Shown one piece after another: positions 1 to 42,309 of a DNA stretch of 42,309 nucleotides (position 1 is its first letter; each line of letters opens with the position of its first letter). The position numbers and the translations under genes are program-made. Source of the DNA: Nitrospirota bacterium. GTDB lineage: Bacteria; Nitrospirota; Nitrospiria; Nitrospirales; Nitrospiraceae. The stretch lies in assembly GCA_030645475.1 (NCBI GenBank), contig JAUSMA010000055.1, positions 1 to 42,309 on the forward strand, in the 5' to 3' direction. The notes under the pieces are model-generated. The model searched no databases and was not told where the DNA came from. It saw only the letters and a program-made list of their open reading frames with translations.

Positions 1-25
1 ACTCTGCCATAGGGAGACCGCCTGA

Positions 26-1075
26 ATGGAACATTCCGACCCTACCAAGGTCGCCATTCTGGGAGCAGGTCGCGGCGGCCGCGCGCTGTTGGATCTGCTG
101 CACCAAATCCCGTCGATTGAGATCGTCGGCATTGCCGACCGTGATCCAGCTGCGCCAGGGCTGCAACGCGCACGTACGCTCCACATCCCCGTGACCACCA
201 ATGTGCCGGACTTGATCGACAACCACGGCGTACAGCTCATCATGGATGTCACGGGCAATCCGGAGATGGAAACCTATCTGAAGGCCCATAAACCTCCTAC
301 CACGGATATCCTGAGCGGCTCCGCCTCCCGCCTACTGTGGGAATTGGTCCAACACGAATCCAAGCTCGAAGGCGAACTCCTCCAGGCGGAAAAACTTGCC
401 GGAATCGGCTCATTCGCGGCGGGCATTGCGCATGATATCAACAACCCCCTGCAACTCATTTTAGGCTTGGCGGAAAACCTCGCAGAGGAACGTGACTTGG
501 CAGCTGTCCACGAACAAGCGTTAGACATCATCGAAGCCGTCAAACGGACGAGTGCCATCTGCCGGGACCTCACCCGCTACTCACGACGCGCATCCCCGCA
601 TGAAGACATATCGGTATCGATCAACGCAAAATTGGACGAGGCACTGAAGATCGCACGTTATGCATCGAGCTTTCACGACATCGAGATGATCAAACAATAC
701 CAGCCCGGCGCCGCCGTCAAAGGGAACCCCGATGAGCTCCTCCATGTCTTCGTCAACCTGATCACCAATGCGGTTCATGCGATGGAGCAGGCGGGCGGCA
801 CATTGACGCTCGAGACCAGAGTCCTCGGCGGACAGGTCGATATTCGAATCTCCGATACAGGCAGTGGCATCGCCCCGGAGAAAATCCCCGAGATCTTCGA
901 GCCGTTTTTCACGACGAAGGCTCCGGGTAAAGGCACGGGCCTGGGACTCTATAACGTCAAAACCATCGTCAGCAAAATGCATGGCCATATCACGGTCGAG
1001 AGCAAGGTCGATCAGGGAAGCACCTTTACCTTGACCTTCCCCCATGCCCAACCGGGCGAAGAGGGATGTCTATGA
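26..1075 (+). CDS. Histidine kinase with N-terminal Rossmann-type domain
   Basis: A cytosolic sensor kinase of 349 aa with no membrane segment. Residues 8-90 look like a dinucleotide-binding Rossmann half (GAGRGG at 13-18, then alternating hydrophobic strands and an acidic IADRD after the second strand). Residues 115-185 form the HisKA helix pair with the phospho-accepting His136 in [11 protein letters not shown]. The ATPase follows with N box ([11 protein letters not shown]248), G1 (DTGSG, 277-281), F box (FEPFFTTK) and G2 (GKGTGLGL, 301-308). There is no PAS or receiver domain, so the Rossmann part probably is the sensory input, perhaps for NAD(P)H or another nucleotide (inference). The stop codon overlaps the start of the next kinase by 10 nt, so the two are cotranscribed and probably translationally coupled. 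The start has a GGGAG-type ribosome site about ten bases upstream. The kinase assignment is secure; the ligand is unknown. Confidence 0.9.
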
Positions 1076-3597
1076 TGACTCCCGCAGCCCCTCCAGCGCG
1101 CACCGACTCGAGATGGGGGCTCCAACTCAAACTCATTCTCTCCATGTTGCTGGTGGGCGTGGTTCCCCTCATGGTGGGCCTCGGCCTCGCATTTTGGCAG
1201 GGCTCGCGCGAGATTCAGACGGTCAACGGCGAAAGCTTCAAGGCCCTGGCTGAGGAGTCGGCCAGAAAAATCGATCTCTTGGTATCAGACGAAGTGGCAC
1301 GGACGTCACGGATTGCGGCTGACCCTTTGATTGTCCGTGAGCTGGAGCAACGGCGCGATGCCCTCCTGGACATGACCGACGATGAACGCCGCCGCACGGT
1401 GGGAAAGCGCAAGAAAGGCTGGGAGGACAAAGATCCCATAGCCGTCCAGGCCATTACGGGAAGCAACATAGCCAGCCTCCTTCAGGAATATTTCTCGGGA
1501 GCCAAGAGTGAAGCCGATCAACTGATCCCGCAAGTCGTCCGATCCGCCACCAAGATGTTGTATGTCACCGACATCGAGGGCAACCTGGTAGCCGCGTTGA
1601 CCACAATCCCTCCCTTTGCCAATAAAGATACGGTCTGGTGGAACGGCACCTTCCATCACGGGGTCGGGCAACTCTTCATTGAAGATGTGCACTTCGATGA
1701 GCGAGCCCAGACCTATGTCATCACCATCTCGCTTCCCATCATGGACCGCATCCGGTATGGGACGATTGGGGTGATCCATCGCGTGATCGACGCCAAGGAC
1801 TTTTTCTCGCCCTCCATCGCGCCGATTCGCTTCGGCAAAACCGGACATGTGATGCTGATCGACCATCGCGGCATCGTCATCAGCTGTCCCATTCTGCCGA
1901 CCGGCGTCTCGCTCTCCGACGTACAGCTCATTCCCCTCGTCACGCCCTTTCACCCAGGTTGGGTCAGTGCTCCAAGCGATGGCCACGGCGGACAATCACG
2001 CTCGATTATTGGATTCGCCCCGGTGCCGGAAACCAGCCGTGCCACCAACGGCGACCTCCTCAACGGATCCTGGCATACCTTCGTGTGGCAAGCCTCCGAC
2101 GAACTCTTTGCTCCGATTCGTCACTTGCTCACCTGGATGGCCGTCTTCAGTCTCGTCTCCGTCGGATTGATGGCATCGCTCGGCTACCTGGCTGCCAATC
2201 GAATCGTCACACCCGTGCGCCGATTACAGGCCGCCGCACAATTGATCGGACGCGGTGAGCTGCTGGAGCCCATCGACATTCGGACCGGCGATGAAATTCA
2301 GGATCTGGCCGACGAGTTCAATCGCATGCATCGTCAATTGGAAACGGCCTTTGCAGGCCTGACCGATCAAGTAGCGATGAAGACACAACAAGTGGAGTCC
2401 TTGATTCACTCGACAGACCAGATCCTGGATGCCGTCCCGACCCCGATCATCATGGTCAATCAAAACGAACAGGTGCAGTACATCAATCGGGTCGGACGGG
2501 ATTCCTTTCAGTCCATACTGGACTCGACCCAATCGATCCCGTTATTCGAGATCCTCCCCGTCGATGCCGCAGTACGCGAACACCTGCGAACAGAACTCAG
2601 ACGTGTGCGAAACGGAGAGGATGTCGCCGCCCTTGCATCAGGAGCGGAAGATGCCGTGGTCGTCAACCGCGCCCGTGACCCCTTGGCCCCCGCGATGGGC
2701 GCGGCAGATCCCAGCAGCCGGCAGGACATTCAGATTGGATCACGGCGTTATCACTATCAGTGGTTCCGCATGGCAGGGGGCAACCAGGGAGAGGATCGGA
2801 TCGGCCTGGTCTTCAGGGACACGACAGACGACAGTCGTCTTCAAGACCAGCTCATCCAAGCCGAGAAATCTGGCAGTCTCGGAACCCTTACCGCTGGAAT
2901 CGGGCATGAGTTGAATAATCCGCTCTTCGGCATTCTCGGGCTGGGAGAGGCCATCGAAGACGAAACCAGCCTCGAACGTATCAGATCCTATGCCCGCGAT
3001 ATCGTCCAGCATGGCCGTCGAATGGCTGCGATTATTCGAGACTTCACCGGCGTCACGACCCGCGAAACATCGGACCAGCGGCAACCGGTCCACCTCGAAC
3101 GAGAGCTCGATCAGGCCATCGCGACACTCACTGGCAGCATGGACGTGGCAGGACTCACGATCGAGAAAACCTACGCAGGAGACACCACGGTGCTCGCCCT
3201 CCCCGACCAACTCCGACAAGCCTTCACGAATCTATTGATGAATGCCATCCAGGCGATGAAGGGCCGTGGCTCCTTGCGCCTCTCGACGGTCCTGGCCAAT
3301 ACATCCGTCGTGACCACGATTGTCGATTCAGGCCCCGGCATTCCGAAACAACATCTGACGAAGATTTTCGATCCGTTCTTTACGACCAAGGGACAAGGCG
3401 ACGGATCCGGACTTGGCCTGACCGTCGCGCGCCGGATCATCAAGAAATTTGGAGGGGACATCAGGATTGAGAGCCAGGAGGGAAACGGCACCTCGTGCAT
3501 CGTCACCCTCCCGGTGATCCCGCTTTCGCCATCCCCACAGGAGGCTTCATGCACCGAATCCATGTCTCGCTCTGCGCCGCAACCCTCAGCGTCTTAA
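1066..3597 (+). CDS. Membrane sensor histidine kinase, Cache-HAMP-PAS-HisKA-HATPase
   Basis: A transmembrane sensor kinase of 843 aa. The first membrane helix is about residues 20-44. A periplasmic Cache-like sensor domain spans about 45-345 (it contains YVTDIEGN and HVMLIDHRG strand pairs typical of dCache folds). The second helix is about 353-378, followed by HAMP (377-430), a PAS domain (about 445-585), and HisKA with phospho-accepting His614 in GIGHELNNPL. The catalytic domain has N box NLLMNAIQAM, DSGPG, FDPFFTTK and GSGLGL. It overlaps the upstream kinase by 10 nt and the downstream heme protein gene by 49 nt. The dedicated regulator is not next to it, so it may phosphorylate a regulator outside the window or work with the upstream cytosolic kinase. 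The periplasmic domain could read a small molecule, or the state of the adjacent DUF3365 heme protein (inference). Confidence 0.93.
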   Translation: MSMMTPAAPPARTDSRWGLQLKLILSMLLVGVVPLMVGLGLAFWQGSREIQTVNGESFKALAEESARKIDLLVSDEVARTSRIAADPLIVRELEQRRDALLDMTDDERRRTVGKRKKGWEDKDPIAVQAITGSNIASLLQEYFSGAKSEADQLIPQVVRSATKMLYVTDIEGNLVAALTTIPPFANKDTVWWNGTFHHGVGQLFIEDVHFDERAQTYVITISLPIMDRIRYGTIGVIHRVIDAKDFFSPSIAPIRFGKTGHVMLIDHRGIVISCPILPTGVSLSDVQLIPLVTPFHPGWVSAPSDGHGGQSRSIIGFAPVPETSRATNGDLLNGSWHTFVWQASDELFAPIRHLLTWMAVFSLVSVGLMASLGYLAANRIVTPVRRLQAAAQLIGRGELLEPIDIRTGDEIQDLADEFNRMHRQLETAFAGLTDQVAMKTQQVESLIHSTDQILDAVPTPIIMVNQNEQVQYINRVGRDSFQSILDSTQSIPLFEILPVDAAVREHLRTELRRVRNGEDVAALASGAEDAVVVNRARDPLAPAMGAADPSSRQDIQIGSRRYHYQWFRMAGGNQGEDRIGLVFRDTTDDSRLQDQLIQAEKSGSLGTLTAGIGHELNNPLFGILGLGEAIEDETSLERIRSYARDIVQHGRRMAAIIRDFTGVTTRETSDQRQPVHLERELDQAIATLTGSMDVAGLTIEKTYAGDTTVLALPDQLRQAFTNLLMNAIQAMKGRGSLRLSTVLANTSVVTTIVDSGPGIPKQHLTKIFDPFFTTKGQGDGSGLGLTVARRIIKKFGGDIRIESQEGNGTSCIVTLPVIPLSPSPQEASCTESMSRSAPQPSAS

Positions 3598-4139
3598 TCG
3601 CTGGGTGGTGGGACCCGTCTGCCTTCTCTGCCAAAGAACGCCCGGGATCGCCCGGCATTCCAGTGGAGAAAGTGGCGGCTTATCTCTACGCCGTCATCAA
3701 GGCCGATCGCACGGTCTACACGACGGAGATCGTCAATCGGCTCCAGGAAAAAGGCGTCACCACGGCGTCTGAACATTGGGAACAGGAGAACGCGCTCATG
3801 TTGCCGGCCCAGTTCCTCCAGCATGCCGGCAAGCTGGCAGCCGAGAGCGGAAGCGGAATCCGGTATCGACTGATCAGTCTCTGGCCTATTTACCGCCGCA
3901 ATGCGCCGGCCAGCGACCTGGAGCGAAGCGCGCTGGAGTCTCTCAGGAAGAATCCCGATCAGCCAGTCACGGGAATCGTCACCAGCGGGCGCAAACAGTT
4001 TTTTCAGGCCATCTATCCCGACGTCGCCGTGTCACCGGCCTGTATCAACTGCCACAACAGCCATCGCCTCAGTACGAAACGGGACTTTAAGCTCAACGAT
4101 GTCATGGGCGGGATTGCGATCACGATTCCGCTGGAATAA
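3549..4139 (+). CDS. Exported DUF3365 (Tll0287-like) heme protein
   Basis: A 196-aa protein with an N-terminal export signal (hydrophobic stretch about residues 6-20, then SAFSAKE). It belongs to the DUF3365/Tll0287-like family, which is related to periplasmic heme-binding sensor domains. A single CxxCH motif (CINCH, 165-169) near the C-terminus predicts covalent c-type heme. It is followed by the family-typical end DVMGGIAITIPLE. The ATG at 3549 was chosen because AGGAGG lies 4 nt upstream at 3539-3544 and the signal peptide begins there. The reading frame stays open further upstream, but that part lies inside the kinase gene. The gene overlaps the end of the sensor kinase by 49 nt, so it belongs to the same transcript. 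A role as periplasmic redox or gas-binding partner of the kinase is inference. A paralogue lies at 31350-32021. Confidence 0.85.
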   Translation: MHRIHVSLCAATLSVLIAGWWDPSAFSAKERPGSPGIPVEKVAAYLYAVIKADRTVYTTEIVNRLQEKGVTTASEHWEQENALMLPAQFLQHAGKLAAESGSGIRYRLISLWPIYRRNAPASDLERSALESLRKNPDQPVTGIVTSGRKQFFQAIYPDVAVSPACINCHNSHRLSTKRDFKLNDVMGGIAITIPLE

Positions 4140-4175
4140 CGGAGGTGGCGAGAGGCACATGGCTAGGGGCTAGAG

Positions 4176-5273
4176 TTACGACGGTGCGGTGGGATTCGGG
4201 GATACAACGGGAACCGGAGCGTGATAGTCCTCACGGTAGATGGCAATCACCGTCATCAGAATGCTCATGAGGATCGGCCCCACGAACAGCCCGATCAGAC
4301 CATAGAGCGCGAGACCCCCGAGAATGCTAAAGACGAGAAACAGCACCGGCATCTGGACGTCCTGTCCGATGAGCCAGGGCCTCAGAAACTGATCGACGGT
4401 CGACACCACGCCAACCCCCCAGATCAGCATCACCAGCGCCTTCCCCATCGATCCGACCGTGAGAAAATACATCACGACAGGACCCCATACGAAGGCCGTG
4501 CCACCGAACGGTAGCGGCGCGAGGAGGATCGTGAGCGCGGTGAGCACCACCGCAAAAGGAGCGCCCAGCACGGCATAGGCTGCGCCGGCCAACAGGCCCT
4601 GAGCGATGGCAGTCAGGAGTACGCCCTTCACGACGGCGCGAATCGTGATATCCATTCGCGCAAAAATCTTCTGCTTCTGCGCCTCCCCGAGCGGAACGAG
4701 CTCGTAGAGAAACTGGAGCCAGCGGCGACCATCCTTGTACAGAAACCAGAGCGTAAACAGAATGATGAGAAAATCACTGAGCAGAATAAAGGCGTTTTTG
4801 AGCAGGTCGCTTAATTGATCGATAAAAAACTTGGAGACCACTTGCGCACTCGACCGAACCAACGCCTCTAACGCGTCAGGCTGCAGAACATAGCGTCCGA
4901 TCAGACTGTGGAGGGTGCCTCCGATCACCGGCAGCTTCGAGAGCTGTTCCGGCAAACGCTGGATCCCACCGGCTTCGATCCAGGTCTGCACCGCCAGCTC
5001 TGCGCCGACCGCTTCTCGCACCAGCATCACCGCCATCAGCAGCACCGGCACGACCACCATGGCCAAGACGCCCAGGGTCAGGCACCAGGCTGACAGGGCA
5101 TCGCGCCCGCCCAAGCGAGAGGTCAACCGCACGTGAAGTGGAAACGTCATGTGCGCGAGAATCACCGCCCACAACACGGGAAGGAGAAACGGCTGAAACA
5201 TCAGAGCAATCTGATAGAGGAGCAGTGAGAAAAATGCGAAAAATACGGCGGTGAAGAGCTGCGGCTTTGTCAT
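4176..5273 (-). CDS. AI-2E family transporter (PerM/YdiK type permease)
   Basis: An integral membrane protein of 365 aa in the AI-2E/PerM family. Known members export autoinducer-2 or act as Na+(Li+)/H+ antiporters; the substrate here cannot be told from sequence. Hydrophobic segments occur near residues 8-45, 62-85, 160-180, 215-245, 250-275, 280-300 and 310-345. The family landmarks are a soluble stretch between the second and third segments, LFTLWFLYKDGRR in the middle, and a C-terminal GLIGLFVGPILMS. Length is normal for the family. It is on the opposite strand to the DUF3365 gene, with stop codons 36 nt apart, and stands 33 nt downstream of bactofilin on the same strand. The start ATG has no strong ribosome site. 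Confidence 0.88.
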   Translation of the reverse strand: MTKPQLFTAVFFAFFSLLLYQIALMFQPFLLPVLWAVILAHMTFPLHVRLTSRLGGRDALSAWCLTLGVLAMVVVPVLLMAVMLVREAVGAELAVQTWIEAGGIQRLPEQLSKLPVIGGTLHSLIGRYVLQPDALEALVRSSAQVVSKFFIDQLSDLLKNAFILLSDFLIILFTLWFLYKDGRRWLQFLYELVPLGEAQKQKIFARMDITIRAVVKGVLLTAIAQGLLAGAAYAVLGAPFAVVLTALTILLAPLPFGGTAFVWGPVVMYFLTVGSMGKALVMLIWGVGVVSTVDQFLRPWLIGQDVQMPVLFLVFSILGGLALYGLIGLFVGPILMSILMTVIAIYREDYHAPVPVVSPNPTAPS

Positions 5274-5306
5274 GAGTTGGCTACGAACAGGAGAGAACCG
5301 GCAGAC

Positions 5307-5762
5307 CTATCGGAGCACTTCGCCTCGAGAATCTTTATCGAGCACCACAACCTGCTTGGCCCGGTGTGCGGAGAGATCCCGGACGCTGCCCGGCAACTTC
5401 GGTTGCTCCTCAGGCCAGGAGGTCACTCCCATATCCGTGATCCCTTGCATCTTGGCGCCTTCTTCCATGATGAACAACGGCGTATGGACTTCTCCAATGA
5501 GTGTCGCCGTCTTCAGCAACTGCACGCGCTCCATGGCCGTCACCTTGGCCTTGATGCGACCGCTGCTGATCACCGTGCCGGCCGTAATCATGCCCTGCAC
5601 GAGTCCGTCCTCGCCGATGATGACTTGCCCCTTGGTCTGAATTACGCCGTCGAGACGGCCATCGATCCGCACCGTCCCATCGACATGGATCTCGCCCTTC
5701 AGCAAGACCCCTTTGGCTAACAGAGTAATGTTGTCATCTCCGGCAAAGCCACTACTTTTCAT
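5307..5762 (-). CDS. Bactofilin (polymer-forming cytoskeletal protein)
   Basis: A 151-aa bactofilin (DUF583). The core at about residues 12-110 is a run of short beta-helix turns with regularly spaced Gly and hydrophobic positions (GEIHVDGTVRIDGRLDG, then VIIGEDGLVQG, then GRIKAKV). This is the right-handed beta-helix known to polymerise into filaments without nucleotide. Short polar tails flank it, as usual. Bactofilins commonly scaffold cell-wall enzymes. Here the next gene upstream on the same strand encodes a class A penicillin-binding protein (start to stop gap 61 nt), so a shared role in localised peptidoglycan synthesis is plausible (inference). GGGGGA upstream of the ATG serves as ribosome site. 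Confidence 0.9.
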   Translation of the reverse strand: MKSSGFAGDDNITLLAKGVLLKGEIHVDGTVRIDGRLDGVIQTKGQVIIGEDGLVQGMITAGTVISSGRIKAKVTAMERVQLLKTATLIGEVHTPLFIMEEGAKMQGITDMGVTSWPEEQPKLPGSVRDLSAHRAKQVVVLDKDSRGEVLR

Positions 5763-5823
5763 ACGTCATTCCCCCTTCACACTCCATCATTCACGCAGCT
5801 TACACCATTCGTCTCAGCGCGGC

Positions 5824-8121
5824 CTAGGAGAATCCAAAAGTATGCCGGAGCCGTTCCCAGATTCCTCCTCCATGCACTTCACAATAGACGCTGGGCTCCG
5901 TGCCCTCGATGAACACCTCCGGCGCCTGTTCAGGGCACTGAGACGTGGCCAACTGCCCGGTCTTCGGATCGATGGTGCGGGCCACGACACCGGAGGGCAT
6001 CACGAAGGCAGGAGCATTCGGTGGGAACACCCGCTGTGCAAGCTCCATCCAGATCGGCAACGCCGCCTGCGATCCCGTGAGACGCAGCGGCCGTTCATCG
6101 TCGAATCCCACCCAGACCCCGATCACCACGTCGGACGTGTAGCCCACGAACCAGGCGTCGCGATAGCCGTCGGTGGTGCCGGTTTTCCCAGCCACCGCAC
6201 CTTGAAATCCGATCGCCCGGGCCTTACTCGCCGTGCCCCGCTGCATCACGCCTTCGAGGAGAGACGTCAACACATAGGCCCCCTGAGGCGATGTTGCCTG
6301 TTGCCGATTCGGCACGGCATTCCAGAGCATATCGCCCTGCCGATCCCTCGTCGTACGAACCGCCGTCGGCTTCACCGCGATCCCTCCGTTGGCGACCGCC
6401 CCGTAGGCCGCCGCAATCTCCAGCAACGACACCGACGAACTGCCCAACGCCACCGACGACAGATCTTCGCCGATGGCGCTCTTCACGCCCAGGCGATGCA
6501 ACAGCTGCACGATCGGCTTCGTCCCCACGGCCTTGGCCACACGCACGGCCGGAACATTGAACGACTGTTCCAGCGCATGCCGCATGGTGACATGGCCATG
6601 AAACTGTTTATCGTAGTTCTGCGGTGACCATGGACCGGTCTCCGAGTCAAACGTCACCGGCTCGTCCGCCAACAAACTCGCCGCCGTCAGACGGCCTGCC
6701 TCGCCTTCACGAGCTGCCTCCAGCGCCGCAAGATAGACGAAGGGTTTGAAAAGCGATCCCGGTTGCCGCCGTGACTGCACGGCACGATTGAATTGACTCC
6801 GCCGGTAATCTCGCCCTCCGACCAGCGCTAGGACTGACCCGTTCTTCGGATCGAGCACGACCACCGCCCCCTGCACCGGCTCCAGCCCACTCGTGAGATG
6901 GGGATGCGCCGCCTCTAACTTCGCCAAGCCCTTCTCCAAAGACTCACTGGCTGCCTGTTGGACCATGGGATCAAGCGTGCTGTCGATCCGCAAACCCTCC
7001 GGCAACGGAACGACACCGGCCTCTTCCACTTCCCGCAGCACCGCGTCGACAAAATAGGGCGCATCGGTCAACAGGTCTTCTGACGGAGTCACACGTACCG
7101 GTTCATTCACGGCGCGCGTCCAGACCTCTTCCGACAGGACCCCGGTCTCCCTTAACCGGCGCAAGACAACATCGCGCCGCTGCTTGGCCAGCTCGGGATG
7201 TTTCGTCGGGGCATAACTATTCGGCCCCTTGATCAAGCCGGCAATCATGGCAATCTCTTCGACCGTCAATTCCCCCAGCGTCTTGCCGAAATAGCGATGC
7301 GCGGCCTCGCCCACCCCGTAGATCGACAGGAATCCCGCCTGCCCGAGGTAAATTTCGTTCAAGTAACTTTCGAGGATCTCCTGTTTCGAATACTTCGCTT
7401 CGAGAATCAGGGCTGCCAAGGCTTCTTTGAATTTTCGTCCCATCGTTCGCTGCGGCGAGTAGAACAGATTTTTCGCCAGTTGCTGCGTGATGGTACTGCC
7501 GCCCTGCACCACACCACCCTTGGTGACATTGGTCCAGAGCGCCCGCCCGACGGCCACCGGATCGATGCCGAAATGGGAATAGAACCGGCCATCTTCGATG
7601 GTGAGAACCGTGGCGATGACGTGAGGAGGAATTTGCGCCAACGGAATCCATTCGCGCACCTGACGGGACGCACCTCGCACACCGCTCAAGAGTTCAGGCT
7701 CCAGAAAGATGGGAAAGAGCGGAGCACCATCGACCGGAGACCGGACATCCGTCACTCGCCCCTGCTCTAACGTCAACGTCACCTTCGTCGCACCGACATG
7801 GCCCTCCGGCTGCGGATGGAGATAAACCGTCAGCGCCTCATCGGTCAGCTGATAGTCACCGGGAAACTGCACCTGCACGGTCACTCGCCGATAGCCTAAC
7901 CGTTGTAGCCGCTCAAGCAGATGGCTGTGCGCCAGCGAGAGATCTGGGTGCAGCAGAAAGGGTCCACTGTACAGACGCAGCGGCGGATGCTCGTCGCTCT
8001 TCGGCAGGGCAAGACTCATCGAGAGGATCGCACCATAGATCGCGAGTCCGGCTAGGCCGCTTGCGATCAGCGCCAGCAGCGCCCCCACTCCCCGTTTTAT
8101 CCATGGATGCACAATCGCCAT
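5824..8121 (-). CDS. Class A penicillin-binding protein (bifunctional transglycosylase/transpeptidase)
   Basis: A peptidoglycan synthase of 765 aa. It has one N-terminal membrane anchor (about residues 12-36) and then a small domain at 60-130 resembling the UB2H regulatory domain of PBP1b. The GT51 glycosyltransferase follows at about 150-325, with catalytic Glu176 in TIEDGRFYSHFG and motifs GGSTITQQLAKN and ESYLNEIYLGQ. The transpeptidase domain spans about 415-690, with nucleophile Ser456 in GSLFK, SFN at 520-522, and KTGTT starting at 646. All catalytic motifs are intact, so it should polymerise lipid II and crosslink stem peptides on the outer face of the inner membrane. UB2H-like content suggests an mrcB-type enzyme, possibly controlled by an outer-membrane lipoprotein activator. 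It lies upstream of bactofilin in the same orientation. Confidence 0.93.
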   Translation of the reverse strand: MAIVHPWIKRGVGALLALIASGLAGLAIYGAILSMSLALPKSDEHPPLRLYSGPFLLHPDLSLAHSHLLERLQRLGYRRVTVQVQFPGDYQLTDEALTVYLHPQPEGHVGATKVTLTLEQGRVTDVRSPVDGAPLFPIFLEPELLSGVRGASRQVREWIPLAQIPPHVIATVLTIEDGRFYSHFGIDPVAVGRALWTNVTKGGVVQGGSTITQQLAKNLFYSPQRTMGRKFKEALAALILEAKYSKQEILESYLNEIYLGQAGFLSIYGVGEAAHRYFGKTLGELTVEEIAMIAGLIKGPNSYAPTKHPELAKQRRDVVLRRLRETGVLSEEVWTRAVNEPVRVTPSEDLLTDAPYFVDAVLREVEEAGVVPLPEGLRIDSTLDPMVQQAASESLEKGLAKLEAAHPHLTSGLEPVQGAVVVLDPKNGSVLALVGGRDYRRSQFNRAVQSRRQPGSLFKPFVYLAALEAAREGEAGRLTAASLLADEPVTFDSETGPWSPQNYDKQFHGHVTMRHALEQSFNVPAVRVAKAVGTKPIVQLLHRLGVKSAIGEDLSSVALGSSSVSLLEIAAAYGAVANGGIAVKPTAVRTTRDRQGDMLWNAVPNRQQATSPQGAYVLTSLLEGVMQRGTASKARAIGFQGAVAGKTGTTDGYRDAWFVGYTSDVVIGVWVGFDDERPLRLTGSQAALPIWMELAQRVFPPNAPAFVMPSGVVARTIDPKTGQLATSQCPEQAPEVFIEGTEPSVYCEVHGGGIWERLRHTFGFS

Positions 8122-8323
8122 GAGACTCGCTCCTTCCCGAACAGCATACGCGATCGTTCACGAGGATGCGAAACGCCCCTATCACGAAGCAAGCCTGATC
8201 CCGCCACCATTGGATGGTCATACACACGGTTACCTCGAAAAGAGGGACAGAAAAAGCATGATGGCAGAGGCGCGACGGAGGATGTGACGGAGTGGGTGCT
8301 GAACAATAGAGCACTGGGGAACC

Positions 8324-8356
8324 GGGGAGACGGAAAGTAATCGCTTCCGTCTCCCC
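8324..8356 (-). terminator. Hairpin terminator candidate downstream of the small exported protein
   Basis: A perfect 12-bp stem (GGGGAGACGGAA at 8324-8335 pairing with TTCCGTCTCCCC at 8345-8356) encloses a 9-nt loop. It lies between the stop of the gene at 8385 and the start of the penicillin-binding protein gene at 8121, both on the minus strand. No T-run follows, so it may be a Rho-assisted or RNA-stabilising hairpin rather than a classical terminator. Confidence 0.6.
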
Positions 8357-8384
8357 GCCCTAGTGGGCTGATGACACAAGTCCT

Positions 8385-8690
8385 TTAGGGCTTGCTCATA
8401 TCGCCGCCTGCGCCAGGCGCTTCCTTGGCGGATTTTTTCTCGGCCTTGCGCTTCGCTCTCTCAGCTTTGCGTTCGGCTTTGTGGCGATCCTTCGCGGCTT
8501 TACGTTCGGCCTTCTTCGCCGCACGATCCATCTTCGGGCTGCCTTCCGCCTTCATCTCTCCGGACGCCGGAGCAGTGGCCGCTGCTGGCGCAGTCGGAGC
8601 AGGCGCAGGAGCTGTCTCCTGTGCAAAGGTCGATGCGCCAAAACCAAGGGCGACGAGTAAGGCCATGGCAGACAAGATCACCTGTTTCAT
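8385..8690 (-). CDS. Small exported Ala/Lys-rich protein
   Basis: A 101-aa protein of unknown function. Residues 1-23 form a clear signal peptide (MKQVILSAMALLVALG, ending FA-QE). The mature part is an Ala/Pro-rich linker (about 24-50), then a strongly basic segment of Lys, Arg, Ala and Glu (KKAERKAAKDRHKAERKAER), probably one long charged helix or a disordered chain. The ATG at 8690 is preferred over a GTG three codons upstream because AGGAGG lies 8 nt before it. The composition resembles periplasmic nucleic-acid- or wall-binding tails, but no family was recognised. It is divergent from the zinc-ribbon gene. Confidence 0.7.
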   Translation of the reverse strand: MKQVILSAMALLVALGFGASTFAQETAPAPAPTAPAAATAPASGEMKAEGSPKMDRAAKKAERKAAKDRHKAERKAERAKRKAEKKSAKEAPGAGGDMSKP

Positions 8691-9016
8691 CGAATACACC
8701 TCCTCGGGACGTTAAATGGAAGGAACCGTTTCACCGGAAAAACCGCGCTATCATAATGGGAAATCGGAGCGTTGCCAAGACTCACCATACCTCTGCCTCA
8801 GACAGGATCGCGATGCACCGTAGTCGGCGAAAAGGCCGGCAGACAGACCGCGATATATTCCGCCCCATCAGGCCCCGCCTGCCGTACCGAATATTTACAC
8901 AGCTACCCTGCCCCCCCTTCCGAGTTACTTCCTCCGGGTCTACCGTTCTCCAGGGATTTCGCTATCCTCTTCATAGCGGACAGGAGTTTCTAGACCGACG
9001 ACCGAGGAGGGCGACC

Positions 9017-9262
9017 ATGCATTGCTCACGCTGCTACAGTCTCATGGCGAAGGATCATCTCTTGGTGTTCGAGGGCGCCACCGGACGCATGTGGATGGAC
9101 GGGTACCGATGCATGAATTGCGGGCATGTCCATGAATCCCCTATTCAGCAGTATCACCTGTCGCGACGAGAGCCTGTGTCCGCACACCCGCGCAACGAAC
9201 CAGACTACCAGGGCGAAGATGTCCATCTGGGAGCTGAGTCGTTCGTCATGCAAGCAGCCTAA
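9017..9262 (+). CDS. Small zinc-ribbon-like protein
   Basis: An 81-aa protein. Two CxxC pairs (CSRC at residues 3-6 and CMNC at about 32-35, followed by GHVHE) form a probable zinc ribbon over the first 40 residues. The rest is polar with no recognised domain. The start at 9017 is backed by AGGAGG at 9005-9010, six bases upstream. An ORF reading further upstream in this frame lacks any support. Similar short ribbon proteins often bind nucleic acid or are assembly accessories, but nothing here decides the function. It stands 69 nt upstream of the receiver-only regulator in the same direction, so the two may share a transcript. Confidence 0.65.
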   Translation: MHCSRCYSLMAKDHLLVFEGATGRMWMDGYRCMNCGHVHESPIQQYHLSRREPVSAHPRNEPDYQGEDVHLGAESFVMQAA

Positions 9263-9331
9263 ACGGGTCTCTCCAGGGGGAAAGCCCCACGAGATGCCTG
9301 AGCGGCACAATCCAACTCTGGCCGGAGGAAC

Positions 9332-9694
9332 ATGGCTACAATTCTAATCGTTGACGATGACGCATCCATTCGAACATTCTTGTGCCGCATCCTGGAAGAA
9401 GACGGCCATGAGGTCCGCGAAGCGGCCGATGGGCAGATCGGCCTCAGGTTGTATCGCCAAGACCCGACCGATCTGGTGATTACCGACATCCTTATGCCGG
9501 AACGGGATGGGATGGAGGTCACACTCGCGCTGACGCGTGAATTCATGGAGGCCAATGTCATTGCCATGAGCGGTGCGACAGATGCCCGGAGTCTTCTGGA
9601 CATCGCCAAACTTTTCGGCGCACAGCACGTCATCCAAAAACCCTTCACGATTGAAGAGATCCGACGTCTCGTGCGCACCACATTGGAACAGTAG
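9332..9694 (+). CDS. Receiver-only response regulator (CheY-like)
   Basis: A 120-aa stand-alone REC domain. The acidic pair sits in VDDDAS (residues 7-9). The phospho-accepting Asp is in VITDILMPERDG (about residue 52), the conserved Ser follows in IAMSGA, and the conserved Lys is in VIQKPFTIEEI (about 105). There is no output domain, so it probably works as a phosphorelay carrier or by protein contact, as CheY and Spo0F do. GGAGG precedes the ATG by six bases. No kinase gene is adjacent. The hybrid kinase at 15.7-18.4 kb and the kinases at 0-3.6 kb are possible partners (inference). Confidence 0.92.
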   Translation: MATILIVDDDASIRTFLCRILEEDGHEVREAADGQIGLRLYRQDPTDLVITDILMPERDGMEVTLALTREFMEANVIAMSGATDARSLLDIAKLFGAQHVIQKPFTIEEIRRLVRTTLEQ

Positions 9695-9710
9695 CGGAGG
9701 CCCCGGCTGC

Positions 9711-11126
9711 CTACCTCGCGCCAGAGGCCTGCGACGGCCATAACGATCCGGCGATCATGCCGGCCCCCGCAATCAGAAAGCCAACAAGCTGCGGCGGCCA
9801 GATGGCAGTCGGCGAACCGAAGCCTTCGAGTGCCAGCCAGCTCGTGAGACCAGCCACAATGGCCCAGCGTGCGCCCTGAGTCGTCGCGCGTTTCCAATAG
9901 AGCCCCGCGAACAGAGGAATGAACGCCGCCACCAACGTCACCTTATAGGTGTTCACCACCATCTTGTAGATGCTGGCGTCCGACCAGAGGGCAATCGCCA
10001 AGACCGTCACGGCAAACCCGACCAAGACCACACGCATCAGACGAAGAAACGCTGCATCGTTCAATGGCGACAACATCGGCTTAATGACGTTCTCGCTCAA
10101 GGCCACCGACGGCGCCAGCAACGTGGCGCTCGAACAACTCATGACCGCCGAGAGAACGGCGCCGAAGAACAGAATCTGAGCCACCATCGGCGTGTGCTGC
10201 AGAATCAACGTCGGCAGAACCAATTGGGAATCCTGCTCCAACAGCAGACCGAACTTCACAGGGTCCACCATTGTCGCCGCATAGGCCAGAAACATCGGAA
10301 CAAAACAGAAAAGGAAATAGAGCGTGCCACCCAGTAACGCCCCCCTCACGGCTGTTCGTTCGTCCTTCGCCGAGCTGATGCGCTGGAAGACATCTTGTTG
10401 AGGGATCGACCCCAACATCATCGTCATCCAGGCGCCGAGGAACGGAATCCAGGCCGAGAGCGTCGCCGGGGGAAAGAAGTCTAACTTTCCGGCAGCCGCG
10501 GCATGGTCGATGACCGTGCCCACTCCCCCCGCCAAGCTGCTCACGACAGACGCGATATAGAGCAGCCCCCCCATGATCACGGAGATTTGAACAAAATCCA
10601 GGATCGCCACGGAAAACATCCCGCCGAACGTCGTGTAGGTCAAGACGAGTGCTGCGCCGATCACGATGCCGACCGACTGACTGACCACGCCCTCGGTCAC
10701 TACGTTAAGGACCAGCCCCAACACTTTGAATTGGGCCGCAACCCAGCCCAGGTACGACGCGACGACGCAGAGGGTGCAGAGGACTTCAATGCTGCGGTCA
10801 TAGCGAGCCCGATAGTAATCGCCGACGGTTAACAGATTGAGACGATAGAGACGAGGGGCAAAGAAGAGTCCGGCGAGAATCAGACACATGCTCGACCCGA
10901 ATGGATCGGCGACGACGCCCCGCAATCCCTCTTTCACGAACGTGGCAGAAATTCCGAGCACCGCTTCTGCGCCGAACCACGTCGCAAAAACCGTCGCCGT
11001 GACAATCGGCAGCGGAAGACTCCGACCGGCGACCGCGAAATCCTTCGTGGTATGGACCCGCCTGGCGGCAACCAGCCCGATCCCGACCGACAGAAACAGA
11101 TAGAGAATGACGAATCCAAGAATCAT
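9711..11126 (-). CDS. Sodium:solute symporter family protein
   Basis: A 471-aa polytopic membrane protein of the SSS family, which takes up solutes such as proline, pantothenate or acetate with Na+. About 13 hydrophobic segments run from residue 1 to the C-terminus. The start MILGFVILYLFLSVGIGL, the early ATWFGAEAVLG loop and the mid-protein GSIPQQDVFQR are typical of the family. The substrate cannot be read from the sequence. It faces the response regulator with only 16 nt between stop codons, and diverges from the frameshifted gene starting at 11249. No ribosome site is obvious at the ATG. Confidence 0.88.
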   Translation of the reverse strand: MILGFVILYLFLSVGIGLVAARRVHTTKDFAVAGRSLPLPIVTATVFATWFGAEAVLGISATFVKEGLRGVVADPFGSSMCLILAGLFFAPRLYRLNLLTVGDYYRARYDRSIEVLCTLCVVASYLGWVAAQFKVLGLVLNVVTEGVVSQSVGIVIGAALVLTYTTFGGMFSVAILDFVQISVIMGGLLYIASVVSSLAGGVGTVIDHAAAAGKLDFFPPATLSAWIPFLGAWMTMMLGSIPQQDVFQRISSAKDERTAVRGALLGGTLYFLFCFVPMFLAYAATMVDPVKFGLLLEQDSQLVLPTLILQHTPMVAQILFFGAVLSAVMSCSSATLLAPSVALSENVIKPMLSPLNDAAFLRLMRVVLVGFAVTVLAIALWSDASIYKMVVNTYKVTLVAAFIPLFAGLYWKRATTQGARWAIVAGLTSWLALEGFGSPTAIWPPQLVGFLIAGAGMIAGSLWPSQASGAR

Positions 11127-11248
11127 AGGAACGGCTTAGGCATCCTTGTGGGCGGATTCTAGCGAGGCTTCGATAAGGGTGCAATGGAGGAGTAGCACGG
11201 CAGGCAAACGCATGTTAGGCTAAAACGAGTTGCTGCCAGGAGGGCGCC

Positions 11249-11733
11249 ATGAACGATCACGCAATCCGTCACAACTCTGCGAGAACAACAACCAGGCCTT
11301 GGCCATGGCTTCTCGGCGGCGTCATGGGAATCGGCATGCTGTTGGCTTCGCTGCCAGCCCAGGCGAGCGAGTCCCAGACCCCGTGGGAATGTTCAAACTA
11401 TACCGGCGACGCCCATACCGCCGTTGTTTGGCGGCCTTCGTCGAGTCGCAGCGCGATCAGATCGCAGCACTTCAAGCACGCGTGCAAGCCCAGCAAGACA
11501 CCGTCAATCAACTGAAAGCCCAGATGGATCATCAAGCCGCCGGCGCAGCAATGCAACAGCCACTGGCCCAACCACCCACCATCGTGCAAGTGGCCCCTCC
11601 CCTCTATACCTATCCGCCTGTGGGACTCGGCCTCTATTTAGGGCGCCCCTGGATCTACAGACAACCCTACTATTACCCTCCCTACATCTTCGGCCCCCGC
11701 TACTATGGACATCACCGGGGCCACCGCTGGTAA
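11249..11733 (+). pseudogene. Frameshifted secreted coiled-coil protein (WECSNYTGDA type)
   Basis: Two overlapping frames together make one protein. The first frame (from ATG 11249, with AGGAGG at 11238-11243) gives a signal peptide (WLLGGVMGIGMLLASLPAQA) and then WECSNYTGDAHT. The matching continuation is in another frame: CLAAFVESQRDQIAALQARV, a coiled coil, then a Pro/Tyr-rich tail ending YYGHHRGHRW at 11733. The break lies at about 11417-11425. Either two extra bases or one missing base there would restore a single frame (TRCLAAF or TRRCLAAF). I recall related intact proteins in Nitrospira with TRCL at this point, which would favour a 2-nt insertion. Read as one protein it would be about 160 aa, exported, with one short coiled coil and a tyrosine-rich C-terminus. 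It may be a real pseudogene, a programmed frameshift or a sequencing error. Confidence 0.7.
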
Positions 11734-11775
11734 CGAGGGAACCCTGCGACCGATTCGTTTTCTTGCGCGTAGCCT

Positions 11776-11968
11776 GCAGGATGCTCAAACGGTCCGTTCA
11801 GCAAGGCCGCAGGCGAGTCGAAACCGGAGGCGTACCCGTGGGGGCGCACGGTGCGACGAATAAGGAGCACCACGTTTGTGCGCGCCGCCGAGTGGTGAGG
11901 CGGCCGGGTCACCGTTGAGGATTTCGATGAGCTGAGAACGAAGCTGGCGATTTTTTTCAGCACCCTGT
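11776..11968. repeat. Dispersed palindromic element, copy 1 (long form)
   Basis: A 193-bp copy of a four-copy family. The ends are inverted: CAGGATGCTCAAA at the left and the reverse complement of CAGGGTGCTGAAA at the right. The body carries the family core (AGGCCGCAGGCGAGTCGAAA, then CCGGAGGCGTACCC, and on the far side GTTGAGGATTTCGATGAGC). Between the two half-cores is a 70-bp insert with its own stems: GCGCAC 11844-11849 with GTGCGC 11878-11883, GGTGC 11850-11854 with GCACC 11867-11871, and GCCGCC 11884-11889 with GGCGGC 11899-11904. It sits between the frameshifted secreted protein gene and the FKBP gene, both on the plus strand. Confidence 0.9.
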
Positions 11969-12073
11969 TAGGCATAATTGTCTTGAGCCCAGCCCCCACA
12001 TCGCATACTCTACAAAACTTCGGGACTTGCGATATCAGGTCCGCTGCCGTCACATACAAAGAAAGGACAGCTC

Positions 12074-12754
12074 ATGCGCTTCGTTGTCTCCTGTTTGATC
12101 GCCTTACTCAGCCTTGGAACCAGTGCGGCATTCGCTGCAACTCCGGAGCCCACGAATGATGAACAAAAAACCCTCTATGCCCTGGGATTGGCCATTAGCC
12201 AATCGCTTGGCGCCTTCAGCCTGACCGAATCGGAGCTTGATCTCGTGAAGTCCGGCATCACAGACGGGGTCTTTAAAAAAACTCCCAAAGTAGAGCTCCA
12301 GACATTCGGCCCCAAGATACAACAACTGCAACAGGCCCGCGCGTCGGTCGTCGCAGAAGTGGAAAAGAAAGCGGGAGCCACGTTCCTCATGAAAGCCGCC
12401 GCCGAATCCGGTGCCAAGAAAACCGAATCCGGTGCAATCCTCATGACCATCAAGGAAGGCAAAGGCGCGAGCCCGAAAGCCACGGATACGGTCAAGGTGC
12501 ACTACCATGGCACACTGACCGACGGGACGGTCTTCGATAGTTCCGTCAAGCGGGGCGAACCGGCCACGTTCGGACTGAACCAAGTCATCAAGTGCTGGAC
12601 GGAAGGCGTACAAATGATGAAAGTCGGCGGCAAGAGCAAGCTGACCTGCCCGTCGGCTCTCGCCTACGGCGACAAAGGCGCGCCCCCCACGATCAAACCA
12701 GGCTCGACGCTCATCTTCGAAGTCGAACTCCTCGAAATCGTCGCAGCCAAGTAA
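12074..12754 (+). CDS. Exported FKBP-type peptidyl-prolyl isomerase
   Basis: A 226-aa periplasmic folding catalyst of the FkpA/Mip type. It has a signal peptide (residues 1-21, AFA-A) and a helical N-terminal dimerisation region (about 28-125). The FKBP domain (133-223) carries [17 protein letters not shown], a central [10 protein letters not shown] and a C-terminal [10 protein letters not shown]. Active-site residues typical of FKBPs (Tyr144, Phe154, Asp155, Trp175, Tyr198) are present. An unusual Cys pair (C174 in IKCW and C192 in LTCPS) may form a disulfide. GAAAGGA before the ATG serves as ribosome site. A strong hairpin follows the stop, so it looks monocistronic. Confidence 0.93.
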
Positions 12755-12775
12755 CTCCACAGGGTAGTCCTCACA

Positions 12776-12806
12776 AGGTCGAGCGGGACATTCTCCCGCT
12801 CGACCT
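12776..12806 (+). terminator. Terminator hairpin after the FKBP gene
   Basis: A perfect 13-bp stem (12776-12788 with 12794-12806, AGGTCGAGCGGGA and its complement) and 5-nt loop begin 22 nt after the stop codon. The run after it is only mildly T-rich, so termination may be partly Rho-dependent. Confidence 0.75.
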
Positions 12807-12935
12807 CGTACCCTTCACTGCGCACGTCCACTCATCCGTTCCTCCCCGAAGCCAGTAAGGGCGCGAGGAGCTTTCGACTGCGGCCGTCGAGCGAAGTTAC
12901 AGATGGCCATTCCAAGCTCGCTCGTTACCTCTTCA

Positions 12936-13032
12936 GGGATGGGGGCCGGTTGATCTTCCACTGCGCGCGTCCAACGAGGGCCTTCTGAGGCTGCGCGTTG
13001 CGCGAGCACGGAAGATCATCGGCCCCCATCCC
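12936..13032. repeat. Large inverted repeat with 50-nt loop
   Basis: The left arm 12936-12959 (GGGATGGGGGCCG, then GTTGATCTTCC) is the reverse complement of the right arm 13010-13032 apart from one bulged base. The 50-nt loop is GC-rich and contains CTGCGCGCGT near its left end and CTGCGCGTTGCGCGAG near its right. The rest of the 404-bp gap between the FKBP and ABC-F genes shows no credible gene. Two short minus-strand ORFs through it (12815-13009 and 12925-13119) read across the palindrome and have no ribosome site. It is too long and GC-rich for an ordinary terminator. Confidence 0.8.
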
Positions 13033-13158
13033 CGCCCCCCTTGTAGTTCTGCCGTTTACCCCGTACACTGATAGCTTCGCGATCCAGCCTGGCCTGAATA
13101 GTCCTGCCCGATCGTCCATTCAGCAATTTCGTTCACCATTCATTCGGTCACTAGAGCT

Positions 13159-15009
13159 ATGCCACCAATAATTCTCTTGAGCTGCCAGTCCATCAGCAAA
13201 ACCTACGGCGTGAAACCGCTGTTCTCCGATCTCTCGGTCGGGCTAGCCGAAGGCGATCATGTCGGGTTGGTCGGGCCCAACGGCTCCGGCAAATCGACCT
13301 TGCTCAAGATCATGGCCGGACTCGAAGAACCGGATGAGGGCACCAGATCGGTGCGCAGGCAACTCCGCATCGGCTATGTGCCGCAAGAACCGTTATTTGA
13401 CGGAGCCCATACGATCGAAGAAGTGCTCGCACAGGTCCTGATCGACGAAGGTCTGGACCCCCATGAACATAGCGGCCGCACGTCCGCGGCCCTCAGTCTG
13501 GGAGAGTTTCCTTCAGCCGACCAGGCCACCGCCGCACTCTCAGGAGGATGGAAAAAACGCCTCGCCATCGTCCGCTCGCTGATGCTGGAGCCGGATGTCC
13601 TTCTGATGGACGAGCCGACCAACCATCTCGATGTCGAAGGGATCCTCTGGCTGGAACGCTTGTTACGGGCCGAAGCCCGCGCCTTTCTCGTCGTCAGCCA
13701 CGATCGGCGTTTTCTGGAAGCCGTGACGTCGCGGATGATCGAGATCAATCGCAGCTACCCCAACGGGGCGTTCGAGGCCAAAGGCAACTACAGCGACTTT
13801 CTGGAGCAGCGGGATGCTGCGCTCCACGCACAAGCCAACTATGAAGCGTCATTGGCTAATCGAGTCCGGCGCGAAGTAGAGTGGCTCCGCCGCGGTCCCA
13901 AGGCCCGCACGACGAAAGCCAAATCGCGCATCGACTCAGCCGGTCGTTTGATCGAGGAACTGAACAGCGCCGACGCCCGGAAAGACCAGGGGACGGCCGG
14001 CATCAATTTCACCTCATCGGGACGCAGGTCGAAACAGTTGGTCGAAGCCACACAACTCTGCAAATCGCTTGGTGGAAGGCCGATCGTCACGAATCTCGAC
14101 CTGCTGCTCGGACCGGGCCAGCGGATCGGATTGCTGGGTCCGAACGGAAGCGGAAAGAGCACGCTGCTGAAGCTGGTGGCGGGCACTATGAAGCCGGATG
14201 CAGGCACCGTCACCCGCGCAGACAAGCTGCGCGTCGTCACGTTTGAACAACACCGCGAATCGCTGGACCAATCCTCCTCGCTCCGGCGAGCCCTCGCCCC
14301 GCATGGCGACTCGGTGGTCTATCAAGACCGCGAGGTGCATCTCGTCTCCTGGGCGAAACGATTTCTTTTCCGGGCGGAACAGTTGGATCTCCCGGTCTCC
14401 CGCCTCTCCGGAGGCGAACAAGCGCGGCTACTCATCGCCAGGCTGATGCTCCAGCCAGCCGACCTCTTGATCCTCGACGAGCCGACGAACGACTTAGATA
14501 TTCCGACGCTGGATGTGTTGGAAGACAGTCTGGTGGAGTTTCCAGGCGCCTTGATGCTGGTAACACACGACCGATGGCTCTTAGACCGCGTCTCCACTAT
14601 GCTACTCGCACTGGACGGCACAGGCCAGACCGAATGGTTCGCCGACTATGCACAATGGGAATCTGCACAAGAGCGCATGAGGGAAGAGCAGAGTCGTACG
14701 GCGACGTCACGGCCATCCAAAGCATCCCGCGCCGAGTCTGACGCGACGCCAAAAGCCAAAAAGACAGGCCTGTCCTATCGGGAGCAAAAGGAATGGGCGA
14801 AGATGGAGCAGAGGATTCTCCAGGCCGAAGAGACCATCGCAACCTGTCAGGCCGCAGTGGAAGATCCCGCCATCGCCTCCAATGCCGCGGCGCTACAAGA
14901 ACGATCCGCCGCACTGGACGCAGCGAAAACAGCAGCAGAACGGCTCTATGCACGCTGGACTGAGCTCGAAGGAAAACAGACGGAGTCGGCAGGCCAGCCC
15001 CAGGCCTGA
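13159..15009 (+). CDS. uup: ABC-F family ATPase, Uup-like
   Basis: A cytosolic twin-ATPase of 616 aa with no membrane domain. The first cassette has Walker A GPNGSGKS at 39-46, signature LSGG at 127-130 and Walker B plus catalytic Glu in VLLMDEPTNHLD at 147-158. The second has Walker A at 327-334, LSGGEQARLL at about 421, and LLILDEPTNDLD. The two are joined by a charged linker (about 215-290). After the second cassette comes a Lys/Ala-rich stretch and a coiled coil (about 545-612), the C-terminal domain characteristic of Uup rather than EttA. ABC-F proteins act on the ribosome; Uup is also linked to DNA transposon excision and branch processing. It is convergent with the response regulator gene, with a shared hairpin between. 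Confidence 0.9.
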   Translation: MPPIILLSCQSISKTYGVKPLFSDLSVGLAEGDHVGLVGPNGSGKSTLLKIMAGLEEPDEGTRSVRRQLRIGYVPQEPLFDGAHTIEEVLAQVLIDEGLDPHEHSGRTSAALSLGEFPSADQATAALSGGWKKRLAIVRSLMLEPDVLLMDEPTNHLDVEGILWLERLLRAEARAFLVVSHDRRFLEAVTSRMIEINRSYPNGAFEAKGNYSDFLEQRDAALHAQANYEASLANRVRREVEWLRRGPKARTTKAKSRIDSAGRLIEELNSADARKDQGTAGINFTSSGRRSKQLVEATQLCKSLGGRPIVTNLDLLLGPGQRIGLLGPNGSGKSTLLKLVAGTMKPDAGTVTRADKLRVVTFEQHRESLDQSSSLRRALAPHGDSVVYQDREVHLVSWAKRFLFRAEQLDLPVSRLSGGEQARLLIARLMLQPADLLILDEPTNDLDIPTLDVLEDSLVEFPGALMLVTHDRWLLDRVSTMLLALDGTGQTEWFADYAQWESAQERMREEQSRTATSRPSKASRAESDATPKAKKTGLSYREQKEWAKMEQRILQAEETIATCQAAVEDPAIASNAAALQERSAALDAAKTAAERLYARWTELEGKQTESAGQPQA

Positions 15010-15027
15010 CCGCTGCGGTTCATCTGG

Positions 15028-15045
15028 CTGGTCTCGTCAGACCAG
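15028..15045. terminator. Bidirectional terminator candidate
   Basis: CTGGTCT at 15028-15034 pairs with AGACCAG at 15039-15045 around a CGTC loop, in the 54-nt gap between two convergent stop codons. It probably serves both genes. The stem is short and no T-run follows. Confidence 0.5.
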
Positions 15046-15063
15046 ATCGACCAGAACAACGCG

Positions 15064-15678
15064 TTATCCTCCGCAACGAGTGCAGACTCCTGACGTAATC
15101 TTGGCATTGAGCTTTTCTTCCAGATAGTCCTCAAGTCGTAGCCAGAGCCCGCCGCTCGTCCGAACTCGTTTGCACTTGGCGCAAAGGCAGAGGGTCCCTC
15201 GAAGCGTTTTCAGTTCTTGCACAGTCCGGCCCAACTCCTTCGTCTTGGCATCAAGTTCGCGCTCGCGCTCTTCCCGGTTATCGTATTCCTCCTTCAAGGT
15301 CATCGCCATCGAGACACGCGCCACCAACTCTGCTGGAATCACCGGTTTTCTGATGTAATCCGTCGCACCGGCCGTGTACGCAGCAGTCAGATCAGACGCA
15401 TCTGTTTGTGCCGTCACCACAATCACAGGCAGATGTTCGAACCGCTCTTCCGACCTGATGCGCCGGCAGGCCTCCAGCCCATCCATATCGGGCATCAAGA
15501 GATCCATCAGCACGACGTCGACTCGAGCGGAGGAACGGCCATCGGCGCCGATACCCAAATACTCCAATGCCTTCGCGGCCGACTCCGCAAACAACAACGA
15601 TCGATAGCCTGCAGCCTGTAGCGTGGCCGCCAGCATGTCGCGCTGCTCTTCAAAATCATCGACGATCAGGATACTCAT
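15064..15678 (-). CDS. Response regulator with C-terminal CxxC zinc-binding motif
   Basis: A 204-aa regulator. The REC domain covers residues 1-125, with acidic pocket D7/D8, phospho-accepting Asp59 (VLMDLLMPDMDG), VVTAQ, and Lys in IRKPV at about 118. A coiled coil follows (about 130-165). The tail has CAKCKRVR, then WLRLEDYLEEKL, then CTRCGG. This four-Cys tail is a recurrent output segment in receiver and PAS proteins and probably holds a zinc ion. No DNA-binding or enzymatic output is seen. The ATG at 15678 was chosen because GGAGA precedes it and the REC fold begins there. The frame extends 30 codons upstream into the kinase gene without support. It lies 25 nt downstream of the hybrid kinase and is its likely partner. 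Confidence 0.9.
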   Translation of the reverse strand: MSILIVDDFEEQRDMLAATLQAAGYRSLLFAESAAKALEYLGIGADGRSSARVDVVLMDLLMPDMDGLEACRRIRSEERFEHLPVIVVTAQTDASDLTAAYTAGATDYIRKPVIPAELVARVSMAMTLKEEYDNREERERELDAKTKELGRTVQELKTLRGTLCLCAKCKRVRTSGGLWLRLEDYLEEKLNAKITSGVCTRCGG

Positions 15679-15703
15679 CGCGGCGTCTCCTTGTGGTTCC
15701 TTA

Positions 15704-18382
15704 TTACAAGTGGAATATGCCGTCACCCGCTTCCGAACAGGCCCCTTCAGCCTCCCGGAGCGCCGCAACCAACCGCTGCACTTCCACGGTCACTCGCTCG
15801 AAGTCATGATCGAGGGCAGCCGCCTCAAGGGCGCTGCCGATCAATCCTATCGTGTCTAACCCGTACGAACCCGCAAGCCCCTTAATGCGATGGCCGATTG
15901 TTCGAATCGTATCGGCATTCTGCGCGACGATCGCGGATTGGAGGATCGTCACATCCTGCTGCCGATTACGCACGAATTTTGGACGAAGCGCCTGCAGGCT
16001 CTGCTCGAACGTATCCTCTTTTCCGGCTCGCGGGCCCTCACTCGGACCGGATACGGTCTCTTTCCTCGGCGCAACCATGTATCGCTGGATCACATCGAGA
16101 ATCGTCGCGACCTTGACGGGTTTCGTCACAAAGTCGGTACAACCGGCCAGCAAACTGTTCCGTTGCGCCTCGCCATCGGCATTCGCGGTCAACGCCACGA
16201 TCGGAACCCGGGGCCGGCCCTGCGTCTCCTCCCAAGCCCGAATGGCTCGCGTCGCCGCATACCCATCCATGCCGGGCATTTGGAGGTCCATGAACACGAG
16301 ATCGTATCCGCCCGTCTGATATCGTTCGACAACGCCGGTGCCGCTGGCGGCGCGATCCATCCTGTGGGGAGTCCCGCGAAGATACAGCGCCATCAAATCT
16401 TGAGACTCCACGCAATCCTCAGCGAGGAGGATCTTCAAGCCTCTCTCACCCGGAACCTGACCGCCTGCTGTCGCCATCTGGACTGGCAGGGCCTCTCGCT
16501 CGGACAGGACTCGCTGCGGCTGATTCTCCGTCACCACCTCAAACCGAACAATTACCGTAAAGGTGCTGCCCAGCGCAGGCTTGCTCTCGACCAGAATACG
16601 TCCTCCCATCAGGCCAACGAGTTGCTGACAGATGGCAAGCCCCAAACCGACTCCACCATAGGACCGGCTTGCGCGGGAATCGACTTGCAAAAACCGATCA
16701 AAGATCTTTTCGTGCTGCTCGGGAGGAATGCCGATTCCGGTATCTGCCACCACAAATCGCACGGTGCCTCCGTCCGGCGAATCAGGCACCGGCCCGACTC
16801 GGACCTCCACGCCCCCCTCTGCCGTAAATTTGACGGCATTCCCGATGAGGTTGAGCAAGACTTGCTGGAGACGCAGGGCGTCTCCCAGAACGAGTGCCGG
16901 AAGACCTGGATCGGTGGACAACGAAAGAGCCAGCCCCTTCGCCTGGGCTTTCTTGGTCAAGAGCCCTACGGTATCCTCGACCAGTTCTCGAAGCGCAAAC
17001 GGCTCTTGCACCAACTCCAGCGTGCCGGAATCCACTTTGGCCGCCTGCAGAAGATCTTCAATCATGCGGAGCAAGCCGGAACCGGCCTTCTCGCACCGCT
17101 TCAAGAGATCGGCCTGATCGGACGAGAGCGGAGTCCGGAGCAGAAAATCCGTCAGGCCGATGATCGCGTTCAACGGCGTCCGCATCTCATGGCTCATATT
17201 CGCGAGAAAATCACTCTTGGCTTGACTGGCTTCTTCAGCCGCTAACCGGGCTTTCACAAGCGCGACCTCGATCTCTTTGCTTTCAGTAATGTCCTCCGAG
17301 ATACCTAGCAGATATTGTGGCGTGCCGAGGGAGTCACAGATCGGAATTTTCTTCGTATGGAGCAGGCGCAGGCCTTTGGCCCTGCTCTGAATGGTCTCTT
17401 CGGGAATATTGACCAGCGTACCGCCTGACAACGCTTCACGATCTTTCGCCGTAAAAAAGTCGGCCTCTTCTTTGGAGAAGAAATCGTAGTCATTCTTGCC
17501 CAGAAGGTCCGATCGGGAATAACCGAGCAATTCTTCGCCGGCCTTATTCAATCGCACAAAACGAAGATCCTTGGCGTCCTTGACGAACACCATATTCGGC
17601 AAATGCTCGAACATGGATTCGATGAACGCCGTGGTCTGCCGAAGCGCATCCTCCCCTCGTTTTCTCTCGCTAATGTCGCGAATGAACGACGAGAAGAACA
17701 TCTGCTCGCCGAGGCGCAGAGGGATCACGGTGAGCTCAACAGGAAACTCCTCGCCGCTTTTTCGGAGGGCCGTAATTTCAATCCGCCGTCTGAGAATCGC
17801 TTCCTGTCCCGTCTTGAGATATCGCTGCATCCCTGCGGCATGGGCTGCGCGATATTGCACCGGGATAATCAGTTCCGCCAGAGTCACACCCACAGCTTCC
17901 GCCCGCGTAAACCCAAACGCCACTTCCGCTTGCGGGTTCCACTCGACGACCAGGCCGCGTTCGTCCATCGTGACGACGGCATCCAAGGCGCCTTCTACGA
18001 TCGCGTGGATCCGCGACTCCGCTTCGAGCCGGGCACGCAACGATCGGCTATCGAGATACAGCAGACCCGCCATCAACCAGAGAGTCCCCACACCGACCGC
18101 CCGATTAAAGACACCCGCAGTCGGATCTCCTGCCTTCACCAATAAGACCGCGCCACTCAAGACCAAGACCGACCAGAGCAGCGTGGAGAGAAGCAGCACC
18201 CGCGAGGGATAGAACCGTGACACCACGAATGCCAGAAAGAAGTAGAAAACCCAGGGAGCAAAACCAAGCGGGACGTAGAGATCGAGGAGAAAGGTGCCGA
18301 TGGTGGTGACCCAGACAAATGCCGGAACTACAGGCTTCAGCCTGACAAACCACGGATGAGTCATCAGTTCAAGGTTCGGCAT
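15704..18382 (-). CDS. Hybrid sensor histidine kinase (TM-PAS-PAS-HisKA-HATPase-REC-Hpt)
   Basis: An 892-aa membrane-bound phosphorelay protein. About four hydrophobic segments fill residues 18-110 as a compact membrane sensor. Two PAS domains follow (about 125-245 and 250-370). HisKA has phospho-accepting His398 in MSHEMRTPLN. The HATPase has NLIGNAVKFT at 511-520, DTGIG at 547-551 and GGVGLGLAI. The C-terminal REC domain has Asp699 (FMDLQMPGMDG), and the final Hpt domain has His831 in TIGHRIKGLAGSYG. It therefore carries a complete internal His-Asp-His relay that would finish on the response regulator encoded 25 nt downstream. Start ATG 18382 is used; a second Met six codons later is an alternative. 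Confidence 0.93.
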   Translation of the reverse strand: MPNLELMTHPWFVRLKPVVPAFVWVTTIGTFLLDLYVPLGFAPWVFYFFLAFVVSRFYPSRVLLLSTLLWSVLVLSGAVLLVKAGDPTAGVFNRAVGVGTLWLMAGLLYLDSRSLRARLEAESRIHAIVEGALDAVVTMDERGLVVEWNPQAEVAFGFTRAEAVGVTLAELIIPVQYRAAHAAGMQRYLKTGQEAILRRRIEITALRKSGEEFPVELTVIPLRLGEQMFFSSFIRDISERKRGEDALRQTTAFIESMFEHLPNMVFVKDAKDLRFVRLNKAGEELLGYSRSDLLGKNDYDFFSKEEADFFTAKDREALSGGTLVNIPEETIQSRAKGLRLLHTKKIPICDSLGTPQYLLGISEDITESKEIEVALVKARLAAEEASQAKSDFLANMSHEMRTPLNAIIGLTDFLLRTPLSSDQADLLKRCEKAGSGLLRMIEDLLQAAKVDSGTLELVQEPFALRELVEDTVGLLTKKAQAKGLALSLSTDPGLPALVLGDALRLQQVLLNLIGNAVKFTAEGGVEVRVGPVPDSPDGGTVRFVVADTGIGIPPEQHEKIFDRFLQVDSRASRSYGGVGLGLAICQQLVGLMGGRILVESKPALGSTFTVIVRFEVVTENQPQRVLSEREALPVQMATAGGQVPGERGLKILLAEDCVESQDLMALYLRGTPHRMDRAASGTGVVERYQTGGYDLVFMDLQMPGMDGYAATRAIRAWEETQGRPRVPIVALTANADGEAQRNSLLAGCTDFVTKPVKVATILDVIQRYMVAPRKETVSGPSEGPRAGKEDTFEQSLQALRPKFVRNRQQDVTILQSAIVAQNADTIRTIGHRIKGLAGSYGLDTIGLIGSALEAAALDHDFERVTVEVQRLVAALREAEGACSEAGDGIFHL

Positions 18383-18666
18383 GCTTCACATCACCGGTAT
18401 AGAGGGATGCCCTTCGGAAAAATCACAGTCGGCCTAATTCTTCTATCGATGCGAAATCACCAAGCTCAAGCCATGTCACGACCTTCCCTCGCAGAGAGCA
18501 GTCAAGAAAATGGCCAAAGGGCTTGGCGCGATACCCTCAAGGAAAATATAACGTCAAAAAGTGGGTAGACCTACGTAATTCAAGAAATGTACAAACCGAG
18601 GGAAACCGCCCTGCCGCCATGGATCGGACAGCAGGGCTTCGCAGAAATACCGAGATACAGAGAGGG
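18383..18666. other. Gene-free stretch upstream of the hybrid kinase
   Basis: These 284 bp hold no ORF with coding support. They contain the presumed promoter region of the hybrid kinase (AT-rich around 18420-18450) and an AT-rich patch at 18540-18600. They end where the NmrA-like pseudogene begins. No riboswitch consensus or strong hairpin was seen. Confidence 0.4.
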
Positions 18667-19003
18667 CTATTCGAGCGGAATACGAGTCCTGTTCTGAGCC
18701 AGCCACTGGTCGAATGTCTGCAAGGCGGGGTTCAACGCGCGCGACTGGTCGAGATTACGCGCTCCGCAAAAGACCGATTCAAAGTCACGTTTGAATTGAA
18801 ACATGTTGCCCAGATCCTCGGCCCCAGGGAAACCAAAGCTACGATACACCTTGGTGTCACGGCATTATAGCGCACGGATTGGCTCAAGGCCTTAGCCAGC
18901 GCGGCGGCCATCTGTACACCGGTCAGGTGCTCGCCTGCGATGCCGACCGTCTTGCCGATATATTCACGCCCTTTCTTGAAGATGCCAAGCGCGCACTTGT
19001 AGC
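18667..19003 (-). pseudogene. Truncated, frameshifted NmrA-family oxidoreductase
   Basis: A C-terminal remnant of an NmrA/HSCARG-type NAD(P)-binding protein. Reading down from about 19000, one frame gives CALGIFKKGREYIGKTVGIA, then GEHLTGVQMAAALAKAL and VRYNAVTP. At about 18850 the match jumps to another frame: YRSFGFPGAEDLGNMFQFKR, then ARNLDQSRALNPALQTFDQW, ending with RIPLE and a stop at 18667. One missing base in the ACACCAAGG segment accounts for the shift. About 110 codons remain. The N-terminal two thirds, including the nucleotide-binding motif, is gone, with the break just upstream of mltC. Two independent lesions make this a real relic and not a simple read error. Confidence 0.8.
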
Positions 19004-19024
19004 TTGCTACAAATTCTGTACAAT
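18997..19024 (+). promoter_or_regulatory. Probable promoter of the mltC-like gene
   Basis: TTGTAG (18997-19002) and TACAAT (19019-19024) are separated by 16 bp. The predicted start of transcription falls at about 19030, on the ATG itself. No ribosome site lies before the ATG, so a leaderless or near-leaderless message is suggested. It sits at the broken edge of the pseudogene. Confidence 0.45.
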
Positions 19025-19029
19025 GCCCC

Positions 19030-20280
19030 ATGCGCCCATCAACCTCGCTCACCACATTGCTCATCGCCACCCTTGCCTTCGCCACAGCAGGCTGTGAGAC
19101 AACCGACCGGATCCTCACAACCGCGGAGCAAATCGCGAAAGGCCGGACCGGCCAGACCATCATCGATCTTGCCGAGGGAAAAGACCCGGCACAGATCGCC
19201 AGGCAACGTCTCGACCAATACGCGCGCGATCCTGAAGCGCTGCTCCGAGATCTGCGCGCCGCACAGAAAGACTTTGAAGCCATTCTCACCGCCCTCGGGG
19301 TGAACGTCGGAAAGACCTGGGGAAAAGAGGAGGTCAAACTCCCCGAACAGAAGAAATATGTGAAGTACACGCAGAACTACAAAAGCCGGGCGATCGTCGA
19401 CTTTGACGCGGGCGAGATCCTGGTCGAGACGCTGGACGAGCAGGATCCCCAACGCAGTCTCAAGAATGCCCTGGTCACAACGATCCTGACGCCGGAAGAT
19501 CCCCGCGCAGTCGATTTATTTTCCGACAAAGAAATCGTCCTCACCGGCGACAAAATGCCCTACTTGTACGGCCTTGTTCTCGATCAGCAACGTAAACCGG
19601 TGCGCACGCCGGCAGAGGCCGAGCCCTTTGCCTCCTACCTTCTTGAAAAGAAATCTGCGACGCGGGTGATCGACCAGGAGGGAACCAAGAAAACCGCCCA
19701 CTACGTCAAGATCCCTATGGTGTCCAATCTCGCCGTGAAGCAGGCGGACAAGTACCGAGCGCTGGTACACCAATTCGCCGAACAATACCGCATCAGCCCG
19801 AGCCTGGTCTTCGCCGTCATCCGCACCGAGAGCAACTTCAACCCCTATGCCGTCAGCTCAGCCCCGGCCTACGGACTCATGCAACTGGTCCCCACCAGCG
19901 GCGGACGAGAAGCCTACCGGAAGGCCAAAGGCAAGGACGTCTCGCCTTCGCGGGAATACCTGTTCGATCCCGCCAACAACGTCGAGCTAGGGAGCGCCTA
20001 TTTAAATGTCTTGATGTTCAACCAACTGGAGAGTGTGACGCACAATGTCTCACGGGAATACTGTGTGATTGCAGCCTACAATACTGGGCCGAGCAACGTC
20101 TTCCGCACGTTTTCGCGAAACCGGACTGAAGCCGTCAACCAAATCAACAGCCTCCAGCCATCCGGCGTCTATGACCAGTTGCGCAAAAAGCTGCCCTACG
20201 AAGAGACCCGCCACTACTTAGAGAAAGTCACCGGCTATCGCAAGGCCTTCATCAGCTCGTCGGAAAACCCCGGCCACTAA
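19030..20280 (+). CDS. mltC: Membrane-bound lytic murein transglycosylase C (MltC-like)
   Basis: A 416-aa outer-membrane lipoprotein that cleaves peptidoglycan glycan strands to 1,6-anhydro products. Signal peptide and lipobox end at Cys22 (FATAGC). Residues about 40-235 match the N-terminal domain found in MltC (DUF3393 type). The SLT domain starts at about 243, with catalytic Glu267 in FAVIRTESNFNPYAVS, then YGLMQLVP and CVIAAYNTGPSNVFRTF. All expected SLT motifs are present and the length is close to that of MltC. It is convergent with the cysteine-cluster gene. Together with the penicillin-binding protein and bactofilin it makes this window rich in cell-wall genes. Confidence 0.92.
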   Translation: MRPSTSLTTLLIATLAFATAGCETTDRILTTAEQIAKGRTGQTIIDLAEGKDPAQIARQRLDQYARDPEALLRDLRAAQKDFEAILTALGVNVGKTWGKEEVKLPEQKKYVKYTQNYKSRAIVDFDAGEILVETLDEQDPQRSLKNALVTTILTPEDPRAVDLFSDKEIVLTGDKMPYLYGLVLDQQRKPVRTPAEAEPFASYLLEKKSATRVIDQEGTKKTAHYVKIPMVSNLAVKQADKYRALVHQFAEQYRISPSLVFAVIRTESNFNPYAVSSAPAYGLMQLVPTSGGREAYRKAKGKDVSPSREYLFDPANNVELGSAYLNVLMFNQLESVTHNVSREYCVIAAYNTGPSNVFRTFSRNRTEAVNQINSLQPSGVYDQLRKKLPYEETRHYLEKVTGYRKAFISSSENPGH

Positions 20281-20298
20281 GCATCACCACCCTATAGG

Positions 20299-20320
20299 CC
20301 CTGTTCACGGGCGCACAGGG
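20299..20320. terminator. Weak hairpin between convergent genes
   Basis: CCCTGT (20299-20304) pairs with ACAGGG (20315-20320) around a 10-nt loop in the 47-nt gap between convergent stop codons. Only six base pairs, so this is tentative. Confidence 0.35.
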
Positions 20321-20327
20321 ATACAGA

Positions 20328-21905
20328 TCAGTACCACAACGCCCACTGACCGAACTCGCTCGACCCCAGAAATTCTTTGAGCTCCTGAGGCGCTGACTCT
20401 GGCAGCAACGACGCCAGTAAACCATGCCCGCCCAATGCGGCAAGTTCTCGCCACAGTTCGTCAGGCAGAGGTCCGTCGATGGACGACTGCATGATGCCGG
20501 TCAGGACATACAGCAGAATCGACAGATTGTGGGAGGTGGTGAGGTCATAGGGATAGGAATAGGTCTTGGAGAACTGAAGGTTTCTGAGTATGTCGACCAC
20601 CACAAGTTCATCCCGCACGCGATCAGGATGGAGATCGAGCGACATGCCTTTCGGCAGACGGGTGAAGCCTTGCCGGTCCCAGGCAAAAATTCTGGCAAGG
20701 TAGGTTCGCAACGTTTCGCGATATTCAGCCGGCAATATCCCCGGTGGCTCCTCCAGCCACACACCCACATCGATCGGCTCATTCCTGCGTAGCGCATGCA
20801 GCAACCGATTGCCCGCATAGAGACGCTGGCGAAGCGGCACTTGGGGCTTTTCAAGCAAATCGAGCAACACGGTCTCAATCTGACGGAAGGACTCCCAGGG
20901 GATCTCCAGGCCAGGCGCGAGGCGAAAACCGTTCGGCTTCCGCACCGGAGCAAGAAACAGGCGCTCGCGCACATCGAACTGACGCTCTGCCAACAAGGGC
21001 CCCAGACGATTCCGGACGCTGCCGCACACCAGACTCGTACTGACGGAGACGCCTTCAGGCGTCTCCGCAAAGGCAAAGGGAAACACGCCACAGGGTCCGA
21101 AGGGCTGGTGACCAAGCGTCTCATGGATTAAACATTGGCGCTGTTCATCCATGAATCGGCACGTCTCGTGATTATCTTTTAGCTGCAACTGACCGTCCGC
21201 ACGAACCTCCAACTTGGTGCCCTTGAGAGCCGGCTTGATATCCTCCCACGGGATCGCGTCGATCAGGACTTGCGCGGCAGGAGCTAACGCGATGTGGTAG
21301 TCGAACTTACAACAGCCACCGCTCATGTGGCAGCTAAAGCGCGACTCGGGCAGAAAGCTCAGATGCACACCCGACTGCCGAAACAGGCGACAGTACGAAG
21401 CATCCAGGGAGCTCCGTGGGAGAACTGGCTGATCGGAGAGCATCCAGGGATATTCTGCGAGCGTCTGTACGAGCCCCTGATTGTAGGACCAATTCTGCAC
21501 GTCGGACGCGATGGTGCACCACCCTACGCGCCACTGCCCACCATCGCGACGAATCCCCAACCCCACGATCGCAGATTGGCCGTCGCCCAACTCCATGGTT
21601 CTGAACCACCCCACCACCGCACTCTTGTCTTCTTCCACGTTCTCTGCAAGCAGGTCGACCTGATCGAATACCGGCAGCGTCCCGATACCCTGCATGCACG
21701 CGCGACGATGTGCCTGCGCAAAAGCCTCTACGTCCGTTTCACCTTTTCTGAGTACGCGTCCTTCGAGCGCGATGGGAGCTTCATCGGCATAGAGATCGTA
21801 CAATAATGGGCCGCCGTCAGGGTCGGCATGAGCCGCAAGAAATTCCTGGAAGAGGACCAGAACAACTGCGACCTCCTGCGGCAACGGGGCGAGTACTGGG
21901 ATCAT
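20328..21905 (-). CDS. YkgJ-family cysteine-cluster protein, long form
   Basis: A 525-aa cytosolic protein. The middle (about residues 190-290) carries the YkgJ-type cysteine cluster: FSCHMSGGCCKFDYH, then ETCRFMDEQRQCLIHE and FGPCGVFPF, a set thought to bind Zn or an Fe-S cluster. The N-terminal 150 residues form an extra domain (YDLYADEAPIALEGRVLRKG, then SAVVGWFRTMELGDGQSAIV) that faintly resembles the NTF2/SnoaL fold; this is tentative. The C-terminal 230 residues are helical with no recognised family. Classical YkgJ proteins are near 100-250 aa, so this is a large fused version. AAGGAGG five bases before ATG 21905 fixes the start. No neighbour explains its role. Confidence 0.75.
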   Translation of the reverse strand: MIPVLAPLPQEVAVVLVLFQEFLAAHADPDGGPLLYDLYADEAPIALEGRVLRKGETDVEAFAQAHRRACMQGIGTLPVFDQVDLLAENVEEDKSAVVGWFRTMELGDGQSAIVGLGIRRDGGQWRVGWCTIASDVQNWSYNQGLVQTLAEYPWMLSDQPVLPRSSLDASYCRLFRQSGVHLSFLPESRFSCHMSGGCCKFDYHIALAPAAQVLIDAIPWEDIKPALKGTKLEVRADGQLQLKDNHETCRFMDEQRQCLIHETLGHQPFGPCGVFPFAFAETPEGVSVSTSLVCGSVRNRLGPLLAERQFDVRERLFLAPVRKPNGFRLAPGLEIPWESFRQIETVLLDLLEKPQVPLRQRLYAGNRLLHALRRNEPIDVGVWLEEPPGILPAEYRETLRTYLARIFAWDRQGFTRLPKGMSLDLHPDRVRDELVVVDILRNLQFSKTYSYPYDLTTSHNLSILLYVLTGIMQSSIDGPLPDELWRELAALGGHGLLASLLPESAPQELKEFLGSSEFGQWALWY

Positions 21906-22435
21906 CGATCCTCCTTGGGATTCGTTACGAGCATGAGAGAAGAGCGCGCACGTGCCGTCGCCTCGTACGCCCTGCGGATAGATTGCGCGCTCGAATGTCT
22001 CCCACGAGCGATCTGCGTCATCATCCCGTGGTGCTTAGCCGATATCGCAAAGGATGTGCCTCACATGCCCTGTGCCGTCTGCAGTGAATTCTCATGACCA
22101 ACTGACTTTCTGAGAGCAGTTCAGATGCTGTACAGGATTAATCTGCCGAGTTGCTGGGCAACTTTCGACCTAAACAGGGATCGTGGCTCTGAGAGGAATC
22201 CCCCACCGGGCCATGTTACTGTTCGGCAATCTCTAGGTTGAACCAACGACAAATAGCTATCCCCCGATCACGCCGACCGCACTATTCCAAACTGGAAAGC
22301 CCTACCTCTGTAGGGGGAATTAGGGGACAATTTGCATGTCATTTTAGTTGACGTTTTTCCGCCAAGTACGGTACGAAAGACCGGCGCGAGATTACCTATG
22401 TAGCGGCATCTCAAAAATTAAATTTGGAGGACTTC
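21906..22435. other. 530-bp divergent intergenic region
   Basis: Two short plus-strand ORFs here (21806-22087 and 21828-22097) overlap the cysteine-cluster gene and have no ribosome site; I do not believe them. The region becomes AT-richer toward 22435. It contains an inverted repeat CCCTAC-CTCT-GTAGGG at 22300-22315 and a TTGACG box at 22348-22353 with only a poor -10 after it. It probably holds the promoters of both flanking genes. Confidence 0.45.
22300..22315. promoter_or_regulatory. Inverted repeat, possible operator
   Basis: CCCTAC and GTAGGG form a perfect 6-bp dyad with a CTCT spacer, 120 bp upstream of the lipoprotein start and just ahead of a TTGACG box. Position suits a regulator site or small hairpin; no protein can be named. 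Confidence 0.35.
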
Positions 22436-23560
22436 GTGAAAGCTACTCCCCATATCGCACGGTGGGCGTTTATGCCGGCATTGATGCTCCTAGCTGGCTG
22501 TGCAGACAAGGGCGTGTATAACCTACAGACCCCTGCCGCATCTCAGATTGAGCAATATGTCGATGCGACCAACGTGAGCAAATTGCCGAACAAGCGCCTG
22601 GCTATCGCCAGTTTCGGCGTAGAATTCCAGACGAGGGTCTTCCACGAAACGAAACAAAAGCGGGGAGGCGATAAGCCTGCCTCTATCACGACCGTCGACA
22701 ATGTCGAGCAGGACGCCCTGCAGAAGATGACGGACGATCTCTACGCAAAGCTGGTAACCGATCTCAAGGCTGCAGGGTATGAGATCATCACTCCCGATGC
22801 GCTCAAGGCGCAGCCCAAGTACCAACAATTGACCGGCGATGCCCAAGCCTCGGCTGCGCCGCAAGCCATCACGTTCAAGCTCGAAGGCTCCCACGGAGGT
22901 CTCGGCGATTTAATCGTCGAAACCCTCGGCGCCGAAGGTACCTGGAGCAAAGCGACCGTCTTCTCGCCCGCGGCCACAGGGTTCTATCTTCCTGCTACTG
23001 GCGCAGGATCGAGGCTGGAAGCATTTTCAGCCGCCCGTCTGGCAGGTAACCTGGCCAAGACCGGTGAAGTGGCCGCAAAAGGCGGCACTCGCGGAACACT
23101 CACGGTGCCCGCACAAGAACAGCAACTCGCCAAGGACCTCAACGCCTCTCTCCTCAAGGTCTACTATGTCGTGAGCCCCGTCCGGACGTGGGAAGACAGC
23201 GGAACCTTTCCGGGGAAAGACTGGCCAAAAGGCAAAACCCTGAAATACGAGATGGGAGCCCTGTCTCTGACGGACCGCCCTATGATGGGGAGCTATCTCG
23301 CACGTGGTAATACCATTATCGGGGAGGGCGAGACCCATTGGGCGATTCGAACATCAGAAGGCACAGGATTCGGCATCAGCGGCGGGATCGGTGGCGGCAT
23401 GCTCGGCAAGAAGGGAACCCCGCCAAAGGACGGCGACGTGTTGGTCCAACTCAAGAAAGATGTGCAAATCGATGCGGCCGATGAGAGTACGAGCGGCATC
23501 CAGGCACATCTCAAAGCCGTTCAGGAGATGTTCATCGCAAAGTTGACAACAGGGAAATAG
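22436..23560 (+). CDS. Lipoprotein of unknown function
   Basis: A 374-aa lipoprotein. The signal peptide ends in a lipobox (LMLLAGC, Cys22; residue 23 is Ala, so outer-membrane sorting is expected). The GTG at 22436 is chosen over a TTG four codons upstream because GGAGG sits five bases before it and the signal peptide starts there. The mature protein is mixed alpha/beta: an early RLAIASFGVEFQTRV strand pair, a predicted helix QKMTDDLYAKLVTDLKAAGY, then IITPDALKAQPKY. A glycine-rich segment (GFGISGGIGGGMLG) lies near the C-terminus. No family was recognised. The helix-strand pattern near residues 40-130 recalls lipoproteins that probe the envelope, such as the CsgG/LpoB class, but this is only a guess. 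Confidence 0.75.
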   Translation: MKATPHIARWAFMPALMLLAGCADKGVYNLQTPAASQIEQYVDATNVSKLPNKRLAIASFGVEFQTRVFHETKQKRGGDKPASITTVDNVEQDALQKMTDDLYAKLVTDLKAAGYEIITPDALKAQPKYQQLTGDAQASAAPQAITFKLEGSHGGLGDLIVETLGAEGTWSKATVFSPAATGFYLPATGAGSRLEAFSAARLAGNLAKTGEVAAKGGTRGTLTVPAQEQQLAKDLNASLLKVYYVVSPVRTWEDSGTFPGKDWPKGKTLKYEMGALSLTDRPMMGSYLARGNTIIGEGETHWAIRTSEGTGFGISGGIGGGMLGKKGTPPKDGDVLVQLKKDVQIDAADESTSGIQAHLKAVQEMFIAKLTTGK

Positions 23561-23583
23561 GATCGATTCCTAAGCGACTCGTG

Positions 23584-23613
23584 GGGGCACCGCATACAAT
23601 AGTGTGGTGCCCC
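23584..23613. terminator. Terminator hairpin
   Basis: GGGGCACC (23584-23591) pairs with GGTGCCCC (23606-23613), extendable by CA/TG inside, 23 nt after the lipoprotein stop. It lies between convergent genes and could act in both directions. No strong T-run on the plus side. Confidence 0.6.
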
Positions 23614-23709
23614 TACAGTTTGATTATTTCCCCACGCAGATTTCCCCCCGTACACTGACGAGAATCCGCCCATGTAGCCCTCTCAAATATGACGCTCCAG
23701 CGCCGCCCC

Positions 23710-24312
23710 CTAGTCCGTCGATCCACCACAAGGATCACCGCCGGCACCGCGCACCTCATAGTCAATTACCTCGCGGCGGCAATCCAAATGGATCAAACAA
23801 CAGTCATCCAGCATCTGTTTGAGCAATTTCCGCCCTCGCTGCACACGTGACTTCATTCCAGACAACGAAAGACCTAAGCGCGTTGCTGCAGCCTGCTGGG
23901 TAAGGCCCTCCACCTCAACCAAGGTAACCGCCTGCCGATAGTCCTCCGACAACCGCTCGATCATAGGACGGAGACAGCCGGCCAACTCCCTGCGGAGTTG
24001 ACCGGAATCCTCAGACGATCTCACAGACAGGGACACAGGATACAACGTCTCAAGGTCGCTCGCGAGGCCGACCGGCCGCTCAGGTTGCTTGTCTTGCACA
24101 CGGTAATAATCAATGATCGCATGCCGCGCAATCCGATAGATCCACGGCAGCAGACGACTGTGATCCTTGAGCCCCCCAAGCCCTCGCTGCATCCGGATGA
24201 AGACCTCCTGCGAAAGATCTTCGACTGCCGCCTCATCGGTCACACGTTTCCGAATGAAACCGTGCAGCCCGCGTTGGACCTCGCCCCAGATATGCTGACT
24301 GTCCGGCATCAT
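23710..24312 (-). CDS. sigZ: RNA polymerase sigma factor SigZ
   Basis: A 200-aa sigma-70 family factor of the SigZ/ECF group. Region 2 has VEDLSQEVFIRMQRG and LPWIYRIARHAIIDYYR. Region 4 has LSEDYRQAVTLVEVEGLTQQ and SGMKSRVQRGRKLLKQML (helix-turn-helix). The Cys-containing tail (DDCCLIHLDCRREVIDYEVR) is a mark of SigZ proteins. The start at 24312 is favoured because GGAGG lies nine bases upstream; ATG 24318 is the alternative but is only three bases from that site. It follows the arsI-like gene on the same strand with about 40 nt between, so the two look cotranscribed. The vicinal Cys pair could sense thiol-reactive metals or oxidants (inference). No anti-sigma gene is seen. Confidence 0.88.
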   Translation of the reverse strand: MMPDSQHIWGEVQRGLHGFIRKRVTDEAAVEDLSQEVFIRMQRGLGGLKDHSRLLPWIYRIARHAIIDYYRVQDKQPERPVGLASDLETLYPVSLSVRSSEDSGQLRRELAGCLRPMIERLSEDYRQAVTLVEVEGLTQQAAATRLGLSLSGMKSRVQRGRKLLKQMLDDCCLIHLDCRREVIDYEVRGAGGDPCGGSTD

Positions 24313-24352
24313 GCTCATCACCCTCCGGTGTCTGTTTATACGGTAACTCCCC

Positions 24353-24799
24353 TTATGAAGCCGTGCAAGCAGCAGACCTGGCCGCTCCGTTGCTCTTCGG
24401 CACACAACAGCCGGTATTTTTCAGTGGCCCTGTCACCTCTAACTGCTCAAGTACGGTGAAGACCTCCCACACGTTGCCGTCTGGGTCCGTAAACCAGAGT
24501 TTGTCCTGCCGCGCGAAGCAACAGGCGATGCCCTCTTCAACCTTTCCCAAAATGCCCTGTTCTTGCAGCCGTTGTTTCCACATCGCGATCTCATCAACCG
24601 ATTCGACTTCGATGCCAAGATGGTTCACCCTACTGACCTTCTCTGGAGATGACACCAGCGAGAAATTCAGGGCCGGCTCCCTCAGATCGAACTTGGCATA
24701 GTCCGTCGTCTGTTTCTGCGGCGCCACACCGAAAACCTTCCGATAGAACTCAACCGAAGCAGGCACGTTGCGCACATCGAGAGACAGGTGAGGTCTCAT
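24353..24799 (-). CDS. arsI: ArsI/CadI-family glyoxalase-fold metalloprotein
   Basis: A 148-aa vicinal-oxygen-chelate protein of the ArsI/CadI family. Characterised ArsI enzymes are Fe(II) dioxygenases that cleave the C-As bond of methyl- and aryl-arsenicals; CadI is induced by cadmium. Visible landmarks are HLSLDVRNVPASVEFYRKVF, then RVNHLGIEVESV (metal His), CCFARQDKLWFTDPDGN (vicinal Cys pair that binds arsenic in ArsI), WEVFTVLEQ (metal Glu), and a C-terminal TGCCVPK. Start ATG 24799 was chosen because the conserved family start MRPHLSLDV is there and AGGAGA precedes it; the frame runs on upstream without homology. It is the first gene of a pair with sigZ. Confidence 0.88.
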   Translation of the reverse strand: MRPHLSLDVRNVPASVEFYRKVFGVAPQKQTTDYAKFDLREPALNFSLVSSPEKVSRVNHLGIEVESVDEIAMWKQRLQEQGILGKVEEGIACCFARQDKLWFTDPDGNVWEVFTVLEQLEVTGPLKNTGCCVPKSNGAARSAACTAS

Positions 24800-24896
24800 G
24801 GGGTTCTCCTTTCGAGTGAACGGGAAGGCACCATGCCTCCCCTCACTTCTACAGACGGAGGAATCCTGAAAAGGACGCAAGAACCGACTGGTTAAT

Positions 24897-24954
24897 CTGG
24901 TTTGTTTGGTCTATCTCGTTTATCTGGTTGAACCAGACCAACCAAATGAACCAG
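24897..24954. repeat. CTGGTT/AACCAG hairpin repeat
   Basis: The segment is built from repeats of CTGGTT, TTTGGT and TCTGGTT on the left (24897-24929) and their complements on the right (24931-24954). The two halves meet at a perfect palindrome (CTGGTT-G-AACCAG). Outer units CTGGTTTGTTTGGT and ACCAAATGAACCAG pair with two mismatches. It lies between the arsI-like gene and the divergent flavoprotein gene. Its AT-rich sequence stands out from the surroundings. Confidence 0.75.
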
Positions 24955-25046
24955 AGAAACCACGGCCGCTATGGAGAGCCGGACCCACTTCATGTTCACA
25001 ACTTAGTGCGCTACACTGCAGGCTGCAGATACAGAGAAACCTTGTA

Positions 25047-25170
25047 CAGGACGCTCAAAAGGGCGATCCAGCAAGGCCGCAGGCGAGTCGAAACCGGAGG
25101 CGTACCCCAAGGGTACGTTGAGGATTTCGATGAGCCGAGAACGATGCTGGTGGACGTTTTCAGCGTCCTG
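25047..25170. repeat. Dispersed palindromic element, copy 2 (short form)
   Basis: A 124-bp copy. The ends are perfect inverted repeats over CAGGACGCT (left at 25047, reverse complement ending at 25170) and continue imperfectly. The core is the same as in the other copies, with the apex GTACCC-CAA-GGGTAC. There is no 70-bp insert. It ends 11 nt before the start codon of the flavoprotein gene at 25182. Confidence 0.92.
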
Positions 25171-25181
25171 CAGGAACAGGC

Positions 25182-26786
25182 ATGAGAGATAAGAGCTACG
25201 ACGCGATTATCATCGGTGCCGGTCACAATGGACTCGTGACGGCTTGCTACCTGGCCAAGGCTGGATGGAAAGTCCTGGTGCTGGAACGCCGCTACATTGT
25301 CGGTGGCGCCTGCGTCACGGAAGAAACCTTCCCCGGCTTCAAGGTCTCCACCGCCGCCTATGTGAACAGCCTCTTCCGGAAAGAGATCATCCAGGATCTT
25401 GGCCTCGAGTCCTACGGACTGAAGATTCTTGAACGCAATCCCTCCTCGTTCACACCTTTGCCCGATGGCAGGCATCTCTTGCTCGGTCCCGATCCTTCGC
25501 TGAACCATCGGCAGATTGCCAAATTCAGTCTCAAGGACGCGAACGCCTACCCAGCCTATGAAACCATGCTCGAACGGATGGCGATGGTCCTCGAACCGCT
25601 GCTGACCATGCGACCTCCGAATCTGGCGAAACTTGGCCTGCAGGACCTCTGGACTCTCTATCAAGCAGGAAAACCGTTCCAGGCCATGGGGCCTGCCATG
25701 AGTGAGGCCTTTGAGATCCTCACTGCCCCGGCGCGGCAAATTCTCGATCGCTGGTTCGAATCGGATGCACTCAAGGCCACCCTCGCCACCGATGCCGTGA
25801 TCGGGGCGATGGCCTCCCCTTCAACTCCGGGAACCGCCTACGTCCTCTTCCACCATGTAATGGGAGAGACAAACGGGAAACGCGGCGTCTGGGGCTATGT
25901 GCAGGGAGGCATGGGCGGGATCACCCAATCATTGGCAGCCGCCGCCCGCGACCTCACGGTCGAGATCCGTTGCGAGGCAGAGGTGGCAAGAATTCTCGTG
26001 AATGACGGCACCGTTCGTGGAGTGGCCTTGGCCAACGGAGAAGAATGTTATGCACCGGTCGTCGCCAGCAATGCGGATGCGCAGGTCACCTTCACCCGCC
26101 TGCTGGATGCAAAGCAGCTTCCACAGGAATTTTCAGACGCAATCAGCCGCATCAGCTATGACAGCGCCTCGCTGAAGATCAACGTCGCACTGAGTGAACT
26201 GCCTGACTTTCTCGCCTGCCCCGGTCTGGAGCCAGGCCCGCACCATCGCGGGACTATCCACATCAGCCCGGACATGGACTACATCGAACGGGCGTTCGAC
26301 GATGCCAAATATGGACAGCCCTCCCAACGGCCCATTCTGGAATGTACGATCCCCTCGGTCGTGGATCCCACGGTGGCCCCGCCAAGCCGACACCTCATGT
26401 CGATCTTCGTGCAGTATGCCCCCTACAAGCTGCGTGGTGTCACCTGGGACGATCTACGGGAGAGTTTTGCCGACCGTTGCTTCGCCCTCTTGAACGAATA
26501 TGCGCCGAACTTTCAGCGTGCCGTGATCGCCCGGCAAGTCCTGACACCGCTCGATCTCGAACGGACGTTCAATCTGACAAGCGGTAATATTTTCCAGGGT
26601 GCGATGACCCTGAACCAGCTCTTTGCCTGCCGGCCTGTGCCGGGATTCGCCGACTACCATACCCCCATCAACGGCCTCTATCTCTGCGGCGCAGCCGCCC
26701 ATCCTGGCGGAGGAGTCATGGGCGCAGCCGGCGCAAATGCCGCGCGGGAAATTCTCCATTCCTCACGCCGTTTTCCCCCCTTCTAG
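25182..26786 (+). CDS. FAD-dependent oxidoreductase, phytoene desaturase / PYROXD2 family
   Basis: A 534-aa flavoprotein. The N-terminal dinucleotide-binding motif (IIIGAGHNGLVTACYLAKAG, then VLVLER) lies at residues 9-38. GGACVTEETFPGFKVSTAAY follows, and the C-terminal FAD motif is GLYLCGAAAHPGGGVMGAAG, the arrangement of CrtI-like desaturases and the PYROXD2 group. No carotenoid synthase genes are nearby, so a true carotenoid role is not supported and the PYROXD2-type assignment is more likely. The start has CAGGA six bases upstream, just past the edge of repeat copy 2, so the element makes up most of any leader. The stop codon abuts that of the convergent monooxygenase with no gap. Confidence 0.88.
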   Translation: MRDKSYDAIIIGAGHNGLVTACYLAKAGWKVLVLERRYIVGGACVTEETFPGFKVSTAAYVNSLFRKEIIQDLGLESYGLKILERNPSSFTPLPDGRHLLLGPDPSLNHRQIAKFSLKDANAYPAYETMLERMAMVLEPLLTMRPPNLAKLGLQDLWTLYQAGKPFQAMGPAMSEAFEILTAPARQILDRWFESDALKATLATDAVIGAMASPSTPGTAYVLFHHVMGETNGKRGVWGYVQGGMGGITQSLAAAARDLTVEIRCEAEVARILVNDGTVRGVALANGEECYAPVVASNADAQVTFTRLLDAKQLPQEFSDAISRISYDSASLKINVALSELPDFLACPGLEPGPHHRGTIHISPDMDYIERAFDDAKYGQPSQRPILECTIPSVVDPTVAPPSRHLMSIFVQYAPYKLRGVTWDDLRESFADRCFALLNEYAPNFQRAVIARQVLTPLDLERTFNLTSGNIFQGAMTLNQLFACRPVPGFADYHTPINGLYLCGAAAHPGGGVMGAAGANAAREILHSSRRFPPF

Positions 26787-28022
26787 TCAGCCTCCAGCCT
26801 GCAGAGTCTCTACGGCGGATGTCTGCACATGCTCCGGCCGAAATCCGAGTCCGATCATCCGGGCGGGAATCCGGCGGAGGGATGGAAACCGTGCCAGCAG
26901 CCGGACCGCGAAGGGCGGCATACGTTTGCCCGATCCGCTGAGGACCGGCCTGATGACGCGATTCTGAATCGCGAGCTGCACTCGCTGAGTCATGTTGGTC
27001 GGCCACTCACGCCGCTGCTGAACCAGCTGAAGATCCTGAGTGGTTAATTGTCCCGCACGGAGGGGTGCAGCCAGCAGATTCGCCGTCGCAACCGCATCCT
27101 GAATGGCGAGATTGATGCCAACCCCACCGACCGGAGACATGGCATGAGCCGCATCGCCAATGCAGAGAAGGCCTGGGCGATACCACTGGCGCAGTCGGTC
27201 AACTTGAACCGTCAAGAGCTTGATCGGCTCCCAATCGTGGAGTTCGCCGACACCGTCGGCCATGAACGGCGCGAGCTGTGCAACCGCATCACGAAATGCC
27301 GGTAGCCCTTTCGCCCGGATCTGCTCCAACGACCCTTTGGCAATCACGAAGCCACATTGCCAATAGTCGCCGCGATTCAGCATAATAAAAATTCGACCAG
27401 CCTCGAACCGGCCAACCGGGTCTACCGGATCGCTTGGCCGCCTGGACAGACGGAACCACAGGACGTCCATGGGTGCGCCGAATTCTTCCACCGACAAGCC
27501 CGCGTGGGATCGCACGGTCGAGTGCCGCCCGTCCGCTCCCACCACCAGACTCGCCCGCACCTCAAGCGGACCATCCGGCAGGTTCGCCCGAATCCCCACC
27601 ACAGAGCCAGCCTCTTCGATCAGGCCCGTGACGTCGGCCTGCATCAGCAATTGAAAGCATGGATATCGAGCGCCCTCCTTCGCGAGAAAATCCAGAAAGT
27701 CCCACTGCGGGGTGAACGCCACGAATCGGCACTGTGTCGGGAGAGTCGAAAAGTCCGCAACGGTCAGCGCCAGGTCGCCGAACTGTCCATTAATCCGCGA
27801 AACTTTCTGATGGGGCAAGACGAGGAATCGATCCAACAGGCCCAATTCATACAGCACCTCAAGCGTCGAGGGATGAATCGTGTCGCCCCTGAAATCGCGA
27901 AGAAAGTCGGCATGTTTCTCTAAGACCGCCACCTCGACGCCTGCACGGGCCAAGAGCAGACCCAGCATCATTCCCGCCGGGCCGCCACCTGCAATGCAGC
28001 AACGCACCGACAGGGTCTTCAT
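26787..28022 (-). CDS. FAD-dependent monooxygenase (PHBH/UbiH-like)
   Basis: A 411-aa aromatic-ring-hydroxylase-type flavoprotein. Motifs are the N-terminal AGGGPAGMMLGLLLARAGVE, FRGDTIHPSTLEVLYELGLL (substrate/FAD region), VVGADGRHSTVR (DG motif) and GDAAHAMSPVGGVGINLAIQ. All class A flavin monooxygenase marks are intact. ATG 28022 was chosen because AAGGAG precedes it by eight bases and the FAD motif begins just after. The frame continues 20 codons upstream without support. It follows tag by 35 nt in the same direction and probably shares its transcript. Substrate unknown. Confidence 0.9.
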   Translation of the reverse strand: MKTLSVRCCIAGGGPAGMMLGLLLARAGVEVAVLEKHADFLRDFRGDTIHPSTLEVLYELGLLDRFLVLPHQKVSRINGQFGDLALTVADFSTLPTQCRFVAFTPQWDFLDFLAKEGARYPCFQLLMQADVTGLIEEAGSVVGIRANLPDGPLEVRASLVVGADGRHSTVRSHAGLSVEEFGAPMDVLWFRLSRRPSDPVDPVGRFEAGRIFIMLNRGDYWQCGFVIAKGSLEQIRAKGLPAFRDAVAQLAPFMADGVGELHDWEPIKLLTVQVDRLRQWYRPGLLCIGDAAHAMSPVGGVGINLAIQDAVATANLLAAPLRAGQLTTQDLQLVQQRREWPTNMTQRVQLAIQNRVIRPVLSGSGKRMPPFAVRLLARFPSLRRIPARMIGLGFRPEHVQTSAVETLQAGG

Positions 28023-28057
28023 AGCCAGGACTCCTTCTTTACTGCAGACGAAGACCG

Positions 28058-28648
28058 CTAGCGACGAGAACGGATGAAGCAATCGGCCGTGTGGTCATCC
28101 ACAAGACCCGCCGCTTGCAGGTAGGCATAGATGATCGTGCTGCCGACGAAGCGAAAGCCTCGCGTCTTGAGATCTTTCGACAATGTGTCGCTCACCACAT
28201 TTGTCGCCGGAACGTCTGACATTCGCTTCCAACGATTGACGATCGGCTCCCCGCCGACAAACGACCAGACGTAGGCATCAAACGAACCGAACTCCTTCTG
28301 CACTTCCAGAAAGGCTTGCGCATTGGTCACAGCCGAGTCGACTTTGAGCCGGTTGCGAATGATGCCGGGATTCGTCAACAACTCGGCCTGCTTTGTCGCC
28401 GTGAATCGCGCCACCTTTTTCGGATCGAACGCTGCAAAGGCTCGACGATAGCCCTCTCGCCGTAGCAAGATCGTTTCCCACGTGAGGCCCGCCTGAGCTC
28501 CCTCTAGCAGCAACATCTCGAAATGCTTCCGGTCATCGTGAATCGGCACCCCCCACTCACGGTCATGATAGGTGATGAAATGGGGCTTGATCCCGACCCA
28601 GCCGCAGCGGGTCTTCTCATCCAAAATTGCAGGAGCTAGCTTGGTCAT
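28058..28648 (-). CDS. tag: DNA-3-methyladenine glycosylase I
   Basis: A 196-aa base-excision enzyme that removes 3-methyladenine from alkylated DNA. Tag family landmarks are RCGWVGIKPHFITYHDREWG near the N-terminus, FEMLLLEGAQAGLTWETILL, and the end DDHTADCFIRSRR. The N-terminal Cys and His with the C-terminal His and Cys form the zinc snap known in Tag. ATG 28648 is chosen on family length; the frame also has a TTG nine codons upstream beside a GGAGG. It lies 34 nt after the C39-like gene and 35 nt before the monooxygenase, forming a three-gene run on the minus strand. Confidence 0.93.
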   Translation of the reverse strand: MTKLAPAILDEKTRCGWVGIKPHFITYHDREWGVPIHDDRKHFEMLLLEGAQAGLTWETILLRREGYRRAFAAFDPKKVARFTATKQAELLTNPGIIRNRLKVDSAVTNAQAFLEVQKEFGSFDAYVWSFVGGEPIVNRWKRMSDVPATNVVSDTLSKDLKTRGFRFVGSTIIYAYLQAAGLVDDHTADCFIRSRR

Positions 28649-28682
28649 CGGCGTGGATTCGGCTTCAACCTCCAACCGCCTT

Positions 28683-29096
28683 CTATGTCGAGATGATAGT
28701 CATAGACCATTTCGGCTTCATGCGACCGAAATCGGTCCGCGCGTGGTGCCGAAGTGCACGATTCGAATCGAGTACGACCGGCCCGCCAGGCCCACGCCAA
28801 AACACCACCCAATGCCAGAACGCACGGCCCCGGTCTTCGTGCCATTTAATGGCCAGCAACGCCAGATCCGGCAAGGCCTCCCATGAGGTAAAGCGCGCCT
28901 CTGTTCGAGCCAATCGGAAACCATATTCCTTGAGCAGCCGACGGACATGGTCCGTCTCGGACCATAATGCCGGATCGTCGGCAACGATGCCGAGCCGATT
29001 CGCCATCCGCTTCGCCTGATCGTAATTGATGCCCGCCAGCGCTGCCACGCTCGCAATGCCGCAACCGGTTCGTTCGAGCTGGACAACTGGTTTCAT
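28683..29096 (-). CDS. C39-like cysteine peptidase-fold protein
   Basis: A 137-aa single-domain protein. TGCGIASVAALAG near the N-terminus holds a probable nucleophilic Cys on a helix. HWVVFWRG holds the His, and VVLDSN the Asp, in the order Cys-His-Asp of papain-like C39 peptidases. There is no signal peptide or transporter domain, unlike bacteriocin-processing C39 enzymes. ATG 29096 was chosen because AAGG lies five bases upstream; the frame opens six codons earlier. It is the first gene of a possible operon with tag and a flavin monooxygenase. Substrate unknown; a peptide-binding, non-catalytic role is also possible. Confidence 0.75.
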   Translation of the reverse strand: MKPVVQLERTGCGIASVAALAGINYDQAKRMANRLGIVADDPALWSETDHVRRLLKEYGFRLARTEARFTSWEALPDLALLAIKWHEDRGRAFWHWVVFWRGPGGPVVLDSNRALRHHARTDFGRMKPKWSMTIIST

Positions 29097-29304
29097 ACAC
29101 ACCTTAACATGCACTACGTTCCACGGTGACTGCCACCCGGTTCAGAAACCAACTCCCGCCTGTATCCTTCGCCACAACAACCCGCGCATTCTTCCTCGAT
29201 CCCGACACCCTGTCAAGACGATGCCATTGCCGATTTCTGGTATCAGGCCTGCCTTCGCCTGTGGTACGTTCGAAGCATACGCGCCAACCGATGAGTCGAA
29301 GACC

Positions 29305-30087
29305 ATGCCGATAAACACATTACGCATCGCGCTGCTCCATCTCGCGCCGATCCCGGGCGACCTCGCACGGAACCGGCGGCTCGTCGAAACGGCGGTGACC
29401 GCGGCCGCACGACTCGGCGCAACCTGGATCATCACACCCGAACTCATTGTCACGGGCTATACCTTCGCCGACAGCATCGGAACGGAATGGATTCTGCCGC
29501 AGCCCGACTCGTGGATGACGCACATGTCCCGGCTCGCGGCCCAACTGCGCGTGACCCTGTTCCTCTCCTGCCCCGAACAGGACCGGAAGTCCGGCAAACT
29601 CTACAACAGCCTCTTCGTCATTGCCGCGGATGGGACCATCCTCGGCGCACATCGAAAAATTCATACCTTGCGGGTGGGATCTGAAGCTTGGTCGACACCC
29701 GGCACAGAAGCTATCGCCCTTCCCGTCGCTCCGTTCAACAGAATCGGCATGATGATCTGCGCGGATGCATACACTTCGGTGATCGCTCGAACCCTACAGG
29801 CTCAAGGAGCCCAGTTGCTGATTTCGTCAGCCGCCTGGGCCCCGGGCCATCATGGCCCGAACGGCGAATGGGAACGATGTACCGGCGACACAGGGCTCCC
29901 GCTCATCGTCTGCAACAGGACCGGACCAGACAAGACCCTCGATTTCCGCCAAGCCGAGACGGTCGTGACGAAGGACGGCCGACGACTCCTGTCGTTATCG
30001 TCGGCACGATCGGCCATATTCACAATCGAGTGGGATCTAGAGACGCAGACGCTGGCGACGCAGGACTACCACACGCACTTCCTCTAG
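29305..30087 (+). CDS. Carbon-nitrogen hydrolase (nitrilase superfamily)
   Basis: A 260-aa cytosolic amidohydrolase. The catalytic triad is visible as Glu46 (ITPELIVTGY), Lys118 (GAHRKIHTL) and Cys152 (GMMICADAY), with the expected spacing. The family cleaves C-N bonds in amides, N-carbamoyl compounds or nitriles; the substrate cannot be assigned. ATG 29305 begins the typical first strand INTLRIALLHLAP. The frame is open for 93 codons upstream but overlaps the divergent C39-like gene, so those codons are not believed; an ATG 28 codons upstream is a weaker alternative. The stop lies seven bases from the convergent GNAT gene. Confidence 0.88.
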   Translation: MPINTLRIALLHLAPIPGDLARNRRLVETAVTAAARLGATWIITPELIVTGYTFADSIGTEWILPQPDSWMTHMSRLAAQLRVTLFLSCPEQDRKSGKLYNSLFVIAADGTILGAHRKIHTLRVGSEAWSTPGTEAIALPVAPFNRIGMMICADAYTSVIARTLQAQGAQLLISSAAWAPGHHGPNGEWERCTGDTGLPLIVCNRTGPDKTLDFRQAETVVTKDGRRLLSLSSARSAIFTIEWDLETQTLATQDYHTHFL

Positions 30088-30094
30088 CCGCCGG

Positions 30095-30571
30095 CTAGAG
30101 ATCGATCTTCAGTTTTCGGCCGCCAGAAATACTGAACCCCTGCTGCTGATAGAACGCCAGAGTCCTGTCGAATTGAGGAAGCGGTGGCGTGGTCACTTCG
30201 ATTCTGCTCCATCCTCTTGCCTGCCCCACACCCTGAGCCTCCGAGATCAAGGTCGCACCGACTCCGCTCGACCGATAGGCGGGACGGACAAATAGTTCAG
30301 GGATCGTTCCAAAAGAACCTTCCGCATAGAGGGCATAACATTCGTAGAGCGCCAAAAAGCCGAGCGGCTCCGGCTGCGCCGCGTCGCGGGCCACCAACAC
30401 GATGTACGTGCCATCTTCGATCCAGGATCGAGCCCGCGCTTCCGTCACCTCCCGATCAACACTAAACGCCTTGGTGCCAATCGAGGCCATGATCTCATGA
30501 AGCAACTCCCCGACCATCTGTGCAATGACCGGTGCATCATTCGGTTGGGCGTGATCGATACGAAGTTGCAT
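30095..30571 (-). CDS. GNAT-family N-acetyltransferase
   Basis: A 158-aa acetyltransferase. The fold is read from the strand IVLVARDA...LGFLALYECYALY, then IPELFVRPAYRSSGVGATLI, whose RSSGVG is the acetyl-CoA pyrophosphate loop (R/Q-x-x-G-x-G/A), and a final FYQQQGFSISGGRK. Length is normal for a single GNAT domain. The acceptor cannot be predicted. No ribosome site is seen before the ATG. Repeat copy 3 lies upstream, 85 nt before the start. Confidence 0.88.
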   Translation of the reverse strand: MQLRIDHAQPNDAPVIAQMVGELLHEIMASIGTKAFSVDREVTEARARSWIEDGTYIVLVARDAAQPEPLGFLALYECYALYAEGSFGTIPELFVRPAYRSSGVGATLISEAQGVGQARGWSRIEVTTPPLPQFDRTLAFYQQQGFSISGGRKLKIDL

Positions 30572-30655
30572 CAGTTAATAGACCAAGGAAGAACAATGTT
30601 GCACGCGAAGACTTCGAGCGGCCGCACCTATAGCACAGCAGAAAACCATTCCAGA

Positions 30656-30778
30656 AGAATGCTCAAACAGTTCGTCCGGCAAGGCCGCAGGCGAGTCGAA
30701 ACCGGAGGCGTACCCTTGGGGGTACGTTGAGGATTTCGATGAGCCGAGAACGACGCTGGCGGACTGTTTCAGCATTCT
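30656..30778. repeat. Dispersed palindromic element, copy 3 (short form)
   Basis: A 123-bp copy. The inverted ends are the longest seen: AGAATGCTCAAACAGTTCG at the left against AGAATGCTGAAACAGTCCG (reverse complement of the right). Apart from one C-C mismatch, the differences would be G-U pairs in RNA. The apex is GTACCC-TTGG-GGGTAC. The right end stops one base before the stop codon of the hydrolase gene at 30780. Confidence 0.93.
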
Positions 30779-30779
30779 G

Positions 30780-31310
30780 CTAGACGATAAATTGCTGTAG
30801 TAGCGCATACCCCTCATCCCATTCACCGTGCCCGCTGTCGGCATTGATGTGTCCCGCCTGGCCGATATCGACGAAACGGCTCCCCCAGGCATTCGCACAA
30901 TGTTCGGCATGGACCACCGAGCCGAACGGGTCATTGGTACTGGCGACCACGAGACTGCGAAATGCAAATGGGCCCATCGGCACCGGCGCAAACCCATGCG
31001 CCGTAGCGGGGAAACATTCGCTCTGCGGATCGGGCACCGCCACGAGAAACGCGCCCTTCAAGGCCAATGCCGAACGATGGGCCCAATGCGCCACCAGAAG
31101 ACAGGCGAGGCTATGGGCCACGAGCAGGGGCGGAGAGAGACAGGCCGCCACGGCCACATCCAACGCACGGACCCAATCGTCACAGGCCGGCTGGTCCCAG
31201 TCGCCTAGTTCCACGCGCTGCCAATCGGGATGACGCAACTCCCACAGCGATTGCCAATGGTGCGGCATCGAATTACCAAAACCGGGAAGGATGAGCACGG
31301 GCGATGTCAT
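30780..31310 (-). CDS. RBBP9/YdeN-type serine hydrolase (alpha/beta fold)
   Basis: A 176-aa small alpha/beta hydrolase. It begins VLILPGFGNSMPHHWQSLWE, the family hallmark. The nucleophile Ser67 is in LLVAHSLAC, the acid Asp127 in STNDPFG and the base His154 in GHINADSG. The length fits the RBBP9 family. The start is uncertain: ATG 31310 gives the typical N-terminus, and a GTG eight codons upstream is possible; neither has a ribosome site. The stop codon sits one base from the end of repeat copy 3. Substrate is unknown, probably a small ester or amide. Confidence 0.87.
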   Translation of the reverse strand: MTSPVLILPGFGNSMPHHWQSLWELRHPDWQRVELGDWDQPACDDWVRALDVAVAACLSPPLLVAHSLACLLVAHWAHRSALALKGAFLVAVPDPQSECFPATAHGFAPVPMGPFAFRSLVVASTNDPFGSVVHAEHCANAWGSRFVDIGQAGHINADSGHGEWDEGYALLQQFIV

Positions 31311-31349
31311 GGCATCACAGTCATGATGGGACACAATAGAGCAGGATCG

Positions 31350-32021
31350 TTAGCGCACCCAGGGTGGAGGAACCGCCGAATTGGGAGTCAGCCGCTCGAT
31401 TGGGGCCATCTGCCGCTTGGACGGTTCCGGTCCCAACGGGAGTCCTTCCGGCGACGCATCGCGCTTGAGCCGAACGATGACACCGCCCATCACATCCCAC
31501 CGGCGAAAGTTCCGACGCGGCGCGCTGGGATGATTGTTGTGGCAATCCACACAGGACTGGACGAACGCGAGATCCGCCGAGATGGCTTTGAATTGGTCGC
31601 CGTCCACGAACGTGAGCACACCCACATCGCGATTTTTCTCCAACTGCACCAGCGCATCGCTTTCGGCGAGGGTTTTGGGGCGATTCTCAGGATTGAGAGG
31701 CGTGAGGCCGATCAACCCCATCTCGAAACCGGTCACTTGATCGGCCGCAGCTTTCACGAATTGAGCCGGAAGCGGGATGTAATGCGCATCTTTTTGCCAA
31801 TCTTCCTTCGGCGCCACCCCACTGTCCCGGAGATGCTCAACCACTTCCAGGACATAGGCCGTACGAAATGCCTTGACGATTTCCAGGATGTAGCGGGCCG
31901 TCTGATCGAACGTGGGCTCTGCCGCCTTGGCCGTCCAGGCGAAAAATGAAAGCAGGACGGAGAACATGAGGATGAGGACCAGGCGACCGTAGTGCACGCG
32001 AACTCCCTTCATCAGCGTCAT
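31350..32021 (-). CDS. Exported DUF3365 (Tll0287-like) heme protein, paralogue
   Basis: A 223-aa periplasmic protein and a paralogue of the one at 3549-4139. It has a signal peptide (about residues 1-34, ending AKA-AE). The family helix is TFDQTARYILEIVKAFRTAY, then HYIPLPAQFVKAAADQV. The single c-type heme site is CVDCH at 157-161, followed by DVMGGVIVRL. A Pro-rich tail (about 190-223) is not shared with the other copy. Several Met codons could start it; the first is used, and the fourth residue is an alternative. No kinase is adjacent to this copy, unlike the first. It may be a stand-alone sensor or electron-transfer partner (inference). Confidence 0.85.
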   Translation of the reverse strand: MTLMKGVRVHYGRLVLILMFSVLLSFFAWTAKAAEPTFDQTARYILEIVKAFRTAYVLEVVEHLRDSGVAPKEDWQKDAHYIPLPAQFVKAAADQVTGFEMGLIGLTPLNPENRPKTLAESDALVQLEKNRDVGVLTFVDGDQFKAISADLAFVQSCVDCHNNHPSAPRRNFRRWDVMGGVIVRLKRDASPEGLPLGPEPSKRQMAPIERLTPNSAVPPPWVR

Positions 32022-32189
32022 GTCATGCCAGTGCGCGGTAGCGACTCGTCAAGACGGAGGCCAGCCTAGCCGATTCTGACTTTGGCCGTCAACCGAGCAT
32101 GCTTGGGAGCGAGATCAGAATATCCCCGTTTTTTGTTCACGCGAGAGCCTCAATAGTCCACACGTGCGGCGCAACCGAAGCACTCTCCT

Positions 32190-32382
32190 GCAAGACGCTC
32201 AAAACGTTCGTCCAGGGAGGCCGCAGGCGAGCCGAAACCGGAGGCGTACCCTCTGGGGCGTACGGTGCGACGAATAAGGAGCACCACGTTTGTACGCGCC
32301 GCCGAGTGGTGAGGCGACCGGGTCCCCGTTGAGGATTTCGGTGAACCGAGAACGACGCTGGCGGACGTGTTCAGCATCCTGC
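32190..32382. repeat. Dispersed palindromic element, copy 4 (long form)
   Basis: A 193-bp copy with the 70-bp insert. Ends are GCAAGACGCTCAAAACG at the left and GCAGGATGCTGAACACG (reverse complement of the right). The insert has stems GCGTAC 32258-32263 with GTACGC 32292-32297, GGTGC 32264-32268 with GCACC 32281-32285, and GCCGCC 32298-32303 with GGCGAC 32313-32318 (one mismatch). Compared with copy 1 the first stem has changed on both sides and still pairs. The right end stops two bases before the stop codon at 32385. Confidence 0.92.
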
Positions 32383-32384
32383 CG

Positions 32385-32816
32385 TTAGCAGGGGATATTG
32401 ACGGCCGGATCGCATAACAACGGTTGGATAGTCGGAGGGGTCATATACTTGCCGGAGGGATCTTGGGATCCCATCGATCCCTTCATCGACGGGCCACCAG
32501 GCATCCCCGGGAGTCCTTGTCCGGCTGAGCCAAACCTCTTCCCAAGACTTGAACTCGCCGAGGAACCGACCCCGGAAGCCGGCAGGGCCGTGGGTCCTGC
32601 AGTCGACACTCCACCGCTCGGCGCGGCCGATGGTGGGGCAATTTGTGGCGCCTGCCCTGCTTGATTCTGAACCGCAGGCGGAGTCGGCGTTTGAGGCGGC
32701 GCCTGTGCACCACAAGGAACCACCAGCAGAGCAACGGCCAACCAGACCGACAACGAAAGAGAAGCGCTCATCTCAATTGGTTGGCGATTCACCTTCGATC
32801 CCACGGCATACTTCAT
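32385..32816 (-). CDS. Pro/Ser/Gly-rich exported protein
   Basis: A 143-aa protein of unknown function. Residues 1-39 form a plausible export signal: a basic n-region with Lys and Arg, then LSVWLAVALLVVPCGAQA. The mature chain is low-complexity Pro, Gln, Ser and Gly, probably disordered, and ends with a Cys-containing LLCDPAVNIPC. The start is uncertain among three Met codons (32849, 32816, 32771). 32816 was chosen because it gives the signal a basic n-region. No family is recognised, and the ORF may be weakly expressed. Its stop codon touches repeat copy 4. Confidence 0.5.
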   Translation of the reverse strand: MKYAVGSKVNRQPIEMSASLSLSVWLAVALLVVPCGAQAPPQTPTPPAVQNQAGQAPQIAPPSAAPSGGVSTAGPTALPASGVGSSASSSLGKRFGSAGQGLPGMPGGPSMKGSMGSQDPSGKYMTPPTIQPLLCDPAVNIPC

Positions 32817-32980
32817 AGGCTTGAGTGGTTCCTGACAAAAGATCGGCATGAAAGGATTCTAACGAGACAGAGACATCAGCGCAATGCCGCGGACGAGAGC
32901 GGGGCACGTTGAGAGATACACCGGCTCGCTCATCGGCAATCGATGAGCGAACCGGTCTCGCCTAGGAGAAGGATCTCACC

Positions 32981-34194
32981 CTAAAACTGGAGAGTGGCAT
33001 TGATCGCCACAAGGAGCTGATTGTCGTTGTGTCCGTCGTTGTACGGATTCCGCCCACCCGTAAACCAGTCGTACCGGATTTCAGGACGAATGGTGATATT
33101 CGAATGAGCGTAGTAGTTCACCCCGCCGGTGAGGGAATAGAAACTGCCGGCGAACGGGGCGAGATTGGGGTTTCCCCGGTCTGGGGAGCCCCCGACTCTC
33201 GTCCCGGCTTCATCCCGGAACCACTCGAACCGGAGACCGGCCTTTACTTTTTGATGGAGCCGATAATAGAGGTACTGATCGATGCCATACCAACGCGCAG
33301 TGCCTCCACCGACTTTTCCATCTTCCTGATAGGCATAATGATGGTGAAATACATATTCCAAATCGTCGGTGGGATGGACGGAAACGATGGCGCTATAACG
33401 AGTCCGCTGCTCGGTCTTCGCTGCAACAGCCGTCGGCTCTTCGCCCGTAATCATGGCCAACGAGGCCGACAAAAACTTATCACTCGTGGTGTAGCTGGCC
33501 TTCATGACATAGGCAGGCTTGTCGCTTCGACGATCGAACGAGTCCCAGCCGTTCACGAGGCCCCCCTGCAGCGTGAACTGCGGGGTCACATTCCACGTGG
33601 CCAGGCCGCCCAATGGGTGAACGGACCGGCAAATTGATACGAGTACGATTTCGAATAAAAGAAATTCGCGGGCGCCGGCACCCCTTCGTACCCGACAATC
33701 GTATAGAAATGTCCCGCCTTCACCGAAAATGTCTGATTCCCCGCCTCGGCATACATCTGCGGAAGCGCGACTCCATGCTGTTCGTGATTCCACTTGGGGG
33801 AACCGGACTGATTCCGTTCGATCCCGTTGCTCTGAGTCAGGAAGTAATCATACCCATACATCGCGTCGACCCGGCCCCCCACATCGATGCCGCTCGTGCC
33901 GCGCAACGTCTTCTCCACCACGAGATACAACTGGTTCAGTTGCGGCCTATCGCGATCCACCGCGTTGTAGGGCCCGTTGAAATGCGACGTCGGGCTCGAA
34001 CCGTTGAACGTATAACCTCCATCGACCCAGCCCCGCACCGAGATCGGCCAACTCTGAGGAAAGAGCCGCTGAATCGCCGCATCCCCTTGAGCCGATGAAG
34101 CCGGCGCAACAGCCTCCTCCGCCCAAACCTGGCCGACGCTACTGATCGCCCAGAGCAACCCACAGATTCCCAGTCCCAATCTCCACACCTTCAT
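32981..34194 (-). pseudogene. Outer-membrane beta-barrel porin (BBP2-like), one frameshift
   Basis: Two frames join into one porin of about 404 aa. The first (start ATG 34194, AAGGAGG eight bases upstream) gives a signal peptide (GLGICGLLWAISSVGQVWAE), then PISVRGWVDGGYTFN, GGRVDAMYGYDYF, FSVKAGHFYTIVGYEGVPAP, and SYQFAGPFTHW. The match continues in the second frame from GGLATWNVTPQFTLQGG through many amphipathic strands to the C-terminal aromatic end LVAINATLQF, as expected for a barrel protein. One missing base at about 33610-33614 explains the switch. BBP2-family porins are probable outer-membrane channels. Everything outside the single indel looks intact, so a sequencing error or recent mutation is likely. 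Confidence 0.82.
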
Positions 34195-34971
34195 CGACCA
34201 CGCCTCCTTAATTGTGAAACCTCTCGAACATGTACCCAGAACAGGGGCGCTCTCATCAACTCGCGTTCCTGCCCCTGAGTCGAACGTCAGGCCTGCATCA
34301 GCAAGAATAGTACCGAAGGCCGCGGGGATCGAAAATGTCTGGCATCCTGTAATTTCATTCAACTCTGCCGCGCTCTCACTCGGTCTAGCATCACTCCACT
34401 GTGACCAAAAGTAGATACCTGTGTGACCGCTCGTGGCATGAATGAAACAAGAGAGACTCTCACGCGGCAGGGGCAACCACGCAATTCCACACAGAGGCTT
34501 GGCATCAAGCTGGTAAAAGAGACGCTGTGGCAGGCACGGGCATGATAGAAAAATTGGACACGGGAGACCGTTCTGACCTCTGCAGCTTTTCAGCCTTCTC
34601 AACCTTCTATGGCTTCTCGGCTTTTTCCGGTTTATGAATTTCCGGCTTCTGAACTTCTGCTGCACCGTCTGTGCAGTAAGACAAGACATCGTCAAAAACG
34701 TTTCCTGAAAATTGAAGAGAATCCTGGCAGACTCCTCATACCGGGACGAAGGGATAATCGTTCCCGACACCGCAATCTGGCACCAGGCAGAAAAGTGTCC
34801 GGGTTTTCCAACATCCTAGAGCCCACAGCCTCGCTATGGCAGGCTTCACCACTAAGCCATATTGACCAGACTTTGTCCGGTCTCATCATGCACACTGTGA
34901 TGGTCAACCGATGGTGGTGCACCGCACCACCCGAGACGACAATGCGTCACACTCTTAACAGGGAGGTTCCC
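34195..34971. other. 777-bp gene-free region
   Basis: No credible gene. Long open frames on both strands through here lack ribosome sites and have biased, non-protein-like composition. The region contains the promoter area of the porin, a CT-rich degenerate repeat (34579-34660) and the leader of the CsbD-like gene. Confidence 0.5.
34579..34660. repeat. CT-rich degenerate short repeat
   Basis: Irregular 8-10 bp units of the type CAGCTTTT, CAGCCTTCT, CAACCTTCT, GGCTTCTC, GGCTTTTTC recur, giving a strongly CT-biased strand. On the minus strand it reads as a Lys/Glu/Ala/Pro-rich phrase broken by a stop codon, so it could be a gene relic, but a slippage-generated intergenic repeat is simpler. Confidence 0.5.
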
Positions 34972-35247
34972 GTGCGTGCATTCACGATCATCGCCATGGC
35001 GTTTCTGTTTGTGTGCGTAGGCATTCAAGGTGTGGCTCACGCCAATGAGATGAAAGCCGCGGTCGAAGACATGAAGGGCAAAGCGAACGCAAACGTTGAG
35101 AAGGCCAAAGGAGAAGTGAAAGCCCTGACTGAAGAGGCTAAAGGCAACAAAGTGAAGGGTGCGATGGAACGGGCGAAGGGGAAAACCAAAGCAGCCGGAG
35201 AGCGCATCAAAGGCGAGGCGAAAGAACTCAAAGCCAAGACAGAGTAA
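34972..35247 (+). CDS. Small exported CsbD-like protein
   Basis: A 91-aa protein. A signal peptide covers residues 1-21 (FTIIAMAFLFVCVGIQGVAHA). The mature part is a series of 9-11 residue Lys/Ala/Gly/Glu units (MKGKANANVEKAKGEVKAL, EEAKGNKVKGAMERAKGKTK), typical of CsbD/LEA-like amphipathic repeats. CsbD proteins are usually cytosolic and stress-induced, so an exported version is notable. The GTG at 34972 was chosen because GGGAGG lies five bases before it. The frame is open far upstream but without a ribosome site. It probably protects envelope components under stress (inference). Confidence 0.75.
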   Translation: MRAFTIIAMAFLFVCVGIQGVAHANEMKAAVEDMKGKANANVEKAKGEVKALTEEAKGNKVKGAMERAKGKTKAAGERIKGEAKELKAKTE

Positions 35248-35341
35248 ATCAGCCGAGAGTCTGTCTGCAAAGACCTCTGTGAAGAGGCGACTCTCCATGA
35301 GGTCTTTCTATGTGAAACGTCCACGCTATCGGCGGAGAGAG

Positions 35342-36076
35342 CTACGGGAAAATGATCGCCTGCTCGGCATGGCCGATCGCGTTGAGCGTCGTTTCCACCG
35401 CATCGACCATCGGCGGGGGACCGCAGAGAAAGATCACGGTGTCAGGGCCAGGCGGCGGCAGCTGCGCACGCAGCACAACCTCGGTAATACGGCCCCGGCC
35501 TTGCGACCAGCCTGCAGGCGGCTCATTTAAGACATGATAGCAATGGAACGTCGCATGCTCGCGCACATCCTCGTCCCATTCCTCTTTGAAGATAATGTCG
35601 GCCTCGGCCTTGTTGGCATAGACCAGAAATAATTCGACAGGGAGACTCCTGGCGAGAATCCATCGGATGATGGCAATCATCGGGGTGATGCCTGAGCCTC
35701 CGGCCACAAACCCCACCTTCTTTGCCATGCCGTCCACCCAATGGCCGCCAGGATTCGGCCCGCTCATCAGCACCCTCTCCCCGACCTCCCGGTCATGAAG
35801 ATACTTCGACACCAAGCCGGTCTCGTACCGCTTCACCGTCAGATCGAAGTACCCCGTGGCGCCGGGCATCGACGATGGCGTATAGGGCCGCTTCACCGGT
35901 TTCCCGTCGATTGTCGTATGGACGTAGAGGTGGTCGCCAGGCAACAGGTCCAACGTGGCGTCGTCAGGCAAGGCAAAGCAAAACGTCTTTGTATCGTGGG
36001 TATCGCGATGAATCGAGGTCAGCTCGTAGGGTGTGGGCGTCTTCGACGTGATGCGCGTGACAGGTGCCGTAGCCAT
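35342..36076 (-). CDS. Ferredoxin-NADP+ reductase-like FAD oxidoreductase
   Basis: A 244-aa flavoprotein of the FNR / cytochrome b5 reductase superfamily. FAD-binding RPYTPSS is at 64-70. The second FAD loop lies near GLVSKYLH, the NAD(P)-binding FVAGGSGITPMIAIIRWIL at 123-141, and the C-terminal CGPPPMVDAVE near 222. There is no 2Fe-2S or heme domain, so it is a stand-alone reductase that would pass electrons from NAD(P)H to a separate partner. ATG 36076 starts just before the first strand; the frame opens 12 codons earlier without support. No neighbour identifies the electron acceptor. Confidence 0.9.
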   Translation of the reverse strand: MATAPVTRITSKTPTPYELTSIHRDTHDTKTFCFALPDDATLDLLPGDHLYVHTTIDGKPVKRPYTPSSMPGATGYFDLTVKRYETGLVSKYLHDREVGERVLMSGPNPGGHWVDGMAKKVGFVAGGSGITPMIAIIRWILARSLPVELFLVYANKAEADIIFKEEWDEDVREHATFHCYHVLNEPPAGWSQGRGRITEVVLRAQLPPPGPDTVIFLCGPPPMVDAVETTLNAIGHAEQAIIFP

Positions 36077-36312
36077 GCCCCCTATCATACGAGCCCAGGG
36101 CAACAGTCGCAACAGAAGCAGCGGAGGGGGTAGACGGCAGAGCCTCCGAAGAGCGTATGGCGTATGGCAGGAACAGGAGCCGGAGGTCCTTCTTCGTGCG
36201 AGACACGCGAGACTTGCGGAAAAAGTGGGGCAGGTCTGACGAACGACGGTTCGAGGTCACAGAAACTTCGAACCTAGAACTTTAACTGACATCGCCCCCA
36301 AAGCCCATCGAC

Positions 36313-36340
36313 TTGCGACCATGCAAGCAGGTGCTATAGT
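36313..36340 (+). promoter_or_regulatory. Probable sigma-70-type promoter
   Basis: TTGCGA (36313-36318) and TATAGT (36335-36340) with 16-bp spacing, followed by an AT-rich leader to the DUF2934 gene 48 bp downstream. Confidence 0.6.
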
Positions 36341-36387
36341 TTGAATACCACTATTTACTCAAATTTATGCAAAAAGAAGGAGGCATC

Positions 36388-36579
36388 ATGGCAAAGCAGC
36401 GAAAAATAACGGGAGCGCCATCCACTGCCCCTGAATCGATGGAAGATGAGATCCGGTCTCTTGCCTATCAACTGTACTGTGACGGTGGCTATCAGAATGG
36501 TCACGATCTTGAGTACTGGCTGAAGGCCGAGCAGCAAACGATGGTTCGCAGAAAGGCGCACTTGCGCAGAGTTGTCTAA
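36388..36579 (+). CDS. DUF2934 domain protein
   Basis: A 63-aa protein. The DUF2934 signature EDEIRSLAYQLYCDGGYQNG followed by HDLEYWLKAEQQ covers residues 18-50; the function of this family is unknown. A basic N-terminal tail precedes it. Start ATG 36388 has AAGGAGG four to five bases upstream. A Met seven codons earlier shares the frame but lacks a ribosome site. It is monocistronic with its own promoter. Confidence 0.82.
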   Translation: MAKQRKITGAPSTAPESMEDEIRSLAYQLYCDGGYQNGHDLEYWLKAEQQTMVRRKAHLRRVV

Positions 36580-36640
36580 CCACCACGAGATTGAGGTGGT
36601 TCGTCGGAAGGTCCATGCTCCGAATCCGACCACGATTCCT

Positions 36641-37057
36641 TCAACAAATCCACATTCCGCCAGGAACGACAATCATGGACAGGGCTGCGGGAATATCGAG
36701 CACATAGGACCAGCCAGACCCCACTAGCGAGTACTTCGATAGCCGCCGCCAATCGGGGAGCACCGCCTTTCGTTCGTAGAACAACCAGATCGTGCCAAGC
36801 CATTCAAGAAAGCGGATCGGAACCAGCAGCAGATACCAGAGCAACATGGAATGCGTGATGCCCGAATAGGCCATGGAAGCCGCAAAGGCCATTCCGACGA
36901 CAAGACCGAGGGCAGTCCGGACCGCGCCGAATTTCCAGGGAGCCACGGTGCCGATATTCCGGTACACGTCATTGAGACGGGCTCCGGCATACCCATACCC
37001 AGCGAGTTTAATCCCCGTAAATGTGATCGCACCAATGATCGATGGACCGACCGGCAT
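36641..37057 (-). CDS. Small integral membrane protein, unknown
   Basis: A 138-aa protein with about four hydrophobic segments (near residues 5-22, 42-62, 66-85, 112-135) and short charged loops (RLNDVYRN, YERKAVLPDWRRL). ATG 37057 is supported by GGGAGG seven bases upstream. The frame extends 65 codons beyond it without support. No family is recognised, and no neighbour gives a clue. Confidence 0.7.
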   Translation of the reverse strand: MPVGPSIIGAITFTGIKLAGYGYAGARLNDVYRNIGTVAPWKFGAVRTALGLVVGMAFAASMAYSGITHSMLLWYLLLVPIRFLEWLGTIWLFYERKAVLPDWRRLSKYSLVGSGWSYVLDIPAALSMIVVPGGMWIC

Positions 37058-37315
37058 GGAGTTCCCTCCCAACTCTCTGGCATGAGCGCACGCGCTCGCA
37101 CCCAACACGAAACCCCATTCTCCGCCATTCCAGTCAATCGTCAACCGAAGGATGCATATTGGAATCGAGACAGGCGGGAAACCCGAACGCAGCGGACTCA
37201 GACCAGCCAGGCGCGAATGTAGCGCGTAGCAGGAACAGGAGCCGTAGCTCATATGGAAGCGAAGTGGGTCCAGGCACCATTGCGACTGGAGAGAGCAAGA
37301 AGGGTCCTGATCCCG

Positions 37316-37873
37316 TTATTCTTCGCCGCTCTTGGTCACGATGTGTGTCGGAATGCCGTCGAGACTGACCTGGTTCTTCTCCTCCCGATACTGCTTCAAC
37401 CCCTCCTCGCCTTTCTTCTCGGCCCATTCGTTCAGCAACTCCCGGTCGCCGGTGTAGGACAAATAGGGAACCGCCATCCCGCAAGACGTTTGCACGAGGT
37501 CGATCGTCACGTCGAAAATCTGCCTCGCGCCGGGGAACGGAGGAAACAAGGAAAAGAGCTCGCGCCACTCGGGATCGCGCGGATGAACGACTCTCGCGGT
37601 GCCATAGAGCCGCAGGATGAGAGGCGGACCGTCAAAGGCACAGAACATCACCGTCATGCGCGGCTGCTGTTGAACATGGGCCGACGTTTCATTGCCGCTC
37701 CCGGTGACGTTGAGCCAGACGATTCGCCTGTTGCCGAGTACCAGCAGGGAATCCATGCCCTTGGGAGAGAGATTGATGCGACTGTCCGCCGTGGCGGTCC
37801 CGACAAAAAATATCTTCTGCTTGGCAATGAATTGGATATGGGCGTCGGAGAGTTCGCTATATCGTTGAGCCAT
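37316..37873 (-). CDS. Pyridoxamine 5'-phosphate oxidase-family protein
   Basis: A 185-aa split-barrel flavin-binding protein. FFVGTATADSRINLSPKGMD, then VWLNVTGSGNETSAHVQQQP and MTVMFCAFDGPPLILRLYG form the typical FMN-binding barrel. The family includes oxidases, reductases and nitroreductase-like F420 enzymes, and the exact reaction is not predictable. GGGAG before ATG 37873 sets the start. It is followed on the same strand by no close gene. Confidence 0.87.
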   Translation of the reverse strand: MAQRYSELSDAHIQFIAKQKIFFVGTATADSRINLSPKGMDSLLVLGNRRIVWLNVTGSGNETSAHVQQQPRMTVMFCAFDGPPLILRLYGTARVVHPRDPEWRELFSLFPPFPGARQIFDVTIDLVQTSCGMAVPYLSYTGDRELLNEWAEKKGEEGLKQYREEKNQVSLDGIPTHIVTKSGEE

Positions 37874-37913
37874 CGAGTTCTCCCTGCCGTCGAGGGACGA
37901 TCATAGAGGCAGA

Positions 37914-38384
37914 TCACTGTCCCCAGTGCTTGAGTCTATCGAGGAATTCCTGGCCGTACTGCTTCGCGATCGCTTGCTCCAGGTCCCAGGTGATCGTGCC
38001 GACCCGGAGCAAGTCCGAGACTTCGGTGAAATACCGTTCGAGTCCTGCAGGCGACAGCACCAGCACCGTCCCGCCGCTCGCGCCGGACTGATACAGATGC
38101 GGGACCCCTTTCGGAATGTAGACAAAGTCGCCGGGAGCCGCCCGATAGACTTCATCGCCGCTATGAATCGTGTAGGCGCCGTCCAGCACATAGAACGCTT
38201 CAGCGCCGGTCGGGTGGATGTGCGATGCGGGGCCGACGTTCGGCGGATGGACCATTTCAATCAGCGAGTAGGATTCATCCAACTGCGCGCCAGGGACTTT
38301 CACCGTCATCTTCGTCCCGCGAAAGTCGATCGTATGACCTTCGCCTCGCTTGAGACCATACCCGCTCTTGTCACTGGGAATCAC
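37914..38384 (-). CDS. Cupin domain protein
   Basis: A 156-aa single-cupin protein. Motif 1 is SHIHPTGAEAFYVLDGAYTI (metal ligands His, His, Glu) and motif 2 is PGDFVYIPKGVPHLYQS (His). So a bound metal is expected. Single cupins range from sugar isomerases to dioxygenases and sensors; no substrate is clear. The start is a GTG at 38384 with GAGGGT upstream. It lies 40 nt upstream of the PNPOx-like gene, in the same direction, so they may be cotranscribed. Confidence 0.85.
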   Translation of the reverse strand: MIPSDKSGYGLKRGEGHTIDFRGTKMTVKVPGAQLDESYSLIEMVHPPNVGPASHIHPTGAEAFYVLDGAYTIHSGDEVYRAAPGDFVYIPKGVPHLYQSGASGGTVLVLSPAGLERYFTEVSDLLRVGTITWDLEQAIAKQYGQEFLDRLKHWGQ

Positions 38385-38549
38385 GGCAGACCCTCACGCA
38401 CTCATCGAATTGACCATGTGAGCAACGCTTTCGTGAAACGGGATTGTGGCGGAACAGACCATGCGGTCACGGAGCTGTATCTCTCTCGCCAGAATGTCAT
38501 GCCTCGCTCATCGGCAAACTCGATGGAGACATCTCCCGCAAGAAAGGCA

Positions 38550-38597
38550 CCCATCATCGCCGAAGTAGCTGACTGGCAAGGCGAAGGCAATCCGATT
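38550..38597. repeat. Partial copy (C) of the 3'-module repeat
   Basis: About 45 bp here (ATCATC, then GTAGCTGACTGGCAAGG) match the right half of the repeats at 40.0-40.2 and 41.3-41.5 kb at roughly three bases in four. It sits just upstream of the toxin-antitoxin promoter. Confidence 0.6.
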
Positions 38598-38652
38598 CAG
38601 TTGCTATCCATTTTCTTACTCCCAGGAGCAATCACGCAACGGCTCAAGGGAT

Positions 38653-38680
38653 TTGAATCTTTTCTGGCTTGGAGTATACT
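38653..38680 (+). promoter_or_regulatory. Promoter of the toxin-antitoxin operon, probably leaderless
   Basis: TTGAAT (38653-38658) and TATACT (38675-38680) with 16-bp spacing. The expected transcription start is at about 38687, which is the antitoxin ATG. No ribosome site precedes it, consistent with a leaderless message. Confidence 0.6.
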
Positions 38681-38686
38681 TTGCCC

Positions 38687-38905
38687 ATGTCTATTCACCT
38701 TCCCCTCAAAGACATGACGCTCCTGGAAAAGCTTGCAGTGATGGAATCCCTCTGGGAGGACCTCAGCAAGACTCCGGACGCCATTGAGTCGCCTGCCTGG
38801 CACAAGGATGTCCTTGAAGAACGTCGCCAGCGTACCGCTCAGGGACAATCCACGTTCTCCGATTGGGAAACAGCCAAAGCCGACATTCGCAAACGGCTGT
38901 CGTGA
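38687..38905 (+). CDS. Addiction-module antitoxin
   Basis: A 72-aa antitoxin of the addiction-module type often paired with RelE/ParE toxins. LPLKDMTLLEKLAVMESLWE, then SPAWHKDVLEERRQR is the family pattern: a helical N-terminal region and a charged tail that wraps the toxin. The ATG at 38687 was used; the upstream in-frame ATG at 38669 lies inside the promoter. It overlaps the toxin by four bases (GTGA), the usual coupling that keeps antitoxin in excess. Confidence 0.85.
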   Translation: MSIHLPLKDMTLLEKLAVMESLWEDLSKTPDAIESPAWHKDVLEERRQRTAQGQSTFSDWETAKADIRKRLS

Positions 38906-39201
38906 AAATCCAGATCCTGGATAGAGCCCAGGACGATCTCATTCACGGTTTTCAATTCTACGAAGCAAGAGAACCAGGCCTCGGCGGATATTTCCTCGAC
39001 TGCCTCTTTGCCGACATTGACTCCTTGCTGATCTACGCAGGGATTCATCCTCTCGTGTTTACCTACCACCGTTGCCTATCCAAACGCTTCCCCTTCGCCA
39101 TCTACTACAACATGGACGGAGACCTCGTGCGCGTGCAAGCCGTATTGGACTGCCGTCGAAACCCATCATGGACGAGAACGCGCCTGGAAGCAGAACGTTA
39201 G
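38902..39201 (+). CDS. RelE/ParE-superfamily toxin
   Basis: A 99-aa toxin. The RelE/ParE fold is read from ILDRAQDDLIHGFQFYEARE (first helix), FLDCLFADIDSLLIYAG, and LSKRFPFAIYYNMDGDLVRV, with VLDCRRNPSWTRTR at the end. Members act as ribosome-dependent mRNA nucleases or gyrase poisons; the subgroup is unclear. The GTG start at 38902 overlaps the antitoxin stop by four bases. Confidence 0.86.
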   Translation: MKIQILDRAQDDLIHGFQFYEAREPGLGGYFLDCLFADIDSLLIYAGIHPLVFTYHRCLSKRFPFAIYYNMDGDLVRVQAVLDCRRNPSWTRTRLEAER

Positions 39202-39241
39202 CCGCGCAAAGCCGAGCGCAAGCGAGCCGAGCCAACAGATC

Positions 39242-39973
39242 CTACGATTTCTGGCCCAGCACTTCCTTGAGCACGACCGCCAGGTCGCGGAGCGCGCGAG
39301 CGCCGTCGCCGACGAAGGCCGAGCCATGCATCGTCGCCAGGGTTTTCGGCTGCAGAGCCGCCAGGCGCTGAAGTGTTGGATCCGTGAGCGTGGAATAAGG
39401 CATATAGTTGGCCAAGGGGCCCTGCTGATACTCGACCAGCACCTGCCGGCAGCGGCCTATCACATCAGCCTGCGTGGATGCCTCGACATCGCCGGCCTGG
39501 TGAAAGAGATCCGAACACAAGAGCGTCCGCTGCGTCTCCTCGAACAACAGGCCCGCCTCCCAGCAATGGGGCACATGCGGCGTATGGAGAAACCGGAAGC
39601 GGTACTTGCCGGTGGTCAACACCTCCCCCTCCTGCATCCCCAAGGCAGGCCGCGTCGCCATGCAATCATCGACGCTCACCAGCTTCCCCACCAGACTGCA
39701 GACAGCCGTAGACTGCGGGGCCAGAGCTTGCCACTCCGGCAACGACCCACACTCGTCGGCTTCCACATGGCTGAACCCGATCCATCTCACCGTCCGGGGA
39801 TCCAGCACCGTCGCCACGGCATCACGCACCGCAGCAAACATCCCGCGCGGCCCCGTGTGGAACAGCAACGGTTCGGCATCGCGCACCAGGAATTGATTGA
39901 ACTGCAAATTGAAATCCGGCACGAGAGTCGAAATGCGGAACAGATCCGGCGCAATCTCTGAAACAGTGGCCAT
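39242..39973 (-). CDS. ODP-family metallo-beta-lactamase-fold protein
   Basis: A 243-aa protein with the oxygen-binding di-iron (ODP/FprA-like) lactamase fold and no flavodoxin domain. Metal ligands are read from [11 protein letters not shown] (H-x-E-x-D), HTPHVPHC (His), CSDLFHQ (Asp) and MHGSAF (His). The family includes the O2- and NO-reducing part of flavodiiron proteins. Here, without FMN domain, it may be a sensor or need a separate reductase. GGAGG before ATG 39973 sets the start. Confidence 0.85.
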
Positions 39974-40011
39974 GGCAGCCTCCGAGTATTAAAGAAAAGA
40001 GCCGTAGGCTA

Positions 40012-40195
40012 TCGCTCGCACATTAACCTGTCAACGAACCCATCCTGGCAGGATTGGGCGGAACCATGGCGGCATCAGACTGGACGGAAAACCGAACGAA
40101 GGCGTGGCCGATAACGGCAGGAACACATCGATCATCACGGAGGTAGCCGACTGGCAGGGGGAAGCCTTCCGGTTAAATAGACTGACAACTTTTCT
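40012..40195. repeat. 3'-module repeat, copy A
   Basis: About 180 bp, matching copy B without gaps over 141 bp (40038-40178) at about 77 percent by hand count. It is immediately downstream of the stop codon side of the gene at 40222-40950. Confidence 0.75.
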
Positions 40196-40221
40196 CATCC
40201 CTCTCCGCTCTGTTGTGTCCT

Positions 40222-40950
40222 CTAAGGTCTAGGGTTAATCCTCGCACACTCCTCACGGAGGTTTACGAATTCAGATGTGTTCTTAACTTGTTTCCATGCC
40301 TTATCCACCTCTTCATCCTCATTTATATCGGCGCATGGAACGGTTCCATACTTGACCGCGAGAACGGCCTTTCCGAGATCATTTAAAACCTCCTGCATTT
40401 TCACAGGAGTGGTATTTGCGTTTAGCTTGGCTCTCACATAGTACGCAGGTGTGTAATTTGGATCATAGGTAAGAGCATCATTAAGATGTCCGAACGCTTC
40501 CTTCCAATTCTTTGATCTGTCAAGTTCCCCGTCAGCACTATGGCTACTCATATATCCAAGCACATAGTGACTTGGGGCAATAGACCTTTCAGCACGAATA
40601 GCTTTATTGAAATAAAGCCTGGCTTCCTCCAACTCTTTATTCTTAAAAAGTCGATACCCAATGAGCCAGTCTTCTCTAGAAGTTGCTTTCAGTAGCGGGA
40701 GATCGTTTTTTGTATAGGCATAAAGAGCAATGGCCGTCGCCCGTTCAACTTCCTTTTGTCCATCCAGTCGATTATTGACAGCAAACGTGTATTGAAAGAA
40801 ATGGCTCAAGACTTGGGCTAGTATGCCCATGAAGAAAAAGAATTTATAAATCCTATGCTTCTTGAGCGCATCAGGTGTGCTTGACAGCCCGGAAATTGCT
40901 GCGAGTGTCCCTAGCACGAGAACAACGAGTTCGGCTGAAAAGGTTAGCAT
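40222..40950 (-). CDS. Membrane-anchored TPR-like protein, unknown
   Basis: A 242-aa protein. Two hydrophobic segments near residues 5-22 and 37-55 anchor it. The rest is helical with TPR-like pairs (SREDWLIGYRLFKNKELEEA, RLYFNKAIRAERSIAPSHYV, then AFGHLNDALTYDPNYTPAYY). AGGAG before the ATG sets the start. The base composition is clearly lower in GC than upstream genes, pointing to horizontal acquisition. Function is unknown; the TPR-like part suggests protein contact. Confidence 0.75.
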   Translation of the reverse strand: MLTFSAELVVLVLGTLAAISGLSSTPDALKKHRIYKFFFFMGILAQVLSHFFQYTFAVNNRLDGQKEVERATAIALYAYTKNDLPLLKATSREDWLIGYRLFKNKELEEARLYFNKAIRAERSIAPSHYVLGYMSSHSADGELDRSKNWKEAFGHLNDALTYDPNYTPAYYVRAKLNANTTPVKMQEVLNDLGKAVLAVKYGTVPCADINEDEEVDKAWKQVKNTSEFVNLREECARINPRP

Positions 40951-41287
40951 CGTCTCTCCTATGCTGCCCCCTTAGCGTTAAGTGGGCGTCTCAATTGGCT
41001 TGATATGTTTCGCCACCACGAATTCAAGGGAGTGGGCCACTCTATCCCTATGTTCGCAAAAGGGGAATGGTCACTAAAAATGGATTGTTCACGTTTCACC
41101 GCACGGCAAGAGTCGACGAAAGGCAGGCTAGCCCTTGAGAAGGAGCGTGTCAACGGACGAATTATAGGAATGTTTGCATTTCGGAGGGAAAAGCAGTGCG
41201 CGAAGGCGAGACGAGGATGGGGCTGAGCGAATTACTACGGTTGAAAGCTCGTCGAGGGCCATGTCTGCCGTAAAGCGCTACCAGAAA
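40951..41287. other. Gene-free stretch between the two accessory genes
   Basis: 337 bp. Two overlapping short ORFs (41005-41226 plus and 40959-41153 minus) have no ribosome site or recognisable content. A GTTAAGT heptamer at 40977-40983 has no partner. It separates the gene at 40222-40950 from repeat copy B. Confidence 0.45.
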
Positions 41288-41465
41288 ATCGCCTGCATAT
41301 CATACTGTCAACGAGCCCATCCGGGCGGGATTGGCTGGAACTGCTGAGGTCTCAGGCTGAGCGGAGAACCGGTAGAAGGCATGGCCGAAGGCGGCAGGAA
41401 CACATCGATCATCACAGGGGGAGCCGACTCGCGGAGCGAGGCCTTCCGAGTAAATAATCTGCCCA
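41288..41465. repeat. 3'-module repeat, copy B
   Basis: Partner of copy A, aligned without gaps over 141 bp (41311-41451). It lies directly downstream of the stop codon of the gene at 41477-42193. The minus strand reads as a peptide ending PGWAR-stop, and copy A as PGWVR-stop, so it may be a relic of one coding segment. Confidence 0.75.
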
Positions 41466-41476
41466 TCTCTGTTGTT

Positions 41477-42193
41477 CTATTTGATGAATTGAAAGACGAC
41501 AAGTAACGCGAGTGCGAAACCATTCACGTAGAGAGGCAAGTGCAAATCAGTATCCTCTAACAATATGTACCATCTTGTTGAAGAATTCACTTTGCCGACC
41601 GATGCCCACGCCGTTCCAAGTTCTGCGTCTTTGTTCCATAAGCGAACTTCCTCAAACTTGATCCCTGGGAAATAGGAATCAAATTGCCGAGCGATCAAAG
41701 CCCGTACTTGATCCCACGCAATCTCACTGTTTGGGCTTGTAGATTGACCAGCACCGACCACCAATTCAAACGGATCAAAACCTGCTGGGCTTTTTGATGT
41801 AAGGAATGAATGAAGCGTCAGATAACCTGTGTGAGTACCTGCTTCAATCGAGACGCGGTAATCATGCTTCTTTCCAACAAAGGCAAGGATGCTCTCAGGG
41901 CTCATGAGATACTGCCGAATCTTCGTCCGAGTAAGCGGAAGCCTTATGGCATAAAACCAATAGCGAAAACCTGCATAGGCCGATGCCAGAGCCAGGATAA
42001 CCAATAACACCCAAGGGCGATCGAAAGAGCCAAAATCTATCAACGCCGTTTGGACTTTACCGTTTAGATGCCCACCTGCAAGTGTATAGACCAATAATAT
42101 CAATCCTGTGACCATAGCAAGCCGCCGCGTCGCAGAGGGATCTGGAAGGTGCGATTCTTCTTTATCTTCCGCAGATTCAACTCCCCAGTGCAT
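41477..42193 (-). CDS. Membrane protein of unknown function, N-terminus fused to an IS end
   Basis: A 238-aa open frame with hydrophobic segments near residues 27-45, 58-85 and 218-236, and a soluble middle (TKIRQYLMSPESILAF, then GKVNSSTRWYILLEDTD). No family is recognised. GC is low for the window. The first eight codons (MHWGVESA) lie inside the terminal inverted repeat of the IS30-type element on its right, so the native N-terminus was probably different or lost. Met27 at 42115 is a possible original or surviving start. Expression from the IS end is possible. Confidence 0.6.
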   Translation of the reverse strand: MHWGVESAEDKEESHLPDPSATRRLAMVTGLILLVYTLAGGHLNGKVQTALIDFGSFDRPWVLLVILALASAYAGFRYWFYAIRLPLTRTKIRQYLMSPESILAFVGKKHDYRVSIEAGTHTGYLTLHSFLTSKSPAGFDPFELVVGAGQSTSPNSEIAWDQVRALIARQFDSYFPGIKFEEVRLWNKDAELGTAWASVGKVNSSTRWYILLEDTDLHLPLYVNGFALALLVVFQFIK

Positions 42194-42309
42194 AACATTC
42201 AGCCGCGTCTGACCAGAGCCTGAAAGACCTCGTTGGGCGTTTTAAATCCGAGTGATTTTCTAGGTCTACGGTTGAGCAGGCGTTCGACCCTCGCCACCGT
42301 CGCCGGGTG
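42171..42309 (-). mobile_element. IS30-family insertion sequence, one end (partial)
   Basis: The terminal repeat begins with GCAGATTCAACTCC at 42171, resembling IS30-family ends. The transposase C-terminus follows inward. The rest of the element lies beyond the right edge, so its other end and any target duplication cannot be seen. Confidence 0.7.
42199..42309 (-). CDS. IS30-family transposase, C-terminal fragment
   Basis: The last 36 codons of a transposase, running in from the right edge. TVARVERLLNRRPRKSLGFK, then TPNEVFQALVRRG-stop is the highly conserved IS30 C-terminus, in which the NRRPRKSLGFKTP block follows the catalytic Glu. The stop at 42199 is five bases from the start of the neighbouring open frame. 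Confidence 0.85.
   Translation of the reverse strand, partial: HPATVARVERLLNRRPRKSLGFKTPNEVFQALVRRG

What the first reader, a model, noticed from the sequence alone, without database searches (positions are those of the whole stretch)
26..4139. Two kinases and a periplasmic heme protein in one overlapping operon
All three genes overlap. The DUF3365 protein has a CxxCH heme site and signal peptide, and the second kinase has a periplasmic Cache domain. A heme-based redox or gas sensor feeding two kinases, one membrane and one cytosolic, is plausible.
Basis: partly seen in the sequence, partly recalled or inferred. Interest (0 to 1): 0.6.

Follow-up and report, generated by a model that had tools for sequence, protein, structure and literature searches.

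The report
Two-kinase heme and NAD-like sensing operon
In Nitrospira-group bacteria, four genes kept together appear to form one signalling unit in which a heme protein outside the cell membrane and a probable NAD(H)-binding domain inside the cell feed two kinases that share one response regulator, a combination I found no description of.

Summary
Window base 1 is a contig end. An exact 139-nt overlap joins it to contig C15, which carries a 144-aa single-domain response regulator 97 nt upstream. The order RR – RossHK – dCacheHK – heme protein is conserved in 68 of 70 testable Nitrospirota loci.

The heme protein belongs to the sCache_heme (DUF3365/Tll0287) family. Across 67 intact orthologues it never has the axial Cys of the redox-type members. 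Its divergence tracks the kinase's periplasmic dCache domain (partial correlation 0.53–0.60), not the kinase domain encoded between them and not a periplasmic control. In relatives, the operon's Rossmann domain is inserted into a copy of the operon's receiver (10 loci).

Best reading: a two-input system, with periplasmic heme (NO or redox) read by the membrane kinase and cytosolic NAD(H) read by the soluble kinase, converging on one CheY-like regulator. Ligands, phosphotransfer and output are inferred. It is a new variant of a known kind; the Rossmann-in-receiver form may be new.

The parts
26..1075 (+). RossHK: soluble HisKA/HATPase histidine kinase (349 aa) with N-terminal Rossmann domain
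   Evidence: found in 179/295 Nitrospirota genomes by its N-terminal domain, paralogues included
26..355 (+). Rossmann (NAD-type) input domain, residues 1-110; GAGRGG at 62-79, Asp38 at 137-139
   Evidence: Pfam GFO_IDH_MocA/DapB_N weak hits; profile hits acetaldehyde dehydrogenases and Rex; GxGxxG and D38 81/81; beta-alpha-beta model, one helix 99-154 running into the DHp helix
410..1048 (+). HisKA (H136 at 431-433) and HATPase_c of RossHK
   Evidence: H136 in 80/81
1066..3597 (+). dCacheHK: membrane kinase, dCache-HAMP-(PAS-like)-HisKA-HATPase, 843 aa
1204..2124 (+). periplasmic dCache domain (residues 47-353); sole invariant periplasmic Cys C274 at 1885-1887
   Evidence: dCache_1 best stretch residues 165-275; C274 77/77
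2878..3516 (+). HisKA (H614 at 2905-2907) and HATPase_c of dCacheHK
3549..4139 (+). stand-alone sCache_heme (DUF3365/Tll0287) protein, 196 aa, signal-peptide-like N-terminus
   Evidence: PF11845; model matches Tll0287 5b82 and GSU0935 3b42; AGGAGG just before ATG 3549
4041..4055 (+). CINCH heme-c attachment motif, followed by NxH (CxxCHNxH invariant)
1..139 (+). exact overlap with the end of contig C15, which carries the operon's first gene: single-domain response regulator, C15:249671-250105 with stop (locus L067:6672-7106)

Best explanation
It is a four-gene, two-input two-component system. (1) The periplasmic c-heme Cache protein partners with the periplasmic dCache domain of the membrane kinase and reports heme state to it: NO binding or heme redox/ligation, NO slightly favoured. 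(2) The soluble kinase reads the cytosolic NAD(H) pool through an N-terminal Rossmann domain whose last helix runs straight into the dimerisation/phosphoacceptor helix. (3) Both kinases phosphorylate or dephosphorylate the same co-encoded CheY-like response regulator, which has no DNA-binding domain and must act by protein contact or phosphorelay. Shown by sequence: domain composition, catalytic and phosphoacceptor motifs, conserved order, GxGxxG plus Asp, absence of an axial Cys, co-divergence of heme protein with dCache, and the Rossmann/receiver fusions. Inferred: NAD(H) and NO as ligands, direct protein contacts, phosphotransfer to the shared regulator, and the output.
For: Order RR-RossHK-dCacheHK-HEME in 68/70 testable loci and in 19 of 20 relatives' loci of an earlier set. 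RR gene recovered in this genome by the 139-nt overlap. Receiver intact (PF00072; DD, D71, T99, K121 conserved). Rossmann GAGxGG and Asp38 in 81/81, with profile matches to NAD dehydrogenases and to Rex at E 1e-3. Single continuous helix 99-154 from Rossmann to DHp. Heme protein matches Tll0287 (E 5e-5); no Cys outside CxxCH in the mature domain of 67/67 intact orthologues, the state of the NO-binding rather than the redox-type member in PMC12889525. Heme-dCache partial correlation 0.53-0.60, against 0.11-0.15 for the kinase domain encoded between them and -0.12 for periplasmic PBP. RossKin-RR 0.37 and RossKin-dC_kin 0.32. Rossmann domain inserted into the operon-type receiver in 10 loci.
Against: No biochemistry. 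The heme gene is absent in two deep lineages (L056, L151) and decayed in G204 while RR and both kinases remain. dC_kin-RR partial correlation is about 0. Stand-alone sCache_heme proteins were proposed to be redox proteins, not NO sensors, and removing the axial Cys from the P. putida protein did not make it bind NO tightly. Rossmann Pfam hits of the intact protein are below curated cut-off, and Asp after beta-2 suggests but does not prove NAD(H).
Confidence: 0.55

Rival explanations
1. The heme protein is a redox/electron-transfer protein (as proposed for stand-alone Tll0287-type members) that is merely co-regulated with, or a reporter of periplasmic redox potential to, the dCache kinase; NO is not the signal.
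For: Stand-alone members were assigned redox roles, and the C59A mutant of the P. putida protein still bound NO weakly. GSU0582/GSU0935, with His/water or His/Met ligation, were interpreted as redox-linked sensors. An invariant single periplasmic Cys in the kinase would suit redox chemistry.
Against: Heme divergence tracks specifically the dCache domain, arguing for partnership rather than mere co-regulation. The axial Cys defining the redox-type members is absent in 67/67.
Confidence: 0.4
2. One heme input controls both kinases, for example through RossHK/dCacheHK heterodimers or a shared complex.
For: The two kinase cores co-diverge (RossKin-dC_kin partial 0.32) and the genes overlap.
Against: RossHK has its own conserved input domain that recurs in unrelated outputs: HisKA_3 kinase with NarL-type regulator, GAF-GGDEF, receiver. 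No heme-RossHK co-divergence.
Confidence: 0.15
3. The Rossmann domain binds a different nucleotide or cofactor (NADP(H), CoA, SAM) or only dimerises the kinase.
For: One member hits CoA_binding in Pfam and five of twelve domain-only sequences do so weakly; Rossmann families are promiscuous.
Against: GAGxGG plus Asp immediately after beta-2, 81/81; best profile matches are NAD-dependent enzymes and Rex.
Confidence: 0.25

Closest known systems
sCache_heme family (DUF3365/Tll0287, PF11845); Tll0287 5B82, GSU0582/GSU0935, P. putida and P. azotoformans proteins (PMC12889525)
   Same: Fold, CxxCH heme-c site, extracytoplasmic export signal
   Different: Stand-alone like the redox-type Tll0287 and P. 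putida proteins but lacking their axial Cys; encoded in overlap with a dCache kinase and co-diverging with its sensor domain
LuxP-LuxQ (periplasmic sensor protein on a Cache-type kinase; own knowledge, structures appear)
   Same: Separate periplasmic sensor protein paired with a membrane kinase whose periplasmic part is of Cache/PAS type
   Different: Sensor is a heme-c Cache protein, not a sugar-binding-type protein; a second, soluble kinase is added
Rex redox-sensing repressor (NADH sensor)
   Same: GxGxxG Rossmann domain with Asp after beta-2; profile match 5zz5 E 1e-3
   Different: No winged-helix DNA-binding domain; output is a histidine kinase
AtoS/ZraS-type HisKA kinases and many-to-one systems such as NarX/NarQ
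   Same: Kinase cores score best to AtoS and ZraS (below equivalog cut-offs); two kinases per regulator have precedent (own knowledge)
   Different: Regulator has no sigma-54 or DNA-binding output; inputs are different

Membership tests
sCache_heme (PF11845) | PF11845 profile above cut-off | tested here: met
   67.6 vs 24.1 bits
sCache_heme (PF11845) | CxxCH c-heme motif | tested here: met
   CINCH; CxxCHNxH in 68/68 aligned
sCache_heme (PF11845) | Cache fold with heme insertion | tested here: met
   Model pLDDT 85; top match 5b82
sCache_heme redox-type subgroup (Tll0287, P. putida protein) | axial Cys on the heme iron | tested here: not met
   No Cys outside CxxCH in 67/67 intact orthologues
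sCache_heme cluster 2 (NO sensors) | fused to a signalling module | tested here: not met
   Stand-alone 196 aa; the signalling module is the neighbouring gene
sCache_heme cluster 2 (NO sensors) | slow NO dissociation | not testable with these tools
   needs purified heme protein
HisKA sensor histidine kinases (both kinases) | HisKA with H-box and HATPase_c with N/G boxes | tested here: met
dCache-HAMP membrane kinases | dCache_1 between two TM segments, then HAMP | tested here: met
two-component response regulator | receiver with DD, phospho-Asp, Thr, Lys | tested here: met
   PF00072 in L067:6672-7103, residues D23 D24 D71 T99 K121 conserved
two-component response regulator | phosphotransfer from the two kinases | not testable with these tools
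   biochemistry needed
Rex / NAD(H) sensors | GxGxxG and acidic residue after beta-2 | tested here: met
   81/81
Rex | DNA-binding winged helix | tested here: not met
   N-terminal Rossmann directly followed by HisKA
NAD(H) sensors | binds NAD(H) | not testable with these tools
   binding assay needed

The most novel reading that the evidence does not exclude
The operon integrates periplasmic NO/heme state with the cytosolic NADH/NAD+ ratio. Its Rossmann domain is a previously unnamed, portable NAD(H) input module that can gate a receiver directly: in relatives it is inserted at the alpha-4 output face of the same type of response regulator, giving a kinase-independent, NAD-controlled receiver.
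Probability: 0.3. Interest if true: 0.82.

Novelty: new variant of a known kind. Interest (0 to 1): 0.62.

Why it matters
[quoted passage not shown] The one biochemical study found assigns such proteins to redox roles; here the protein lacks the axial Cys and co-diverges with a kinase sensor domain, so the question 'redox protein or gas sensor?' becomes directly testable. It also points to a widespread Nitrospirota input domain of NAD type in kinases, diguanylate cyclases and receivers. No description was found in the literature searched, although that library omits most subscription journals. Nitrospira bacteria oxidise nitrite (some also ammonia) and live with NO and tight NADH budgets, so this could be how they weigh both.

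Tried and rejected
Trans-axial ligation of the heme by the kinase's invariant periplasmic Cys274: weakened, because C274 is kept in lineages without the heme gene. Locating the axial residue by sequence alignment to 5B82: single-sequence and profile searches found no match; a cysteine count replaced it. A conserved Met or His as distal ligand: none invariant except H169 and H172. Foldseek of the whole RossHK model: hits dominated by the kinase core, so the Rossmann call rests on the profile search and motifs. Literature searches for Rossmann-type histidine kinases or Rossmann-inserted receivers: nothing relevant. An ammonia-oxidiser context for this genome: amoA absent, while two sister genomes ring. 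Complex prediction of heme protein with dCache was not available; distance-matrix partial correlation was used instead.

Full report
CHECK. The three ORFs are real and overlap as reported: RossHK 26-1075, dCacheHK 1066-3597, heme protein 3549-4139. The heme gene starts at ATG 3549 behind a perfect AGGAGG, not at the GTG 3495. Pfam confirms two HisKA/HATPase kinases, dCache_1 and HAMP in the second, and PF11845 in the third. Only the second kinase has transmembrane segments.

The window is the whole of contig C55. Contig C15 ends with an exact 139-nt overlap with window 1-139. On C15, 97 nt upstream of the RossHK start, lies a 144-aa single-domain response regulator. The operon is therefore RR-RossHK-dCacheHK-HEME. 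The first kinase is not a bare cytosolic kinase. Its first 110 residues form a Rossmann domain, with weak Pfam GFO_IDH_MocA and DapB_N hits; the profile matches acetaldehyde dehydrogenases and the NADH sensor Rex. GAGxGG and Asp38 are conserved in 81 sequences (Ala14 in 80). The AlphaFold model, from a shallow alignment with pLDDT 77, shows alternating strands and helices and then one helix from residue 99 to 154 running into the phosphoacceptor helix.

CONSERVATION. The Rossmann domain is found in 179 of 295 Nitrospirota genomes, paralogues included. In 80 named loci, among them N. defluvii (L110) and N. moscoviensis (L117), 68 of the 70 loci in which all four positions can be read have all four genes in order and on one strand; in an earlier set of 20 relatives, partly overlapping, 19 have all four. 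The scan of 84,980 species genomes kept the best 80 of 179 matches. All were labelled as Nitrospira or Nitrospirota except one 'Nitrospinota' MAG and one 'Nitrosospira' bin. Exceptions are informative. Two deep lineages (L056, L151) and G204 have RR and both kinases but no intact heme gene. Genomes G218, G060 and G292 keep a dCacheHK relative, and in G218 and G292 an adjacent RR relative, without RossHK or the heme gene. RR is the most conserved part (mean pairwise identity 0.86, against 0.66-0.69 for the others), as expected for a protein with several partners.

HEME PROTEIN. The model matches Tll0287 (5b82) and GSU0935 (3b42). A 2026 preprint (PMC12889525) names the family sCache_heme. It finds that a stand-alone member with axial Cys behaves as a redox protein, while a member fused to transmembrane helices and HAMP and lacking that Cys holds NO tightly. 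Here all 67 intact orthologues lack any Cys outside CxxCH in the mature domain, and no Met or His other than H169 and H172 is invariant. This operon's protein is thus stand-alone in architecture but of the non-Cys type in chemistry. Caution: removing the axial Cys from the redox-type protein did not by itself create tight NO binding.

PARTNERSHIPS. Distance matrices for eight parts over 58 loci gave the highest partial correlation to heme protein-dCache, 0.60 (bootstrap 0.39-0.71). With periplasmic PBP as a control over 52 loci it was 0.53 (0.36-0.67), with heme-PBP at -0.12. The dCache-encoding segment is separated from the heme gene by the HAMP/PAS and kinase segments, whose partial correlations with the heme protein are only 0.11-0.20, so shared recombination history of neighbours does not explain it. 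RossKin-RR (0.37) and RossKin-dC_kin (0.32) are next among the cross-protein operon pairs apart from RossKin-HAMP/PAS (0.37). dC_kin-RR is about 0, so the shared-regulator step for dCacheHK rests on gene order, here and in the RR-dCacheHK pairs of G218 and G292. Some correlation remains with control genes (heme-AI2E 0.31), so these values are supportive, not proof of contact.

ROSSMANN MODULE ELSEWHERE. In this genome a second Rossmann kinase (HisKA_3) is paired with a NarL-type regulator (L076). Other Nitrospirota carry Rossmann-GAF-GGDEF and Rossmann-GAF-PAS-kinase-receiver-GGDEF proteins. In 10 loci (mostly order-level family f2, one f1 genus, one named MAG) the Rossmann domain, with its exit helix, sits INSIDE a receiver whose two halves match the operon's RR: N-part up to beta-4 (LTG), insertion at alpha-4, then beta-5/alpha-5 with the KP motif and the same C-terminus (the end of L175 is masked). 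RR and Rossmann domain have thus been fused, which is Rosetta-stone evidence that they act together.

MECHANISM. Shown by sequence: parts, motifs, order, absence of axial Cys, co-divergence, fusions. Inferred: NAD(H) binding, heme ligand, contacts, phosphotransfer, output. Most likely the membrane kinase reads heme state through the heme protein, the soluble kinase reads NAD(H), and both set the phosphorylation of one CheY-like regulator that acts by protein contact. I give this combined reading 0.55, with the NO versus redox choice close to even.

NOVELTY. Each component family is known. The combination, the NAD-type kinase input domain and the Rossmann-inserted receiver were not found in the papers searched, which is a limited library. 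I file it as a new variant of two-component signalling.

Noticed in passing
L155:5536-6408, L165:3438-4310 (= L176:5938-6810), L166:3269-4102, L170:4765-5559, L171:4845-5669, L172:4943-5737, L173:4645-5439, L174:5024-5878, L175:3100-3882, L177:6236-7030: Receiver domains of the operon-RR type with a complete GxGxxG Rossmann domain inserted between beta-4 and beta-5; acidic pair, phospho-Asp, Thr and (where not masked) Lys retained. Those in L165 and L167 have no kinase gene evident nearby.
   Followed up: partly
L076:3373-4482 and 2715-3386 (own genome, contig C69): Second Rossmann-domain kinase, HisKA_3 type, with a NarL/LuxR-type regulator, near genes that read like lpxC, nrdR and glyA; same arrangement in relatives (L158, L162).
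   Followed up: partly
L161:2658-4028, L168:3618-5030, L160:4021-7449: Same Rossmann domain at the N-terminus of GAF-GGDEF diguanylate cyclases and of a large GAF-PAS-kinase-receiver-GGDEF protein.
   Followed up: partly
window 31350-32021 (-): Second stand-alone sCache_heme protein (CVDCHNNH) with an extra proline-rich C-terminal tail, 34-35% identical to the operon's; the genome has 12 such domains.
   Followed up: partly
window 1885-1887: Single Cys (C274, SCPILPTG) in the periplasmic dCache domain, invariant in 77/77 sequences including heme-less lineages; possible redox, thiol or metal role.
   Followed up: partly
window 1-139 and G000:C15 end: Contigs C15 and C55 join by an exact 139-nt overlap inside the RossHK gene: an assembly break, not a gene end.
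   Followed up: yes
window 15064-18382 (-): Hybrid PAS-kinase-receiver-Hpt-like protein (892 aa) overlapped by a receiver gene with a CxxC...CxxC C-terminus.
   Followed up: no
window about 9320-9706 (+): Short single-domain CheY-like regulator (MATILIVDDDASIR...) shadowed by longer ORFs on the other strand.
   Followed up: no
window 32981-34770 (-): Two overlapping frames (33586-34770, 32981-33793) that read like one outer-membrane porin-type protein: possible frameshift.
   Followed up: no
window 4176-8121 (-): AI-2E-family transporter, bactofilin and penicillin-binding protein genes convergent to the operon are also conserved beside it in most relatives (AI2E in 60 of 68 testable loci).
   Followed up: partly
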